Shown piece after piece: positions 1 to 64,000 of a stretch of 64,000 nt of DNA. The stretch spans positions 8,354,501-8,418,500 of the forward strand of contig NZ_CP166850.1 of NCBI RefSeq assembly GCF_041346945.1, in the 5' to 3' direction. The notes beneath the pieces were generated by a model. That model ran no database searches. It worked only from the letters and a program-made list of their open reading frames with translations, and was not told where the DNA came from. The position numbers were made by a program, and so were the translations under genes. Within the stretch, counting starts at the first letter, position 1; every line of letters begins with the position of its first letter. Origin of the DNA: Amycolatopsis sp. cg9 (GTDB taxonomy: Bacteria; Actinomycetota; Actinomycetes; Mycobacteriales; Pseudonocardiaceae).

Positions 1-1
1 G

Positions 2-133
2 CTGGAGCTGGGCGAGGTCGTGTGCGCACCGGGCGTGGAAGACGCCGGGCTGCTGACGTCGGTCTTCGAGGCGGAGCTGGCCGCGTTCGGCGGGCAGCGG
101 CCTGAACTCGCCTCCCGCTACCGGCCGGCCTGA
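2..133 (+). CDS. C-terminal end of a truncated gene, possibly a short-chain dehydrogenase
   Basis: Only the last 43 codons are inside the window, reading in one frame from base 2 to a TGA at 131-133. The peptide contains EVVCAPGVED and ends in ELASRYRPA. The pattern of a conserved (V)VxPG(V/L)xD stretch followed by a helix and a terminal (L)AxRYR resembles the C-terminus of actinobacterial SDR-family oxidoreductases, but the catalytic half is outside the window, so the family call is an impression. No terminator-like hairpin follows it. Confidence 0.4.
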   Translation: MELGEVVCAPGVEDAGLLTSVFEAELAAFGGQRPELASRYRPA

Positions 134-314
134 TTTGTGCAGCGACATTCACCACCCGCGAGGGTCGCTCCCAGTGTGGAATGAGTGACGGCTCAGCGCA
201 CGTCCGCGGAGCCCGCCGAGGACGTGAACGCGGGCAGGCTTCGAGCCACGCGCCAGAGCTCCGCGGGCGCGGGTCCACGGCACGAGGCGGACGGCATCGG
301 CGTCGACGTCAGGC

Positions 315-862
315 TTGACGGCGCCACGCACGCAGCCGACCTCGACCTGGGCACCAGCCCCTCGAAGAGAGGCAGAACCGAAAACCGGCCGAGCTGCCGA
401 GCGCCGTCAACGCGCCAAAGAATCGTTGCGCCGGGGCCCTTCGAACATCGCCGGTGACGCCGTTGCCCAGGTCTTCGACGAGAACGGTTTCTCCACCCGG
501 CTCGCGAATCGCGTCGTCGACAACGTTCCCTGATATCACCCGGTCGCCTTGCGGGAACACGGGCTCTGCGTGAGCCTGAACGATTCCGCGAAGGGTCTCG
601 ACCCCGCGACCCATGCGAAGCATGCCGAGAAGCCCGTCCGCGCCGATTCCCCGCCGAAGCCCTCGGCGCGGCATCGGCGTTCGGGATCAAGAAGGCTCTT
701 GGCGCACTTCCACTCGGTCAGCTGCACAAAGCGTTGAGAGCCATGATTCCGCTCACCTGCCCGGATCCGGACACCTGCCCGGCCCGGAAGGACGTCGTGA
801 AGACCTACATTTCCCCCGTCCTGAGCGAAGATCCGAAAGCGCTCGTCGCCGGACTTCACTGA
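315..862 (+). pseudogene. Gene-poor stretch with frame-disrupted coding remnant
   Basis: Between bases 134 and 855 I find no intact gene. Two pieces look protein-like but lie in different frames. One, about 380-533, encodes AVAQVFDENGFSTRLANRV and stops at 531-533. The other runs in a second frame up to a TGA at 860-862 and encodes ASAFGIKKALGALPLGQLHK followed by a CPDPDTC segment and SPVLSEDPKALVAGLH. The second piece is open from 458 but has no convincing start. I read this as the remains of one small gene broken by a frameshift. The family is not recognised. Its 3' end overlaps the stop of the convergent MarR gene by 7 bases. GC is slightly lower than in the flanking genes. Confidence 0.25.
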
Positions 863-1299
863 TCGCGATCCCCGGAAGCCTTCAGCAGCAACCGGTGCAG
901 GGTGTCCTGCTCGCGCGGGGTCAGCCGCGCGAGCAGCTCTTCCGTCACCACGCCCGAGATCTGCTCGGTCTTCGCCACCATCGCGCGGCCTTCTCCGGTC
1001 AGCGTCAGGACGTGCCGGCGCCGGTCCTCCGTGTCCCGTTCGCGTCGCACCCAGCCTGCGGCCTCCAGGCGGTCGAGCACCTTCACCAGGTCGCTGCGGT
1101 CGAGGCCGAGGCGGTCGGCGACGGACTGCTGGGACAGCGGGCCGTACTCGCCGACGCAGACCAGGACGTAGAAGTCGCGCAACGACGTGCCGATCGCCGC
1201 CAGCTCTTCGTCGATGCGGGCGACGCCGGTGCGGTGGAGGCGGCCCATCAGGTAAGTGGGCCAGCGCAGCAGGGCGCGGGGGCGGTCGGCGGCGGACAT
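856..1299 (-). CDS. MarR-family transcriptional regulator
   Basis: This 147-residue protein has the normal MarR length. A helical N-terminus is followed by a winged helix-turn-helix at about residues 55-100: SQQSVADRLGLDRSDLVKVL is the recognition-helix region and RDTEDRRRHVLTLT is the wing. The C-terminal helix (LLARLTPREQDTLHRLLL) would complete the dimerisation interface. Members bind palindromic operators as dimers and release on binding a phenolic or other small ligand. It is transcribed divergently from the SDR gene starting at 1363, with a 63-bp shared regulatory region. The ATG lies 6 bases after a perfect TAGGAT -10 box, so the transcript is probably leaderless. The likely role is repression of the SDR gene and of itself. 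Confidence 0.92.
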   Translation of the reverse strand: MSAADRPRALLRWPTYLMGRLHRTGVARIDEELAAIGTSLRDFYVLVCVGEYGPLSQQSVADRLGLDRSDLVKVLDRLEAAGWVRRERDTEDRRRHVLTLTGEGRAMVAKTEQISGVVTEELLARLTPREQDTLHRLLLKASGDRDQ

Positions 1300-1305
1300 G
1301 ACGTG

Positions 1306-1335
1306 ATCCTAGGTCACGAAAGCGGGTTGGCACAA
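1306..1335 (-). promoter_or_regulatory. Promoter of the MarR gene with overlapping near-palindrome
   Basis: On the minus strand a -35 TTGTGC (1335-1330) is followed after 18 bases by a perfect -10 TAGGAT (1311-1306); the predicted start is at the ATG (1299), giving a leaderless mRNA. The -10 is embedded in a near-palindrome GTGATCCTAGGTCAC (1303-1317), a possible second binding site for autorepression. The -35 overlaps the spacer of the opposing SDR promoter. Confidence 0.55.
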
Positions 1336-1355
1336 TTGTAGGAGTTCCCTACAGT
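1327..1355 (+). promoter_or_regulatory. SDR promoter with MarR-type operator
   Basis: A -35 TTGGCA (1327-1332), a 17-base spacer and a -10 TACAGT (1350-1355) precede the ATG at 1363 by 7 bases, which fits a leaderless transcript. A perfect inverted repeat TGTAGG-AGTTC-CCTACA (1337-1353) fills the spacer and overlaps the -10. A repressor bound there would block polymerase. This is the best candidate operator for the adjacent MarR protein. Confidence 0.65.
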
Positions 1356-1362
1356 AGGGGAC

Positions 1363-2052
1363 ATGAACGAATCCAAAGTCGCCCTCGTCACCGGCGCGAG
1401 CCGGGCGCAAGGGCTCGGCTTCGCCGTCGCCCGCGAGCTCGCCACCCGCGGCTACCACGCCGTCCTCGCCGGGCGGAACCTCGAGCGGACGAGGGAGCTG
1501 GCCGCCCTGCTGGCCGCCGAAGGGCTCTCCGCCGACGCCGTGCGCCTCGACATCACCGACCCCGGAGACATCACCGCCTGCGTCGAGCACCTCCGCGGCC
1601 CGGCCGGACGGCTCGACGCGCTGGTCAACAACGCCGCCACCATGCCCGACTTCACCGTGACGTCCCTGCTGGACGCGGACATGGCCGCCGCCCGCGCCTC
1701 CTACGACGTCGCCGTCCTCGGCTCCTGGGCCCTCACCCAGGCCTGCCTGCCGCTGCTGCGGGCCGCGCCCGCCGCCCGGATCGTCAACGTCTCCAGCGGG
1801 GCCGCCGCGCAGATCGGCGCCGGCGTCGAAGCCGTCCGGGCGCCCGGGTACGCGCTGGCCAAGTACGCCCTCGAAGGCCTGACCGCGGCCCTCGCCGCCG
1901 AACTGCGCGGCACCGGGATCCACGTCGAAGCGGTCGATCCCGGCTCGGTGGCCACCCACCCCGAACGCGGCGACGACGCCGACGACCGCTCGCCCGCCGA
2001 AGCCGCGCTCGACATCGCCGCGGCGGCGACCGGCGAGTCCACAAAGGACTGA
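1363..2052 (+). CDS. SDR-family NAD(P)-dependent oxidoreductase
   Basis: This 229-residue protein is a classical short-chain dehydrogenase. Near the N-terminus is the Rossmann dinucleotide loop, here TGASRAQGLGFAVA. It also has the NNAA structural motif (LVNNAATMP), the catalytic Ser in VNVSSG, and the YxxxK pair Y163/K167 in GYALAKYALEGL. These residues support an active NAD(P)H-dependent carbonyl or alcohol oxidoreductase in the cytosol; the substrate cannot be read. The spacing TGASRAQGLG is slightly longer than the usual TGxxxGIG. It lies divergent to a MarR gene and 38 bp upstream of the PKS on the same strand. Regulation by MarR through the 1337-1353 operator is likely. Confidence 0.9.
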   Translation: MNESKVALVTGASRAQGLGFAVARELATRGYHAVLAGRNLERTRELAALLAAEGLSADAVRLDITDPGDITACVEHLRGPAGRLDALVNNAATMPDFTVTSLLDADMAAARASYDVAVLGSWALTQACLPLLRAAPAARIVNVSSGAAAQIGAGVEAVRAPGYALAKYALEGLTAALAAELRGTGIHVEAVDPGSVATHPERGDDADDRSPAEAALDIAAAATGESTKD

Positions 2053-2090
2053 TCCACCGGCAGGCGGCCGAATCCCGCTAGGTTGGTTCC

Positions 2091-5000
2091 ATGGGGAGAG
2101 TCCACACCGATCTGCTGCGCCCGTTGCCGTCGCTCGTCCAGGCGCACCCGGGTGACATCCCGGCGTTTTCCGACGGCACGCGCTCGGTCACCTATGGGGA
2201 ACTCGCGGAATCGAGCGCCCGGATCGCCGGCGCGCTCGGCGTGGCCCGGGGCGAGAAGGTGCTGCTGCACGTCGGCCGCCGGGTCGAATACGTCGAAGCC
2301 CTGCTGGCCGTGGTGCGCGCGGCGGCGATCGGGGTGCCGGTCAACGCCGGCGCGACCGACGCCGAGCTCGCCGCGATCGCCGACGACTCCGGCGCCGTCC
2401 TGCTGCTCACCGAGGCTCGGCAGCTGGACCGGGCCCGGAAGCTGGCGGCGGACCGGCCGCACCTGCGCGTGCTGGCGGTGGAAGGCCTCGAAGGGGACGG
2501 CGCGCCCCGGGACGACCTCGGCCTGGCCGAACCCGCCTGGCTGCTCTACACCTCCGGCACGGCCGGGCGCCCGAAAGGCGTGCTGACCACGCAGCGGGCG
2601 GTGCTGTGGTCGGTCGCCGCGTGCTACTCCCCCGTGCTGGGGCTCGGCCGGGAGGACACCGTGCTGTGGCCGCTGCCGGTCCACCACGCCTACGCGTTGT
2701 CGCTCGCGGTGGCCGGGACGATCGCCGCCGGCGCGCACACCCGGCTGGCCGGCCGCGTCGACGCGGAGCTGCTCGCCGCGCACCCGGGCTGCGTGCTCGG
2801 CGGGGTTCCCGCCACGTTTGCCGCCCTGCGCCACGAAATCCGCGGTCCGGTCGTGCCGCCGCGGCTGTCCCTCACCGCCGGGGCCGTCTGCGGGCCGGTC
2901 GCGCGCGCCGCCGTGCGCGACCTGTTCGGCACGCCGCTCGTGGACGGCTACGGCAGCACCGAAACGAGCGGGAAGATCGCCGTCGGCCGGTCCGGGGAAA
3001 CCGGGCTGACCCCGGTGCCCGGCGTCGAAATCCGGGTCGACGCGGGCGAGGTCCTCGTCCGCGGGCCCGGGCTGATGCTCGGGTACCACGGGCGGCCCGC
3101 GCTCGGCGAAGGCTGGTACCGCACCGGGGACGCGGGCCGGTTCGAGGCCGGGAAGCTCTTCCTCGACGGGCGGGTCGACGACGTCATCGTCTGCGGCGGC
3201 CAGAACGTCCACCCCGCCGAGGTCGAAGCCGTCCTGGCGGAATCGCCGTCGGTGCGGGACGTGCTCGTCGGCAAGCGGCCCGACGAGATCGTCGGCGAGG
3301 TCCCGATCGCCTTCGTCGTGCCCGCGGGCGGGGAGCTCGACGCCGCCGGACTGCGGCGGTTGTGCCGGGAAAAGCTGTCCCCGTACAAGATCCCCGTCGC
3401 CTTCCACGTGGTCGACGAGATCCCACGCACGCCGTCGGGCAAACCGCTGCGCCGGGCGGTGACCGCGCCGGTGCCGGACGACCTGACCGGGCTCGTGCGA
3501 GCCGAGCTGGTCGAGCTGGCCGGGCACGACGTCGGCGACGGCTGGCTCGACCGGCCGTTCGCGGAACTCGGCCTGACGTCGCTGGCCGGGGTGCAGCTGC
3601 GGCACCGGCTGGCCGAATACGCGGGGACTCCCCTGCCCGTCTCGCTGATCTACGACTTCCCCACACCGCGCCAGGTGATCGCGGAACTCGCGAGGGACAC
3701 CGGCGCGGCCGCGCCGGTGACCACGGCGGCGCCGGCGGACGAGCCGATCGCCGTCGTCGCGATGGCCTGCCGGTTCCCGGGGGGCGTGCGGACGCCGGAA
3801 GACCTGTGGCGGCTGGTCTCCGAGGGCGCGGACGCGACCGGCGGCTTCCCGGCCGACCGCGGCTGGGACCTGGCCGGGCTGTACGACCCGGACCCGGACC
3901 GGCTCGGGACTTCGGTGACCGAGCGCGGCGGATTCCTCTACGACGCCGGGGACTTCGACGCCGGGTTCTTCGGGATCTCGCCGAAGGAAGCGCTCGCCAC
4001 CGACCCCCAGCAGCGGCTGCTGCTCGAGACCACGTGGGAGGTCTTCGAACGCGCCGGTCTCGACCGCGCCACCCTGCGGGGCAGCGACACCGGCGTCTAC
4101 GTCGGGGTGATGAACGAGGACTACGCGAGCCGCTTCGACAGCCACGAGCTCGAGGCCTGGCTGGGCATCGGGTCGTCGCACGCGGTCGCGTCGGGCCGGC
4201 TCGCCTACACGTTCGGGCTGACCGGGCCGACGCTCACCGTGGACACCGCGTGCTCGTCGTCGCTGGTGGCCCTGCACCTGGCGGTGAAAGCCCTGCGCGG
4301 CGGCGAATGCTCGCTCGCCGTCGCCGGCGGCGCCACGGTGATGGCCACGCCGCGGACGTTCCTCGCCTTCAGCCGCCAGCGCGGGCTGTCCCCGGACGGG
4401 CGCTGCCGGCCCTACGCCGCCGGCGCCGACGGCACCGCGTGGGCCGAAGGCGCCGGAGTGGTGCTGCTGGAACGGCTTTCGGACGCACGCCGGCACGGCC
4501 ACCCCGTGCTGGCGCTGCTGCGCGGGTCCGCGGTCAACTCCGACGGTGCCTCGAACGGGCTGACCGCCCCGAGCGGCCGCGCGCAGCGGGCGGTGGTCGC
4601 CGCGGCACTGGCGGACGCCGGCCTGGCCCCGGCGGACGTCGACGCGGTGGAAGGCCACGGCACGGCCACGCCGCTGGGCGACCCGATCGAAGCGGAAGCG
4701 CTGATCGCCGCGTACGGCAGCGGCCGCGGGAAACCGTTGTGGCTCGGCTCGGTGAAGTCGAACATCGGCCACACCCAAGCCGCGGCGGGCGTCGCCGGGG
4801 TGGTCAAGATGGTGCTCGCCCTGCAGCACGGGCAGCTGCCGCCCTCGCGCTACGCGGACGACCCGAGCCCGCGCATCGACTGGTCCTCGGGTGCGGTGGC
4901 GTTGCTCGCGGAAGCCCAGCCGTGGCCCGCCGGCGAGCGGCCGCGGCGTGCCGGGGTGTCGGCGTTCGGGATCGGCGGCACGAACGCCCACGTCCTGCTG

Positions 5001-8000
5001 GAAGAAGCCCCGCCGGAGGCCCCGGTCGCGTCGCCCGGGTTCCCGGCCGCGCCCTGGCTGCTCAGCGCCGACGACGAACACGCGCTGCGGGCCGTCGCGG
5101 CGGGCGTGGCCGACACGCCCGGCAGTGCCGACGTCGCTTTCACCCTCGCGGCCCGCCCGGCGCTGCGGCACCGCGTGCTCGCCGGCGACCGGGAAACGGT
5201 GCGCGCGATCGCCGCCGGCGCGGTGCGCGGGCGGACGGTCCGCGGCGAACCGCGGCTCGCGTTCCTGTTCTCCGGGCAGGGAACCCAACGGCCGGGCATG
5301 GGACGCGAGCTGGCCGGGACCTTCCCGGAGTTCGCCGCCGCCTTCGACGAGGTGTGCGACGAGCTGGGCACCTCGGCACCCGACCTCCTTTCGGCCGACC
5401 TCGGCCACACCGAGCACGCCCAAGCCGCGTTGTTCGCCTTCCAGGTCGCGCAGTTCCGGCTGCTCGATTCGTGGGGCCTGCGACCGGACGTCGTGCTCGG
5501 TCACTCCGCAGGCGAGATCGCCGCCGCGCACGTCGCCGGTGCCCTGTCCCTGCCGGACGCGGCCGCGCTGGTGACCGCGCGCGGCCGCCTGATGGCCGCG
5601 CTGCCGCCGGGCGGCGCGATGATCGCCGTCCCGGTGACCGAAGCCCGGGCCGAGGCGGCGATCAGCGGCGGGCCGGTCGCGATCGCGGCCGTCAACGGGG
5701 AACGCTCGGTGGTGCTCTCCGGTGAAGAGGCGGCGGTCACCGCCGTCGCCGGCCGCCTGGGCGGTGGCACCCGCCTGCGCGTCGGCCACGCTTTCCACTC
5801 CCCGCTGATGGACCCGATGCTGGCCGGGTTGCGGGCCGAGATCGCCGGGATCCGGCACCGCCGCCCGGCGATCCCGTTCGTCTCCGCTCTGACCGGCGCG
5901 CGGTTCGACCCGGCGAGCGGGCCGGAGCACTGGGTGCGGCACGTCCGGCAGCCGGTGCGCTTCGCCGACGCGGTCGCGGCCGCCGCCCCGGGCGCCGCGC
6001 TCGAAATCGGCCCGGCCGCGGTGCTCAGCCGCGTCGTCGACGCCGCGGTCACCACCACCGCCGAGGGCGCGGGCGTGCTCACCGCGCTCGGCGCCCTGCA
6101 CACCGCGGGCGTCCCGGTCGGCTGGCGGAAGGTGTTCCGGGGCAGCGGGGCCCGGATCGTCCCGCTGCCGACGTACCCCTTCCGGCGGACGCGCTACTGG
6201 CTGGACCCGGCGGTGCCTGCCGGACCGGGCCACGCGCTGCTCGGGCCGCCGCTGGCAGCCCCGGACTCGCCCCGGATCGTGCACGGCGGCGCGCTCACCC
6301 CGCGGGCGCACGGCTGGCTGGCCGACCACGTCGTCGGCGGGGTGCCGGTGGTGCCGGGCGCGGTGTTCGCCGAACTCGCGCTGCACGCGGGAGCGGCCGC
6401 CGTCGACGAGCTCGTCCTGGAGGTCCCGCTGCCCGTCGAAGACCACGACCTGCAGGTCGTCGTCGACGGGCCGCGGTTCGACGCCTACGCCCGGCCGAAC
6501 GCCGGTCAGCCGTGGCGGCGGCACGCCACCGGACGGCTCCGCCCGGCCGGGCCGCCGCCCGAGCCGTGGAAAACCGAGTGGCCGCCGGCGGAAGCGACCG
6601 AGATCGACGTCCCCGCGGCCTACGAGCGGCAGGCCTACGGGCCCGCTTTCCGCGCGGTCACCCGGTTGTGGCGCGACGGCGACGACGTCTTCGCCGAGAT
6701 CGAGCTCCCGCCGGGGGTGGGCGGCGCCTTCGAGGTGCATCCCGTGCTGCTGGACGCCGCGGTGCACGCGGCCGCGCTCACGGCTCCGGACGCGGAACCG
6801 CGGATGCCGTTCCTCTGGAGCGGCGTCGAGCTGTACGCACCGCGGATCCGGCAAGCGCGGGTGCACGTCACCGCCGACGGGCCCGGCACCGTCGGCGTCA
6901 CGGTGTTCGGCACCGACGGTGCCCCGCTCGCCCGGGTGGAAGCCATGGTCACCAAGCCGGCGAGCCCGGCGGCCACGATGCTGTACCGCCCGCGCTGGGT
7001 GCCGGTGGCGCCGGTCCCGGCGGGCGAGCCGGTGACCGTCCTCGAGGCGCCGGCCGGCGACGTCCGCACGGCGGCCGCCGGCGCGTTGCGGCTCCTGCAG
7101 CGGCGGCTGGCCGAACCCGGCCGGCTGGCGCTCGTGACGCGCAACGCGACCGGTCCCGAGCCCGACCTGGCCGCCGCGGCGGTGTGGGGCCTCGGGTGTT
7201 CGGCGGCCGCGGAGTACCCCGGCCGGCTCACGGTGGTCGACCTGGACCCGGGAGCCGCGGCGGACGTGCCGGGCCTGGTCGGCGACGGCGCGGAACCGCA
7301 GATCGCCGTCCACGGCGGGGTGCCCCACGTGTTCCGCGTCGCGCGGGCGACGCCGCCGGCCGGGCGGCCGATCGATCCGGCCGGAACCGTGCTGGTCACC
7401 GGCGGCACGGGAGCGCTCGGCGCGCTGGTCGCCCGTCACCTCGTGCGCACCCACGGCGTCCGGCACCTGGTGCTGGTGAGCCGGCGCGGCCCGGCGGCAC
7501 CGGGCGCTGCCGAACTGGCCGAGCTGGGTCCGGACGTCCGGATCGTCGCCGCGGACGCCGCCGACCCGGCCGCGATGCGGCGCCTGGTCGAGGCGTGCGA
7601 CCCGCCGCTGACCGCCGTCGTGCACTCGGCCGCCGTGGTCGACGACGGCGTCCTGGCCGCCCAGACACCCGAGCGGATCGACGCGGTGCTCGGCCCGAAA
7701 GCGGACGCGGCGCTGGTCCTAGACGAGGTGACGCGCGAGCTGCCGCTGACGGCGTTCGTGCTGTTCTCCTCGATCGCGGGCACCTTCGGCAAGGCGGGCC
7801 AGGCGAACTACGCCGCCGCGAACCGGTTCCTGGACGCGCTCGCGGCCCGCCGTCGGGCGGCCGGCCTCCCCGCCGTTTCGCTGGCGTGGGGCCTGTGGGA
7901 GGTCGGCACCGGGCTCGGCGACCGGATCTCCGCGACCGCCCACCGCCGGATCACCGCTTCCGGCGTCACGGGACTGACGGCGGAGCAGGGCCTGGAGCTG

Positions 8001-8375
8001 TTCGACGCGGCCCTGGGGTCCGCGGAGCCGGTGCTGATCCCCGCGCGCTTCACCCAGCCCCCGACGGCGGTGCACGCGCGCCCCGCCACGGGTTCCCGCC
8101 CGTGGCCGAGGCAGCCGGACGGGCCCGAGCTCCGCGACCTGCTGCGCGCGGAGGTGGCCGCGGTGCTCGGCCACCCGGATCCGCACGCGATCGCCGACGA
8201 CCGGCCGTTCCCCGAACTGGGCTTCGATTCGCTGACCACGCTGGAGATCCGCAACCGCGTCACGGCCCGAGCGGGCCTCGAGCTGCCGGCGGCAGCGCTG
8301 TTCGACCACCCGACGGTGGCCGCACTGGCCGGGTACCTGGCGGCGCGGCTCGGGGGTGCTACCGGATCCCGGTGA
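2091..8375 (+). CDS. Modular type I PKS: CoA ligase-ACP-KS-AT-DH-KR-ACP
   Basis: This 2094-residue protein carries a loading didomain plus one extension module. The AMP-dependent ligase (about 15-460) has the A3 loop [12 protein letters not shown] at 153, YGSTE at 286 and YRTGD near 343. ACP1 has Ser497 in GLTSL. The KS (about 550-975) has the full triad Cys721 (DTACSSS), His856 and His894. The AT (about 1065-1340) has Ser1139 in GHSAGE and HAFH at 1233-1236, which predicts malonyl-CoA. The DH has His1413 in HxxxGxxxxP and Asp1555. The KR has Ser1894 and Tyr1907, and VDD points to a B-type alcohol. ACP2 has Ser2047 in GFDSL. There is no ER or thioesterase. The ligase-ACP start resembles the loading unit of rifamycin-type synthases and primes with a free, perhaps aryl, acid. 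Without TE or docking partners here, product release is unclear. A -10 TAGGTT at 2079-2084 suggests a leaderless message. Confidence 0.95.
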
Positions 8376-9258
8376 GGTAGCGGACGCCGCCCATCCGCAA
8401 GCCGTCCTCCGCCAGCGGCGGTAGTCCGTAGGCGGCGAACAGGTCCCGGACGCTGCGCCCGGTCACCGCCCAGCCGAGGCCGGCCAGGTAGGGGGCGGCT
8501 TCGTTGCGCGCGCCGAAGTACCGCAGCCCCGCGTGGTCGAGGTCGAACCCGTGCTCGCGCCAGCGCGCGGAGATGCGGTCGAGGCTCCCTTTGATCCGCT
8601 CCTCCTCGCCCGGCCGCGGGTTCGGCCGGCTCTCGGTCGCCACCCGGCTCCCCGGCGCGCTGAGTCCGGTGAGGGTGTCCAGCAACCGGTCCTGCGCCTC
8701 CGGCGGCAGGTAGCCCAGCAGGCCTTCGGCACTCCACGCCGTCGGCCGGCCGGGGTCGAACCCGACGGCCCGCAGCGCGCCGGCCCAGTCGTCGCGCAGA
8801 TCCACCGCGGCCACCCGCCGGTCGGCCGTGGGCGTCGCCCCCAGGCCGGCCAGGGTCCGGGTCTTGAACTCGGCAACCTGCGGCTGGTCGGCCTCGAAGA
8901 CCACCGTCCCGGGTGGCCAGGGCAGCCGGTAGGCCCGGGAATCCAGCCCCGAAGCCAGGATCACGACCTGCGTGACGCCCGCGCCCGCCGCGTCGAGGAA
9001 GAAGTCGTCGTAGAACTTGGTGCGCACCTTGGCGCCGTCGATCGCGCCGCGCCCGACGAGGTCGCCGGGAGCCGTCTCGCCGGTCGCGAGCCGGGTGAGG
9101 AGGTCGACGCCGACCGCCCGCACGAGCGGCGCGGCGAACGGGTCGTCGACCAGGTTCTCCCGGCTCGCCACCGCCCGCGCGACGGCGGCCAGGGTGGCGG
9201 TCGCGCCGACACCGGTGGCGGGGTCCCAGCTGTCGCCGTCGTGCCTGGTGGATGTCAT
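8359..9258 (-). CDS. SAM-dependent methyltransferase, LCM/TIGR00027 family
   Basis: This 299-residue protein fits the actinobacterial class of putative SAM-dependent O-methyltransferases related to leucine carboxyl methyltransferase. Recognisable landmarks are [12 protein letters not shown] and [12 protein letters not shown] near the N-terminus, a conserved [11 protein letters not shown] segment, the SAM-binding [18 protein letters not shown] at about 100-118, FEADQP, and [15 protein letters not shown]. The substrate is unknown; methylation of a carboxyl or hydroxyl of the PKS product is an attractive inference from position only. The gene converges on the PKS, overlapping its stop by 17 bases, and is divergent from the TetR gene; the 78-bp gap between them holds an inverted repeat. 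Confidence 0.88.
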
Positions 9259-9317
9259 GTCCTGCCTTGCCTTCCGGGGATCTTCCGCCGGTGGAAGGTA
9301 ACGAACCCCGGTGACCG

Positions 9318-9332
9318 CTCACCTAAAGTGAG
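9318..9332. promoter_or_regulatory. Candidate TetR operator
   Basis: A perfect inverted repeat CTCAC-CTAAA-GTGAG sits in the divergent gap between the methyltransferase and TetR genes. It overlaps a -10-like TAAAGT (9324-9329) placed 7 bases before the TetR ATG, so the TetR message is probably leaderless and self-repressed. Confidence 0.5.
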
Positions 9333-9336
9333 AGCG

Positions 9337-9903
9337 ATGACCGCCCGCTTGCCTCGCACCGACGCCCGCGACAACCGCGCCCGCATCCTCGACGCGGCCC
9401 GCACGGCGTTCGGCACGGACGGCCTGGACGTCCCGATCCGCGAGATCGCCCGCCGCGCCGAGGTCGGGCCCGCGACGGTGTACCGCCACTTCCCGACCAA
9501 GCGGACGCTGGTCACCGAGGCGTTCACGGACCAGGCGCGCGCGTGGCGGTCCGTCCTGGCCGAGGGGCTCGCCGACGCCGATCCCTGGCGCGGGTTCCGC
9601 GTCGCGGTGGAGAAGCTGTGCTCGCTGCAGGTGCGGGACCACGCCTTCATCGCGGCGGTCAAGTCGGCGTACCCGCACGCGCTGGACTTCGCGGCGATGC
9701 GGGCATCGTCCCTGGCCGCGGCGGCGGAGCTGATCCGCCGGGCGAAGGCCACGGGCCACCTGCGCCCGGACGTCGTCGTGACGGACCTGATACTGATGAT
9801 CATGGCGGGCAGCGGCATCGAGGCGCATTCACCGGCAGCCCGGACGGCGGCGGCCCGGCGGTTCGCCACGCACGTGATCAGCGCGTTCCAGGCGCGGGCG
9901 TAG
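9337..9903 (+). CDS. TetR/AcrR-family transcriptional regulator
   Basis: This 188-residue protein has the standard TetR N-terminal HTH: RILDAARTAFGTDGLDVPIR, IARRAEVGPATVYRHFPTK and a short linker to the regulatory core. The C-terminal part is all-helical as expected for a ligand-binding dimer. I chose the ATG at 9337 although the frame is open far upstream, because the HTH begins right after it, a -10-like box and palindrome sit directly before it, and upstream translation is the antisense of the methyltransferase. The divergent arrangement suggests control of the methyltransferase and of itself. The gene converges on 9910-10263 with 6 bases between stops. Confidence 0.9.
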   Translation: MTARLPRTDARDNRARILDAARTAFGTDGLDVPIREIARRAEVGPATVYRHFPTKRTLVTEAFTDQARAWRSVLAEGLADADPWRGFRVAVEKLCSLQVRDHAFIAAVKSAYPHALDFAAMRASSLAAAAELIRRAKATGHLRPDVVVTDLILMIMAGSGIEAHSPAARTAAARRFATHVISAFQARA

Positions 9904-9909
9904 TCCCGG

Positions 9910-10263
9910 TCACGACCACAGGAACGTGTCCTTCAAGGCGAAAGCCGGTTGCGTCCGCACGCACGTCCGACCGCGGCAGCCGTCCGCGCGGTACTTCAGT
10001 ACGACCATGGCCCCGGATTCTTGGTCCCCGACCGTGAGAAGGGTTGCCCCTTCGCGGTAGAGGTCGGTGACGGCCTTTGTGGCCCGGGCGTACCGGAAGC
10101 GGACGCTCCGGTGGTTCACATCCCAGGTGAGGTGCAGTTCCTCGGTCACCGAGACGGGGATCCGCAGTTCTCGCACGAAGTCGTCGCCCGACGCTTCTTC
10201 GGTCTGTGGCACGGCGCCGAACGCGGACAGCCACACATCATCCTCGGCAATCACGAACTCCAC
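9910..10263 (-). CDS. Hypothetical protein, 117 residues
   Basis: A GTG-started small acidic protein (MEFVIAEDDVWLSAFG...). It is predicted mixed alpha/beta with no signal peptide or membrane segment. Two Cys lie near the C-terminus in CRGRTC. I do not recognise the family. It is the last of three leftward genes after the giant 10960-15648 gene, separated by 51 bp from the 214-residue gene. By position it could be an immunity or accessory factor, but nothing in the sequence shows this. Confidence 0.7.
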   Translation of the reverse strand: MEFVIAEDDVWLSAFGAVPQTEEASGDDFVRELRIPVSVTEELHLTWDVNHRSVRFRYARATKAVTDLYREGATLLTVGDQESGAMVVLKYRADGCRGRTCVRTQPAFALKDTFLWS

Positions 10264-10314
10264 GCCGCGAGACTAACCACTCGCTCAGCGCACCCGTGAA
10301 TCGCCGGCGTGCCT

Positions 10315-10959
10315 TCACCGGCTCTCGCGTGCCGTCACCTCGTTCTGGAGCGACTCGATCCGGTCGACCAGTGCCCGGAACGCGTCCACCTCCTCATCCG
10401 GTACGGCACCGGCGCCCCAGTTGTCCGGATCATCTTGCTCGCGTTCCACCGAGCGAGCCTGCTCCGCGTGGTACTCGTGCAGCACCGAAAGCAGGGAGTC
10501 GCCGAGTCGCCGCGCCTTGTCGGGGCGGGTCGTCTGGCGGCGCAACCGGAAGACGGCCGGCCGGCCGGCCCTGAGCTCGGACAACCGGTAGCAGAGCAGG
10601 AACCGGTCGTCCCACGGAACGCTCTCCGGACCGAGCAGGTACATCAGCGGCAGGAGATCGGGGTCGAGCGTGAAGAGCCGCCGCTCCGCCGGATCCGCGG
10701 CGGGCCCTGGGCCACCCGGGGCCGGGGGGACGGCGAGGCGCCACGGCTGGTCGGTGCACGTCACCAGCAGGCCGAGTCGCCACGGGTCGGCCTCGGCGAG
10801 CACGAAGAATTCGGCGGGGAGGTCGACGCCGTAGCATTCGCGCAGGACTTCCCGCGGGGTCAGGCCTTCCTCGTACAGCGCTCGTGCCAGCCGAGCCATC
10901 GAGGGGTGGTCCGCACGCGTCGCCTCCGCGCGCAGCCGCCGGAGCGTTTCGTCGTCCAC
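10315..10959 (-). CDS. Hypothetical protein coupled to the giant gene
   Basis: This 214-residue soluble protein starts with GTG immediately after the TAG stop of the 10960-15648 gene (TAGGTG, no gap), so translation is almost certainly coupled. The sequence is helical at the N-terminus (LARALYEEGLTPREVLRECY), has a mixed core with two Trp in DPWRLGLLVTCTDQPWRLA, and a polar C-terminus with DDPDNWGAG. There is no known domain I can name; the N-terminal part resembles SMI1/KNR4-type immunity folds only loosely. Tight coupling to a toxin-like giant protein makes an immunity or chaperone role worth testing. Confidence 0.78.
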   Translation of the reverse strand: MDDETLRRLRAEATRADHPSMARLARALYEEGLTPREVLRECYGVDLPAEFFVLAEADPWRLGLLVTCTDQPWRLAVPPAPGGPGPAADPAERRLFTLDPDLLPLMYLLGPESVPWDDRFLLCYRLSELRAGRPAVFRLRRQTTRPDKARRLGDSLLSVLHEYHAEQARSVEREQDDPDNWGAGAVPDEEVDAFRALVDRIESLQNEVTARESR

Positions 10960-13900
10960 CTAAGTCCTCCTCGGTGCCGAGGCCCGCTTCGCCTCGTGCT
11001 GCGCCTTCCGCAGTTGCGCGCGCAGTTTCGCCCAGGTGCGCCTGAGGTCGCCGGCCGTCAGCGTGGTGATGATGTCACGCGTCATGCGTTCCACCACGTC
11101 CATGGTGTCATGGAGCCGCCGGTCCGCCGCGGTACGCGACTCGCCCTGCGGGATGCGGCCCTGGTGGTCCCGCACCGCCTCTGCCATCGCGTTCAGGTGC
11201 GCCTGGACCCGCGGGTCGTGCACGCGCAGCCCCGGGTCGTCGACCAGGAGCCGGATGACGGCCTCGACGTGGTTGAAGACGTACGCCTGGAGGATGACCT
11301 TTTCCCGCGGGCCGATCGCCGGGTTCGCCAGGAAGAACTCGTTGGCCAGCGTCCGGGCGCTCGCCATCGACTGCGCCTGCATGATGACCGTGTAAGCCAC
11401 GTGACGGCTGCGCAGGCGGCTCGCCACTCGCACGGCGAACCCCCGGCGGGACGCGAGCCTCGGATCGGTGCCGACGGAAGCCCGGGGGTCGTAGGCCACC
11501 GAGAAGTCCGCGCCGAACAGCCGCCTCAGCCAGTTGCGGAACCGGCGTCCTTCGCCCTCGCCCACGCCGTAGGGCAGGCGGTCCCGCGCGGCGGCGTCGG
11601 CCCGGTCCTGCAGCTTCTGGAACACGCGGTTCCGGCGTTCCGCCGGCCACACCTCGTCCCAGACCTTGACGAGGGTGCTCGGCTCGGTCGGGTACAGGAC
11701 TTCGGGGGCGTGCCGGGCGATCGCGACCCGGATCGCCCGGTCGATCCGGTTGGCGAGCTTCGTCAGCTGGACCGTGCGCGGTTCCCCGTTCTCGCGCCAG
11801 TCGAGGTCCTCGAAGTCGTAACCGCCGATGATCATCACCGGATCGCCTTCGATGGTGCGGAGGACCTCGTCGTAGGCGGCCAGCACGCCACGGCCCTTGG
11901 GCGCGCGGACGCCGCTGTCCGCGTCCTGGCTGAGGACGTGGACCTGCCGGTTGACTGCCTGGAGGATTTCCAGCGCGCGGTTCGTGTACGGCGACTTCAG
12001 GACGTGCCCGCGGATGAGGCCGTAGGGGATGGATTTCTTCTCCTTGAGGCCCTTCTCCTCGACTTTTCGCGCCGCCTCCTTTTCCCCGGCGGATTCCAGC
12101 GAGTTGTAGGCCGCGCGCACCGTGTCGATCGAAGCGTGCGCTTTGGTCTCTTCGTGTACCCACCCCGGCGTCCACACGAAGCCGAACATCGCCATGCGCA
12201 GCCGATCCGGTTGTTCCACGGCGTGGACGGCTTTGCCCACCGCGACGGGACCGCGGTCCCCGCTCGCCCGCGGGTCGAGCGGCTCGGCGGAGTTGACCCC
12301 GATGATGACAGCGGTTCTGCGGTGCGCCACCCGTCGTTCCGTGGAACCCGCCCACGCCTCGTCGCCGTACCGCGCGGCGATCCGCCGGTTCCCCGTCACT
12401 TCGCCGGGTACCGCCGCGATCGTGACGATGAAGGCCGCGGGATGCTTTTGTTCCATCGGGTCGACCACGTTGTCCAGGGTGCTCACCTGCGGACCGGCGC
12501 CGGTCAGCACGATCGAGTCGGTTGCCTTGGCCACCCGGTAGGGGAAGAGTCCCTTCTTGCTCTTGGCCTTCGGGTTGATGGCCAGTTCGATGAGGTGGAG
12601 GGCGCCGGACTCGACCAGCCGGATCGAAGTCAGCCCGTACCGCCGCTTGAGTCCCGGTAGCCGGCGCCGCACGCCTTCCACGGTCGCGGAGGCGGCACCG
12701 ATGAGCCGGTTGGCGGCGCGGAGCGCGGCGTTCAGCGAGCGCCGCTTGGCCGCCTCCGACCGTTTCCGCGGACGGCGGCCGGGCCTGCGGTCCGGTCGGC
12801 GTTTGCGCGGCCGGCGGGCGTCGGGGCGACGCCGGCGACGCGGTCTGCCCCGCGGGCGGCGTGGTCTGCCGCGATCCTTCGGGCGCTTCGGCTTCGGGCG
12901 CTTCGGTTTCGCGGGTTTGGGCTTGATCTTGTTCCAGAGCTTCTTGAGCAGGCCGGTGATCTTGTCGATGACCCAGTCGATGGCGCGGTTCACCGGGCGG
13001 GACAGGGCCTGGAAGATCTGCTTGACCTTGCCCGCGATGCCACCGATGCCGAGGATGGCGGCCAGCGCGCCGATGAGGACCGGGATCGAGCGGGCGAGGG
13101 CGCGTTCGACCAGGGCCGGGACGCCGCCCGTGCCGCCGCGGGCGATGGCGATCACCGCGTCGAGCACGGTGTTGACGAACTCGATGATCTGCCGGCCCTG
13201 GGTGACGATGAACCGGATGATGTCGATGATCATCTTGCAGGCGCGGATGAACGCCGATGCGGGGTTGAACAGCGAGACGATCCAGGTGACGCCCGCGATG
13301 ATGATCGTCGGCAGCAAGTAGGACACCAGCTTGCCGATCAGGTCCTTCTTCAGGTCCCCGACGCGGGACTTCAGGTCGGACCAGAGCCCGGCGACGCCGC
13401 GCTTCTTTGCCGCCACGACGATCGGGATGGCGTCCTTTCCGGTTTCCGCCGCCGTCATCGCCTTCGGGTTCACCCGCCGGGCCAGGCGGTCGCGGATGTT
13501 CGGCCACGACAGCCCGAGCAGACCGGCGATCAGCACGAGGATGCCGAGGACGTCGAAGCTGGTCGGCAGTTGCAGGCCCGCGGCCACGCCGGTGCCGAGC
13601 AGCCAGGCGAGCACCCCCTGCTGGAGGTGGCGGCCGGCGTTGCCCATGAACAGTTTCAGGCCGCCGCCGACGCCGGAGATGAGCCGGCCGAGGAAGCCGA
13701 TCGGGTCGCGCAGGATCAGCGGAACCGCTGAGGCGGCCTTGCGCAGGACGCCCATCAGCAGCCGGCCGAGCTCCTTGATGGTGTTGATGACTCCGCCGAC
13801 GGCGTCGGCGGCCTTGTGGAAGAGGCTCTTGTTCTTCTCCTTCTCCGCCGCGATCTCGGCGTCGACCGCCTTGACCGCGTCGGTGTACTTGGTGGCCAGG

Positions 13901-15648
13901 GTGTCGACCAGCTCGGTGCCCTTGTCGTCGACCGTCTCCGCCAGCTCGTCGAACTTGCCCTCGAAGTCCGCGGCCGCCTGCTTGCCGAGCGCGCGGAGGT
14001 CCTTCGGCAGGGTGTCGACCGCCTGCTTGAGATCCTTGCGGCCCGAAGCGATGCGGTCCTTCGCGCGGCGCAGCTCGCTCTCGACGGTGCCGGCGACGTC
14101 GGCGATGACCCCGCGCATCGCGGTCAGGTAGTGGTCGCGGGCGCGTTCGTAGATCCGGTTGGCCTCCTCGGGCAGGTCGGCGAACAGGTCCTTCACCCAG
14201 CGGGCCTTGCCCGCCCACCCCGAGTAGCGGCGGTCCTTGTACTCGTCCATGCCCCGGGTGTGCTCGTCGGTGAACCGGTCCCGCGCCCGCTTCTCGCCGG
14301 TGGTGAACTGGTCGTCGACCTTCTTGTCCAGGTCGGAGAGGATCTTCTCGACGTCGCCCTTGGTGTCGTCGAACACCTTCTGCAGCAGGGCGGTGACCTG
14401 CGTGCGCTTGTCCTCGTCGTGGCCCTTGGCGCCCTGCTTGCCGGTGGTGACCTGCCGGCCGGTGGTGACGCGGGTGGCGTGGATGGCGCTCATCGCGCCC
14501 GCACCCCGGGTCGCGGCCGCGGTCTTGACCTTCTTCAGCTCGGCGGCCTCGCCGGCCCGCAGCTGCTCCGGTGCGGATTCCGAGTGTGCTTCCAGGGTTT
14601 TCTTGTCCCGCACCGCCTTGTCGAAGCCCGGCTCGCGGGAGTTCTCCATCGCCAGCTGCTGCTCGGTGACCTGCGCCTCGGCCAGCTGATCGTTGACCCG
14701 GTCCGGCCCGGCCGACAGGTCCGTGGCCGACTTCGGCAGCGCGTCCGGGGCGGCCTGAGCCGGGTTCGGCGCCGCCGGTTTGCCCGGCAGCTGGTCCGCC
14801 GCCAGCGGCACCACCGGTTTGCTGTCCGGGGCCGGTTGCGGCGTGGCAGCGGTCGTGTCGGCGATCTCCTGGGCCGCGGCGTCCTTGCCCGCACCGACCT
14901 TGCCCCGGACCTCGGTCTTGACCTCCTCCGCCTTGTCCGACTTCCCGAACTTGTCCGCCTCGTCCAGGTTCTTCGGCGCCCGGTCCTTGACCGCCTTCTC
15001 CACCGCGGCGATGAAGGCCCGCTTGTCGAATTCCTTGGGCTGAGCGGCGTCCATGTCCTCGGCGTGCGCCGCCTTGCCACGAGCCTCCCGGTCATCGGCC
15101 GGCGGCACGGCCGCCCCCTGCGCGGCACCGGCCTCGGCGGCCGGCGGCGGGTGGCTCGACGCCACCCGCCGCTTCTTGGCCGCGACGTCCTTCTTCAACG
15201 CCTGGAACTTCGGGTCCGCACCCGGCGATCGCGGGCCCGCCGCGTCCTCCCGCTTTTTCGAGCCCGTTTCGGGGCGTTCGCCGGTGTCCTTCGAGTCCTT
15301 CCGATCGGGGCCGGGTGCGGGTGGGATCTTCGCTTTCTGAACCGGCTTCGGTTCGGGTTTCCTGGCCGGCTGTCGCGCTGCCGGCGTCGGCTCCGCCGAG
15401 GTGGCCGGCGGCCCGGCGGACAGCGCACCGGCCGCGACGGCCTGGTTCCCGACCAGGTCCTGCCCGGCCAGCAGCTGCGGAGCCCACCCGGCCGGGGCGG
15501 GCCCGAGCCGCGGTGGCGAGCCACCCATCGCGCTCGCCACGGCGGCGTTGCCGGCCGCGGCGCGCGCAGCCGGCGTAGGCAGGTCCGGCACCGGAGACGC
15601 CACCGGCGTCGTCGGGCGCGGGGTGCGGACTTTGGCGGGTGCAGACAT
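10960..15648 (-). CDS. Giant toxin- or cargo-like protein, about 1562 residues
   Basis: The protein has layered regions. An Ala/Pro-rich N-terminus carries repeated GNxAVA motifs (AAAGNAAVASAM, VGNQAVAAGAL). This motif recurs beside DUF4157 in proteins from contractile-injection (eCIS) loci. Then follow a long charged coiled-coil stretch (about 130-640), a membrane-active middle with several hydrophobic segments (for example VLGILVLIAGLLGL and SYLLPTIIIAGVTWIVSLF), a very basic Arg/Lys/Pro linker near the centre (RGRPRRPRGRPRRRRRP), and a globular C-terminus containing VHVLSQDADSG and VMIIGGYDFEDLDW, resembling a domain I associate with eCIS cargo toxins. This layout fits a translocated effector. 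There are no eCIS sheath or tube genes in the window. An in-frame GTG at 15702 is an alternative start; neither start has a clear ribosome site. Confidence 0.8.
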   Translation of the reverse strand: MSAPAKVRTPRPTTPVASPVPDLPTPAARAAAGNAAVASAMGGSPPRLGPAPAGWAPQLLAGQDLVGNQAVAAGALSAGPPATSAEPTPAARQPARKPEPKPVQKAKIPPAPGPDRKDSKDTGERPETGSKKREDAAGPRSPGADPKFQALKKDVAAKKRRVASSHPPPAAEAGAAQGAAVPPADDREARGKAAHAEDMDAAQPKEFDKRAFIAAVEKAVKDRAPKNLDEADKFGKSDKAEEVKTEVRGKVGAGKDAAAQEIADTTAATPQPAPDSKPVVPLAADQLPGKPAAPNPAQAAPDALPKSATDLSAGPDRVNDQLAEAQVTEQQLAMENSREPGFDKAVRDKKTLEAHSESAPEQLRAGEAAELKKVKTAAATRGAGAMSAIHATRVTTGRQVTTGKQGAKGHDEDKRTQVTALLQKVFDDTKGDVEKILSDLDKKVDDQFTTGEKRARDRFTDEHTRGMDEYKDRRYSGWAGKARWVKDLFADLPEEANRIYERARDHYLTAMRGVIADVAGTVESELRRAKDRIASGRKDLKQAVDTLPKDLRALGKQAAADFEGKFDELAETVDDKGTELVDTLATKYTDAVKAVDAEIAAEKEKNKSLFHKAADAVGGVINTIKELGRLLMGVLRKAASAVPLILRDPIGFLGRLISGVGGGLKLFMGNAGRHLQQGVLAWLLGTGVAAGLQLPTSFDVLGILVLIAGLLGLSWPNIRDRLARRVNPKAMTAAETGKDAIPIVVAAKKRGVAGLWSDLKSRVGDLKKDLIGKLVSYLLPTIIIAGVTWIVSLFNPASAFIRACKMIIDIIRFIVTQGRQIIEFVNTVLDAVIAIARGGTGGVPALVERALARSIPVLIGALAAILGIGGIAGKVKQIFQALSRPVNRAIDWVIDKITGLLKKLWNKIKPKPAKPKRPKPKRPKDRGRPRRPRGRPRRRRRPDARRPRKRRPDRRPGRRPRKRSEAAKRRSLNAALRAANRLIGAASATVEGVRRRLPGLKRRYGLTSIRLVESGALHLIELAINPKAKSKKGLFPYRVAKATDSIVLTGAGPQVSTLDNVVDPMEQKHPAAFIVTIAAVPGEVTGNRRIAARYGDEAWAGSTERRVAHRRTAVIIGVNSAEPLDPRASGDRGPVAVGKAVHAVEQPDRLRMAMFGFVWTPGWVHEETKAHASIDTVRAAYNSLESAGEKEAARKVEEKGLKEKKSIPYGLIRGHVLKSPYTNRALEILQAVNRQVHVLSQDADSGVRAPKGRGVLAAYDEVLRTIEGDPVMIIGGYDFEDLDWRENGEPRTVQLTKLANRIDRAIRVAIARHAPEVLYPTEPSTLVKVWDEVWPAERRNRVFQKLQDRADAAARDRLPYGVGEGEGRRFRNWLRRLFGADFSVAYDPRASVGTDPRLASRRGFAVRVASRLRSRHVAYTVIMQAQSMASARTLANEFFLANPAIGPREKVILQAYVFNHVEAVIRLLVDDPGLRVHDPRVQAHLNAMAEAVRDHQGRIPQGESRTAADRRLHDTMDVVERMTRDIITTLTAGDLRRTWAKLRAQLRKAQHEAKRASAPRRT

Positions 15649-15803
15649 GGCTGGGGGCAGAATCGCAGTCGAGACGTCGCGACCGCGCCTTCGCAACGTC
15701 ACCCGAGCGTCACCCGTGCGCGATCAACGCCGCCGGCCTGAACGCTTTGGGCACGCGCAGGCAAAGACGGGTTGTCAGGGCGAAGCGAAACCCGAGGAGC
15801 TTC

Positions 15804-16358
15804 ATGTCGTCAGACGCGGAACTGATCGGCAGGTCGCTGCGCGGAGACACCGATGCCTTCGTGGAAGTGATCAGCCGGCACGAGACCGCGCTCGGGAACT
15901 ACCTGGCGCGCAGAGTGGGGCGGCAGGCAGCCGAGGACGTGCTCGGCGATGTGTGGGTGGCGGCGTACGAGTCCCGTGCGAACTACGACCGTTCGTACCC
16001 CGAAGCCAGGCCTTGGTTGTACGGCGTCGCGCTGAACAGGCTGCGCCGGTACTGGCGGTCCGCACCGGCCGAGGAGCCGGCGTCGGACCTGACCGGCGTG
16101 GCGAGTGACTGGGATCCCTGGCCGGCGGTGGATGCCCGCGTGGACACGCAGGCGCTGCTGAGCAGGGCACTGGCCCGGCTCAAACCGGAAGAGCGGGAAT
16201 TGCTGGGCCTGGTCGCCTGGGAGGACCTGACCGTCGCCGAGGCCGGGCGGGTGCTCGACATCCCGGCCGGCACGGCCCGCCGCCTGTTGCACCAGGCGCG
16301 CAAGGCATTGCGTGAAGCCCCCGAAGTGGTCGCGCTGCTGCGAGTCCCGACAACGTGA
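15804..16358 (+). CDS. RNA polymerase sigma factor, ECF type
   Basis: This 184-residue protein has the two ECF helices. Sigma region 2 spans about 5-85 (AFVEVISRHETALGNYLARR, AEDVLGDVWVAAYESR, RPWLYGVALNRLRRYWR). Region 4 spans about 120-175 (LARLKPEERELLGLVAWEDL, TVAEAGRVLDIPAGTARRLL). The ATG at 15804 has a good GAGGAG site 5 bases upstream, which is why the longer in-frame extension is rejected. It overlaps the next gene by 4 bases (GTGA), the usual layout of a sigma factor with its membrane-anchored partner. It is divergent from the giant gene, with a 155-bp gap. Confidence 0.92.
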   Translation: MSSDAELIGRSLRGDTDAFVEVISRHETALGNYLARRVGRQAAEDVLGDVWVAAYESRANYDRSYPEARPWLYGVALNRLRRYWRSAPAEEPASDLTGVASDWDPWPAVDARVDTQALLSRALARLKPEERELLGLVAWEDLTVAEAGRVLDIPAGTARRLLHQARKALREAPEVVALLRVPTT

Positions 16359-17416
16359 AAGACAGCCCCATGGACGAAATGGATCTCATGAAGAAGCTGC
16401 GTGACGTGCCGTCCCCCGGTCCCGAGGCCCATGACCGTGCCCGCGCGGCACTGCGGACGGCGATGGGGGAACCCGTGGCCGCGGCCGTGCCACCGAAGCG
16501 CCGGTTCTCCTGGCCCAAGGTCGGCGTCGCCGCCGCGGGTGCGGCAGCCGTCGCGGCGGCTGTGGTGCTGGGTACGTCAGGCGGCAGCGTCCCGGCCGCC
16601 CCGTCCGGCGCGCCCCCGCAGGCGACCGAGGCACCGCCGGCGGTCGAGGCGCCGCTGGTCAAGCTGGCCTCCGCGGTCCAGGCGGCCGGCACGCAGCCAG
16701 GAGACGCGTCGCTGATCATCAACACGAAGTTCGGGCGGGACGGCAAACCGGACCTCTACTACACCCTCTACACCGACGAGGGCCGGCAGTTCACCGGTGA
16801 CTCGGCGAAGACGCTGGTGGACGCAGTCGTCAAGGGCAACGCCGAGCCGGCCGCGCCGTACGACGGGAACGTGATGGCGGCGGCCCGGCTCGCCGCGAAC
16901 GGCGACGTCGACAAAGCCAGGATCGCGATGATCACCGCGTCCGACAACGCACTGGGAGTCGGCCTCAGCCCCGCCGAAGCCGACAAGGCCTGGGCGGCCG
17001 CCCAAGCGGAGACCGCGGAGATGTTCCGCAAGATCGGCAAGCCGGTTCCCGCCCCCCGGCCGCGTCCGACGGGCAAGGAGCTGGAAAACCTCATCGAAAA
17101 CCACCTGTGGAGCAACGCCCAGCACGCGCTGTTCGCCAACGCCGCCGACGCGGAGGTCCGCGCGGGCGTGCTGAAGCTGTACGCGACCATCCCGGACATG
17201 GTCGTCGGCAAGACCACCGTCGACGGCCAGGCCGCGCTGACCCTCACCGCGCCCCCCGCCATCCTGGACGGCAGTACGGACGTCCTCACCATCAACGCCG
17301 GCAACGGCCTTCCGATCCGGGAGGAGATCACCACGGCGGAATCGTCCAAGCAGTACGTGGTGAACTACAAGTCCTTCCGCGTCACCCTCGCCGACGTGGC
17401 CGCGGGCAAGATCTGA
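16355..17416 (+). CDS. Membrane-anchored protein of the ECF sigma operon (CU044_5270-like)
   Basis: The 353-residue product starts at GTG inside the sigma gene stop. An N-terminal cytosolic segment of about 50 residues (DLMKKLRDVPSPGPEAHDRA) precedes one transmembrane helix (VGVAAAGAAAVAAAVVLGTS) and an exported Pro/Ala linker plus a globular domain ending in YKSFRVTLADVAAGKI. Large numbers of actinobacterial ECF operons carry such a single-pass protein (the CU044_5270 group), often thought to act as anti-sigma or sensor. No zinc-binding HxxxCxxC anti-sigma motif is visible. A strong terminator follows the stop by 10 bases. Confidence 0.82.
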   Translation: MKDSPMDEMDLMKKLRDVPSPGPEAHDRARAALRTAMGEPVAAAVPPKRRFSWPKVGVAAAGAAAVAAAVVLGTSGGSVPAAPSGAPPQATEAPPAVEAPLVKLASAVQAAGTQPGDASLIINTKFGRDGKPDLYYTLYTDEGRQFTGDSAKTLVDAVVKGNAEPAAPYDGNVMAAARLAANGDVDKARIAMITASDNALGVGLSPAEADKAWAAAQAETAEMFRKIGKPVPAPRPRPTGKELENLIENHLWSNAQHALFANAADAEVRAGVLKLYATIPDMVVGKTTVDGQAALTLTAPPAILDGSTDVLTINAGNGLPIREEITTAESSKQYVVNYKSFRVTLADVAAGKI

Positions 17417-17426
17417 TCCTCGTACC

Positions 17427-17475
17427 GAACTGTCCTGGGAGGGCCGAGATGATCGCGGCCCTCCCAGGACAGTTC
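17427..17475. terminator. Strong bidirectional hairpin terminator
   Basis: A perfect 20-bp stem (left arm 17427-17446, starting GAACTGTCCTGG; right arm 17456-17475) surrounds a 9-base loop AGATGATCG and is followed by TTTC. It lies between the convergent sigma operon and the 17496-17975 gene and would terminate both. Confidence 0.9.
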
Positions 17476-17495
17476 TTTCGGTGCACAGCCGCCGT

Positions 17496-17975
17496 TCAAC
17501 TCCCCGGCGGAAGCCAGCCGTCTGTTTCGCGGTGGCGGCCGAGCCCGACAGCGTCGAACTCGTCGAAGTGCTCGCCCCTGACCACTCCAAGCCGCCGAAG
17601 CGCCCGGGAGATGGGGCTGCCCTCGGCCGGTATCGGCTTTCCTTCGGCCAGGTGCAGGGGACCGAGCGAAACCCGACCGCCGTCCCACACTTGCGCGGAC
17701 TGGGTTCCGCTCCCGCCGAAGTAGTCAGCCTCGACGTAGGCGATGGGGCCCTCCGCCGAACAAGCGGTCAAGGCATGACCGAAGCCGGCGGGTGCCTTCC
17801 AGAACCCTTCGAGCTCGGCCGCTCCGGCGACGGCGACTGCGTCGAACAACGCGCCGGTCATCGGCAGCAACCAGAGGTGCTGGGCGAGCGGAACGATGCA
17901 CGCGTCTTCCACCATGCCCGCCAACTTCCGCAGGACAGGCTCGGTGGCGACGGTCGCCTGCAGTTGATACCCCAT
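17496..17975 (-). CDS. Hypothetical protein, 159 residues
   Basis: This is a soluble mixed alpha/beta protein starting MGYQLQATVATEPVLRKLAG. It contains AEGPIAYVEADYFGG, QVWDGGRVSLGPL and a C-terminal SRALRRLGVVRGEHFDEFDA stretch of the type conserved in small actinobacterial proteins with no assigned function. There is no signal peptide or membrane helix. It lies 35 bp downstream of the GNAT gene on the same strand and shares the 17427-17475 terminator. I can give no function. Confidence 0.75.
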   Translation of the reverse strand: MGYQLQATVATEPVLRKLAGMVEDACIVPLAQHLWLLPMTGALFDAVAVAGAAELEGFWKAPAGFGHALTACSAEGPIAYVEADYFGGSGTQSAQVWDGGRVSLGPLHLAEGKPIPAEGSPISRALRRLGVVRGEHFDEFDAVGLGRHRETDGWLPPGS

Positions 17976-18010
17976 GCCCCTGTTTCCGTTTCGACCTGAT
18001 CAGCGGATGT

Positions 18011-18541
18011 CTACCACTGCCCGGCGGCGACCTCGTAAACGATCCCCAGGCCGTCCTCGTCGTCCCAATGCTCGCCGATCTCGACAAAGCCGTACTGCGA
18101 TGCCAGCTGGTAGGAAGCCAGGTTGTCGGGGCTGATGGTGACCCGGACGGTGCGCACCCGTGGCTCGTCGGCGGCTCGGCGCAGCAGGGCTTCCAGCGCC
18201 GCGCGGGCGTAGCCGCGGCGCCGGTGCACCGGTTCGACGGCGTAGCCGATCTCGACCGTCCCCGACGGGTCGGGAGGCCCGTGGTAGCCGGCCCGGCCCA
18301 CGGCCAGCTGCCGCAGCTCGTCCCAGATGACGCCGGTGACCCACGCCGCGCTGGCCGGGTCTTCTTCCACTTGCCTGCTGCGCATCTGCCACACCCCGCG
18401 CCAGTCCGGGCCGGCGAAGTAGGCCGAGACGGGGACCGGACTGACCGCGTTCGCCGCCGCCAGGTCGCCACGGGCGAGAGCGTGGAAGGCCGGACCGGTC
18501 AGGTGCACGATCCGCACCTCCGGCGTCAGGCGATCGGTCAT
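18011..18541 (-). CDS. GNAT-family N-acetyltransferase
   Basis: The 176-residue protein carries the GNAT acetyl-CoA signature: the beta4 strand TVEIGYAVEPVHRRRGYARA contains the V-x5-R/Q-x-x-G-x-A pyrophosphate loop, followed by ALEALLRRAADEP, VRVTISPDNLASYQLASQYG and a terminal FVEIGEHWDDEDG. This is close to the RimJ/ribosomal-protein acetyltransferase subfamily. The acceptor is unknown. I chose the ATG at 18541; the frame is open further upstream, but that stretch overlaps the membrane-protein gene in another frame. It is probably co-transcribed with 18571-19677 (29-bp gap). Confidence 0.88.
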   Translation of the reverse strand: MTDRLTPEVRIVHLTGPAFHALARGDLAAANAVSPVPVSAYFAGPDWRGVWQMRSRQVEEDPASAAWVTGVIWDELRQLAVGRAGYHGPPDPSGTVEIGYAVEPVHRRRGYARAALEALLRRAADEPRVRTVRVTISPDNLASYQLASQYGFVEIGEHWDDEDGLGIVYEVAAGQW

Positions 18542-18570
18542 GCGACAACCCTCGCACGCTGACCGGACGT

Positions 18571-19677
18571 TCAGGCGTACCGGGTCGGTCTGGGAAACGG
18601 GGCGGCCAGCGAGGTGGCCAGTACCGCTTCGAAGTCCGGCGGCGGTGTCCATCGTGGTGGACCGGCAGCCGGAAGGGGCTCGCCGCGTACGGCTTGGCAC
18701 AGCGAGTACTGCGCGAACGTGACGTGGGAGCGGGTGTCCGGGCCGGGATCGCGTAGCTGCTGCAGCGCGGCGCGGTACCGCTCGGCGAGTCCGGTGTCCT
18801 TGACCAGGTGGAGCAGCGGGTCGTCGCCGGCGGGCAGCCGCGCCTCACGCGTGAAGCTCGTCAGCCGGCGCAGCATGAACGCCGCGACGGTTTCGGCGGT
18901 GAGCTGATCGGTGATCTCCTGGACGTCGTCCGGGTCGTAGACGTCGATCGCGCGGGTGTTCCCGTTCCTGGCGGCGGCCCGGGGCACGAAGGCGTCGCAG
19001 CGCACACCAAGTTCGTCCGCGATCACGGGGACGGCGTCGGCGGGTGTTTCCCACACCGCCGCGACTTGCGCGCGCCGCCACCAGCGGTCGCGGGTGGGAT
19101 TGACCCGGTCGACGACCTTCCGGCGTTCGACCTCGACGCCGGGCAGGCTGCTCAGCCACTCCGCCAGGGTCCGGGCGGCCACGTCGATCCGCTCGGCGCC
19201 CCGGACGGTCTCCTCCGCTGCGCGCACCTCCAGTTCGACACCGGCGGGTTCGGCGAGCTTCACGTGTTCGATGACGGCGATCGACCGCAACGCACTGGTC
19301 CGCGTCGCCCCGGACAGCCGTTTGACGAGCACCCGCGCCGGGTTCTCCCCCGAGTTCAGCTCGATCCACCGCGCGTCGGAACGCAGGCTCCACGGCATGG
19401 CGACCGACAGCACCGAACCGAGGGCGACGAGGACGCCGCCGAGCACCAGGGCGGTGTACCACATCGTGGTCCATCCGAAGAAGACCGCGACCACGGGCAG
19501 CACCACGACGACGAGCAGCGGGCCGGCCACCGCGAACGGGATGGCGAGGCCGCCGGCCCACGTCTTGGTCAGCAGGCGCGCGACGCGCGGAACGAACACC
19601 AGCCGCACCCTTCCGGACGACGTCGTCACCACCGGGCGCAGCTCCTCGGGAACGGCTGAGGAAACGTCCACCGGCAT
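18571..19677 (-). CDS. Hypothetical two-helix membrane protein
   Basis: The 368-residue product has two adjacent hydrophobic helices at about residues 40-95 (FAVAGPLLVVVVLPVVAVFF and ALVLGGVLVALGSVLSVAM). Both termini should then lie on the same, probably cytoplasmic, side. The rest is a soluble region of about 270 residues with a TAETVAAFMLRRLTSFTREA helix. No catalytic motif is seen. Similar proteins in actinomycetes are annotated only as hypothetical. It is the first of a leftward group (then GNAT and the 159-residue protein) facing away from the BTAD regulator. Confidence 0.75.
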   Translation of the reverse strand: MPVDVSSAVPEELRPVVTTSSGRVRLVFVPRVARLLTKTWAGGLAIPFAVAGPLLVVVVLPVVAVFFGWTTMWYTALVLGGVLVALGSVLSVAMPWSLRSDARWIELNSGENPARVLVKRLSGATRTSALRSIAVIEHVKLAEPAGVELEVRAAEETVRGAERIDVAARTLAEWLSSLPGVEVERRKVVDRVNPTRDRWWRRAQVAAVWETPADAVPVIADELGVRCDAFVPRAAARNGNTRAIDVYDPDDVQEITDQLTAETVAAFMLRRLTSFTREARLPAGDDPLLHLVKDTGLAERYRAALQQLRDPGPDTRSHVTFAQYSLCQAVRGEPLPAAGPPRWTPPPDFEAVLATSLAAPFPRPTRYA

Positions 19678-20015
19678 CCCCCTCGATCGGGCCCACAGGT
19701 CGCCAGGCTACCTCGGCCGCCCCCGCCCGTCGCCGAATTCCGGGTGCCGGCCGGGGCGCCTTGCCCCGTCCGCGCACTCCCCGCCTCGACGGCCGCGCCA
19801 GCAACCGCCGGAGGCGGCGCCGCCAGTTCCGCGCCGCGGCGAACTCGTGCTGGACCTCCGTCCGCCGCGCCGCCAGGTAGTCCCAAGAAATCATCACGCC
19901 TCCCGGTGCTCGTCGCCGGTGGGGTCACCGTGCCCGGGTGCCGTTCGGAAAACCTTGTGCGGACCTTGTACCGGCGGCGCCGATCCGCTAGGCCTGAGGG
20001 CAGGGAGGGGACGTC
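19678..20015. other. Intergenic region between membrane protein and BTAD genes
   Basis: This 338-bp gap holds the BTAD promoter (19966-19994). On the minus strand an ATG at about 19897 opens a peptide beginning MISWDYLAARRTEVQHEFAA, which looks like a real small actinobacterial protein. But the frame does not stop until 18845, inside the next gene, so it is either frameshifted or not a gene. Nothing else is visible. Confidence 0.4.
19966..19994 (+). promoter_or_regulatory. Candidate housekeeping promoter of the BTAD regulator
   Basis: A -35 TTGTAC (19966-19971), a 17-base spacer and a -10 TAGGCC (19989-19994) resemble HrdB-type promoters. They lead to a GGAGGGG ribosome site at about 20004-20010, 5 bases before the GTG at 20016. 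Confidence 0.45.
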
Positions 20016-22814
20016 GTGGTGGAACTGCGGGTGCTGGGTGCCGTCGAAGTCGTGGCCGGCGGGGTCCGGCTCGACATCGGGCACGCCCGGCAGCGGGACG
20101 TCCTGGCGGTGCTGTTGCTGGACGTCGGCCGGGCGGTGCCGATCGACCGGCTGATCGACCGCGTCTGGGGTGACCGGCCGCCGCGGCAGCCGAGGAACGC
20201 CCTCTACGCCTACGTCTCGCGGTTGCGCGGGCTGCTGGCTCCGCTGGGCGGGGTCACCATCGAACGCGACCGGAGCGGCTACGTCCTCGTCGCCGACCCG
20301 CTGACGGTCGACGTGCACCGGTTCGAGGCGCTGGTGCGGCGGGCGAGGGCGGCGGACGACCACTCGGCGCTCGCGCTGTACGACGAGGCGCTGGCCCTGT
20401 GGCGGGGCGAGCCGTTGAGCGAGCTGGACTCCACCTGGGTCGACGGCGTCCGCGCCGAGCTGGAGCGCAAGCGCGAAGCGGCCGAGCTGGACCGCGACGA
20501 CCTCCGGCTGCGGACCGGCGCCCACGCCGCGGTGCTCGCCCGGTCCGGGTCCGGCGGCGCGGCCGGGGAGCGCGCGGCGGCGCAGCGGATCGAGGCGCTC
20601 TACCTCGACGGACGCCCGGCCGACGCGCTGCGGGAGTACGAACGGGTCCGGTCACGGCTGGCCGACGAGCTCGGCGCCGACCCGGGTCCGCGCCTGCGCG
20701 GGGTGCACGAACGGATCCTGCGCGGCGGGCAGCCGCCGATCGCCCGGCAGCTCCCGGCCGCGCCGCCGTCCTTCACCGGGCGCGCCGGCGAACTCGCGGC
20801 GCTCGACCGGCTGCTCGCCGCCCCGGGCGCGGTGGCGGTCGTCTCCGGTGCCGGTGGCCTCGGGAAGACCTGGCTCGCCGTGCGGTGGGCGACCGGCCAC
20901 GCGAGCCGGTTCCCCGACGGGCAGCTCTACGCCGACCTCCGCGGTTTCGACCCGGCCCACGAACCGGTGCCCGCCGACCGAGCCCTGCGCGGCCTCCTCG
21001 GCGCGCTGGGCGTGGCCCCGGAGTCGATCCCGCCGGAACCGGACGCGCAAGCGGCGCTGTACCGGAGCCTCACCGCCCAGCGCCGGCTGCTCGTGCTGCT
21101 CGACAACGCCCGCGACACCGCGCACGTGACGCCGCTGCTCCCCGGCGGGTCCTCGTGTGCGGTCCTGATCACCAGCCGGCACGAGCTGGGCGGCCTGCTC
21201 ACCACCCGCGGCGCGGGCGCGCTGCCCCTGCGCACCCTGAACGAGCCCGAGGCTCGGGAACTGCTCGCGCACAAGCTGGGCGCGGCCCGGCTGGCGGCCG
21301 AACCCGAAGCCGCGCGGGAAATCCTGCGCCGGTGCGGCGGGCTGTCACTGGCGCTCGCGATCATCGCCGCCCGGGTCACGGCCCAGCCGGACCACCCGCT
21401 GGCCGCGCTCGCGGCCGAACTGCGCGAAAGCCGGCTGGACGCGTTGGACACCGGAGAGCTGTCCGCGAGCCTGCGCGCGGTGTTCGAGGTGTCCTACCGC
21501 TGCCTCGACGCCGGTGCCGCGACGGCGTTCCGCCTGCTCGGACCCGCTCCCGGCGGCGCCATCGGGCGCGCGGCCGCGACCGCGCTGGTCGGGGACGTCC
21601 GGCCGCTGCGCGCACTGTGCGCCGCGAACCTCCTGGCGGAGGATCCGCCGGGCCGGTTCCGGATGCACGACCTCGTCAAGCTCTACGCCGGCGAGCTCGC
21701 CGCCAAGACCGACGACCCCGGCACCCGGCTCGCCGCCTCGACCCGGCTGCTGGACCACTACCTGGGCTGGGCCTCGGCGGCCATGGACCGGTTCTCGCCC
21801 CACGAGCCGTACCTGCGCGAGCCCGCCGCGTGCCCGGCCGGGCCGCAGCCGGACTTCGCCGACGCCGGCGCCGCGAGGGCGTGGCTGGACGCCGAGCGGG
21901 CGACCATGCTGACGGCGGCCGTCCGTGCGCCGGCCGAACTGGCCGGGCACGTGGTCCGCCTGTCGGCGACGCTGTGGCGGTACCTGGAAGTCGCGGCGCT
22001 GAACCACGACGCGCTCGCCCTGCACTCGGCCGCGCTCGCCTCGACCCGCCCCGGCACGCCGGAACGGGGCTTCGCCGGCATGGCCGTCAGCACCGCCCTG
22101 ATCCAGCTCGGCCGCTACGACGAAGCCGCCGGCCACCTCGAACAAGCACTGTCCGTGGCCGTGGCGCGGGAAGACGACCTCCTCGAGAGCATGGTGCGCA
22201 ACGCCTTCGCGACGATCGACGACATGCGCGGCCGCCGCGCGGCGGCTCGGGAGCACCTCGGCCTCGCGCTCGCCGCCGCGCAGCGGACCGGCCACGCCCT
22301 GCTGGAAGGTATCGCCCTGTGCAACCTCGGCGAGCACCACCGCTGGTGCGGCGACTACGAAACGGCGGTCGGCTACCTGCAGCGCAGCGGACGGATCGCG
22401 CTGGACCTCGGGTCGGCCGGCCTCGGCGGACCGGTGCTGGCCACGCTGGGCGGCGCCTACGCCGGTCTCGGCCGCCACGAGGAGGCCGACGACCACTTCC
22501 GCCGCGCCCTGGAGTTCGCGAAGACCGGCCGAGACACGAACCTCGAAATCTCGGCTCTCAACGAATTCGCGGCCACGAAGACCGGCACCGAGGCGATCGC
22601 GTGGTACGAGCAGGCACTGGCACTCGCCGAGCGAACCGGTCACCTCCGCGAACGGGCCGTCGCCCACCACGGCTTGGGCCGGGCCCACCGGGCCGCCGGG
22701 AGCGGCTCCGAGGCGCAAGCGCACCTCGAAGCCGCCCTGACGGCGTACACCGAACTGGGCGGCCCGGGCGCCGACGAGGTGCGCGGCCTGCTCGACAGCC
22801 ACCGCTCGCCCTAG
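20016..22814 (+). CDS. AfsR-like BTAD-NB-ARC-TPR transcriptional regulator
   Basis: The 932-residue protein begins with an OmpR-like DNA-binding domain (about 1-95: LRVLGAVEVVAGGVRLDIG, PRQPRNALYAYVSRLRGLL). It continues with a bacterial transcriptional activation domain (about 96-245, ending ELGADPGPRLRGVHERIL), a STAND NTPase with Walker A SGAGGLGKTWLAV (Lys284), Walker B LLVLLDNA and the sensor ITSRHE, a winged-helix region with RMHDLVKLYA, and C-terminal TPRs (about 690-930, with repeats such as IALCNLGEHHRWCGDYETAV). These regulators activate secondary-metabolite or stress genes when the NTPase opens. The BTAD is about 15 residues shorter than usual around 170-190, where an HPLRERL-type helix is missing. 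A good GGAGGGG site supports the GTG start. Confidence 0.93.
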   Translation: MVELRVLGAVEVVAGGVRLDIGHARQRDVLAVLLLDVGRAVPIDRLIDRVWGDRPPRQPRNALYAYVSRLRGLLAPLGGVTIERDRSGYVLVADPLTVDVHRFEALVRRARAADDHSALALYDEALALWRGEPLSELDSTWVDGVRAELERKREAAELDRDDLRLRTGAHAAVLARSGSGGAAGERAAAQRIEALYLDGRPADALREYERVRSRLADELGADPGPRLRGVHERILRGGQPPIARQLPAAPPSFTGRAGELAALDRLLAAPGAVAVVSGAGGLGKTWLAVRWATGHASRFPDGQLYADLRGFDPAHEPVPADRALRGLLGALGVAPESIPPEPDAQAALYRSLTAQRRLLVLLDNARDTAHVTPLLPGGSSCAVLITSRHELGGLLTTRGAGALPLRTLNEPEARELLAHKLGAARLAAEPEAAREILRRCGGLSLALAIIAARVTAQPDHPLAALAAELRESRLDALDTGELSASLRAVFEVSYRCLDAGAATAFRLLGPAPGGAIGRAAATALVGDVRPLRALCAANLLAEDPPGRFRMHDLVKLYAGELAAKTDDPGTRLAASTRLLDHYLGWASAAMDRFSPHEPYLREPAACPAGPQPDFADAGAARAWLDAERATMLTAAVRAPAELAGHVVRLSATLWRYLEVAALNHDALALHSAALASTRPGTPERGFAGMAVSTALIQLGRYDEAAGHLEQALSVAVAREDDLLESMVRNAFATIDDMRGRRAAAREHLGLALAAAQRTGHALLEGIALCNLGEHHRWCGDYETAVGYLQRSGRIALDLGSAGLGGPVLATLGGAYAGLGRHEEADDHFRRALEFAKTGRDTNLEISALNEFAATKTGTEAIAWYEQALALAERTGHLRERAVAHHGLGRAHRAAGSGSEAQAHLEAALTAYTELGGPGADEVRGLLDSHRSP

Positions 22815-22831
22815 TCACCGCCGGGTCGGTG

Positions 22832-23299
22832 TCAGCAGGGAGTGGCCGACAAGCTGATGTACCAGACCGGATCCCAGTTGATGCCGATGTCGCCGGTGCC
22901 CGCCCACTGGCACCGGAGCACCTTGCCGTTCTGGTCGAGCAGCCTCATGCCCGCGTCCCCGGTCTGGCTGTTGGAGACGGATCCGTTCTGGCCGAACCAG
23001 TTGTTCAGCGAGTACGTGCCGTAGCTGTAGAACTCGAAGCGCCAGCTGCCGGTGCTGTCGTCGTTCGTGGTGGTGCACGCGTAGCCGCTCGGGCAGTCGA
23101 GCGACGAGCCGTGCGGAACCCGGTACCGCCGGCTCGCGGCCGGCCACGTCGTCGGCTCCGCGGCCGCGACCGACGCGGCCTTGCCGACACCGTCGCTCGC
23201 CCTCTCCGCCGGCGCGGCCTGCGCGGGCAGGACTCCGGTGGCCAGAAAGCCCAGCACGAGCCCGAAGACCGCGGTCATCCGGCGTGGTCGAATTTTCAC
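22832..23299 (-). CDS. Secreted small protein, peptidase-inhibitor I36-like
   Basis: The 155-residue precursor has a clear Sec signal (MKIRPRRMTAVFGLVLGFLA, cleavage near AQA-AP). The mature part is rich in aromatic residues and has Cys residues near CPSGYACTT, VLRCQW and the C-terminus. FYSYGTYSLNNWFGQNGSVS followed by GMRLLDQNG resembles the beta/gamma-crystallin-like proteins that actinomycetes secrete and that are often assigned to inhibitor family I36. Extracellular and possibly inhibitory or cell-wall associated. It converges on the BTAD gene (17-bp gap). No sigma-54 motif is seen upstream. Confidence 0.8.
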   Translation of the reverse strand: MKIRPRRMTAVFGLVLGFLATGVLPAQAAPAERASDGVGKAASVAAAEPTTWPAASRRYRVPHGSSLDCPSGYACTTTNDDSTGSWRFEFYSYGTYSLNNWFGQNGSVSNSQTGDAGMRLLDQNGKVLRCQWAGTGDIGINWDPVWYISLSATPC

Positions 23300-23301
23300 A
23301 G

Positions 23302-23684
23302 CTATCCCCCCAAGTTGGCTGAAATCGCACCGTACCGGACAGTTCGGGCAGAGATCAAGTCAGCGAGAGTCCGGCAACCGGTTCCGCCGGCAGGTGAGGT
23401 CGGCGCGACGCCCAGCTGCCGGGCGGCATCGGCCTGCAGCCGTTCGACGTAGCCCTCGGCTTGGTTGGCCAACCCGCTTTCGCCGAGGCTCAGCCCCCAG
23501 GAGGCCGGCCACCTCCAGAAGCGTCCCCGCGATCCCGGCCGGTGCAGGTGGACCCGTCGTGGGTCGTCCCGGCCAGGACCAGGTTCCCCGGCACGTCGCC
23601 CGTCATCGTGGTGAGCACCCGGGGCGGGCCGGTGATCCCTTGCCCGATTGTGGCCACGGTGCGGTCGCCGGGCACCGGTAACAC
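23302..23684 (-). pseudogene. Frameshifted small gene remnant
   Basis: On the minus strand a GTG at 23684 opens VLPVPGDRTVATIGQG and then PGNLVLAGTTHDGSTCTG with good actinomycete codon use, but stops at 23490. A second frame continues the protein-like character with WGLSLGESGLANQAEGYVER and RLQADAARQLG to a stop at 23302. A single frameshift at about 23520 would join them. The family is not recognised. It lies between the I36-like gene and the sigma-54 promoter at 23732 and points away from it. It could also be chance, since the stretch is only 380 bp. Confidence 0.3.
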
Positions 23685-23731
23685 TCCGCCCGCTTCGGCC
23701 GTTTCGTAGGCGTGGGGTGGAGCTCCGGTGC

Positions 23732-23747
23732 TGGCCCGCATCTTGCA
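23732..23747 (+). promoter_or_regulatory. Sigma-54 promoter P1
   Basis: TGGCCCG-CATC-TTGCA matches the -24/-12 consensus TGGCACG-N4-TTGCW at all invariant positions, with GG and GC 10 bases apart. The predicted start is near 23758, 30 bases before the ATG at 23788, which has a GGAAAGGG ribosome site. It shares CTGGCCCG-NN-TCTTGC with the two other sigma-54 sites in the window. Confidence 0.88.
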
Positions 23748-23787
23748 GGACGAGGGCCGACACCCGGAGCTTCGGAAAGGGTCGGCC

Positions 23788-25839
23788 ATGACGGCATCTC
23801 CCGCGGCGGTGCTCGAACACCGCGTTCCGTCCGGCGGCACGCGCGGCGGCAGGCTGGTCGTCGCGAAGCTGCCGCAGCTGGCGAACCACCGCGGCAGCGG
23901 GCCCGACCTGGTGCTGCGGTGGGGACCGATGCCGCCCGCCGCGACCGTCGACGTCGTCGTGCACCTGCACGGCTTCTCCGCGCGCGGGGCTCGGATGACG
24001 CTGCCCGGCGACAAGGAACCCCGTAGCGGGCTCGATCTGGCGGATCCCGCGAACCCGTCGGCGCGGGGCAGGCGCACACCCACGCTGCTCGTCCTCCCCC
24101 GCGGGCACTTCCACGGCGGGAAGTCCGGCAACGGCTACAGCTTCCCCGCGCTGACCTCGCCGGGAGCGCTCGCGCGCCTGGTCGGCGACGCGCTGCGCCG
24201 GTTCTCCGCCGCGACCGGCGTGCGTGCCACGCGCGGCAAGCTCATCCTCACCGCGCACTCCGGCGGCGGGGCGGCCCTCATGGCGATCCTGCGGCACGCC
24301 GACCCGGACGAAGTGCACGCGTTCGACGCGCTCTACACCGATCCGGCGCCGCTGATCGCCTGGGCGCGCAAGCGGAAGGCCGCCGGGACGGGGGCGCTGC
24401 GCGTGCTGTTCCGGCCGGGTGAGCCGACCGCCGCCGCCAGTCTGCGGGTCGCCGCCGCCCTCGCGCCGGGGACGCGGACCTTCCGGGTGGAGCGCACGCG
24501 CGTCGCGCACGACGACATCGCGCGGACTTTCGGGTGGCGGCTGCTCGCCGATCCCGGTGCGGACCTGCCGGAGACCGGCCGGCCCGGCGGGCCGGAGCAC
24601 GAGACGCCGTCGCCGGGCGAAGCGCAGCCGCTGTGCGAAGCGATCGCCAAGGTGGCGCGCGAGCAGTTCCGGCGCTGGCGGCCGGGCGGCGGGACCGCGC
24701 TGACGGAGACCGACGCGGCGGCCTCGGCGATCCTGCGCGAGTACTACCGCGAGGGGATCGGCGCGACGGTGACCGACGCCCAGCTGCGGAGCACGACCTA
24801 CCAGGCGGGCCACCCGTGGAGCGCGGTGTTCGTGTCGTACGCGCTGCGGAAGGCCGGGGCCGGGTCCGCGTTCACCTATTCGGCGGCGCACCAGTCCTAC
24901 ATCCGGGCGGCGCGGGCCAACCGGCTGCGCCGGGACGCCGCGAACCCGTTCTGGGCGTTCCGGGCCACCGAAGTCGCGCCGCGGGCCGGCGACCTCGTGT
25001 GCGCGTCGCGGCAGGACAGCGGCGCGACCTACGACAACATCGGGGACGCGCGGTACCGGGCCACGCACTGCGACGTGGTGACCGACGTGCGGCCGGGCCG
25101 GATCCGGGTGGTCGGCGGCAACGTCGGCCAGACGGTCGGCGAGAAGTCGCTGACCACGCGGCCGGACGGGAAGCTCGACCTCACCGGCGCGCAGAGCCGG
25201 TTCTTCGCGGTCATCACCTGCCGCCGCGGCACCCCGCGGCAACCGCCGCCGGCGACCGGCCGGGACGCCCGGATCCGGCGGGTGATGGACCTGCTCGTGC
25301 ACACCTACCACTACCCGGTCGCCGGGGCGGCCGGCGTCGTGGGCAACCTGATCGCCGAGTCGGGGGTGCAGCCGGACCGGATCGAGGGCAGCCGGGAGGA
25401 CACCCCGATGCGGTCCGCCGACTTCTCCGGCCGGGTCCGGGACTTCACGCCGGACGAGGTGCGGGACCGGAGCACGACCGCGCGCACCGGGCCGCGGCTG
25501 CCGGGCATCGGGCTCGCGCAGTGGACGAGCGCGAACCGCCGGGCGGGGTTGTTCCGGCACAGCTTCCGCGGCCGGGTACCGGGCTCGGCCATTCTGTCCG
25601 ATTTGGACGCTCAGGTGGACTACCTGGTCACCGAGCTGCGCCGGGACTACGCCGCCGTCGACGCGGTGCTGCGCTCCCCCGGCGTGACCGCCGACCGGGC
25701 GGCCGACGTGGTGGTGCTGCGGTTCGAACGACCGGCCGCGGTGCTGAACCGGCCGGTGGGCGATCCGGGCGTCCAGGAGGTGCTCACCCGTCGCCGGGCG
25801 CACGCCGCGCGGGCGCTCGCGATCCACCGGTCTCGATGA
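23788..25839 (+). CDS. Hydrolase-DUF2272-lysozyme multidomain protein
   Basis: Three modules are visible in 683 residues. Residues 40-265 are an alpha/beta-hydrolase: oxyanion-type HLHGFSARG, then the nucleophile elbow TAHSGGGAAL. Residues 285-470 look like a DUF2272/CHAP-related domain: HPWSAVFVSYALRKAGAG, RAGDLVCASRQDS, THCDVVTDV and VVGGNVGQTVGEKSL. Residues 480-630 match the phage tail lysozyme type: VVGNLIAESGVQPDRIEG and LPGIGLAQWTSANRR. No signal peptide or membrane helix is present. A frame extension to 23728 is rejected because it contains promoter P1. Predicted activity is ester or peptide cleavage plus peptidoglycan cutting. It is the first gene of the rightward sigma-54 unit that ends with the enhancer-binding protein. 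Confidence 0.88.
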   Translation: MTASPAAVLEHRVPSGGTRGGRLVVAKLPQLANHRGSGPDLVLRWGPMPPAATVDVVVHLHGFSARGARMTLPGDKEPRSGLDLADPANPSARGRRTPTLLVLPRGHFHGGKSGNGYSFPALTSPGALARLVGDALRRFSAATGVRATRGKLILTAHSGGGAALMAILRHADPDEVHAFDALYTDPAPLIAWARKRKAAGTGALRVLFRPGEPTAAASLRVAAALAPGTRTFRVERTRVAHDDIARTFGWRLLADPGADLPETGRPGGPEHETPSPGEAQPLCEAIAKVAREQFRRWRPGGGTALTETDAAASAILREYYREGIGATVTDAQLRSTTYQAGHPWSAVFVSYALRKAGAGSAFTYSAAHQSYIRAARANRLRRDAANPFWAFRATEVAPRAGDLVCASRQDSGATYDNIGDARYRATHCDVVTDVRPGRIRVVGGNVGQTVGEKSLTTRPDGKLDLTGAQSRFFAVITCRRGTPRQPPPATGRDARIRRVMDLLVHTYHYPVAGAAGVVGNLIAESGVQPDRIEGSREDTPMRSADFSGRVRDFTPDEVRDRSTTARTGPRLPGIGLAQWTSANRRAGLFRHSFRGRVPGSAILSDLDAQVDYLVTELRRDYAAVDAVLRSPGVTADRAADVVVLRFERPAAVLNRPVGDPGVQEVLTRRRAHAARALAIHRSR

Positions 25840-25850
25840 AGGGACGTGCT

Positions 25851-26327
25851 GTGAAGGATTTCTGGTTCGAAATATTCTCCACCGAAGACGGCGACTACGG
25901 CTGGGTGTGCTTCTCGGGCCGCCGCGGCAAGCGGCGTGAACTGGCCCGGTCGAGCCGGCTCTACAAGAGCGTCAAGAAGACCCGCCGAGCGATCGGGAAG
26001 GTGCGGGGCGCCGGGATCGGCCGCCCGTTCACCCTGCCGCGCACCTCGTTCGAGTTCGTTCCCGGGGTGGTGCCGCTGACCAGCCGAGAAGCGCCGTCGC
26101 GCAGCCGGCGCGGCGCGGCGAAGGGTCTGGTCGGCCCCCGGCCGGGACCGGCCGCCGGGCCAGCACCAGCACCGGGCGCCGGGACACAGCCGCCGGCAAC
26201 CCCCGCAGCGGACGCCGGGCAGCCGCAGGCGGAACCGGCGGCCGGCTCCGGGCCATCGGAAGCGCCGTCGCGGCAGGGAAAGCCGCGGCCCACGCGCACC
26301 CGGAAGCCGAAGGTGACCGCGCAGTGA
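25851..26327 (+). CDS. Small basic protein, DUF1508/YegP-like N-terminus
   Basis: The 158-residue protein has a compact N-terminal domain (KDFWFEIFSTEDGDYGWVCF, LARSSRLYKSVKKTRRAIGK) that resembles one DUF1508 (YegP) repeat: a beta hairpin followed by a YKS-containing helix. The rest is a disordered Pro/Ala/Gly tail ending in basic PRPTRTRKPKVTAQ. I chose the GTG at 25851, which has AAGGGA 6 bases upstream. An ATG at 25836 overlaps the preceding stop (ATGA) and would add 5 residues. It lies between the lysozyme-type protein and the enhancer-binding protein in one operon. Function unknown; the basic tail could bind nucleic acid or cell wall. Confidence 0.72.
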   Translation: MKDFWFEIFSTEDGDYGWVCFSGRRGKRRELARSSRLYKSVKKTRRAIGKVRGAGIGRPFTLPRTSFEFVPGVVPLTSREAPSRSRRGAAKGLVGPRPGPAAGPAPAPGAGTQPPATPAADAGQPQAEPAAGSGPSEAPSRQGKPRPTRTRKPKVTAQ

Positions 26328-26346
26328 TCCGCGCGCGGCGCCGGCG

Positions 26347-27579
<1,233 letters not shown>

Positions 27580-28293
27580 GGCGGAGGAAGTTCTCGCCCA
27601 GCACCAGGGCCTCCGCCGCCGGCGGCAGCCGCAGCAGCCGGACCTTCGCCAGCTCCAGGCCGGGGTGCAGCCACGGTCCGTCCGACCCGAACAGCACCTT
27701 CTCCGGGCCGGCCAGCCCGATCGCGCGCTCCAGCAGGTCGAACCGGCGCACCCCGGACGTGTCGGTGTGCACGTTGGGGTGTTCGGCGAGCACGCCGGTG
27801 AACGCGAGCTGCGCGCTCCAGTCGTCGGCGAAGCTGCCCAGGTGCGGCACGATGAAGTCGACGCCGGGGAACTCGGTCGCGAGCAGCTCGGCCGCGGCCG
27901 CCTCGCCGGCGACGTCGTACAGCACCGGCAGCCGGAACTCCGCCGCGACCTCGCAGATCTCCCGGCTGATCCGGGCGTCGTGGCGGTGCACCTTGATGCC
28001 GCAGAACCCGTACCCGGTCACGGCGCGGTGCACCAGCGAGCGGACCCGGCCGCGGTCGCGCTCGGCGTGCACGAACGCGAAGCCGAAGAACCGGCCGGGC
28101 CGCGCGGCGACGATCCGGCCGACCGCTTCGTTGGCGGCGGCGTAGTCGGAGTGGAAGGCGGCGAACAGCGTCGAAGCGCCGATCCCCGCCTCGGCGCAGC
28201 GCCGCAGGTAGCGGGACAGCGGTGCCGAGGTGTCCCACGGCCCGCTGAACCCGTCTCCGGGACCCGCGTGGCAATGCGCGTCGATGACCCGCA

Positions 28294-30084
28294 TCAGGAG
28301 CGGTAGGCACCGTGGCGCTCGCGCACCGGCGCCGGCGCGGCGTCGCGGCGGGTCAGGTCCACCCCGCTCACCGCGCGGTAGGCGTAGATGTAGCCCTTCA
28401 CCTCCGCGCGGAAGTACCGGGCCCACTGCGCCGCGTTCTCCGGGTTGATCACCACGCTCCACGCGGCGAACCGGATGCTGAGCAGCAGCTGCTCGCCGAA
28501 CACCGCCAGGTCGCGGAAGTGCTGCACCGACACGTCCGTCCAGTGCTGCAGCCGGTTCATCGCCTCGACCCGGTCCATCCACCCTTCCGGGTAGGCCACC
28601 ATGGTCCGGGTCGCCAGGAAGTCCTTCAGCTCCGGGCGGGCCAGGATCCATTCGGCCATCAGCATCTCGTGGCGCGCGGTCCACGGCAGGTCGCCGTACT
28701 GGTTGTGCGCGCCCTGGGTCAGCAGCAGGTGCGTCTCCTTCAACGCGTTCAGCATCCCGAACCCGTCGGCGATGACCGTGGTGTCGTCGTCGCACCGGTA
28801 GAACACTTCGCACAGCGACAGGAGGTTGTGGAACGCGTCGAGGAACCGCGACCGGCTGTCCGCGCCCCGCACGGGCGGGCCCTGCCGGGTCGAGAGCTCC
28901 AGCCCGTAGGCGTGGTCGTACTCGTAGGCCCGGCGGGACATCGTGAGCCGGTGCTGCTCGTCCTGGATCCAGCCCCACACGAGGTTGTTGAGCGGCCGCA
29001 GCGGATCGATGTCCAGGCCGGCCAGCGGATCCCGGCGCGGGGAGCCCGCCGTCCGGTTCTGGAACCGCCAGCTGATCGCCCGCAACGCCTGCAGCGGTCC
29101 CGCTTCGTCGGTCCAGAACGACCAGATCAACTCGAGGAAGCACGGGTGCACGAGCTTGTCGGCCAGGATCCCGAAGCAGGCTTCCGCGTCCTCGTCGTCG
29201 TTCGCCTTCCCCGTCACCGCCACGTCCCGCAGCTGGAGCCGGATCAGCCCGAGGTAGGGCAGGACGTCCAGGCTGCCCCCGCCGTTGCCGCGGTCGACCT
29301 GGACGAGGTAGTCGCGGAACTCCCGCTCGATGTCGTTCTGGCTGACCGTCCGGTTGAGCCGGCGGGACTCCTCGGCGACGTCGACCCCGTCGAACACCCG
29401 GCGCCGGTCGACCCCGCAGTTGACCATCAGGAAGACCTCGGCCGCGGCCTTGAGCAGGCGGTAGCGGTTGACGTTCGGGAACGGCAGCCCGGCGCGGCGG
29501 TCGGCCTTGACCAGCTTGTGCCGTTCGCGCCCGCTGAGCTGCCCGGGCGCGTCACCGCACATCACCTGGTCGACGAACCGGCTGAAGCTCTCGAAGCCGA
29601 TCGCGGTGGTGCTGTTGCGGATCGCGACCCACAGCGACTGGTCTTCGGTGGGCGGCACCTGGGCGCGCTTGAGGGTGACGGCGACGTCGTCGCCGGCCGC
29701 GAACGGGCGCGGCGCGACCTCGATGGGCCCGGCTTCGGCGACGAGCTCGGGTTCCGCGCTCACCCCCGGACCGTCGACGACCGGGACCAGCCGGAGTTCG
29801 ACGGTCCACGAGCCGACCGCCAGCGGCGTGGTGTCGAGCGTGGCCCGCAGCACCACGTCGTCGTCCGCGGCACCGTCCACCCGGTCGCCGATGACGTTGG
29901 TGGCGCCGAGCAGGGCGATCCGGGTGTCCTGTTCGGACAGCACCACCGGGCCGGTGACCGTCCAGGACACCTCGTAGGTGCGGTTCCCGTTCGACAGGGT
30001 GGCTTCGAGCAGCACGATGCCGCCCGCGGTGGTGCGCATCGGCTGCGCCGTGAGCACGAGCGTGGGTCGGTCATTGACGTCCAC
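28294..30084 (-). CDS. Unknown 596-residue protein of the sigma-54 operon
   Basis: I do not recognise a family. Residues 1-130 look like a beta-rich Ig-like domain (LVLTAQPMRTTAGGIVLLEA, SWTVELRLVPVVDG). The remaining 460 residues are mostly helical and carry conserved-looking segments such as RLLKAAAEVFLMVNCGV, FLELIWSFWTDEAGPLQA, DPLRPLNNLVWGWIQDEQHR and WTARHEMLMAEWILARPELK. No signal peptide, membrane helix or catalytic signature is seen. It overlaps the metallopeptidase-like gene by 14 bases and the amidohydrolase by 1, so all are co-translated. A structural or scaffold role is a guess. Confidence 0.85.
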   Translation of the reverse strand: MDVNDRPTLVLTAQPMRTTAGGIVLLEATLSNGNRTYEVSWTVTGPVVLSEQDTRIALLGATNVIGDRVDGAADDDVVLRATLDTTPLAVGSWTVELRLVPVVDGPGVSAEPELVAEAGPIEVAPRPFAAGDDVAVTLKRAQVPPTEDQSLWVAIRNSTTAIGFESFSRFVDQVMCGDAPGQLSGRERHKLVKADRRAGLPFPNVNRYRLLKAAAEVFLMVNCGVDRRRVFDGVDVAEESRRLNRTVSQNDIEREFRDYLVQVDRGNGGGSLDVLPYLGLIRLQLRDVAVTGKANDDEDAEACFGILADKLVHPCFLELIWSFWTDEAGPLQALRAISWRFQNRTAGSPRRDPLAGLDIDPLRPLNNLVWGWIQDEQHRLTMSRRAYEYDHAYGLELSTRQGPPVRGADSRSRFLDAFHNLLSLCEVFYRCDDDTTVIADGFGMLNALKETHLLLTQGAHNQYGDLPWTARHEMLMAEWILARPELKDFLATRTMVAYPEGWMDRVEAMNRLQHWTDVSVQHFRDLAVFGEQLLLSIRFAAWSVVINPENAAQWARYFRAEVKGYIYAYRAVSGVDLTRRDAAPAPVRERHGAYRS

Positions 30085-31420
30085 GGTGTTCCTCCAAGTG
30101 CGTTTCGCTGGCTGGCTGGGGTGGTGCCGGGAGCACGGGCTGCCCGGCGAACAGGCGGGTGGTGGCGCGGGCCGTCTCGAGCGTGCTGGTGACGGCCCAC
30201 GTGCCGATGAGGCGGCGCAGCGTCGCGCTCTCCCGTTCCGGGGAGAGGAGCCCGTCGGCCCGCGCCTGGCCGAGCACGGCGAACGCGAGCATCGGCGGTG
30301 CGGCCGCCATCCGGTCCGGGTCCGCCTGCCAGGACCAGAAGCGCCGCAGCAGGGCCGGGCGGGTGCGGTCCGGGCTGCCGAGGGCGTCGCCGAGCGTCCG
30401 GCCCCGCAGCCGGGGCGGGCGGTGGCCGGTGACGAACCCGACGAGGTCCGGGATGTCCGCGCGCAGCCCGGCGAGGGTGCCGGCGAGTTCGCGCCGCAGC
30501 CCGGTCAGCGGGTACATGGACTGCCAGGTCGCGGCCAGCCCGGACCACTGCGGATCCGGGTAGAAGCGGTCGCCGACGGCGCAGCTGAGCAGCACCCGCA
30601 GCCACGGGACCGGGTGGGGGTCGTCGTCGGGTGGCTTGAACACGAAGCCCCGCGGCAGGCTCACCAGGCCGAGCAGGCCGAGCGTCGAGCCGATCCCGAC
30701 CTTCGCGACCGCCCAGACGTCGGCGACGATCTCGCTGAGCCAAGTCCGCCACAGCTCCCGCACCTGGTCGCCGGCCCGCCACGGCGTCGCGTCGAGCCGG
30801 GCCCGCAGCGACTCGACGAGCCCGAGCAGCGCCGCGCCCTGGTGGCCGGCCTCGTGGCCGAGGGTCGAGGCGACCCCGAAGCCGATCCGTTCGCGCGGGA
30901 TGCGCAGGAGGGCGACCGGGTTGTCGCCCCCGCCCGGGAGCCGGGTGCGGGCCCGGCGGATCGAGCCGCCCATCCCGCGGTGGAACGAGCAGACAACGGG
31001 CGGCCCCTCGATGGGCGTGCCGGGCAGCCGCAGCGCGTCCGCGGCGGCCAGGTCGAGCCCGGAGAGCAGGACGCCGTTGTCGTGCTCGCTGCGCTGGGTG
31101 ATCACCTCCGAGAACAGGTCGAACTGGGTCAGCGCGTTCTGGAACGCCAGGCGCAGCACCCAGAACCGGCGCTGCTGCTCGGCGGCGGGGACGGCCGAGC
31201 CGTCGCCGCGCAGCCAGCGCAGGAACTCCTCCGCCCGGCGGCGTACCGCACGCCTGCCCGCGATCAGGTACTGCTCGATCCCCGACAGCGCGGCGGGCGA
31301 CAGCGCCGCCGCCGCGACGCAGGTTTCCTGGAGCACGAACGGTTCGACCGCCGCGAGCCGGGTCAGCAGCGCGCGGGTCTCCTGTTCGAGCAGCCAGGTG
31401 GCGGACACGGGAGCGGCCAT
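30071..31420 (-). CDS. Metallopeptidase-like protein with HEAGH motif
   Basis: The 449-residue protein has a zincin motif: H189-E190-A-G-H193 in LGHEAGHQGAALL and a plausible third ligand E230 in LSEIVADVWAVAKVG, the usual HExxH plus E-x-x-A/D arrangement of gluzincins. The N-terminal 170 residues are helical (FVLQETCVAAAALSPAALSG, LRLAFQNALTQFDLFSEVI), and the C-terminal half is helical as well. There is no signal peptide, so it works in the cytosol or is released otherwise. I chose the ATG at 31420, 7 bases after the preceding stop; the frame extends upstream into the previous gene. Peptidase activity is inferred from the motif. Confidence 0.82.
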   Translation of the reverse strand: MAAPVSATWLLEQETRALLTRLAAVEPFVLQETCVAAAALSPAALSGIEQYLIAGRRAVRRRAEEFLRWLRGDGSAVPAAEQQRRFWVLRLAFQNALTQFDLFSEVITQRSEHDNGVLLSGLDLAAADALRLPGTPIEGPPVVCSFHRGMGGSIRRARTRLPGGGDNPVALLRIPRERIGFGVASTLGHEAGHQGAALLGLVESLRARLDATPWRAGDQVRELWRTWLSEIVADVWAVAKVGIGSTLGLLGLVSLPRGFVFKPPDDDPHPVPWLRVLLSCAVGDRFYPDPQWSGLAATWQSMYPLTGLRRELAGTLAGLRADIPDLVGFVTGHRPPRLRGRTLGDALGSPDRTRPALLRRFWSWQADPDRMAAAPPMLAFAVLGQARADGLLSPERESATLRRLIGTWAVTSTLETARATTRLFAGQPVLPAPPQPASETHLEEHRGRQ

Positions 31421-31427
31421 GGTCGCC

Positions 31428-33161
31428 TCACAGACCGCCGTCGCGGGAGCGGCCCCGCCCGCCGTGGCCGTTGGCGCTGTACGCGTACTCGCCCTGCGAA
31501 GCCGCGCCGTCACCGGCCGGTTGCGCGGGTCCCGCGGCGGGCGCGGGATCGGGGGCGTCGATCGGCACGGCGACCCACCGGAAGCCGGGCTGCGGCGGCC
31601 CGGGTGGCTGCGGCGGCCCGGCCGGCTGCGCCGGTTCGGGCGTGGGCTCGGGCTCCGGGCCGGTCGGGTACGGGTACCCGTAGCCGTAGTGGCTGTACCG
31701 GGGGCGGTAACCGAAACCGCGGTAGCCGTGGCTCCGCCGGTAAGGGCTGCCGTAGCGACGGCGTGAGCTGCGGTAGCGGCGGCCGTAGAACCGGCGGGTC
31801 ATCGGGGAGAGCCGGCGGAGGCCGCGGCGGTACAGCGACGGCGCGAACCGGCGCGCGGCCCGGAACAGGCTGAGCTCGCCGACCAGCCGCGGCGAGCCAC
31901 CGGACGGCGCGGAGGCCACGTCCTGCGCCGCCGCCGAAGTCAGCCGGACGATCCGGCGGGCCGTCTCGAACTCCTCCTGCTCCTGGGTAAGGGCCATCTC
32001 GCCTTCGAACAGCGACCCGGCCGCGGTGCCGAGCGCCGAACCGACCTGGGTGCCGATGCCGGGTGCGATCGCGGTGCCGAGGGCCCCGCCGAGCGCCGGC
32101 AGCGCCGACTTGGCCAGCGGCTTGACCGCCGCGATCAGCGCGCGGCCCTGCGGGGAGTTCGCCGCGCCGCGCACGCCCTGCACGACCTTGCCGACCGCGT
32201 TCACCAGCCCGCCGAGGAAGTGCTCGAGCTCCTGCTCGCTGGTGACCTCCATCAGGTGCCCGGCGAACTCGGCTTCCTGCGCCGGCGACAGCGCCAGCTC
32301 GTCGTGCTCGGCTTCCTGGCCGAGGACGCGCTTGAGGATGTTGCCGAGGAACTGGTCCTCCGCTTCCCCTTCGCCCTCGCCTTCTCCCTCGGCTTCGCCG
32401 TAGCCCGACTCGTACTCGCCCTCGGCCTCGCCTTCCTTCATCAGGCCGCCCAGCAGGCCGCCGAGCACCTTGCCCGCGAGCGGGATGAGCGGCAGGAACC
32501 GCTCTTCCTCGGCCTCTCCGGACTCCTGCTGCTCGCCCTCGCCGTACTCGCCGTGGCCTTGCTCGTATTCGCCGTAACCCTCCTGCTCGTACTCGCCGTA
32601 GCCCTCGGCCTCGTACGGTGCTTCGCCGTGGCCGCCGTATTCGTCGTCGTCGGGCCAGCGGCCCCGCCGGCCGCGCCGCTCGTGCTCGGCCTCGCCGTAC
32701 TCCGCCGCCGGGGATTCTGTTTCGAACATGCGGGATTCCTTTCCTGGTCGTGGCGCGAGCCCGGGCACGAACTCGCGCGCCGCCGCTTCGACCGCCGCCG
32801 CCACACCGTGCGGCGTGCGCGCCGCCCGGCCGGCCGCCGCTTCGGCGAACCGGACGAACCGGCGGGCGAGCTCGTGGTCGCGGTCTTCGGCGCTCATACC
32901 TTCGAGCGCCAGGCCGTACACGTGGGGTGCGGGCACGCCACCGGCACCGACCAGCGCGGTCAGCGTCGGCACGGTCCGCAGGGCGGTCGTCGTCAGCACG
33001 CCGGTGAGCGCGCGGCTCGCGTCGCGCGAGAGCCGCCCGCCGCCCGCGCGGGAGACCAGTTCGCCGACGAACCCCGCGAGCCCGGCCCGGCTGGTCACGT
33101 CGAGCAGCCGGGCTGCGGCTTCGAGGTCCCGGGTTCCGGTCTCCCACTGGGTTCTGTGCAC
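31428..33161 (-). CDS. Glu/Gly-rich repeat protein with duplicated helical domain
   Basis: The 577-residue product has this order: helical domain 1 (about 10-138: LDVTSRAGLAGFVGELVSRA, ARRFVRFAEAAAGRA), an acidic low-complexity stretch (145-275) with repeats such as GYGEYEQE, helical domain 2 (about 295-435: MEVTSEQELEHFLGGLVNAV, LGTAIAPGIGTQVGSALG, ARRIVRLTSAAAQDV), an Arg/Tyr-rich segment (RRYRSSRRRYGSPYRRSHGY) and a Pro-rich tail. The two helical domains look like copies of each other. Similar Glu/Gly-rich proteins exist in many proteobacteria with no known function (recalled, not searched). GTG start 2 bases after the start predicted from promoter P2, so leaderless. A second, strong start lies at 32729. 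Confidence 0.85.
   Translation of the reverse strand: MHRTQWETGTRDLEAAARLLDVTSRAGLAGFVGELVSRAGGGRLSRDASRALTGVLTTTALRTVPTLTALVGAGGVPAPHVYGLALEGMSAEDRDHELARRFVRFAEAAAGRAARTPHGVAAAVEAAAREFVPGLAPRPGKESRMFETESPAAEYGEAEHERRGRRGRWPDDDEYGGHGEAPYEAEGYGEYEQEGYGEYEQGHGEYGEGEQQESGEAEEERFLPLIPLAGKVLGGLLGGLMKEGEAEGEYESGYGEAEGEGEGEGEAEDQFLGNILKRVLGQEAEHDELALSPAQEAEFAGHLMEVTSEQELEHFLGGLVNAVGKVVQGVRGAANSPQGRALIAAVKPLAKSALPALGGALGTAIAPGIGTQVGSALGTAAGSLFEGEMALTQEQEEFETARRIVRLTSAAAQDVASAPSGGSPRLVGELSLFRAARRFAPSLYRRGLRRLSPMTRRFYGRRYRSSRRRYGSPYRRSHGYRGFGYRPRYSHYGYGYPYPTGPEPEPTPEPAQPAGPPQPPGPPQPGFRWVAVPIDAPDPAPAAGPAQPAGDGAASQGEYAYSANGHGGRGRSRDGGL
32737..32745 (-). promoter_or_regulatory. Internal Shine-Dalgarno and start in the Glu/Gly-rich gene
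   Basis: AGGAAAGGA lies 7 bases before an in-frame ATG (32729, MFETESPAAEYG), exactly between helical domain 1 and the acidic repeats. The full-length GTG start at 33161 has no ribosome site. The gene may therefore make a 577- and a 433-residue form. Confidence 0.55.
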
Positions 33162-33173
33162 GTCCGTGGACGT

Positions 33174-33189
33174 TGCAAGAACCGGGCCA
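33174..33189 (-). promoter_or_regulatory. Sigma-54 promoter P2
   Basis: On the minus strand TGGCCCG-GTTC-TTGCA gives a perfect GG-N10-GC sigma-54 element. It lies 10 bases past the rpoN stop codon and drives the operon 33161 to 27473. The predicted start, about 33163, is 2 bases from the GTG of the first gene. Confidence 0.9.
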
Positions 33190-33198
33190 GCCCGGCGG

Positions 33199-34458
33199 TC
33201 AGCGCAGGGCGGTGGAGGCGAACCCGAGCCGCGCGCGGTGCTTGGCGACCGTCCGGCGCGCGATCGGGTAGCCGGCCGCGCACAGCAGGTCGGCGAGGCG
33301 CTGGTCCGACACCGGGCCGTCCGCCGCGGCCAGCAGCCGGCGCAGTTCCCCGTCGACGCCGCCGCTGACGCCGAAGAACTTCGCCAGCGGCACGATCGTC
33401 CGGTCCGGCAGCAGCACGAACTTGTCGGCGACCGCGCGGCTCACCGTGGACTCGTGCAGGCCGAGCTCGGCGGCGGCCTCGGCGCGGGTCAGCGGCCTCA
33501 GCGCGGCGGGGCCGTCGCGCAGGAAGTCCTTCTGCCGCTCGACGGCGAGTTCGACGACGCGGCGCAGCGTCTCCCAGCGGTCGCGCAGCAGCGCGAGGAA
33601 CGACCGGGCCTGCGGCAGCTGACCGCGGTCCCGCCGGATCCGCAGGCGGTTCATCGCCGGTTCGACCAGGGTCACGGCGAACTCGCCGTCGATTTCCCCG
33701 TGCGGCCGGACGAGCACGTCGGGCACCACGTAACCGGTGCGGGGCGCGGCGTTGCCGTCGAACGCCGGGTACGGGCGCAGCCGCGCCTTGACGAACTCCA
33801 GCACGCGCCGGACTTCGTCCCGGGACACCGACAAGGCCGTCGCGATCGCCGCGAAGTGGCCTTTCGCGAGCGCCGGCAGGTGGCCGGCGATGACCGCCCG
33901 CGCGAGGAGCAGCGTCGCGTCGTCGCAGTCGAGCGCGTCCAGCTGGCGCAGCAGGCACTCGGTGACCCCGCCGGCGCCGACGCCGGGCGGCCCGACCCGC
34001 CGGATCACCTCGGCCACCCGGGCCACCACCGCCTCCGGCGCGCCGAGCTCGGCGGCGACCTGCGCGCACGACCGGTCGAGGAACCCGTGCTCGTCGAGGC
34101 TGCCGACCAGGTATTCGGCCACGGCCACCTCGGCGGTCCCGACCTCGGCCCGCACGGCCCGCAGCAGTGCGTGGGTGTCGGGTTCGGCGGCGGCGGCCTC
34201 GGGCCGGGCGGCGAACGGGCCGGGCCCGGGGCCGCCGGCCGGCGGCGCGCACACCGGGCACCGCGTGCGCCAGCGGCCCGCACAGACCGGGCATTCGCTC
34301 TCCAGCCGTTCGAGCGCGGTGTTGCCCAGCAGCTCGTCTTCGATCGCGGCCTGCATCGCGTCGTACGGGAGCATCAGCATCTCGCCGAACACCACCAGCG
34401 CCGGCGACACCTCGAGACCGAGCCTCGGCTCCATGCCGAGTTCGAGTGAGAACACCAC
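33199..34458 (-). CDS. rpoN: RNA polymerase sigma-54 factor with zinc-ribbon insert
   Basis: The 419-residue protein has all RpoN parts. Region I is about 1-50 (PRLGLEVSPALVVFGEMLML, PYDAMQAAIEDELL, where the Gln-rich LxxLxLTPQL pattern is replaced by related hydrophobic residues). The core-binding domain is about 95-290. The HTH is near 320-345 (LGLHESTVSRAVADKFV). The RpoN box, near 400-413, reads ARRTVAKHRARLG and contacts the -24 element. Between region I and the core domain, where acidic region II normally lies, is a CxxC-x7-CxxC zinc-ribbon (Cys56, 59, 67, 70), which I do not know from other RpoN proteins. I chose GTG 34458, with GGGGAG 6 bases upstream. Sigma-54 is generally reported absent from Actinobacteria. 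It carries its own sigma-54 promoter (P3), so it is autoregulated. Confidence 0.95.
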   Translation of the reverse strand: MVFSLELGMEPRLGLEVSPALVVFGEMLMLPYDAMQAAIEDELLGNTALERLESECPVCAGRWRTRCPVCAPPAGGPGPGPFAARPEAAAAEPDTHALLRAVRAEVGTAEVAVAEYLVGSLDEHGFLDRSCAQVAAELGAPEAVVARVAEVIRRVGPPGVGAGGVTECLLRQLDALDCDDATLLLARAVIAGHLPALAKGHFAAIATALSVSRDEVRRVLEFVKARLRPYPAFDGNAAPRTGYVVPDVLVRPHGEIDGEFAVTLVEPAMNRLRIRRDRGQLPQARSFLALLRDRWETLRRVVELAVERQKDFLRDGPAALRPLTRAEAAAELGLHESTVSRAVADKFVLLPDRTIVPLAKFFGVSGGVDGELRRLLAAADGPVSDQRLADLLCAAGYPIARRTVAKHRARLGFASTALR

Positions 34459-34501
34459 CTCAACCTCCCCCACCAGGGCGACTTGGGTTTCGTGCCTCCT
34501 C

Positions 34502-34517
34502 AGCAAGAATCGGGCCA
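34502..34517 (-). promoter_or_regulatory. Sigma-54 promoter P3 (rpoN autoregulation)
   Basis: TGGCCCG-ATTC-TTGCT on the minus strand gives a start near 34491 and a 33-base leader to rpoN with its GGGGAG ribosome site. It shares CTGGCCCG-NN-TCTTGC with P1 and P2. I see no housekeeping promoter for rpoN in the 163-bp gap, but basal transcription must come from somewhere. Confidence 0.88.
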
Positions 34518-34621
34518 GACCGGCGTTCCGTGACCGCGACTGAAATTTTGGCCGCCGGGTGTCGAATTCCGGCGGGCCCGTTCGTGGTGGGGGTGAGAGC
34601 CCCTCGAGAAAGGATCTGACC

Positions 34622-35116
34622 ATGGCGGACCACGAGAACGTGCGCGCGACCCTGACCTTCGCCGTGCCCGCCGAGCGGGTGTTCGCGGTGCTGGCGGACC
34701 CGGCCACCCACGCCGCGATCGATGGGACCGGGTGGGTGCGGGAGCCCGTCGACCCGGCGCCGCTGACCCGGGCCGGCCAGCTCTTCCGGATGGACATGTT
34801 CCACGGCAGCCGTCCGGTCGGTGACTACCAGGTCGTCAACCGCGTCGAGGTGTTCGACGCGCCGCGCGCCATCGGCTGGGTGACCGGCCACCGGAAGGCC
34901 GACGGCGAGCTGGAGTTCGGCGGCTGGCTCTGGCGGTACGACCTGATCCCGCTCGGGGCGTCGGGCACCGAGGTCACGCTGTCCTACGACTGGTCGGCGG
35001 TGCCGCAGCACATCCGCGACCGCGGCATCGCGTTCCCGCCGTTCGGTCCCGGCCACCTCGAGAACTCACTGCGCCACCTGGCGGACCTCGCCGCACCCGC
35101 CGCTCAGCGCAGCTGA
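34622..35116 (+). CDS. SRPBCC-family protein
   Basis: The 164-residue protein matches the START/polyketide-cyclase-like fold: an N-terminal strand RATLTFAVPAERVFAVLADP, the DGTGWVREP loop, the FEVFDAPRAIGWVTG-type region (VFDAPRAIGWVTGHRK) and a long C-terminal helix (LENSLRHLADLAAPAA). Such proteins bind small hydrophobic ligands; some are cyclases or toxin-exclusion factors. AAAGGA lies 8 bases before the ATG. It is divergent from rpoN and converges on the ABC ATPase with a 13-base overlap. No sigma-54 site faces it. Confidence 0.85.
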   Translation: MADHENVRATLTFAVPAERVFAVLADPATHAAIDGTGWVREPVDPAPLTRAGQLFRMDMFHGSRPVGDYQVVNRVEVFDAPRAIGWVTGHRKADGELEFGGWLWRYDLIPLGASGTEVTLSYDWSAVPQHIRDRGIAFPPFGPGHLENSLRHLADLAAPAAQRS

Positions 35117-36813
35117 CGCCAGGCTTCACGGCGACGGCGCTGCGCGTCCGGGTCGGCGACCGGCGCCGCCGACAGCAGGCGCTGGGTGTAGGCGTGGGCC
35201 GGAGCGGTCAGGACCTCCTTGGCCGGGCCCTGCTCGACGACGTGGCCGCGGTGCATCACCGCGACGCGGTCGGCGAGCTGTTCGATCACCGCGAGGTCGT
35301 GGCTGATGAACAGGCAGGCGAACCCGAACTCGTGCCGCAGGTCGCGCAGCAGGTCGAGGATCCTGGCCTGGATCGTGACGTCGAGCGCGCTCGTCGGCTC
35401 GTCGGCGACCAGCAGGTCCGGGCGCAGGGCCAGGGCCCGCGCGATGCACGCCCGCTGCCGCTGGCCGCCGGAGAGCTCGTGCGGGTAGCGCGAGGCCAGT
35501 GCCGGTGACAGCTGGACCGCTTCCAGCAGCTCCGCGACCCGGCCGCCCACTCCCGACGGCCGGACCGCGCCGTGCAGCCGCAGCGGCGTCGCGACGCTCT
35601 CCCCCACCGTCGTGCGCGGGTTGAGCGAGGACAGCGGGTCCTGGAACACCACGCCGATCCGCCGCCGCAGCGCCTTCGCCGCCCGCCCGCGCACCCGCGT
35701 GAGGTCGGCGTCCCCGACGCGGACGGCCCCTTCGGACGGCGCGAGCACGCCGGTGACCGCCCGCGCGACCGTGCTCTTGCCCGAGCCGGACTCGCCGACC
35801 AGGCCGAGCACCTCCCCCGGCTCGACGTGCAGGCTCACCCCGTCGGCGGCCCGGACCGCCACCGCCCGGAACCGGCCGCGGTAGGTCACCGACAGGTTCT
35901 CCACGCGCAGCAGCGGGGACTCGGCGGGCACGTCCGCGACCGAGGCCGCGGCCGGGTGTGCCGCCGCGGCGACGTGCCCGGGCCCGACCGGGACGTCGGC
36001 GGCCAGCGCGCGTTCGAGCCCGGCCGTGGCGGCGCCGCTGAGCGAGACGACCGAGCCGAGCAGCTGCCGCGTGTACGCCTCGGCCGGCGCGGCGAAGATC
36101 GTGCGGACGTCGCCCTGTTCGACGACGCGGCCGTCGTGCATCACCACCACCCGGTCGGCCAGGTCGGCGACCACGCCCATGTCGTGGGTGATCAGCAGGA
36201 TCGCCGTGCCCAGCCGGGACCGCAGGTCGCGCAGCAGCTCGAGGATCTCCGCCTGGACGGTGACGTCGAGCGCCGTGGTCGGCTCGTCGGCGATGAGCAG
36301 CTTCGGCTCGTTCGCCACCGCCATCGCGATGACGACGCGCTGCAGCTGCCCGCCGGAGAGCTCGTGCGGGTAGGAGCGGAACCGCTCGCGCGGGTCCGGC
36401 AGCCCGACGAGGCCGAGCAGCTCGACCGCCCGCTCCCGGGCGGCCGGGGCGGCGAGCGGCTGGTGCGCGCGGATCGCCTCGACGAGCTGGTCGCCGATGG
36501 TGAACACCGGGTTCAGCGCGCTCATCGGCTCCTGGAACACCATGCCGACGTCGCCGCCGCGGACCGCCCGCAGCGCGGCCGGGGTCAGCGCGTAGAGGTC
36601 CCGCCCGGCCAGCTCCGCGCGGCCCGTCACGCGGGCCGTGGGCGGGAGCAGGCCGAGCAGGGACATCGCCGTGACCGTCTTGCCGGAGCCGGACTCCCCG
36701 ACCACCGCGACGACTTCGCCCGCGCCGACCTCGTAGCCGACCCCGCGGACGGCTTCGACGTCCCCGAACGAGACCGCGACGTCGTGCAGCCGCAGGAGTC
36801 CGGCCGCGGTCAC
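35104..36813 (-). CDS. Dipeptide/nickel-type ABC transporter, double ATPase
   Basis: The 569-residue protein fuses two ATPase domains. The first has Walker A GESGSGKT, the signature LSGGQLQR and Walker B LLIADEPT. The second has GESGSGKS, LSGGQRQR and LLVADEPT. Each ends in an oligopeptide-transport C-terminal segment (AEAYTRQLLGSVV, AHAYTQRLLSAAP). This is a DppD-DppF fusion energising the importer encoded by the three preceding genes. GTG start overlaps the binding-protein stop (GTGA). Confidence 0.93.
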   Translation of the reverse strand: MTAAGLLRLHDVAVSFGDVEAVRGVGYEVGAGEVVAVVGESGSGKTVTAMSLLGLLPPTARVTGRAELAGRDLYALTPAALRAVRGGDVGMVFQEPMSALNPVFTIGDQLVEAIRAHQPLAAPAARERAVELLGLVGLPDPRERFRSYPHELSGGQLQRVVIAMAVANEPKLLIADEPTTALDVTVQAEILELLRDLRSRLGTAILLITHDMGVVADLADRVVVMHDGRVVEQGDVRTIFAAPAEAYTRQLLGSVVSLSGAATAGLERALAADVPVGPGHVAAAAHPAAASVADVPAESPLLRVENLSVTYRGRFRAVAVRAADGVSLHVEPGEVLGLVGESGSGKSTVARAVTGVLAPSEGAVRVGDADLTRVRGRAAKALRRRIGVVFQDPLSSLNPRTTVGESVATPLRLHGAVRPSGVGGRVAELLEAVQLSPALASRYPHELSGGQRQRACIARALALRPDLLVADEPTSALDVTIQARILDLLRDLRHEFGFACLFISHDLAVIEQLADRVAVMHRGHVVEQGPAKEVLTAPAHAYTQRLLSAAPVADPDAQRRRREAWRQLR

Positions 36814-38483
36814 TGCACGATCCCGAACTTGCGGTAGTCGACGTAGGCGGGGAACCGGCCGATCCGGACGTCGCCGACGCTCGACCCGTGCAGGAACGAG
36901 TTGCGCGTGTAGATCAGCGGCACGACCGGCGAGTCGGCGAGGATCTTCTTGTCCAGCGCCGCCCATTTCTTGCCCGCTTCCGCCGGGTCCACAGTGGCCT
37001 GCGCTTCGGCGATCAGCTTGTCGACCTCGGGGTTGTCGTACCGCGACTCGTTGTACCCGCCGTTGCCGATCTCGGTGGACTGGAACAGCGGCTGGATGTT
37101 CGCGTTGGCCGACGGGATGTCCGGCTGCCACGAGGTGAGCGTCAGGTCGTAGTCCGACAGGCCCTTGGTGTCCACTTCGGACGTGTAGGTGTCCTCGTCG
37201 AGCGGCTTGATGGTGACCTTGATGCCCGCCCGCGCCAGCGACGCCTGGATCGCCGCGGCCTTCTCCGGGTAGCCGTTTTCGTTGTGGGTGGCCAGGACCA
37301 GCCCGTCGAGCCCGTTCGGGAAGCCGGCCTCGGTCAGCAGCTGCTTGGCCTTCGCCACGTCACCGGACGGCGGCGCCGGGTACAGGTCGTACTGCTCGCG
37401 CCCCTGCAGACCGGGCGTGATGAGCGTGGTGGCGACGTCGCCGGCCAGCTGGGCGCTGCCGGCGCTGGCGACCTGGTACGCGGCCTTGTCGACGGCGTAC
37501 TGGAACGCCTGGCGCACCTTGGGGTTCGTCAGCTTGCCGCGCTGGGTGTTCAGCGAAAGGTAGGCCAGCGCCCCGGATTCCGACGTCACGAGCCGCGCCT
37601 TCGCCGACGCGTTGCCCTGGATCTGGGCCAGCTGCGCGGGCGAGGCGAACGACATGCCGAAGGCGTTGCGGTCCTTGCCGGTGTCGTCGATCAGCCGCTT
37701 GGAGATGACGCTGGTGTCCTGGCCGAGCTCGAAGTCGATGGTGTCGGCGTACGCCTTGCGCGTGGTGTCCTCGTCCCGGTTCCAGTTCGGGTTGCGGGTG
37801 AGCTTCGCCGCCTTGCCGCGCTCGTAGCTCTGCAGCTGGTACGGGCCGGACGCGACCGGGTGGTCACCGTAGTTGGCCTCGGCGCCCTTGCCCTTCGGCA
37901 CCGGCGAGAACGCCGGGGTGCTGGCGACCCAGTTGAAGTCGCCGTAGGCGCGGGCGAGGTGGAAGACGATGGTCTTCGCGTCCGGCGTCTGGATGGTGTC
38001 GAGCTCCTTGCCGCCGTCGAACGGGCCCTTGTACGCCAGGCCCGGCGAGAGCAGGTCCTTGTGGTAGGCCAGCCCGCCGGAGAACGCGGCCGCGAACGAG
38101 CGCTCGAGGCCCCACTTGACGTCCTCGCTCTTGATCGGCGTGCCGTCGGCGTACTTCAGGCCGTCCTTGAGCGTGAACGTCCACGTCTTGCCGCCGTCGC
38201 TGGGCCGCCCGGTGTCGGTGGCCAGGTCCGGCACGATGGTGGTGTCCTTGCCCGGCGCGACGTCCCACGACGTCAGCCGCCGGTGGATCAGCCCGAGCGT
38301 CGTGACGACGAGGTTGGAGCTCTTCGCCGGGTCCCAGGTGATCGACGGCGCGTCGTTGAGCAGCACGAGGTTCCCGCCCGGCTTGACGGTGCCGCCCTGC
38401 CCGGCCGGTGTGTCGTTGGCGCCGCACGCCGTCAGCAGTGTGGCGGCGGCCAGTACCCCCGCGGCGAACCGCAGCTGTTTCAT
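36810..38483 (-). CDS. ABC transporter substrate-binding lipoprotein, family 5
   Basis: The 557-residue precursor has a lipobox LLTAC with lipidated Cys20 and the family-5 (oligopeptide/nickel) features: DAPSITWDPAKSSNLVVTTL, the GGKTWTFTLKDGLKYADGTP stretch near 90, and a C-terminal KILADSPVVPLIYTRNSFLH. It binds peptides or other small nitrogen/sulfur compounds outside the membrane. AAGGGG precedes the ATG. With the downstream double ATPase, two upstream permeases and a flavin monooxygenase, an organosulfur ligand is a reasonable inference. Confidence 0.93.
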   Translation of the reverse strand: MKQLRFAAGVLAAATLLTACGANDTPAGQGGTVKPGGNLVLLNDAPSITWDPAKSSNLVVTTLGLIHRRLTSWDVAPGKDTTIVPDLATDTGRPSDGGKTWTFTLKDGLKYADGTPIKSEDVKWGLERSFAAAFSGGLAYHKDLLSPGLAYKGPFDGGKELDTIQTPDAKTIVFHLARAYGDFNWVASTPAFSPVPKGKGAEANYGDHPVASGPYQLQSYERGKAAKLTRNPNWNRDEDTTRKAYADTIDFELGQDTSVISKRLIDDTGKDRNAFGMSFASPAQLAQIQGNASAKARLVTSESGALAYLSLNTQRGKLTNPKVRQAFQYAVDKAAYQVASAGSAQLAGDVATTLITPGLQGREQYDLYPAPPSGDVAKAKQLLTEAGFPNGLDGLVLATHNENGYPEKAAAIQASLARAGIKVTIKPLDEDTYTSEVDTKGLSDYDLTLTSWQPDIPSANANIQPLFQSTEIGNGGYNESRYDNPEVDKLIAEAQATVDPAEAGKKWAALDKKILADSPVVPLIYTRNSFLHGSSVGDVRIGRFPAYVDYRKFGIVQ

Positions 38484-38493
38484 CGTGTCCCCT

Positions 38494-39489
38494 TCAGACG
38501 AGGCGGGCTCGCGGATCGAGCGCGCCGTAGCAGAGATCGACCAGGAAGTTCAGGACCGTGACCAGCAAGGCGGAGAACAGCGTCACGCCGAGCAGCACGG
38601 GCAGGTTGAGCGAGGCGATGGCGTCGACGAGCAGCCGCCCGACGCCGGCCATGCCGAAGATCCGCTCGGTGATCACGGTGCCGGCCAGCAGGCCGCCGAG
38701 GTCGACGCCGAACACGGTGACCACCGGCAGCAGGACGTTGCGCAGGGCGTGGCGGCCCACGACCTTCCGCTCGGTGAGGCCCTTCGCCCGCGCGGTGCGG
38801 ATGTAGTCCTCGCCGAGGGTTTCCAGCATCTGCCCGCGGGTGAGCCGCGCGTAGATCGCCGCGTGCAGGAACGCCAGCACGAACCACGGCAGGACCAGGT
38901 GCCACGCCCACTGCGCGGGGTCCTCGGTCAGCGGCACGTACCCGTTCTTCGGGACGACGTCGAGCGCGAACGCGAAGATCGTGATGCCGATCATCCCGGC
39001 CAGGTAGGCGGGCATGGACACGCCGGCCATCGCGGCGGCCATGGTGATCCGGTCGGCGGCGGTCCCGCGGCGCAGCGCCGAAAGCACGCCGAGGCCGACG
39101 CCGAGCACGATCCAGATCGCCGCGGCGCCGAGCGCGACCGAGAAGCTGACCTCGATCCGGCCGCCGATCTCGCTGAGCACGTCGACGTTGTTCTGGAAGT
39201 CCCAGCCGAAGCACGGCGCGGTGCAGTGGATCGCCGCGGCACCCGTGCCGAACGTCCGGCCGCCGGCGATCCCGCCGAGGAAGTCCAGGAACTGCCGGTA
39301 CCAGGGGACGTCGTAGCCCATGAACTCGCGCGCGAGCCGGAGGCCTTCCGGGGTGCACGGGCGGCCGCAGGCCATCCGCGCGGGGTCGGCGGGCAGGACG
39401 TAGAACACCACGAACGTCACGAACGCGACGACGAAGAGCACGAGCAGCATCCCGGCGAACCGGGTGGCCACGAAGCGGGCGGTGCGCAT
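38494..39489 (-). CDS. ABC transporter permease (DppB type)
   Basis: The 331-residue protein has about six helices: an N-terminal VATRFAGMLLVLFVVAFVTF, a periplasmic loop with a CGRPC pair and CTAPCFG, and the permease EAA loop region (EDYIRTARAKGLTERKVVGRH). This is the DppB-type half of the importer. ATG overlaps the stop of the other permease by one base (TGATG). The extracellular Cys pairs are unusual for DppB and may form disulfides. Confidence 0.92.
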   Translation of the reverse strand: MRTARFVATRFAGMLLVLFVVAFVTFVVFYVLPADPARMACGRPCTPEGLRLAREFMGYDVPWYRQFLDFLGGIAGGRTFGTGAAAIHCTAPCFGWDFQNNVDVLSEIGGRIEVSFSVALGAAAIWIVLGVGLGVLSALRRGTAADRITMAAAMAGVSMPAYLAGMIGITIFAFALDVVPKNGYVPLTEDPAQWAWHLVLPWFVLAFLHAAIYARLTRGQMLETLGEDYIRTARAKGLTERKVVGRHALRNVLLPVVTVFGVDLGGLLAGTVITERIFGMAGVGRLLVDAIASLNLPVLLGVTLFSALLVTVLNFLVDLCYGALDPRARLV

Positions 39490-40415
39490 CAGGCCGCACC
39501 CCCGGACCGCGGATCGAGCGCGTCGCGGACCGCGTCGCCGACGACGTTGAAGGCCAGGGTGATCAGGAACAGCAGGAGGCCGGGGAAGACGAGGTACATC
39601 GGGTCGGTCTCGAAGAAGTCGATCGCGGTGCTGATGGTGCGGCCCCAGCTCGGGGTCGGGGGCAGGACGCCGACGCCGAGGAACGACAGCGCGGCTTCGC
39701 TGCCGATCATCGACGGGATGGTGAGGCTGGCCACGACGATGATCGGCGCCCACAGGTTCGGCAGGAGCTCCTTGGTGAACACGTGCCACGGGCCGCCGCC
39801 GATCACCCGCGCGGCGGCCACGAAGTCGCGCTTGGCCAGCGTCAGCGTCTGGGCCCGGACGATGCGGGCCACCCGCGGCCAGCCGAACAGCCCGAGCACG
39901 ACGATCAACGTGATCTGGCGCGGGAAGTCGACCGGCAGGACGGCGCCGAGCGCGATCATGAAGATCAGGTAGGGGAAGCCGAGGATGACGTCGGCGGTCC
40001 AGGTGACCAGCCGGTCCCACCAGCCGCCGAGGTAGCCGGCGCTGACCCCGACGACGACGCCGAGCGCGGTGCCCAGCGCGGTCGCGCCCAGCCCGACGAG
40101 CAGCGATGTCCGCGCGCCGTGGGCGACGAGCGCGAAGAGGTCGACGCCGGTGAGGGGCTCGACCCCGAACCAGTGCGCGCCGCTCACCCCGCCGAGCGCG
40201 CCGGCGGGCAGCCCGGTCGGGCCGAGCGTGGTGATGTCCGGGGTGAGGCTCTGCCCCTCGGCCAGCACGAACAGGTCGGCCCCGGCGGCGAGCAGCACGA
40301 TCAGGACGACGAGCAGGGCGCAGCCGGACGTCCACCGCCCGGATCGGACGGCACGCCACACCGCGGCGGGCAGGGAACGCGCCGCCGCTGGCGGCGGGAG
40401 GGAGGGGGCGGACAC
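39489..40415 (-). CDS. ABC transporter permease (DppC type)
   Basis: The 308-residue protein has the DppC layout: an N-terminal helix (CALLVVLIVLLAAGADLFVL), the GVEPLTGVDLFALVAHGART loop that precedes the core, and the EAA loop near AKRDFVAAARVIGGGPWHVF. It ends VVGDAVRDALDPRSGG, a typical DppC C-terminus. It is the first gene of the four-gene importer operon; the 165-bp gap to the monooxygenase upstream contains two palindromes. Confidence 0.92.
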   Translation of the reverse strand: MSAPSLPPPAAARSLPAAVWRAVRSGRWTSGCALLVVLIVLLAAGADLFVLAEGQSLTPDITTLGPTGLPAGALGGVSGAHWFGVEPLTGVDLFALVAHGARTSLLVGLGATALGTALGVVVGVSAGYLGGWWDRLVTWTADVILGFPYLIFMIALGAVLPVDFPRQITLIVVLGLFGWPRVARIVRAQTLTLAKRDFVAAARVIGGGPWHVFTKELLPNLWAPIIVVASLTIPSMIGSEAALSFLGVGVLPPTPSWGRTISTAIDFFETDPMYLVFPGLLLFLITLAFNVVGDAVRDALDPRSGGAA

Positions 40416-40433
40416 AGCACCTTCAAGGTTCAG

Positions 40434-40452
40434 CCGATCGAGTGACGATCGG
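40434..40452. promoter_or_regulatory. Inverted repeat upstream of the importer operon
   Basis: CCGATCG-AGTGA-CGATCGG is a perfect 7-bp palindrome 18 bases upstream of the DppC-type gene. It may be an operator. No recognised regulator gene is next to it. Confidence 0.4.
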
Positions 40453-40485
40453 GGACTCTAAGGAGGTGCGTCGGTGATCGTTCAA

Positions 40486-40505
40486 CCGTCCCACCAGGTG
40501 GACGG
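40486..40505. promoter_or_regulatory. Imperfect inverted repeat in the same gap
   Basis: CCGTCCCACCAGGTGGACGG is a 20-base palindrome with one extra C in the left arm. It lies between the monooxygenase stop and the permease start and could be an operator or a weak attenuator. Confidence 0.35.
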
Positions 40506-40580
40506 TAAGTATCGCGCCCCACTGCCCTTTCATCCGGTTGATCCCGGTTTCCGGTCACGATGTGGTCGCTTTCGGCGGGC

Positions 40581-41777
40581 TCACGTGTACCAGGTCGGCT
40601 CCGGCAGCTCGCCGCGCAGCGCGTAGACCCCGACCTCCCGGCGCTTGTACGCCACCGGGTCGTGCAGCGAGTGGGTGCGCAGGTTCCGCCAGAACCGGTC
40701 CAGCCCGTGCTTCGACGCGCTCGCCCGGGCGCCGGTCAGCTCGAAGATCTTCGTCCCGATCTCCAGCCCGGTCTCGATCACGCGCTGCTTCGCGGCCGCG
40801 ATCAGGACCGCCAGCTCACCGCGTGCCTCGGCCGTCAGCTGCTCGCGCGGGGCGTGCAGCACCGCCGAGATCGCCGCGCCCGCCTTGTCGGTCAGCGCCT
40901 CCGCCGCCCACAGCTTCGCCTGCAGGTCGCCGTAGCCGTCGAGGATGTACCACTCCTCCGCGGCGGCGTCCTTGTCGTCGCCGCCGTAGGGCCACGGGCG
41001 GGTGCGCTCGCGGGTGTACGCCAGGCCCGCGTCGAGGGCGCCCTGGGCGATGCCGAGGTAGAAGTTCGTGAACACCAGCTGGATCGCCGGCACGTTGAGC
41101 GTGTTGTAGGTGAGCGGCCGGAACCGCCGGTCGACGTACCCGGCGGCGCTCGCCCACGGGACGCGCACGTCGGTGATCGTCACGCTGCCGGATTCGGTGA
41201 GGCGCTGGCCGATGTTGTCCCAGTCGTCGTGGAAGACGATGCCCTCCTGGGCGGACGGGACGATGGCGAAGACGTGGTCTTCGGTCCCGGCGAGGACGCC
41301 TTCGAGCACCGTGAGGTCGGAAACCCTGCTGCCGGTGGAAAACGACTTGTGTCCGTTGTAGACGAGCTCGTCACCGTCCTCGGTGATCGTCAGGTCGGAG
41401 TCCCGGGGGTTGACCGCGCCGCCGAAGAAGAAGTTGTTGTTCGTGTACAGCTCTTCGACGGCGGCGATCTGCTCGTCGGTGGCGACCAGCCGCGCCGCCC
41501 ACGCCCAGAGGTAGTGGTAGCCGAGCAGCTGCCCGATCGAGCCGTCCGCGCGGGCGATCTCACGGGTCACCCGGTAGGCGGTGTCCCAGGTCTGCCCGCC
41601 CCCGCCGTGCTCGACCGGGCCCAGCAGCGTGACCAGCCCGGCGTCCTTGAGCAGCCGGACTTCTTCGTGCGGGGTGGCGTTGCGGCGGTCGCGCTCGACG
41701 GCGTCGACGGCGAGTTTCGCGGCGACGTCCTTCGCGGTCGCGATCCAGTCGGCCGCGGTCTTTTCCGTGGTCGTCAA
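40581..41777 (-). CDS. Acyl-CoA dehydrogenase-fold monooxygenase (DszC/SfnB-like)
   Basis: The 398-residue protein has the acyl-CoA dehydrogenase fold: an N-terminal helical domain (VRLLKDAGLVTLLGPVEHGG, ARADGSIGQLLGYHYLWAWA), the mid-domain YNGHKSFSTGSRVSDLTVLE and the helical C-terminus with LYELTGARA-like IFELTGARASASKHGLDRFW. ELTGARA...GLDRFWRN(L)RT with no catalytic Glu loop is typical for the flavin monooxygenases DszC and SfnB that act in sulfur or dibenzothiophene metabolism with FMNH2. TTG start with AAGGGA upstream; longer frames are shadow sequence. It is upstream of the peptide-type importer on the same strand. Confidence 0.85.
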   Translation of the reverse strand: MTTTEKTAADWIATAKDVAAKLAVDAVERDRRNATPHEEVRLLKDAGLVTLLGPVEHGGGGQTWDTAYRVTREIARADGSIGQLLGYHYLWAWAARLVATDEQIAAVEELYTNNNFFFGGAVNPRDSDLTITEDGDELVYNGHKSFSTGSRVSDLTVLEGVLAGTEDHVFAIVPSAQEGIVFHDDWDNIGQRLTESGSVTITDVRVPWASAAGYVDRRFRPLTYNTLNVPAIQLVFTNFYLGIAQGALDAGLAYTRERTRPWPYGGDDKDAAAEEWYILDGYGDLQAKLWAAEALTDKAGAAISAVLHAPREQLTAEARGELAVLIAAAKQRVIETGLEIGTKIFELTGARASASKHGLDRFWRNLRTHSLHDPVAYKRREVGVYALRGELPEPTWYT

Positions 41778-41967
41778 CGGCTTTCCCTTCGGTGCGCGGG
41801 CATGGCGGACACCCCCGGGGAGCGGGGTTGTCCGGTGGGAGCGGTCAGGCGGTCCGGCAGCGGCCGCCGGCCATGATCCCGAGTACACCGGGACGCCTCA
41901 GGGGTGTCAACGGGAGTCCGCGCGCTGGGACCGGGCAGCCATGCGTTCTCCGCGTAACCTGCCAACC

Positions 41968-43638
41968 ATGAGGTCGGCACGCTTGGTTTCGCTCAACGTC
42001 GGGTTGCCCGAGGACGTCGCCTGGGCGGGCCGGACCGTCCACACGGGAATTTTCAAGTACCCGGTCGAGGGACCGCGGCTGGTCCGCCGGCTCAACGTCG
42101 ACGGCGACGGCCAGGGCGACCTGGGCGGCCACGGCGGCGAGAACCGGGCGGTGCTGGTCTACCAGCGCGAGTCGTACGAGCACTGGCGGCGCTTCCTCGG
42201 CCGCGACGACCTCGAGGACGGCCAGTTCGGCGAGAACTTCACCGTCGAGGGCCTCGCCGACGACGAAGTGCACATCGGCGACCGGTACCGGATCGGCGAG
42301 GCGGAGTTCGAGGTCACCCAGCCGCGGGTCACGTGCTTCCGCGTCGGCATGCGCCTGGGCGAGCCGCGCATGCCGGCCCTGCTGGTGGCCCACCACCGGC
42401 CGGGCTTCTACCTGCGCGTCATCACCGAGGGCCGCGTCCGGGCCGGCGACGAGATCGTCCGCACCCGGACCGGCCGCCACGAGCTGAGCGTCGCGGCCGT
42501 CGACGCGCTCCTCTACCTGCCGGACCGCGACCGCGACACGCTGCGCAAGGCCCTCGACGTCCCGGCCCTCAGCCCCGGCTGGCAGGGCTCGTTCCGCGAC
42601 CTGCTGGCGGCGGCCCCGGCACCCCCGGTCCGGCGCGGGTTCCGGCCGCTGCGCGTGACCCGCGTGGCGCCGGAGAGCACGACGGTGACCTCGATCCACC
42701 TGACCGCCGACGAGCCGCTCCCCCGCCCCGAGCCGGGCCAGTACGTGACGCTGCGCGTCCCGGGCGCGGGCGACCCGGCCCCGGTCCGCAGCTATTCGCT
42801 TTCGGCGGCGCCGTCGGAGAGCGAGTACCGCATCAGCGTCAAGCGCGACGGCGTCGTGAGCAGCTACCTCCAGACGCACGTGACCCCTGGGACCGTGGTG
42901 GAGGTCGCGGGCCCTCGCGGCGACTTCGTCCTGACGGACGAGGAGCGTCCGGTGGTGCTGGTCTCGGCGGGCATCGGCATCACACCGGTGCTGGCGATGC
43001 TGCACGCTCTGGCGGCCCGCGAGTCGGAGCGGGACGTGCGCTGGGTGCACACCGCCCGGACGGCGGCCGAGCAGGCGTTCGCCACCGAGGCGCACCGGCT
43101 CCTGGCTGCGTTGCCCCACGGCCGCGAGCACGTCCACCTCACCTCGGAGACCGGGCGGCTGACCCCGGCCGAGCTGTCCGCCTTGGACTTGCCGGTGGCC
43201 GCGGCGGTCTACTTGTGCGGCCCGGACGCGTTCATGACGGCCATGCGTGCCGCGTTCGTTTCGCTCGGCTTCGACGCATCCCGCGTCCACAGTGAACTGT
43301 TCGGCGGCGTCTCGGCGATCAACCCGGGCCTCGTCGGCGCCGTCCGCAAGCCACCGCACGCACCGGCGGGCACGCCGGGCAGCGGCCCGGCGGTGACGTT
43401 CGCACGCAGCGGGTTGACCGTGCCGTGGGGCGAGGGGTATCCGAGCCTCCTGGAGTTCGCCGAGGCGTGCGATGTGCCGACCCGGTGGTCGTGCCGGACC
43501 GGGGTGTGCCACACGTGCGTGACGCCGGTGCTTTCGGGGAGCGTGTCGTACGAGCCGGAGCCGCTCGAGCCGCCCGCGGAGGGCGAGGCTCTCGTCTGCT
43601 GCGCGCGGCCGAGCGAGGACGTGGTGCTGGACCTGTGA
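41968..43638 (+). CDS. MOSC domain-ferredoxin/FAD oxidoreductase fusion
   Basis: The 556-residue protein joins a YiiM-like MOSC domain (about 1-215; GDGQGDLGGHGGENRAVLVY, VTCFRVGMRLGEP, with the molybdenum-cofactor-ligating Cys in TCFR) to a phthalate-dioxygenase-type reductase: FAD motif RSYS at 274-277, NAD motif AGIGITPVLAML near 333 and a C-terminal plant-type 2Fe-2S cluster (Cys509, 514, 517 and a fourth near 548 in LVCCARP). It probably reduces N-hydroxylated or related compounds with NADH. A TAACCT -10-like box lies 7 bases before the ATG, suggesting a leaderless message; an ATG at 41941 is an alternative. Confidence 0.92.
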   Translation: MRSARLVSLNVGLPEDVAWAGRTVHTGIFKYPVEGPRLVRRLNVDGDGQGDLGGHGGENRAVLVYQRESYEHWRRFLGRDDLEDGQFGENFTVEGLADDEVHIGDRYRIGEAEFEVTQPRVTCFRVGMRLGEPRMPALLVAHHRPGFYLRVITEGRVRAGDEIVRTRTGRHELSVAAVDALLYLPDRDRDTLRKALDVPALSPGWQGSFRDLLAAAPAPPVRRGFRPLRVTRVAPESTTVTSIHLTADEPLPRPEPGQYVTLRVPGAGDPAPVRSYSLSAAPSESEYRISVKRDGVVSSYLQTHVTPGTVVEVAGPRGDFVLTDEERPVVLVSAGIGITPVLAMLHALAARESERDVRWVHTARTAAEQAFATEAHRLLAALPHGREHVHLTSETGRLTPAELSALDLPVAAAVYLCGPDAFMTAMRAAFVSLGFDASRVHSELFGGVSAINPGLVGAVRKPPHAPAGTPGSGPAVTFARSGLTVPWGEGYPSLLEFAEACDVPTRWSCRTGVCHTCVTPVLSGSVSYEPEPLEPPAEGEALVCCARPSEDVVLDL

Positions 43639-43650
43639 GCCGGCCACGGT

Positions 43651-43677
43651 AGGCCCGGAGCCGGTGGCTGCGGGCCT
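43651..43677 (+). terminator. Probable terminator of the MOSC fusion gene
   Basis: AGGCCCG (43651-43657) pairs with CGGGCCT (43671-43677) across a 13-base loop and is followed by TTC. It lies between convergent genes 13 bases past the MOSC-fusion stop. Confidence 0.5.
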
Positions 43678-43693
43678 TTCCCGTGTTCGGTTG

Positions 43694-44863
43694 TCAGGCT
43701 GCGGATGGCAGCGGCTGATGCAGGTTGTTGCGCCTGGGTTTTCGGCGTTTGTCCAAGAACCGTGGAGGCAGGAACTCGGGGTGACCGTCGGTGGCGATGC
43801 GGACCTGCCAGCCGGAACGGTGCAGCAACCGGTGATGATGCCCGCAGAGCAACACCAGGTTCGCCAGGTCGGTCGGGCCACCCTCGGCCCAGTGCCGGAT
43901 GTGGTGACCTTGGCAATGCCGGGGCGGGCGGTGACAGCCCGGGAACGCACAACCCCGGTCGCGCAGGAACAGCGCCCGCCGCAAGCCGGGTGAGATCAGG
44001 CGGCGGGCCCGGCCGAGGTCGAGAGGTTCGCTGGTAGTGCCCAGGACAGCAGGGATGAGTTTGCAGTCGCAGGCGTGAAGCCGGGCTTCGGCGGCCGAGA
44101 GCAGGCCGGTGTCGCCGAGGGTCGCAGTGCCGAGGACGGACTGCAGGTCCGACAGGGAGACCGCGACCATGACGTGGGCGCGTTCCCCGGCCTGGGTCGG
44201 CAGCTCTGGGGAGTTGAGGGCCAGGTCCACCGCGTCGGAGAACGCGTCGCCGTAACGATCCTGCGGGGAACGCAGGTCGGGGCCGTCGTCGGCGGAGCGG
44301 CGTTCGGCCAGGGCGTCGAGCAGGGCGCTGGCGCGGGTGCCGGTCTCGTCGTCGAAGCGGCCGGACAGTTCCCACATCCCGGTGCGTTTGCGGCGCAGCG
44401 ACAACTCCCGGGCGGGGGTGGCGGGCTCGGGGCCGCCGGGGTCGAGGTGGGCCACGATCCGCGCGCCGAGCGCGGCGACTTGTCTGTGGCCGTTGTCGGC
44501 GGCGAAGGCCAGTAGGTCTGCTTCGGCGGTGTCGCGGTGCTCGGCCGGGATCCGGGTGAGAGCCTCGACGATCGTGTCGATCATCGGAGTGCTCAGCCGT
44601 CCGGTGAGGGCGGCGACACCGGTCGCGGGAGCGGCGTTGGCTCGTACGACAGTCCGCACGGCGGCAGCGCGGGGGACATCGGCGAGGTGTTCGTAAAGCC
44701 GCGCGGTGGAGCGGTATCCGAACAGTTCCCGCACACCCCGCGACTCGATTTCCACGAGCACCGCACCCATCTCCGCCTCAGCGGACCGCACAACGGTGAG
44801 CAGGGTACGGAGGCGGTCGGCCAAGGCCCCCGCATCCGCTCTCCACACCGCTTCTCTGTCCAC
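43694..44863 (-). CDS. DUF222 / HNH-endonuclease protein (13E12-type)
   Basis: The 389-residue protein has the helical DUF222 domain (about 10-260) and a C-terminal HNH: RDRGCAFPGCHRPPRHCQGH, then HHIRHWAEGGPTDLANLVLL and CGHHHRLLH with the two CxxC-type zinc ligands. Such repeat-family proteins (REP13E12 of mycobacteria) are widespread in actinomycetes and are often associated with mobile elements; no inverted repeats flank this copy. Its codon use is as in its neighbours. GTG start; the gene is convergent with the MOSC fusion. Confidence 0.9.
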   Translation of the reverse strand: MDREAVWRADAGALADRLRTLLTVVRSAEAEMGAVLVEIESRGVRELFGYRSTARLYEHLADVPRAAAVRTVVRANAAPATGVAALTGRLSTPMIDTIVEALTRIPAEHRDTAEADLLAFAADNGHRQVAALGARIVAHLDPGGPEPATPARELSLRRKRTGMWELSGRFDDETGTRASALLDALAERRSADDGPDLRSPQDRYGDAFSDAVDLALNSPELPTQAGERAHVMVAVSLSDLQSVLGTATLGDTGLLSAAEARLHACDCKLIPAVLGTTSEPLDLGRARRLISPGLRRALFLRDRGCAFPGCHRPPRHCQGHHIRHWAEGGPTDLANLVLLCGHHHRLLHRSGWQVRIATDGHPEFLPPRFLDKRRKPRRNNLHQPLPSAA

Positions 44864-45009
44864 ACACCAAGATTACCGACGATCGACCACCTGTTCATCA
44901 CTCGATCGGGTGCACCCGCTGCACTTCAGTGCCGAGTCAGCGGGGCGGGACACGATCGGAGTCAGGGGCCATCCCCTACGCCGGCCATCACATCGAAGAG
45001 AGGCCTCCA

Positions 45010-45840
45010 TTGGACACCGCCATCGACGACCGCACTCGTATGCAGAGCAACCAGCAGGGCTGGAACCGGCGGGCGCTCGCCCACCTGGACTCGACCTACT
45101 ACGACCTCGACGCGTTCCGGGCCGGCAAGAGCAGCCTGCGCTCGCTGGAGAAGGGCGCGCTCGGGGACGTTTCCGGCAAGGACTTCCTGCACCTGCAGTG
45201 CCACATCGGGCTGAACGCGATCTCGTGGGCGCGGCTGGGCGCGAACGTCACGGCCGTGGACTTCGCCGACGAGGCCCTCAAGATCGGCCGGGAGCTGGCC
45301 GACGGCCTGAACACCGACATCAACTTCGTGCACGCCAACGTCTTCGACCTGCCCCAGGTGCTGGACGACTCCTTCGACATCGTCTACACCGACTACGGCG
45401 TGCTCCACCTCCTGCCCGACCTCAACGCCTGGGCCAAGGTCGTGGCGCACTTCCTGAAGCCCGGCGGGGTCTTCCACATCGCGGAGATCCACCCGATCCT
45501 CGCCGCGGTCGAAGAGGTCGACGGCGTGCTGCGGGTGCGGCCGGAACGGCTCCCGAGCGGGCCGCTGGAGGACGAGGTCTCCGCGACCTACGGCGACGGG
45601 TACGACGACGTCCAGCACATCGAGTCGTACAAGCAGTACAGCTGGCTGTGGACCATTCCCGAGATCATGGGCGCGCTGATCGCGGCGGGCCTGCAGATCC
45701 GGACGTTCACCGAAGTCCCGGTCGACTGCCGGCAGCGCTTCAGCACCATGGTCCGCGACGAGCACGACGAGGGCTTCTGGCGCCTGCCCGGCGACCCGCT
45801 CCCGCTGTCGTGGACGCTCTCCGCGAGCAAGCCCGAGTAG
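45010..45840 (+). CDS. Class I SAM-dependent methyltransferase
   Basis: The 276-residue protein has methyltransferase motif I LHLQCHIGLNAISWARLGA, motif II VTAVDFADEALKIG, the FVHANVFDLPQ loop and DIVYTDYGVLHLL before a helix-strand NAWAKVVAHFLKPGG. The C-terminal half (SYKQYSWLWTIPEIMGALIA) is typical for small-molecule methyltransferases. Start TTG at 45010 is preceded by GAGAGG; an ATG at 45040 is possible. It is divergent from the HNH gene and convergent with the FkbH-like gene, with a strong terminator between. Relation to the cluster on the right is unknown. Confidence 0.88.
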   Translation: MDTAIDDRTRMQSNQQGWNRRALAHLDSTYYDLDAFRAGKSSLRSLEKGALGDVSGKDFLHLQCHIGLNAISWARLGANVTAVDFADEALKIGRELADGLNTDINFVHANVFDLPQVLDDSFDIVYTDYGVLHLLPDLNAWAKVVAHFLKPGGVFHIAEIHPILAAVEEVDGVLRVRPERLPSGPLEDEVSATYGDGYDDVQHIESYKQYSWLWTIPEIMGALIAAGLQIRTFTEVPVDCRQRFSTMVRDEHDEGFWRLPGDPLPLSWTLSASKPE

Positions 45841-45848
45841 CACGCGAA

Positions 45849-45879
45849 CCGGCCCCGCCTTCACCGAAGGCGGGGCCGG
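45849..45879. terminator. Bidirectional hairpin terminator
   Basis: A perfect 14-bp GC-rich stem (CCGGCCCCGCCTTC and its complement, 45849-45862 and 45866-45879) with a 3-base loop ACC lies between the convergent methyltransferase and the last gene of the NRPS/PKS cluster. It marks the left border of the cluster. Confidence 0.9.
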
Positions 45880-45885
45880 ATTCCG

Positions 45886-47316
45886 TTATACCGCGCGAAC
45901 CGCCACCGGCCCCTCGGCGTCCTGCGCCGAAGCGGCGAACTCCAGCGCGACGTCGTTGCGCCCGGTCGGGGTGAGGACGAGCTCGACCGCGGAACAACCG
46001 TGACGTTCCGCCGCGGCCGCGATCTCCCTCAGCACCAACGGTTCCACGCCGCGGCCCAGCACCGGGCACGAGACCGAGAACACCTCGACGCGGCAGACGC
46101 CGTCGCCGAACTCCAGCGCCGCCACCGCGCCCAGGCCGTGGTCGCCGAACCGGTCGCGGACCGATGCCGCCAGCAGCAGCCGGTCCGGGCCGGCCGCGAA
46201 GGCCGCCGGGTCGAACCCCGCGGGTACCGGGCCCAGCACGAAGTCCTTGGCCCGTGCGAGCAGTTCGGTCACCTTCGGGAACTCCGGCTCGCCGAACGTC
46301 ACCGACAGGTCCAGGCCCGCCAGGAAGTCGTCCAGTGACAACGTGCCCGGGGCTGCCGAGGGCGACGCCGGAGGAGCACCGGGCCGGCGCGGCAGTGGCC
46401 GGTCGAAGACACCGGCCTCCTGCAGTTCCGCCGGCCAGTTTTCGGTGGCCGCGCCGAGGAGCACCGGTTCCCGGCCGGCCGCGGCCGTCGCACCCGCCGG
46501 ATCCGTGGTCAGCAGCCAGCTCGGGCCGGGCGGCGGCGGTTCGCCGGCGGAGACGACCGTCACTCCGGCCGCTGCCAGCCGCCCCAACGGATCGCGCAGG
46601 ACCTCCGCGTACTCCGGCGCCGCGAGGTCCGCGCCGAGGACCACCGCACGGGGAACGCCGCCGAAGTGCGTGCGCAGGAGCCGGGCGATGCCGAGGCCGA
46701 GGCGCCAGAACACTTCCTCGCGGTAGGGGATCCGGGCGAACGCGTACAGCGCCGGGTGGTGCGCGCTCAGCGCCCCGACCTCGCGCACCGCCGCCTCCGC
46801 GTCGGCGACCAGCACCTGGGGACGGCCCGCGAGCCGGTCCCGCAGCCGTTGCCGGGCCGTCGAGACCGCGGCCACGACGCCGTCCGCCTGCCCGGCGTCG
46901 GCCGCGCCGGCGCCGTCCTGCGGGAGTGCCGGGAGCACGAACACCAGGCAGCTCTCCCAGCGGTCGGCGGCCGCCGCCGCGGCGTCGGCGAGCCGCAGCA
47001 GTTCGGCTTCCTCTTCGCCGTCCGGCAGTTCCTCCCAGCGCGGGGCGACGACGAGCGCGTCGGGCGCGAGCCGGGCCAGCTTCCCGTGATCGCCGAGGCA
47101 CTCCGGCAGGATCTGGTCGAACGGCCCGACGACGATCTCGGGGGCCAGGCCCGCGTCCGCGAGCGCCACCCGCAGGTAGGGCTCGACCGGGTCGATCGTG
47201 TAGGTGGCCAGCAGCCCGACGGTCAGCACCGGCGGGACCGCGGGCAGGGTGCGGCGGCGGGCCCGGACGGCGGCCGCGGCGTCGGCCGGCGCGTCGCGCT
47301 CAGCGGTCGAGGGCAT
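45886..47316 (-). CDS. FkbH-like protein with eroded HAD core
   Basis: The 476-residue protein follows the FkbH plan. The N-terminal domain (about 28-130) has VGLLATYTIDPVEPYLRVAL and VGPFDQILPE, as in glyceryl-ACP-forming FkbH proteins. The C-terminal GNAT-like domain (about 375-470) has VRDRFGDHGLGAVAAL and VLGRGVEPLVLREIA. In between, where FkbH has the HAD phosphatase motif DLDNTLW, this protein reads AVVLGADLAAPEYAEV (about 224), without the DxD nucleophile. So phosphatase chemistry is probably lost, and the protein may act as an acyl carrier-binding or transfer partner for the MbtH-ACP. It is the last gene of the leftward operon and overlaps E2 by 17 bases. Confidence 0.8.
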   Translation of the reverse strand: MPSTAERDAPADAAAAVRARRRTLPAVPPVLTVGLLATYTIDPVEPYLRVALADAGLAPEIVVGPFDQILPECLGDHGKLARLAPDALVVAPRWEELPDGEEEAELLRLADAAAAAADRWESCLVFVLPALPQDGAGAADAGQADGVVAAVSTARQRLRDRLAGRPQVLVADAEAAVREVGALSAHHPALYAFARIPYREEVFWRLGLGIARLLRTHFGGVPRAVVLGADLAAPEYAEVLRDPLGRLAAAGVTVVSAGEPPPPGPSWLLTTDPAGATAAAGREPVLLGAATENWPAELQEAGVFDRPLPRRPGAPPASPSAAPGTLSLDDFLAGLDLSVTFGEPEFPKVTELLARAKDFVLGPVPAGFDPAAFAAGPDRLLLAASVRDRFGDHGLGAVAALEFGDGVCRVEVFSVSCPVLGRGVEPLVLREIAAAAERHGCSAVELVLTPTGRNDVALEFAASAQDAEGPVAVRAV

Positions 47317-48418
47317 CGGACACCTCCTCCGGCGCTTCGAGCGCCGCCTTGATCGCCTTGAGGAACTCCACCGCGGCGCTGCCGTTGACGAACCGGTGGT
47401 CGTAGGCGAGCCCGACGACGGCGACCGAGCGCGGGGCGACGGTGCCGTCGGCGGCGAACACGGCCTCCTGGCGGACCCCGCCCAGCGCGACCGCGCACGT
47501 CTGGCCCGGGAACACGATGGGCTGGGCGAACAGGACGTCGTCGTCGTTGTTCAGCGACAGCAGGATGTTCGCGCCGTCGAGGTCCTCGGTGCGGAAGTCC
47601 TCGCGCATGGCCTTGATGCGGAAGTCCATCAGCAGCCCGGCGATCTCCCCGAGCGGCTGCTCCCCCGCGTCCTTCACGACCGGCGCGAACAGCCCCTTCC
47701 CGACGTCGACCGTGACGCCGACGTGCGCCGCGGCGGGCAGCAGCAGCGTGCCCTCGGCGGTGGGTGTGCCGTAGCAGAGCGGGAACCGCGTGGTCAGCCT
47801 GCCGAGGACGGCCACCAGCAGCTCGGGCAGCCCGATCAGCGCGCCCGTCCGCTCCGACAGCTCCCGCGCGGCCGACAGGGCCGGGCCGGCGGTGACGACG
47901 ACGGCGGTGAACGCGGCCGGGATCTCCTGGTGCGACCGGGAAACGGCGGCGGCCACCCCGCGCTGGGCCCGGTCCGGGGTGTAGGTGTCCGGCGCGGTTT
48001 CCCTCAGCAGCCGCTGGACGTCGGCCTCGCGGATCACCCGCCGCCCCAGCCCGGCCAGCGCGGCGGGCGTCACCCCGTGCTGTTCGGCCAGCAGGCGCGC
48101 CGGTTCGGTGAGCGTGAACCGGCCGTCGGCGGTCTCGTCCGCGGCGGGCGCGGGCCGGGCGGACAGGAACTCCCGCAGGTCCGCGTCCGAGGCGAAGAGG
48201 CGGGCGACGACGTCGCCGGGGCCGCAGTCGGCGGGCGCGGTGACCAGCCGGTGCAGGACGCCGTCGTGGTCGCAGTACAGCTCTTCGGTCGCCTTCGACG
48301 TCTCGACGACGGCGACCGGGTCGCCCTCCTTCAGCGGCTGCCCGTCTTCGGCGAGCCACTCGACGAGCACGTAGGCGGTGTCGTTGGTGTTGAGCTTCGG
48401 CACCTCGATGTCGTTCAC
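47300..48418 (-). CDS. 2-oxoacid dehydrogenase E2, lipoyl acyltransferase
   Basis: The 372-residue protein has one N-terminal lipoyl domain (Lys42 in VVETSKATEEL), a peripheral subunit-binding region (ARLLAEQHGVTPAALAGLGR, about 105-145) and the catalytic acyltransferase domain (from about 150) ending VVGLAYDHRFVNGSAAVEFL. The active site normally reads DHRxxDG; here it is DHRFVNG, so His341 is kept but Asp is Asn345. This could slow or change acyl transfer. GTGA-coupled to E1beta. Probably transfers an acyl group to the neighbouring ACP rather than to CoA (inference). Confidence 0.9.
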   Translation of the reverse strand: MNDIEVPKLNTNDTAYVLVEWLAEDGQPLKEGDPVAVVETSKATEELYCDHDGVLHRLVTAPADCGPGDVVARLFASDADLREFLSARPAPAADETADGRFTLTEPARLLAEQHGVTPAALAGLGRRVIREADVQRLLRETAPDTYTPDRAQRGVAAAVSRSHQEIPAAFTAVVVTAGPALSAARELSERTGALIGLPELLVAVLGRLTTRFPLCYGTPTAEGTLLLPAAAHVGVTVDVGKGLFAPVVKDAGEQPLGEIAGLLMDFRIKAMREDFRTEDLDGANILLSLNNDDDVLFAQPIVFPGQTCAVALGGVRQEAVFAADGTVAPRSVAVVGLAYDHRFVNGSAAVEFLKAIKAALEAPEEVSDALDR

Positions 48419-49452
48419 ACCGGGCTCCTTTCCGCACGCAGGTCGGCGAGCACGGCGTCCCGGATCGTGCCGGCCTGGACCAGGACCTCGCGTTCCAGGT
48501 GGACAGCGGCCGGGATGACGCTGTCGGCCGAGTGGACGAGCCGCACCGGGCGGCGCAGGCGGCCCCAGAGCCGCTCGTGCAGGACGTGCGCGACCTCCGC
48601 GCCCCACGTCCCGCCCGCCGTGCTCTCCTCGACGACGCAGACGTGCGACGCGCGCCGCGCCGCGCTCAGCAGCGGCTCCGCCTCGACCGGGTACAGCCGG
48701 GACGGGACCACGAGCCGGCAGCTGATCTCGTGGTGCAGCAGCAGTTCGCGCATCGCGGCGACGGCCCGGTCCGCGACGCCGCCGGGCGCGATGAGCAGGC
48801 AGTCCACCTCGCCGTCGGCGTCGACGTACACGTGCGCCGGGGCGACGTCGGGCGCGCCGAGGAAGCCGTAGTCGAACAGGTCGTCCACCCGGCCCGCTTC
48901 GGCTTTCCGGCGCGTGTAGAGCACCTTGTCCTCGACGAACACGCACGGTTCGCCGAGGTCGAGCATGCGGGCCAGCACCGCCCGGTTGTCGTGGAACGGC
49001 GACAGCTCGAACAGCGACAGCCCGGGAATCCCGATGAAGTGCTTGAGCAGGGACTGGCTGTGGGTCGGGCCGTAGCCGCGGCCGCCACCGGAGGGCAGGC
49101 GCACCACCAGGCGCATCGGGTGCGGGCGCCCGTACATGGACACCGACTTGCTGGCGAAGTTGAGCACCTGGTCGAAGGCGAGCCCGGCGAAGTCGCCGAA
49201 CATGATCTCGACGATCGCCGCGTCCCCGGTGAGTGCGAGCCCCGCGGCGACCCCGGCGATGCCGTTCTCGCTGATCGGGGTGGCGATCACCCGGCCGGGG
49301 TGGGCGTCGGACAGCCCGCGGGTCACCTTGAACGCCCCGCCGTAGGGATCGGCGATGTCCTCGCCGAGCACGTACAGCCGGGGGTCGGCCCGCAGGCGCT
49401 CGTGCAGCGCGTGGTTCAGGTTCTCCACCACCCGCTCCGGCCGCGCGGTCAC
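48415..49452 (-). CDS. 2-oxoacid dehydrogenase E1 beta subunit
   Basis: The 345-residue protein is a standard E1beta: LNHALHERLRADPRLYVLGE, VIATPISENGIAGVAAGLAL, IVEIMFGDFAGLAFDQVLNF and the C-terminal domain VDCLLIAPGGVADRAVAAMR. With E1alpha it forms a ThDP-dependent decarboxylase heterotetramer. GTGA overlaps on both sides link it to E1alpha and E2. Confidence 0.92.
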   Translation of the reverse strand: MTARPERVVENLNHALHERLRADPRLYVLGEDIADPYGGAFKVTRGLSDAHPGRVIATPISENGIAGVAAGLALTGDAAIVEIMFGDFAGLAFDQVLNFASKSVSMYGRPHPMRLVVRLPSGGGRGYGPTHSQSLLKHFIGIPGLSLFELSPFHDNRAVLARMLDLGEPCVFVEDKVLYTRRKAEAGRVDDLFDYGFLGAPDVAPAHVYVDADGEVDCLLIAPGGVADRAVAAMRELLLHHEISCRLVVPSRLYPVEAEPLLSAARRASHVCVVEESTAGGTWGAEVAHVLHERLWGRLRRPVRLVHSADSVIPAAVHLEREVLVQAGTIRDAVLADLRAERSPV

Positions 49453-50372
49453 GCCCGGCTCCAGACCGCCGGCGGCCGCGCGGCCACCTCGGCCACCAGT
49501 GCCGCGATCCGCGCCGCCGCGGCCGCGTCCGCCGCCGCGAACCGCTCCCCCGAACCCCGCGTGTGCCAGTCGGCCGCGCGCACCCGGCTCAGCTCCGCCT
49601 CCGGGCGGGTGTCGTCGCCCTTGCTGTGCGGCCCGAGCCGGTTGGTGACGAACTCGAGGACCAGCGGCGCACCCTCGCGCACCCGCTCGACGAGGGGCCC
49701 CGCCGCCGCGCGGATCTCGGCCGGGTCGGTGTTCTCGATGCGCAGGTGGGCGCAGCCGAACGCGGCGGCGCGGCCGCCGATGGTGCCCGCCAGCTCCGCG
49801 GCGGTGGGCGTCGACTGCGCGATGCCGTTGTTCTCCACGACGACCAGCAGCGGCAGCCGCCACAGCGCCGCCATGTTGAGCGCCTCGTAGACCGCGCCCT
49901 CGCCCCAGGTGCCGTCGCCGATGTAGGCGAGCGCGAGAGCACCGGGCTCGTCCCGCTTGAGGTGCAGGGCGACGCCGGTGGCGACCGGCAGGCTCTCCCC
50001 CTGCACCCCCGTGGACAGGTAGCGGTCGCGGAAGACGTGCTGGCTGCCACCGACGCCGTGGCAGACGCCGCCCGCGCGGCCCATGATCTCGGCGAGCAGG
50101 CCGGCCGGGTCCCCGAAGCGGGCGATGTAGTGGCCGTGGCCGCGGTGGTTGCTGAAGACGTAGTCGCGCGCGGTCAGCAACGGCGCCAGCGCGACCGGCA
50201 CGTGCTCCTGCCCGAGGCAGGTGTGCGTGGTGCCGTGCAGCTCGCCCCGGGCGAACAGGTCGAGCAGGGCGAGCTCGAAGTGCCGGATCAGCAGCATCGT
50301 CGCGAGGTCGGCGTCCGCCGGTGGCGAATCCGGCGCCTTCTCGATGGTGGTCGTCGCCAGGAAGTCCGTCAC
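49449..50372 (-). CDS. 2-oxoacid dehydrogenase E1 alpha subunit
   Basis: The 307-residue protein carries the ThDP motif [20 protein letters not shown] up to [11 protein letters not shown] (about 155-185) and the E1alpha markers [17 protein letters not shown] and [15 protein letters not shown]. It decarboxylates a 2-oxoacid; the substrate is not readable. An additional housekeeping complex surely exists in the genome, so this set is probably dedicated to the cluster. GTG start overlaps the MbtH-ACP stop. Confidence 0.92.
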
Positions 50373-50800
50373 TCGCCGGCCCCCTTCGCCCGCAACGTCT
50401 CCCGGATGGCCGCGACGGACGTCAGGCCCCGGATGTCGGCGGCGGACAGCTTGACGCCGAAGGTGTGTTCCAGGCTCGTGACGAGCTGGATGTGCTTGAG
50501 GCTCGTCCACCCGGCGGCCCGGCCCGGGCCGGCGTCGTCGCCGAGCTCCCCCGGGTCGGTCTCCAGCACCTCGGCGATCAGCCGGACGAGCGGGGAGGCT
50601 TCGGGTTCCCGGGCGGACCGCGGCCGCATGTCCGTCCACACCTCCTCGATGTAGGCGAGGCACTCTTCCTTGCCCGCCGTCTTCCCGGTGTCGTGCCAGC
50701 CCACCGGGTTTTCCTTGTGGGCGGGCCAGATCGAAAACTGGTCCTCGTCGTTCACGACCACCCGGTAGGACGGGCCGGCCGGGGCTGCGGTGTCGGTCAT
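50369..50800 (-). CDS. MbtH-like protein fused to an acyl carrier protein
   Basis: This 143-residue protein contains a full MbtH domain (about 10-60: [20 protein letters not shown], then WTDMRP) followed directly by an ACP (about 70-140) with Ser100 in [20 protein letters not shown], the phosphopantetheine site of FkbH-partner ACPs. MbtH proteins chaperone A domains; ACPs carry acyl units. Fusion of the two would place the acyl unit directly on an adenylation partner. GGAGAG precedes the ATG. It lies between MFS and E1alpha. Confidence 0.93.
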
Positions 50801-50821
50801 GGCTCTCTCCTTGGCGTGGGC

Positions 50822-52186
50822 TCAGCGGGCGGGTGCGGTGCCGGGCTCCGCGGGGGCGGGCGCGACCTCGCCGCCCCCGTCCGGCAGCAGGGATTCCGCG
50901 TTCCGGATGGCGGGGGTGAGGAAACCGACGAGGGCCACGACGGCCGCGCCGGCGCCGGACACGATGAACAGCACGGCGATCCCGGACCCGGGCCCGGTGC
51001 CGGTGACCGGGCCGAAGACCGAAGCGAGCCACCCGCCGGAGCGCATGGCGGGCTCGAGGAGGTCGTCGGCGAGCAGCCCGGCGGCGAGGTAGGCCAGCGG
51101 GCTCGCGATGTTCTCGACCATCTGGACCACGGCGAAGATGCGGCCCTGCAGCCGCGGCGGGGTCTTCTCCTGCCAGATGGTCTGGTTGTAGCCGTCGATG
51201 AAGGGCAGCGCGCCCCAGCCGAAGAACAGCGCGACCGACCAGACCCAGATGCCTTCGAAGCCGAAGAGGATCCGCCCGAGCACGCCGAGGACGAGGATCG
51301 CGACGAGCATCCGGCCGATCTTCTTGTCCGTCGGCTTGAGCATGGCCAGCAGCACGCCCGCCCCGGTGCCGCCGATCGCCCCGACGACCTGGACGATGCC
51401 GACCGCGTTGGCCGAATCGCCGGTGCGGGCGAGGATCAGCGGCGGGAACAGCACCCAGCCGAGCGCGGACAGGAAGCTGATCGCGATCATGATGGACAGC
51501 AGCCCGACCAGCGGCGGGCGGCGGGCGATGTAGGTGAAGCCCACGGCGAAGTCCCGCCGGAACCGGGCCAGCGCGGTCCCGTCCGCCGGGGTCACCGGCT
51601 CGCGGACCGGGTCCGGTGGCAGTGTGATGGCGTACACCGCGACGATCGCCACCACCGCCGAAACGACGTCGACGGCGAGGACCGCGGCGAGGCCGAACGC
51701 CGAGACCAGCGGGGCGGCGATGGCCGGGGCGGCCACGTAGGGCGCCGCCCGCAGCAGGCCCATCATCGCGTTGGCCCTGGTGTAGCCGCCCTTCTCGATC
51801 ATCAGCGTGATCGCGGCGCCGTACGCGGGCACCTGGAAGGCGAGGAACGCGCCGGTCAGGAAGTTCACCAGGTACAGCTGCCAGAGCTGGGGATCGCCGA
51901 ACACGTAGACGCCGAGCAGCGCCAGGGTGACCGCGGCCGAGCCGACGTCGGCCGCGATGATGGTGGTGCGGCGGCTCCAGCGGTCGATCAGCACCCCCGC
52001 GATGGGTGAGAAGGCGACGGTCGCCCCGAAGGCGACGAACGTCAGCAGGGTCACGCTCAACGCCGAGTGCGTCTCCTGGAAGACGCTGATGCCGATGGCG
52101 AAGTTCGTCATCCGGGTGCCGACGGTCGAGAGCATCTGCCCGGACCACATCACGGTGAATCCGGCGAAACCCGAAGCGCGTTTCAT
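50822..52186 (-). CDS. MFS transporter, probable product exporter
   Basis: The 454-residue protein has about twelve helices and the MFS_3 (enterobactin exporter-like) pattern: AGFTVMWSGQMLSTVGTRMT, FSPIAGVLIDRWSRRTTIIA and the mid-protein RDFAVGFTYIARRPPLVGLL. The start overlaps the NRPS stop (ATGA), so export of the NRPS/PKS product is the likely role. Confidence 0.92.
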   Translation of the reverse strand: MKRASGFAGFTVMWSGQMLSTVGTRMTNFAIGISVFQETHSALSVTLLTFVAFGATVAFSPIAGVLIDRWSRRTTIIAADVGSAAVTLALLGVYVFGDPQLWQLYLVNFLTGAFLAFQVPAYGAAITLMIEKGGYTRANAMMGLLRAAPYVAAPAIAAPLVSAFGLAAVLAVDVVSAVVAIVAVYAITLPPDPVREPVTPADGTALARFRRDFAVGFTYIARRPPLVGLLSIMIAISFLSALGWVLFPPLILARTGDSANAVGIVQVVGAIGGTGAGVLLAMLKPTDKKIGRMLVAILVLGVLGRILFGFEGIWVWSVALFFGWGALPFIDGYNQTIWQEKTPPRLQGRIFAVVQMVENIASPLAYLAAGLLADDLLEPAMRSGGWLASVFGPVTGTGPGSGIAVLFIVSGAGAAVVALVGFLTPAIRNAESLLPDGGGEVAPAPAEPGTAPAR

Positions 52187-55100
52187 GGGCGAGTCACGTC
52201 CTTTTCGCGGGGTAGGGCGACCAGCTCGGCGATCGTGGGGTGGGCCGAGAACTGCCTGGGGGTGACGGCGATCCCCGCCTCGCCGGCTTCGTGGGCGGCT
52301 CGGATGGCGAGCAGGGAGTCGCCGCCGATGGCGAAGAAGTCGCTGTGGACGCCGATCCGGGCGGGGTCCAGGTCCAGCAGGCCGGCCCAGATCCGCGCCA
52401 GCGCCCGTTCCCGGTCGTCGCGGGGCGCTTCGGCGACCGGCCCGTCGGGCCGCGGGCACGCCCGCCGCAGCCGCTCGACGGCGACCTCCGCCGCCGGGGC
52501 CGGGCCGGTGACCACCTCCGTGCCGGGCAGCCCGGCCAGCTCGACGTGCAGCCGGGCGTCGAGGCGGGCCTCCAGCCGGGGCGGCACCCCCTCCGACGCC
52601 CGCGTCAGCAGCACCAGCGGGCGGCTCGTCCGGGCCCGGAACGCGGTGGCCGCCGCGACGACGTCGGTCACCGCGTCGTCCAGGCGGCGGACGAGCGTGC
52701 CCGGCCGGGTGGGCACCGGTACCCCGACGAGGTCACCCCAGCGCAGCACCACCGCGGTGAGGCCGGCCGGGCCGCCGGGGTCGAGCAGGGTGCCGAACAC
52801 CCGGGACGTCACGGCGAGGCCGGGAGGCTCCGCGAAGCGGGTCAGCAGCTGCTCGGCTTCGCGGCGGATCGCCGCCGTGGAGCCGGTCGTCGCGATCGTC
52901 AAGTCCGGTGCGGTGGCGCGGGTTCCGGCGCGAACGGGCTCGCTCAGCGGCGGCCCCGGGACGGCTTCGTCGGGCCGCTCGGCCATCCGGGTCACCACGG
53001 CGGCGAACCGGGTGACCAGTTCGGCCACGACGTCCTCGCCGAGCCGGCCCGTGTCGTACTCGGCGGTGGCGGCCAGCTCGCCGTTTTCCCACCGCAGGTG
53101 CAGGAACAGCTCGTACTGGGTGGCCGCGAGCGGCGGGTCGAGCGTCCGCACCGAAACCTCGGGCAGGTCGAGCCCGGCCGACCGCTCGCCGACGACGTTG
53201 AGCGCGTGCTGGAAGACCGGGTGGTGCTCGCGCTCGCGCGGTGGCCGCACCACTTCGACGATCCGGCCGAACGGCACCCCGCGGTGCCGCTGCGCGGTCA
53301 GGACCGCCTCGTGCACGCGGTGCAGGAGCGCCCGGGACGTCGTGGCCCCCGCCAGGTTCAGGCGCAGCGGCATCAGGTGGGCGAAGCGGCCGACCACACC
53401 CTGGAGTTCCGGGCGGTCCCGGCCCGCGGTGGGTACGCCGAGGACGACGTCGCCCGTCCCCGCTTCCCCGCCCAGTGTCAAGGCGTACGCGGTGAGCAGC
53501 ACGACGAACGTGCTGACGCCGGTCACCCGGGCCAGTTCGCCGACGCGGGGGCCGAGGCCTTCGCCGAGGGACTGGTGCCGCAGCCCGGCTTCCCCGGTCG
53601 CTGTCGGGCGGGCGCGGGCCAGCTCCAGCCGCGGCGGCGCGTCCCGCAGGCACTCGGCCCAGTACGCCGCGTCGGCCTCGGCCGCCGGGCCGGCCAGGTG
53701 GATCCGTTCCCACGCCGCGTAGTCCGCCATCTGGACGGGCAGCGGCGGCAGCGGCTCGCCGAGGCCCAGCCGGGCCCGGTAGGCGGCGGCCAGGTCCGTG
53801 AGGAACACGTGCCAGGACTCGTTGTCGCAGACGGCCTGGTGCAGGCCGATCAGCAGGTGGTGCCGTCCTGGCCCGTCGCGGAGCAGCTGGACCCGCAGCA
53901 GCGGCCCCGTCTCCAGGTCGTACGGCCGGGTCGCGAACTCCCGGACCGCCGTGTCCACGGACCCGGTGGCGGGCCACCAGCAGTCGATTCCCTTGTGGAC
54001 GATCAGGACCGGGCGCCCCCGCTCGGTGCCGATGGTCGTCCGGAGGGATTCGTGGCGCCGCACGACGTCCTCGACCGCCGCGCGCAGCGCCGCCTCGTCG
54101 AGCGGGCCGGTCAGGGTGGCCGCGAAGGTGACCGCTCCCGAGTGGACACCGAGCTGCGCGAGCGCCCACAAGCGTTTCTGCGTGACGGCCGGCTCGATGG
54201 GCTCGTCCCGGGACACGGGAAGGATCTCGGCGGGCTTCGGCGCGGTCTCACCGGCCAGGTCGATCGTGGTGGCCAGCGCCGCGATCACGGGGTCGGCGTA
54301 GAACTCGTGGAACGGCACGGTCACACCGAACTCCCGGTGCACCAGGGAAAGCATCCGGGTGACCAGCAGGGAATGCCCGCCCATCGAGAAGAAGCTCGTC
54401 CGCACGCCGACCTCGCCGGTGCCCAGCTGCTCGGCCCAGAGCACCGCCAGCCGCTTCTCCGTCTCCGTCCGCGGGGCCACGTACTCGTCCGCGTCCGGGG
54501 CCGGGCCCGCGACCGGCCGGGCCGCCGCGGCGATCCGCGCGGCGGAGGCCAGGTGGGTGGCGGCGTACTCCGCGCGTTCCGGGCCGGGCGGCGGGGTTCC
54601 CCAGTGGGCGTGCAGCCGGTCCACGGCCAGCGTGCCGAGCGCGGCGAAGAACTCTTCGGTGTAGGGAACGTGCCCGAGCGCGTCGGCGGCGGGGTCGGCG
54701 ACCTCGGTGACGCCGAGGGCCGCGGCGTACTCCGCGGGCCACGTCACCTCGACCCCCGGCACGCCGGCCAGGCCCCGCGCCAGCCGTTCGTCGGCGGCCG
54801 GGAAGCCGGTCCCCGGCTCCGGCGGGCAGACCAGCACCAGCAGGGGCCCACCCGTCCGGGCGCGGAACGCCTTCACACCCGCGAGGAGTTCGTCGACGAC
54901 GCCGTCGAGGAACTCCGCCGAAGCGGCCTTGCGGCGGGTCCAGTCGCTCCAGCGCAGCAGGACGACCTGCGCGTCCCCGCCGTCCCCGGCGAGCAGCTGC
55001 TGGAGCACCTGGCCGTACGGGGCGAACCGCGTGTCGGCGGGGACCCGGCGGAAACCGGCCCAGAACCGCATCGCGTCGCCCATCGGCTCGGCCGTGAACG

Positions 55101-56481
55101 ACGCGGCGACCTCGACCCGGCGGCGGCGCACCGGCATCAGCTCGGCGACCGGCCGGCCGGGCGCGGCGGCCAGCCCGGTCAGCACGGTGACCAGGCCGCC
55201 GGTGACGTACCGGGCGGTCTCGGCCAGGTACAGGTCGGTGTTGTAGCCGAGGACGCCGGTCAGCCCCGCGGGACCGCGGCGCACCGTCAGGAACAGGTCG
55301 AACTCGGTGGTGCCGGTTTCGACGCGCTCGGGGGTGAAGGTGACGCCGGCCGCTTCCCGCGCGGCCACCACGATTTCGCTGACGCTGAGCATGATCTGGA
55401 ACAGCGGGTTGTACGCCGCCCGCCGGGCGGGCGCGAGTTCCCGCACCAGTTCGGAGAACGGGACGTCCTGGTGCGCCACCGCGGCGGCGGCCGAGCGCTG
55501 GACGCGGCGCAGCAGCTCCTCGCCCGACGGGCCGCCGGTCAGGTCGACCCGGGTCACCACGGTGTCGGCGAAGCTGCCGATGAGCGGCTCGAGCTCCGTC
55601 CGCCGCCGGCGCGCGACCGGCGTGCCGAACAGCACGTCGTCCTGGCCCGTCGCGTGCTGGAGCAGGACCGCGAAGGCGGCCGTGACCACGGTGTTGAGGG
55701 TGACGCCGGTCCGCCGGGCGAGCGCGGTCAGCCGGTCGGTCACGTCGGCGGCGACGGTGAATTCGGTGTGGGCGCCCCGCCTGCTCTGCAGTGGCGGGCG
55801 CGGACGGTCCGGCGGGACGGTCGACAGCGCCGGCGCGCCGGCCAGCCGTTCGCGCCAGTAGGCGACCTGCTCCGCGAGCTGCCCGGCGGCTTCCCGCTCG
55901 GCCACGGCGTAGTCGGCGAAGCGGAGGCGGAGTCCGGGCAGGTCGGCGTGCCCGCCGTAGTGGGCGATGAGTTCGTCCAGGAAGACCTGCGTGGACCAGC
56001 CGTCGATGACGATGTGGTGGACGCAGACCAGGAGCAGGTGGTCGGCCGGCGTCGTCTCGAACAGCGTCACGGCCACCGGCGGCTCGGCGGTCAGGTCGAA
56101 GACCGGCCGGATCCGCTCGGCGAGCGCGCCCGGCTCCGCCGTGACCACCGGGGGCCGGAACCCGTCGAGGACCACCTGGCGGGGGCCGTCGGGGGTCTCG
56201 CGGAATACCGTGCGCAGCGCGGACTGGCGGTCGATCACGGCGGCGATCGCGGCGTGCAGGCGGTCTCGGTCCAGCGGGCCGGTCAAGCGGATCGCCAGGA
56301 TGACGGGCGCCGACTGGCCGGGTGAGAGGCGATCGGCCAGCCACAGGCGTTCCTGCGCGGGCGAGAGGGGGAACACGTCGGCGGGTGCCGGTGCCGCCGC
56401 CTGCTGGGCCAGCCTGGCGCGCACCAATCTCTGCTGCTGCGGTGTGAGGCCGCCGAGCAGGTCCTCGAGGTTCGTGGTCAT
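52183..56481 (-). CDS. NRPS: C-FkbHN-PCP-C-FkbHN-PCP, no adenylation domain
   Basis: In 1432 residues there are two C-X-PCP modules. C1 (about 30-450) has an intact HHIVIDGWS motif (H155/H156-D160-G161). X1 (about 455-625) begins VEVAASFTAEPMGDAMRFW and contains RFAPYGQVLQQLL and VVLLRWSDW; it resembles the N-terminal domain of FkbH-like proteins. PCP1 has Ser704 in GGHSLL. C2 (about 720-1140) has the degenerate HQAVCDN (H881, Gln882, D886, Asn887), so its catalytic second His is Gln. X2 (about 1190-1320) is a more diverged FkbH-N copy. PCP2 has Ser1389 in GGDSLL. The A domains are replaced by X domains; substrates must be loaded in trans. A start at 56535 would overlap the preceding gene. 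Confidence 0.93.
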   Translation of the reverse strand: MTTNLEDLLGGLTPQQQRLVRARLAQQAAAPAPADVFPLSPAQERLWLADRLSPGQSAPVILAIRLTGPLDRDRLHAAIAAVIDRQSALRTVFRETPDGPRQVVLDGFRPPVVTAEPGALAERIRPVFDLTAEPPVAVTLFETTPADHLLLVCVHHIVIDGWSTQVFLDELIAHYGGHADLPGLRLRFADYAVAEREAAGQLAEQVAYWRERLAGAPALSTVPPDRPRPPLQSRRGAHTEFTVAADVTDRLTALARRTGVTLNTVVTAAFAVLLQHATGQDDVLFGTPVARRRRTELEPLIGSFADTVVTRVDLTGGPSGEELLRRVQRSAAAAVAHQDVPFSELVRELAPARRAAYNPLFQIMLSVSEIVVAAREAAGVTFTPERVETGTTEFDLFLTVRRGPAGLTGVLGYNTDLYLAETARYVTGGLVTVLTGLAAAPGRPVAELMPVRRRRVEVAASFTAEPMGDAMRFWAGFRRVPADTRFAPYGQVLQQLLAGDGGDAQVVLLRWSDWTRRKAASAEFLDGVVDELLAGVKAFRARTGGPLLVLVCPPEPGTGFPAADERLARGLAGVPGVEVTWPAEYAAALGVTEVADPAADALGHVPYTEEFFAALGTLAVDRLHAHWGTPPPGPERAEYAATHLASAARIAAAARPVAGPAPDADEYVAPRTETEKRLAVLWAEQLGTGEVGVRTSFFSMGGHSLLVTRMLSLVHREFGVTVPFHEFYADPVIAALATTIDLAGETAPKPAEILPVSRDEPIEPAVTQKRLWALAQLGVHSGAVTFAATLTGPLDEAALRAAVEDVVRRHESLRTTIGTERGRPVLIVHKGIDCWWPATGSVDTAVREFATRPYDLETGPLLRVQLLRDGPGRHHLLIGLHQAVCDNESWHVFLTDLAAAYRARLGLGEPLPPLPVQMADYAAWERIHLAGPAAEADAAYWAECLRDAPPRLELARARPTATGEAGLRHQSLGEGLGPRVGELARVTGVSTFVVLLTAYALTLGGEAGTGDVVLGVPTAGRDRPELQGVVGRFAHLMPLRLNLAGATTSRALLHRVHEAVLTAQRHRGVPFGRIVEVVRPPREREHHPVFQHALNVVGERSAGLDLPEVSVRTLDPPLAATQYELFLHLRWENGELAATAEYDTGRLGEDVVAELVTRFAAVVTRMAERPDEAVPGPPLSEPVRAGTRATAPDLTIATTGSTAAIRREAEQLLTRFAEPPGLAVTSRVFGTLLDPGGPAGLTAVVLRWGDLVGVPVPTRPGTLVRRLDDAVTDVVAAATAFRARTSRPLVLLTRASEGVPPRLEARLDARLHVELAGLPGTEVVTGPAPAAEVAVERLRRACPRPDGPVAEAPRDDRERALARIWAGLLDLDPARIGVHSDFFAIGGDSLLAIRAAHEAGEAGIAVTPRQFSAHPTIAELVALPREKDVTRP

Positions 56482-56512
56482 CGCTGTCGTCCGCTCTTCC
56501 GGGTCGGCCGCA

Positions 56513-57541
56513 TCACGGCGTGCGGGCGTGGTCATCGGTGCGGCCGACGACTTCGAAGCGGCCGTCGGGCAGGACGCGCGCCAGGTCGCCCGTCCGGTAG
56601 AGGCGGGCGCCCGGCTCGCGGGCGAACGGGTGCGGGCCGAACAGCTCCGCCGTCAGCGCGGGCCGGCCCAGGTAGCCGCGGCAGACCGTCGGGCCGCCCA
56701 GGTACAGCTCGCCCACTGTGCCGCACGCGACCGGCCAGAGGTCGGCGTCGAGGACGTACGCCTCGACCGAGGGCAGCGGCCGGCCGGCCGTGACCGCGAT
56801 CGACGTCGTTTCCGGTGCCCCGTAAGCCGATGGCGGCCGGCTCGTCCGGTCCGGCAGCCACGGCAGGCCGGCGCCCGACGGGGGCAGCACCACCGCGCCG
56901 CCGCTGGTCAGCGGGCCGAAGATGGCGCCGACGACCGCGTCGAACGTGCTCCCGTCGAACGGCGGGGTCCCGGGCCCGAAGCGGCTGCCGAGTGCGGCGA
57001 GGAACGCGGTCACGCACCGGTGCTCGACCATGACCCCCGGCCGCCCGGCCGACCCCGAGGCGTACACCACGCACGCCAGGTCTTCCGGCCGGGCGCACGC
57101 GGCCGGGAGGCCGTCGCCGGCCGGGGCGGCGACGGGTTCGTCCACCAGCACCACGGGACCGGCGTTGCCGGGCAGCAGGCGGGCGAGGTCCGTCCGGGTG
57201 ACCACCAGCGCGGCACCCGCGTCGCGGAGCACGACGCCGAGCCGCCGCGGCGGGTGGCCCGGCTCCAGCCCGACGTAGGCCGCCCCGGACTTCAGCACGG
57301 CGAGCAGGGCCACGACGAGCTCGGGCGACCGGTCGAGCAGCACGCCGACGTAGCCGCCGCGCCGGGCACCGCGTTCCCGCAGCCGCGCCGCCAGGCGGCA
57401 GGCCGCCTCGTCGAGCTCGGCGTAGGTGCGTGCGGCGCGCCCGTGGCAGACCGCGACCGCGTCCGGGGCCGCCGCCCTCCGGCGTTCGAAGAGGCCGTGG
57501 ATGGTGTCCCAGCCGGGCGGGTGGTCGTGGGCACTGATCAT
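56513..57541 (-). CDS. Truncated adenylation-domain protein
   Basis: The 342-residue protein begins like a standard A domain (A1-A2: ELVVALLAVLKSGAAYVGLE) but is damaged in several ways. The A3 loop reads YASGSAGRPGVMVEH, without the Lys of PKG. About 100 residues around A4-A5 are missing. The protein ends right after A7-A8 (YRTGDLARVLPDGRFEVVGR, then TDDHARTP), so the C-terminal lid with the A10 Lys is absent. This cannot be a normal adenylating enzyme; it may be decayed or act as a substrate-binding or scaffold subunit together with the MbtH-ACP. ATG 57541 has AGGAAGG 10 bases upstream. Confidence 0.85.
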   Translation of the reverse strand: MISAHDHPPGWDTIHGLFERRRAAAPDAVAVCHGRAARTYAELDEAACRLAARLRERGARRGGYVGVLLDRSPELVVALLAVLKSGAAYVGLEPGHPPRRLGVVLRDAGAALVVTRTDLARLLPGNAGPVVLVDEPVAAPAGDGLPAACARPEDLACVVYASGSAGRPGVMVEHRCVTAFLAALGSRFGPGTPPFDGSTFDAVVGAIFGPLTSGGAVVLPPSGAGLPWLPDRTSRPPSAYGAPETTSIAVTAGRPLPSVEAYVLDADLWPVACGTVGELYLGGPTVCRGYLGRPALTAELFGPHPFAREPGARLYRTGDLARVLPDGRFEVVGRTDDHARTP

Positions 57542-57597
57542 GGCTGGCTGGTTCACCTTCCTGCGGCGCGGCCGTGAACCCCACCTTCGCCGAGTCC

Positions 57598-57615
57598 TCT
57601 GACGCGCCGCTGACG
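57598..57615. promoter_or_regulatory. Candidate SARP box (11-bp direct repeat)
   Basis: CTGACG occurs at 57599-57604 and again at 57610-57615, period 11 bp, on the strand facing the SARP stop. SARP activators bind heptamer repeats spaced by one helical turn. This lies in the 81-bp gap before the A-domain gene. Confidence 0.3.
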
Positions 57616-57622
57616 GCGCCCC

Positions 57623-59443
57623 TCACGCGCCGTCGCCGGTGCAGACCGCCTGCAGCTGCCTGACCTCCCCCGGCTCCGGGCCCAGCTCGGCCGCGACCAG
57701 CCGCACCAGCGTGGACATCCGGTAGCGCCCGTCCCGCGGCGCGCCCAGCAGGTGGACGTCGGCGAGCGTGTTGAGGGCGCCGAGCACCCGGGTCACCGCG
57801 AGCCCGCTGTGCGCGGCGAGCTCGGGCGCGGTCACGCCGTCGTGCGGCCGGGCACCGAGCAGCCGGAACATCCGCCGGGCGTCCGCCGACGCCAGCCGGT
57901 CGTAGCCCGCCCGGATCCGGGCCCGCAGGGTCAGCCCGCCGAAGGCCAGCTCGTCGAGGCGCCGCTGCTCGTCGAGGAACTGGGCGGCCAGCGCCTGGAG
58001 CGGGAGGTCGGGCCGGGCCGCCAGGCGCGCGGCCACGATGCGGATCGCCAGCGGCAGGTTTTCGCAGAGGCGGACGATGGTCCGGGCGGCACCCGGGTCG
58101 GCGTCGACCCGCCGCGGCCCGGCCGTGCGGCGCAGCAGCTCGAGCGCTTCCTCGTCGTCCGGGACGCCGAGGGCGCGGTGCACGGACCCGTCGATCACGG
58201 TGAGCGCGCGCTTCCCGGTCACCAGCGCGGCGGAGGTGCCCGCGCCGGGCAGGAGCGGGCTGACGTCGCCGAGGCAGGCCGCGCCGTCCACGACGACGAG
58301 CACGCGCCGGGTGGCGAGTTCCGAGCGGAACACCGCGGCCAGCTCCTCTTCGTGGGCGGGCAGCGCCGTGACGCCCAGCATCGGGAGCCAGCGCCGGAGG
58401 ATCGCGGCCGGCGCCGGCGTGCTCCCGGCGTCCGCGTGCAGGTTCGCGTAGAGCTGGCCGTCGGGGAAGCGCGGGGCGAGCCGGTGCGCCGCGTGCACGG
58501 CGAGGGTGCTCTTGCCGACCCCCGCCGGGCCGCTGAGCATCCCGACCCGGCCGGCGCCGTCCCCGTCGAACCAGCCGCGGACCGCGGCCAGCTCGGCCCG
58601 GCGGCCCACGAACGTCGAGGTGTCGCGGGGCAGCTCGGCCGCCGGCCGGGCCGGTCCCCCGCCGGTGCCCCGCTGCCGCGGCAGCTCCGGCGGCCGGAAG
58701 CCGCCCGCGCGCCCGGACAGGATGTCCCGGTGCAGCTGCCGCAGTTGCGGACCCGGCTCGATGCCGAGGTCGTCGCGCAGCCGGGCGCGGGCCCGGCCGT
58801 AGGTCGCGAGCGCGTCGGCCTGGCAGCCGGTGCCGAGGAGCGCGACCATCAGCAGCGCCCACAGCCGCTCGCGGTAGGGGTGCGCGGCCACCAGGGTTTC
58901 CAGGCGGGGCACCAGCTCCCCCTGCCGGCCCAGCGCGAGCGCCGCCTCCGCGGCGTCTTCCGCGACGGCGATGCGCAGGTCCTCCAGGCGCTGGGCGTCA
59001 CCCTGCAGCGCGGTGGCCGACACGTCGGCGAAGGCGGGCCCCCGCCACAGGTCCAGTGCGGCCTGCAGGGCGGCGTACCCCTCGTCGAGGCGCCCGGCCT
59101 TGACCGCCGCGCGGCCCCGCGCCGAGAGCTGCTCGAAGCGGTGCAGGTCGAGCGCGCCGTCGGGCAGCAGCATCCGGTAGCCACCCGGTTCGGTCACCAG
59201 CGCGGTGTCCGCGTCGAAATTCAGGGCCTGCCGCAGCCGGTAGACGTAGGCCTGCAACGTGTTCTTCGCCTTGCTGGGCGGTGCGTCACCCCACAGCTGG
59301 TCCTCCAGCTCGTGCACGGGCACGGTCTGCCCGGCCCGCAGCAGCAGGACCGCCAGCACGGTCCGCTGCTTGTCGGCGGCGATCTCGACCACCCCGGTGC
59401 CGTCCCGCACCTGGAGGCAGCCGAGGATCCGGAATTCCATCAT
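57623..59443 (-). CDS. SARP (BTAD) pathway regulator with NB-ARC
   Basis: The 606-residue protein starts with an OmpR-like DNA-binding domain (MMEFRILGCLQVRDGTG, SKAKNTLQAYVYRLRQAL), then a BTAD (about 100-245, ending RDDLGIEPGPQLRQLHRDIL), an NTPase with Walker A SGPAGVGKSTLAVHAA (near 303) and VLVVVDGA, and a winged-helix region. It is the medium-length SARP-NB-ARC type. It lies inside the leftward cluster between the KS-AT-ACP and the truncated A gene, so it is probably the pathway-specific activator. Two ATGs (59443, 59440) begin the domain. Confidence 0.93.
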   Translation of the reverse strand: MMEFRILGCLQVRDGTGVVEIAADKQRTVLAVLLLRAGQTVPVHELEDQLWGDAPPSKAKNTLQAYVYRLRQALNFDADTALVTEPGGYRMLLPDGALDLHRFEQLSARGRAAVKAGRLDEGYAALQAALDLWRGPAFADVSATALQGDAQRLEDLRIAVAEDAAEAALALGRQGELVPRLETLVAAHPYRERLWALLMVALLGTGCQADALATYGRARARLRDDLGIEPGPQLRQLHRDILSGRAGGFRPPELPRQRGTGGGPARPAAELPRDTSTFVGRRAELAAVRGWFDGDGAGRVGMLSGPAGVGKSTLAVHAAHRLAPRFPDGQLYANLHADAGSTPAPAAILRRWLPMLGVTALPAHEEELAAVFRSELATRRVLVVVDGAACLGDVSPLLPGAGTSAALVTGKRALTVIDGSVHRALGVPDDEEALELLRRTAGPRRVDADPGAARTIVRLCENLPLAIRIVAARLAARPDLPLQALAAQFLDEQRRLDELAFGGLTLRARIRAGYDRLASADARRMFRLLGARPHDGVTAPELAAHSGLAVTRVLGALNTLADVHLLGAPRDGRYRMSTLVRLVAAELGPEPGEVRQLQAVCTGDGA

Positions 59444-59556
59444 GCGCGCGGGGCCGGCGACGAGCCGGCGGACGAGCGGACACGAAGACGGCACGAACGA
59501 TCCATGGATTCCCCCAGCGGTTCCCGGTCTCAGCCGGTTCCATCATCACGGCGGGG

Positions 59557-59575
59557 GCTGAACGCCTCGCTGAAC
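59557..59575. promoter_or_regulatory. Candidate SARP box upstream of the regulator
   Basis: GCTGAAC is repeated at 59557-59563 and 59569-59575 (12-bp period) in the 146-bp gap before the SARP gene. Heptamer repeats of this kind are typical for autoregulated SARPs, although the period is one base longer than expected. Confidence 0.35.
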
Positions 59576-59589
59576 AACACCTGTTTCCG

Positions 59590-62583
59590 TCAGGCTTCCT
59601 CGCGGAGGCGGTCCTCGACCTCCTCGGGCGACATTTCCGCGATCTCCGCGATCAGGCGGGCCAGCCGCTCCGGATCCCGCTGATCGTCCCCGGCGGCCGC
59701 GAAGCCGTTTTCCTCGGTGAGCGCAACGAGTTCCCTCGGTGTTTGCGCCACGTACAGCGCGTCGCCGGGCAGCTGCACGCCGGTCTCGTCGGCCAGCCGG
59801 GCGACGATCCGGGCGGCGAGCAGCGAATGCCCGCCGAGCTCGAAGAAGTTGTCGTCGAGCCCGACCCGGTCGACGCCGAGCAGGTCCTGCCAGACGCGCC
59901 GGACGAGCTCGGGCAGGCCCGCGGGCGCCGGCACGACAGCCTCGGCGCGGGGCGGTGCTTCCGGTGCCTCGGGCGCTGGCGTCCCGGCCGGCTCGATCCA
60001 GTGCCGCCGGCGCTGGAAGGGGTAGGTCGGCAGCGGGACCCGCGACCACGGCCCGCGGCGCCACAAGGTCCAGTCCACCGGCGCGCCGGCCTCCCACAGC
60101 CGGCCGATCGTCCGGGCCAGGTAGGCACCGTCGTCGGCTTCGCGCCCCGGATCGGGCAGGCCGCCGAGCGCGACCCGGTCGTCGCCGGTCTTGCCGACGA
60201 GCGAGCGCAGGGTGGCTCCGGGTCCGACTTCGAGCAGCACCGAGGGCGGGCCGCTCAGCAGCCGCTGCAGCCCCTCGTGGAAGCGCACCGGCGAGAGCAG
60301 GTGCCGGACCCAGTACTCCGGGTCCTGGGCCTCGTCCGGGCGGATCCAGTCGCCGGTCAGGTTGGACACGAACGGGATCTCCGGCGGCTTCGGCGCGGCC
60401 GCGCGCAGCTTCGGCCGGAGCCCCGCCGCCACGCCTTCCATCATCGGCGAGTGGAACGCGTGGGACGTGCGCAACCGGCGGCAGGTGACGCCATCCGCCC
60501 GCAGCCGGTCCGCCAGCGCGTCGACGGCGGCCACCGGGCCGGACACGGCGCACAGCTCGGGGCCGTTCACCGCCGCGACCGCGAGGTCGCCACCCAGCAC
60601 CGGCAGCACCTCGCCGGCCGGCAGGTGGACGCTCAGCATCGCGCCCGGCGGCTGCTCCTGCATCAGCCGGGCCCGCTCGGCGACCAGGTCGAGCGCCGTC
60701 TCGAACTCGAAGCAGCCCGCGAGGGTTGCGGCGACGTACTCGCCGACGCTGTGCCCGATCATCGCCGACGGCCCGAGCCCGAGCTCCGTCCAGAGCCGGG
60801 CCAGCGCGTGTTCGACGGCGAAGAGCGCGGGCTGGGTGTAGGCGGTCCGGGCCAGTACCTTCGCGTTCTCGGCCGGGTCCCCGGCGTACAGCAGCCCGCG
60901 CAGGTCGAAGTCCAGCCGCTCGTCGGCGGCGTCGATCCAGCCGCGGAACGTCTCCTCGGTCTCGTACAGCGCCCGGCCCATGCCGGCTCGCTGCGCGCCC
61001 TGCCCGGGGAACAGGTAGACCACGCCGCGGTCGCGGGCGTCGGCCGTCGCCGGGCGCGCGGCGGCCAGCGCGTCGACCGCCGAGCCGAGGTCCGGGACGG
61101 CGATCGCCACCCGGCGGCGCTGCGGCGTGCGGCCGTGCTGCAGCGTGGCGGCGACGTCGGCCAGTCCGGCGTCCGGCCGGTCCTTGAGGTGCTCCCGCAG
61201 CCGGGACGCGAGTTCGAGCAGCGGCTCGTCCTCGCGGGCGGACAGCGGCAGGACTTCGTACGCGCGCCCGCCCGGCGAGGCGGGGGCCGGGTCGGGCGGC
61301 GCCTCCAGGACCATGTGGGCGTTCGTCCCGCCGATGCCGAACGAGCTGATCGCCGCGCGCCGGTGCCCCTCCCACCGCACGGGTTCGGTGGACAGCCGGA
61401 ACCGGCTGCCGTCGAGGTCGATGTCGGGGTTCGGCCGGGTGAAGTGCCTGCTGGGCGGCAGCACGCCGTGTTCCAGCGCCAGCACCGTCTTGATGAGCCC
61501 GGCGACGCCCGCCGCGCCGGAGAGGTGGCCGACCTGCGCCTTCAAGGTGCCGAGCGTGCAGGGCGGGCCTTCGCCGCCGAACGCCTCGGTGAGCGCCTCG
61601 AACTCGATCGGGTCGCCGAGGGAGGTGCCGGTCCCGTGCGTTTCCATGTAGGTGATCGTGGCGGGGTCCACGCCCGCGACGCGGTGCGCGGCGCGGATGA
61701 CCCGCACCTGCCCGTCGACGCCGGGCGCGGTGAAGCTCATCCGGCGGGCGCCGTCGTTGTTGACCGCCGAGCCGAGGATGACGGCGTGGACCGTGTCGTG
61801 GTCGGCGAGCGCGTCCGCCAGCGGCTTGAGGACGACCACGCCGACGCCGTTGCCGAAGACCGTCCCGTCGGCGCCGGCGTCGAACGGCAGGCAGTGCCCG
61901 GTCGAGGAGAACACCGAACCGGTGGTGTACCGGTACCCCTCGTACTGGGGCACGTGCACCGTGACGCCGCCGGCCAGCGCCATTTCGCACTCGCCGGCGA
62001 TCAGCGCCTGGCAGGCCATGTGCACCGAGACCAGCGAAGACGAGCAGGAGGCCTGCACGCTCAGGCTGGGCCCGCGCAGGTCGAGGTGGTAGGACACGCG
62101 CGCCGCCAGCATGTCCTTTTCCGTGGCGAGCAGGAACTCCTGCGGGCTGGTGTGGTCCAGCGCCCCCGGCGTCTTCAGCACGTGCGAAAGCAGGTAGGCG
62201 TTCTGGCTGACGCTGGCGTAGACGCCCACCGGCGCGCCGTCGGTGCGGGGCGCGTACCCCGCGTCTTCCATGGCGGCCCAGGCGCATTCCAGGAAGATGC
62301 GCTGCTGTGGGTCGAGCAGGGCCGAATCCCGGGGCGTGTAGCCGAAGAGCCCGTTGTCGAAGTGCTCGACGCCGTCGAGCACGCCGTGGACGTGCCGGTA
62401 GTCGGGACGGCGGGCCTCCTCCGGCGCCACCCCGGCGGCGATCGCCTCCTCGGCGGTGAACTCCGTGACCTGCTCGCCACCGTCGAGCACGTTTTCCCAG
62501 AACCGCCCGACCGAGCCGGCGCCGGGGAAGCGGCCCGCCATGCCCACGACGGCGATCTCGAGCCCGGTCGGCTCCGCCGTCAT
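59590..62583 (-). CDS. Type I PKS: KS-AT-ACP
   Basis: The 997-residue protein has a KS with Cys180 (QASCSSSL) and the two His in METHGTGTSLGDPIE and LKAQVGHLSGAAG, an AT with Ser612 in GHSVGEY and the HAFHSP motif for malonyl-CoA, and an ACP with Ser920 in GGHSLLAAR. There are no reductive domains, so the extension leaves a beta-keto group. The KS belongs to the hybrid NRPS-PKS subgroup by its TYMETHGTGT and [14 protein letters not shown] style. ATG overlaps the preceding NRPS stop (ATGA), so the A-PCP module upstream hands over its unit to this KS. Confidence 0.94.
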   Translation of the reverse strand: MTAEPTGLEIAVVGMAGRFPGAGSVGRFWENVLDGGEQVTEFTAEEAIAAGVAPEEARRPDYRHVHGVLDGVEHFDNGLFGYTPRDSALLDPQQRIFLECAWAAMEDAGYAPRTDGAPVGVYASVSQNAYLLSHVLKTPGALDHTSPQEFLLATEKDMLAARVSYHLDLRGPSLSVQASCSSSLVSVHMACQALIAGECEMALAGGVTVHVPQYEGYRYTTGSVFSSTGHCLPFDAGADGTVFGNGVGVVVLKPLADALADHDTVHAVILGSAVNNDGARRMSFTAPGVDGQVRVIRAAHRVAGVDPATITYMETHGTGTSLGDPIEFEALTEAFGGEGPPCTLGTLKAQVGHLSGAAGVAGLIKTVLALEHGVLPPSRHFTRPNPDIDLDGSRFRLSTEPVRWEGHRRAAISSFGIGGTNAHMVLEAPPDPAPASPGGRAYEVLPLSAREDEPLLELASRLREHLKDRPDAGLADVAATLQHGRTPQRRRVAIAVPDLGSAVDALAAARPATADARDRGVVYLFPGQGAQRAGMGRALYETEETFRGWIDAADERLDFDLRGLLYAGDPAENAKVLARTAYTQPALFAVEHALARLWTELGLGPSAMIGHSVGEYVAATLAGCFEFETALDLVAERARLMQEQPPGAMLSVHLPAGEVLPVLGGDLAVAAVNGPELCAVSGPVAAVDALADRLRADGVTCRRLRTSHAFHSPMMEGVAAGLRPKLRAAAPKPPEIPFVSNLTGDWIRPDEAQDPEYWVRHLLSPVRFHEGLQRLLSGPPSVLLEVGPGATLRSLVGKTGDDRVALGGLPDPGREADDGAYLARTIGRLWEAGAPVDWTLWRRGPWSRVPLPTYPFQRRRHWIEPAGTPAPEAPEAPPRAEAVVPAPAGLPELVRRVWQDLLGVDRVGLDDNFFELGGHSLLAARIVARLADETGVQLPGDALYVAQTPRELVALTEENGFAAAGDDQRDPERLARLIAEIAEMSPEEVEDRLREEA

Positions 62584-64000
62584 CGGTCGCCTCCGCTCAT
62601 GGCGGCGCGGCGGCGGTCGCGCGCGGCCGCGGTGAGCCGGTTGCGGCCGCGGCCGTCGTCCGCCTCCGCCGCCGGGGCGCCGGCCGCTTCGAGGTGCTGC
62701 ACCAGCAGGTGCACGGTCGGGTTGCGGAAGAGCGTGACCATCGAGATCTCCCGTTCCAGGGTCTGGACCAGCCGGGCCCGGAGCCGCATCAGCAGCAGCG
62801 ACGTGCCGCCGATGTCGAAGAAGTTGTCGTGCGGGCCCACGGTGTCGTGGCCCAGGGTCGCGGCCCAGGCGGCGGCGATCTGCTCGGCCAGGCCCGCCCC
62901 GGGCGCGCTCGGCCCGCCCGTCCGGCCGGCGAAGGGATCCGGCAGCGCGGCGCGGTCGACCTTGCCGTTCCCGTTCAGCGGCAACGCGTCCAGCACGACG
63001 ATCGCCGACGGGACCATGTGCTCGGGCAGCAGGCCGGCCGCGAACGCGCGCAGATCCGCCGGTGTGACACCGGATCCCGCGACGTAACCCGCCAGCCGCC
63101 GCTCGCCCCCGGTGCCGTGCGGCACGACGACCGCCCGCGCCACACCCGGGTGGCGGTCCAGGACGGCGGCGACCTCACCGGGTTCGACGCGGTAGCCCAT
63201 GATCTTGACCTGGTCGTCGCCGCGCCCGACGAACTCCAGGTCCCCGCCGGGGAGCCGCCGGACCAGGTCGCCGGTCTCGTACATCCGCTCGCCGGGTTCG
63301 CCGGAGGCCGGGGTGAACGCGGCGGCGGTCGCGGCGGGCGCGCCGAGGTAGCCGCGGGCCAGGTTGCCCCCGGTGATGCCCAGCGTGCCGGTGACGCCGT
63401 CGGGGACGGGTTCGCCGTCCGGCCCGAGGACGTGCACGCGCACCCCGCGGAACGGGCGGCCGAGCGGGATCGTCTCGGGCACTTCCGGCGGTACCGGGTA
63501 CGCGAGCATCGAGACGGTGGTTTCGGTGGGCCCGTAGTGGTTTTCGACCGCCAGGTCCGGGCGGGCGGCGCGGATCCGGCGCACCAGGCCGGGGGTCAGC
63601 GGCTCGCCCGCGCAGATCAGCAGCCGCCGCGGCAGCACCCCGGCGACGGCGGCGCCGTCCACTCCGGCCAGCGCGGCGAGGTGGCTCGGGACGAGCTTGA
63701 CCGCGTCGATCCGGTGCCGCGCGAAGTAGTCCGCGAGCGCCCCGGAATCGACGGCCTGTTCCCGGGACAGCACGTGCAGCCGGCCACCGGTGGTCAGCGC
63801 CGCGAACACGTTGGTGCTGCCCAGGTCCGCGGAGAACGTCGACAGCAGGGCCCACGACCACCCCGGCTCGATCCGCTCGGCCAGTCCTGCCAGGTAGTGG
63901 ACGTACTGGCGGTGCTCGACGGCGACGGCCTTGGGCGTGCCGGTCGACCCCGAAGTGAAGAGCACGTAGCACAACGCCGACGCGGGCGTGGGCGGCCGGG
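62580..64000 (-). CDS. NRPS A-PCP module (5' end beyond the window)
   Basis: The visible 473 residues begin inside the A domain: A3 VLFTSGSTGTPKAVAVEH, A4-A5 ALLSTFSADLGSTNVFAALT and ENHYGPTETTVSMLAY, A7-A8 YETGDLVRRLPGGDLEFVGR and DDQVKIMGYRVE, A10 PLNGNGKVDRAALP. The PCP has GGTSLLLMRL. In the A4 region the Asp that normally binds the alpha-amino group appears replaced (FSADLGS rather than FDxSxxE), which suggests a substrate without a free alpha-amine or an unusual acid. The reading frame is open to the right edge. It is probably the start of the pathway here, feeding KS-AT-ACP. Confidence 0.92.
   Translation of the reverse strand, partial: RPPTPASALCYVLFTSGSTGTPKAVAVEHRQYVHYLAGLAERIEPGWSWALLSTFSADLGSTNVFAALTTGGRLHVLSREQAVDSGALADYFARHRIDAVKLVPSHLAALAGVDGAAVAGVLPRRLLICAGEPLTPGLVRRIRAARPDLAVENHYGPTETTVSMLAYPVPPEVPETIPLGRPFRGVRVHVLGPDGEPVPDGVTGTLGITGGNLARGYLGAPAATAAAFTPASGEPGERMYETGDLVRRLPGGDLEFVGRGDDQVKIMGYRVEPGEVAAVLDRHPGVARAVVVPHGTGGERRLAGYVAGSGVTPADLRAFAAGLLPEHMVPSAIVVLDALPLNGNGKVDRAALPDPFAGRTGGPSAPGAGLAEQIAAAWAATLGHDTVGPHDNFFDIGGTSLLLMRLRARLVQTLEREISMVTLFRNPTVHLLVQHLEAAGAPAAEADDGRGRNRLTAAARDRRRAAMSGGDR

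Follow-up and report, generated by a model that had tools for sequence, protein, structure and literature searches.

The genome of Amycolatopsis sp. cg9 contains an eight-gene cassette that encodes a sigma-54 as well as an activator, arranged as three gene groups with a sigma-54-like promoter sequence beside the start of each. We consider it highly probable, on the strength of sequence comparison, that these sequences (P1, P2 and P3) are -24/-12 promoters, and that this conserved cassette, with its own sigma-54 and AAA+ activator, is privately transcribed and self-amplifying once triggered. It is because the cassette encodes both regulators that transcription by a private sigma-54, and self-amplification, are proposed.

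Gene organisation and the three predicted promoters

Positions refer to the window, the 64-kb stretch of DNA that was analysed. P1 (TGGCCCGCATCTTGCA, 23732–23747, forward strand) precedes three forward-strand genes: hyd (23788–25839), whose product has DUF2272 and phage-tail lysozyme domains after an N-terminal 311 aa without a Pfam match; yeg (25836–26327), a small open reading frame with no family match and an ATGA overlap with hyd; and the activator gene (26347–27579). The other genes and promoters are on the reverse strand. P2 (TGGCCCGGTTCTTGCA, 33189–33174) lies before EG (31428–33161), whose product is Glu/Gly-rich and, by eye, glycine-zipper-like. EG is followed by unk6 (30071–31420), encoding a predicted zinc metallopeptidase with a conserved HE.GHQ and then SEI.AD; by unk5 (28294–30084), a conserved protein without a relative in Pfam, NCBIfam or PDB sequences; and by an amidohydrolase-like gene (PF04909, 27473–28294), the last of the predicted P2 operon. 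P3 (TGGCCCGATTCTTGCT, 34517–34502) precedes rpoN (33199–34458).

The initial annotation had read these three 16-mers as near-identical sigma-54 promoters placed directly before the hyd, EG and rpoN genes, and they do occupy those places. Each has the GG-N10-GC core in a TGGCACGN4TTGCW context, with one mismatch. Promoter spacing predicts transcription starts at 23758, 33163 and 34491, which leaves the expected leaders of 30 nt from P1 to the ATG at 23788 and 33 nt from P3 to the GTG at 34458. From P2 to the GTG at 33161 there are 2 nt, and the leaderless start that this implies is supported by the three Amycolatopsis cassettes, in which the ancestral start codon has been lost.

The pattern CTGGCCCGNNTCTTGCW matches the window exactly three times, and with up to three mismatches 15 times against 4.6 expected, a count reached by none of 100 shuffles. 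With TGGCACGN4TTGCW and up to two mismatches there is no overall excess (seven matches against 7.08 expected, 54 shuffles reaching seven); the one-mismatch matches are P1–P3 only. A set of 60 Markov-1 simulations, modelled on the window, produced neither tight pattern. Across the 10.6-Mb genome, TGGCCCGNNTCTTGCW has four exact matches, of which three are P1–P3; with up to two mismatches it has 247, compared with 481 for the reversed control. The looser TGGCMCRNNNCTTGCW gave four exact matches in this genome and three for its reversed control, misses the cassette site in three of ten genomes (G018, G143 and G276), and in several genomes totals no more than the control (for example, six against seven in G213). 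Given the lack of an excess in total count at up to two mismatches, what is unusual about P1–P3 is their placement, not their number.

Conservation of the sites and the proposed loop

A GG-N10-GC element is present upstream of EG in all 13 cassettes (this one included), one of them weak, at distances of 27–86 nt. The elements were scored with a hand-written promoter matrix, 13 bits being the threshold for listing sites. In 12 of the 13 cassettes the score of the EG element is reached by only one or two windows of the locus, when the element itself and other cassette sites are counted. The weak element, in L052 (CGGCATGCGATGTGCA, 11.6 bits), has a score that is reached by five of 470 locus windows; that of L158, with a -12 box of TGTGCA, is the one 86 nt from the start. 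Cassettes L157–L159 were retrieved after the matrix and threshold had been fixed, and the EG site is present in them. The element persists although the identity of RpoN to that of the window drops to 29%, and the GG-N10-GC spacing is constant, always upstream of EG, while the other letters drift. Strong RpoN matches occur in 10 of 390 family genomes, exactly the ten with a close unk6 cassette protease. This co-occurrence, together with the 13 equivalent elements, argues strongly for P1–P3 being sigma-54 promoters, as had been claimed.

The sites before the regulators are distributed more narrowly. The hyd site is found in all four close-clade cassettes with sequence available, identical in L053 and L054 and as a TGGCCCC version in L059. 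The rpoN site is found in all five close-clade cassettes (L053, L054, L059, L060 and L157), one of them weak, the L157 site scoring 11.3 bits and thus falling below the listing threshold. With gene starts approximate, the rpoN site is absent in L052, L055 and L158, no site lies upstream of the activator–rpoN genes of L056–L058, and none was seen before the activator in the remote cassettes checked. The earlier claim of autoregulation is therefore best confined to the close clade, where the positions of P3 before rpoN and of P1 before hyd–yeg–activator, and their conservation, favour it; as a general property it does not stand, the remote cassettes mostly lacking predicted rpoN and activator sites.

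In the proposed mechanism, P1 would drive hyd–yeg–activator, P3 would drive rpoN, and P2 would drive EG–unk6–unk5–amidohydrolase. The activator, having no recognisable DNA-binding domain, would act on the holoenzyme from solution, which would be tolerable because hardly any tight sites exist besides P1–P3. Together, RpoN and the activator would form a positive loop, off until some signal or basal transcription starts it; no such starter, which a closed loop requires, was found. It is possible, if rather unlikely, that the promoters are genuine sigma-54 promoters in the absence of a closed loop, with rpoN and the activator made mainly from ordinary sigma-70-type promoters to which P1 and P3 add. 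The remote cassettes, without sites before the activator and the activator–rpoN genes, and the three cassettes without an rpoN site fit this arrangement, as does the need of any loop for some basal supply to start it. Retention of the rpoN site in five of five close-clade cassettes, one weak, and of the hyd site in four of four speaks against it.

The sigma factor and its activator

RpoN has the core-binding domain (PF04963, 116.3 bits, cut-off 22.9) and the DNA-binding domain (PF04552, 98.2 bits, cut-off 22.8) of a sigma-54, and its RpoN box, ARRTVAKHR, and -12 helix-turn-helix (HTH) motif, HESTVSR, show no variation in any of the 22 close relatives. Region I is diverged: PF00309 was not reported for this protein, and 15 of the 22 members matched at E ≤ 10 (best 0.0022), while a profile of the region compared with canonical region I gave a probability of 95 and an E value of 3e-8 (single comparison). 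The score of 204.9 bits with the NCBIfam equivalog TIGR02395 is below the cut-off of 277.35, which makes this RpoN a diverged member and not an equivalog by that rule. Between region I and the core-binding domain, CPVCAGRWRTRCPVC (34249–34293, reverse strand) contains two CxxC pairs, a predicted zinc ribbon, whose cysteines are invariant in 22 of 22 relatives and in nine of nine locus RpoNs.

The same two pairs are found in four Chloroflexota sigma-54s, which are the tree neighbours of this RpoN and were chosen by similarity to it from one genome-contig scan; that scan returned seven loci, none labelled actinobacterial. The tree groups the cassette clade (98/96), the cassette clade with Kouleothrix (98/95) and the CxxC clade (99/95). 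One of these Chloroflexota loci, Kouleothrix L006, encodes a sigma-54 beside an NtrC-type activator, and its sigma factor shares HESTVSR as well as the CxxC pairs and the adjoining tree position. Its activator differs, however, in that it has both a receiver domain and an HTH of the Fis type, and no other cassette gene was matched on its 11.7-kb contig. A plasmid origin of rpoN was set aside: 211 plasmid records were found by tblastn, all below 60% identity, and the 20 listed of these were proteobacterial, at 31–33%. It is likely that a donor of Chloroflexota type supplied the sigma factor, which spread along with the cassette.

The activator is the best PF00158 match in the genome (194 bits, the next scoring 35), and has Walker A and B motifs, GAFTGA and the lid of an AAA+ enhancer-binding protein (EBP), the first three intact in nine of nine aligned activators. 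Pfam recognised no receiver domain at its N-terminus. In Pfam searches of four activators an HTH was reported for L056 alone (22.1 bits, cut-off 22), not for the window, L059 or L157; in the alignment a C-terminal HTH is missing from the activators of the window, L053 and L059, and six remote cassettes have an HTH-like C-terminal stretch, so that the DNA-binding domain has probably been lost. PMC7175178 describes Group 5 bEBPs without a DNA-binding domain (FlgR, CtcC) and FleT, which lacks both R and D. Like FlgR and CtcC, the cassette activator stops after the AAA+ lid; unlike the group, it is without a Pfam-recognised receiver. It scored below the NCBIfam equivalog cut-offs for RtcR (258.9 against 650) and NifA (255.5 against 528.85), and its PADLOC matches, being RtcR-type AAA+ matches, were not accepted as marking a defence gene.

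A broader history, to which we would give about even chances, is that a zinc-ribbon sigma-54 lineage from Chloroflexota entered otherwise sigma-54-less actinomycetes as the private sigma of just one travelling cassette. Within the Amycolatopsis–Lentzea branch it would have become a self-amplifying all-or-none switch whose activator gave up its DNA-binding domain and whose main operon turned leaderless; its TGGCACG promoter would have become TGGCCCG as the RpoN box exchanged Tyr for His.

Relation to known sigma-54 systems and to other genomic loci

Statements in PMC3162934, PMC3665592 and PMC12316311 hold that Actinobacteria are without sigma-54. The last, a 2025 survey, reports no functional RpoN in Actinomycetota, proposes high GC as the reason, and dismisses three actinobacterial RpoN matches as having scores not significant over all three domains. 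This would imply that RpoN and its sites are a functionless, decaying relic of a transferred system, and the fast divergence of RpoN (29–37% identity between clades) could be read in the same way. We think this very improbable, since the frames are open, the DNA-contact and activator motifs are invariant, the promoters are retained across great divergence, and rpoN and unk6 occur in the same ten genomes.

The fourth exact match to the tight pattern (G000 C1:3536864–3536879) lies 57 nt upstream of an oxidoreductase gene, in a segment found in 80 of 80 Amycolatopsis genomes. Of the best 30 loci, which were the ones compared, 27 come from genomes without detected rpoN; these keep the exact 16-mer in 12 cases and GG-N10-GC in 26. 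The site was therefore set aside as an extra regulon member, its retention without rpoN giving no evidence for a sigma-54 promoter there; it may be used by RpoN in genomes that have it. At this consensus, then, the regulon appears self-contained, as first proposed, although weaker sites are possible. That a near-identical 16-mer is conserved for another reason in these genomes lends a little credence, very little in our judgement, to P1–P3 being the target of another regulator, or a dispersed repeat, that merely resembles a sigma-54 promoter, against which stands the fixed GG-N10-GC spacing amid drifting letters, always before EG.

The cassette shares with canonical RpoN and bEBP systems (NtrC, NifA, PspF) the CBD, DBD and RpoN box, a GAFTGA activator and -24/-12 promoters. 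It differs in its actinomycete hosts, in the two CxxC pairs after region I, and in a strict-consensus regulon of one cassette, which in the close clade holds both regulator genes. PMC12316311 places rpoN itself under sigma-54 promoters in several classes; the site before rpoN is alike, and here activator genes also lie behind such a site. In the open-licence PMC literature we found no description of an actinomycete sigma-54 cassette or of a CxxC sigma-54 branch, for which the two CxxC pairs provide a marker. Against the published absence, a GC-rich actinomycete thus has a coherent sigma-54 set with conserved predicted promoters, and the presence of only one other exact tight match in 10.6 Mb indicates that high GC alone does not spoil specificity. 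With one RpoN, one clear activator and three predicted promoters, this minimal system would allow one-regulon control, enhancer-free activation and a self-amplifying loop to be tested directly.

As for its output, the lysozyme-type domains, metallopeptidase and amidohydrolase make an envelope- or peptidoglycan-acting module likely. In the PDB, neither profile searches for unk5 and unk6 nor a search with hyd gave anything useful; EG and hyd have weak PHROG tail or endolysin matches, which were not relied on. Distant unk6 homologues (28–34% identity) occur in seven of 390 family genomes and eight of 394 class genomes. Nine such loci (L153–L156 and L160–L164) were rejected as further sigma-54 cassettes, having no rpoN, activator, EG or unk5 matches. 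L164 matches the N-terminus of hyd, and among four distant loci inspected gene by gene a SARP-like gene was seen by eye in L163 and L164, and an OmpA domain in L163.

Placement of the predicted promoters

The three 16-mers of the form TGGCCCG-NN-TCTTGC(A/T) proposed in the initial annotation were confirmed at 23732..23747 (+; P1), 33174..33189 (-; P2) and 34502..34517 (-; P3), and each has a single mismatch to TGGCACGN4TTGCW, as does no other sequence in the window. Searched genome-wide, this tight pattern occurs four times in 10.6 Mb, three of these being P1-P3. Simulating the window 60 times with a first-order Markov model produced neither it nor the looser pattern TGGCMCRNNNCTTGCW. The looser pattern has four exact matches in the genome and its reversed control three. 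When up to two mismatches are allowed, TGGCACGN4TTGCW shows no excess in the window over shuffles (7 observed, 7.08 expected), and the tight pattern gives 247 matches in the whole genome against 481 for the reversed control.

The striking feature of the 16-mers is their placement. As claimed, each precedes a cassette gene: P1 hyd, P3 rpoN and P2 the Glu/Gly-rich gene EG. On the plus strand lie, in order, hyd (DUF2272 plus phage-tail lysozyme), yeg (ATGA overlap) and the AAA+ activator; on the minus strand rpoN, EG, unk6 (a predicted metallopeptidase), unk5 and the amidohydrolase gene follow in order, tightly packed. PF04552 has one match in the whole genome, and the AAA+ activator family a single strong one (194 bits), five further matches exceeding the family's low cut-off (24-35 bits). 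Directly outside the cassette (20016-22814, +) is what appears by eye to be a large SARP/AfsR-like regulator, whose C-terminal part also adjoins the cassette at locus L053.

The fourth exact genomic site is identical in genomes G109 and G132. Of 27 Amycolatopsis genomes where rpoN was not detected, 12 retain the full 16-mer in this segment and 26 retain GG-N10-GC; the site's conservation thus needs no RpoN. At locus L005, a P3-like 16-mer (6853-6880), kept across Amycolatopsis lacking detected rpoN, is flanked by a gene that by eye is GlxA/AraC-like and by an oxidoreductase-like gene.

Distribution of the cassette and its sites

Among 390 genomes of the family, PF04552 matched 17: ten matches are strong, scoring 58-100 bits, and the other seven score 21-25 bits. 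In exactly the same ten genomes, which are mutually related and so not ten independent events, unk6 scored at least 412 bits. EG, unk6, unk5, activator and rpoN are present in all nine other strong loci, the amidohydrolase was found in six (all but L056-L058), and three loci, L053, L054 and L059, also have hyd and yeg. The order search gave matches in 5 of 298 genomes, two of them strong including the window's, adding L157 (from G955), where hyd, yeg and amidohydrolase are all present. The class search matched 11 of 394 genomes, three closely including the window's, adding L158, with the amidohydrolase, and L159, with neither hyd/yeg nor amidohydrolase in the locus stretch examined. Distant unk6 homologues (42-93 bits) occur in seven other family genomes. 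Distant homologues at L153, L161, L163 and L164 lie in other operons, forming a broader protein system in which no sigma-54 was detected; L163 and L164 carry SARP-like genes as judged by eye, and L163 also carries an OmpA domain.

Of the 10 cassette genomes, 8 contain matches to the loose pattern, which recovers the cassette sites of G000 (the window's genome), G109, G132, G250, G213, G215 and G217; those of G018, G143 and G276 deviate from it and are missed. With a hand-written scoring matrix, a GG-N10-GC element was found 27-86 nt upstream of the EG start in 13/13 cassettes. Its score was reached by one or two locus windows in 12 of these, and by 5 of 470 for the L052 element CGGCATGCGATGTGCA (11.6 bits), counts in which the EG site and any further sites of the cassette are included.

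An rpoN site of its own is present in the window's cassette, L053, L054, L059 and L060, is weaker in L157 (11.3 bits), and was not found in L052, L055 or L158. In L056-L058, rpoN lies directly 3' of the activator, with no site found upstream of the pair; in L159 a site precedes unk6, and rpoN lies downstream. Through this second sigma-54-like site before unk6 (L159, 8982-10340), autoregulation might be reached in another way. The window, L053 and L054 have the hyd site, which in L059 takes the form TGGCCCC; the L157 contig ends short of its position. Directly before the activator, at approximate starts, none was found in L052, L055-L058, L158, L159 or L165 (the activator locus of G276, the genome of L060). 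This distribution makes the predicted closed loop a property of the close clade: the suggested autoregulation fits the window, L053, L054, L059 and probably L157, but not for the remoter cassettes lacking rpoN and activator sites.

The fifth position of the site is A in all ten far-clade sites read (TGGCA or CGGCA; one each from L052, L055-L058 and L158, two each from L060 and L159) and C in 13 of 14 close-clade sites. The RpoN box reads AKHR in the close clade and AKYR, NKYR or VKYR in the others. Purely as a hypothesis, base and residue might have changed together, in one correlated change on one branch.

In the remote cassettes, and also in L059 and L157, EG starts 55-86 nt from the site start, after a ribosome site. 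In the Amycolatopsis cassettes (window, L053, L054) the codon at this ancestral position reads ACC or ATC; in its stead a GTG lies 27-28 nt from the site start, 1-2 bases past the predicted transcript start. This loss of the ancestral start codon supports the predicted leaderless start at P2. In the window (33161-33189, -), EG would instead begin at the GTG adjoining the predicted transcript start.

The sigma factor and its activator

The window RpoN, 95% identical to that of Amycolatopsis lexingtonensis and 94% to that of A. solani, has clear core-binding and DNA-binding domains (CBD, DBD). The RpoN box ARRTVAKHR, HESTVSR, and C60, C63, C71 and C74 are invariant in 22/22 close relatives, and the four cysteines are kept in all nine aligned locus RpoNs. 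Region I has diverged: PF00309 gives no report for the window protein and reports 15 of the 22 close relatives at E<=10, and the TIGR02395 score is below its cut-off. Profile comparison nevertheless aligns it with canonical region I.

Two CxxC pairs (34249-34293, -) are inserted between region I and the CBD. Two pairs also occur in the first 140 residues in the four Chloroflexota relatives L006-L009 and in the cassette RpoNs of L157 and L158, and one in L159; none of 18 other sigma-54s has two, L043 having one. In a 40-row tree, support was 98/96 for the cassette RpoNs, 98/95 for these with Kouleothrix and 99/95 for the entire CxxC group, which is separate from other Actinomycetota sigma-54s. 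The tree is midpoint-rooted and retains the CxxC columns, with 7 of 37 inner branches open, L158 and L011 long, 11 rows of deviating composition, and Chloroflexota rows picked by similarity to the window RpoN. The pairs common to L006-L009 possibly mark a separate sigma-54 branch, and we infer from the sequences that RpoN was transferred from a Chloroflexota-type donor.

All nine aligned activators have intact Walker A, GAFTGA and Walker B motifs; among PDB sequences the top matches are NifA, NtrC-family proteins and FleQ. The alignment places an HTH-like C-terminal stretch in six remote cassettes and none in the window, L053 or L059. Pfam reports a Fis-type HTH in L056 (22.1 bits, cut-off 22) and Chloroflexota L006 (24.0), and none in L052, L055, L060, L059, L157 or the window. 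The HTH domain of the remote activators is itself diverged, and that of the close clade has likely been lost. Activators of this kind without a DNA-binding domain are known, passages of PMC7175178 describing the group 5 proteins FlgR and CtcC, which the window's activator, without a recognised DNA-binding domain, resembles. None of the cassette activators tested has a recognisable receiver domain.

Sigma-54 in Actinomycetota

Judged from sequence, P1-P3 are very likely functional sigma-54-type promoters, and the cassette is probably a private, self-amplifying regulon. The domains of its products suggest a role at the cell envelope. Statements in PMC3162934 and PMC3665592 describe Actinobacteria as lacking the sigma-54 system, the latter also reporting putative sigma-54 promoters within actinobacterial gene clusters. 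PMC12316311 surveyed 173 Actinomycetota and obtained RpoN hits for four, of which one is a misclassified Bacillota; it regards functional RpoN as effectively absent from the phylum and suggests high GC as a cause. For this cassette, our data contradict the general statement of absence. Among 396 genomes sampled, 15 besides the window's gave DBD matches of 126-197 bits, indicating rpoN-like genes elsewhere in Actinomycetota. The rpoN-like genes of G520, G553, G574, G418, G628, G660, G735 and G753, among others, are distinct from the cassette clade.
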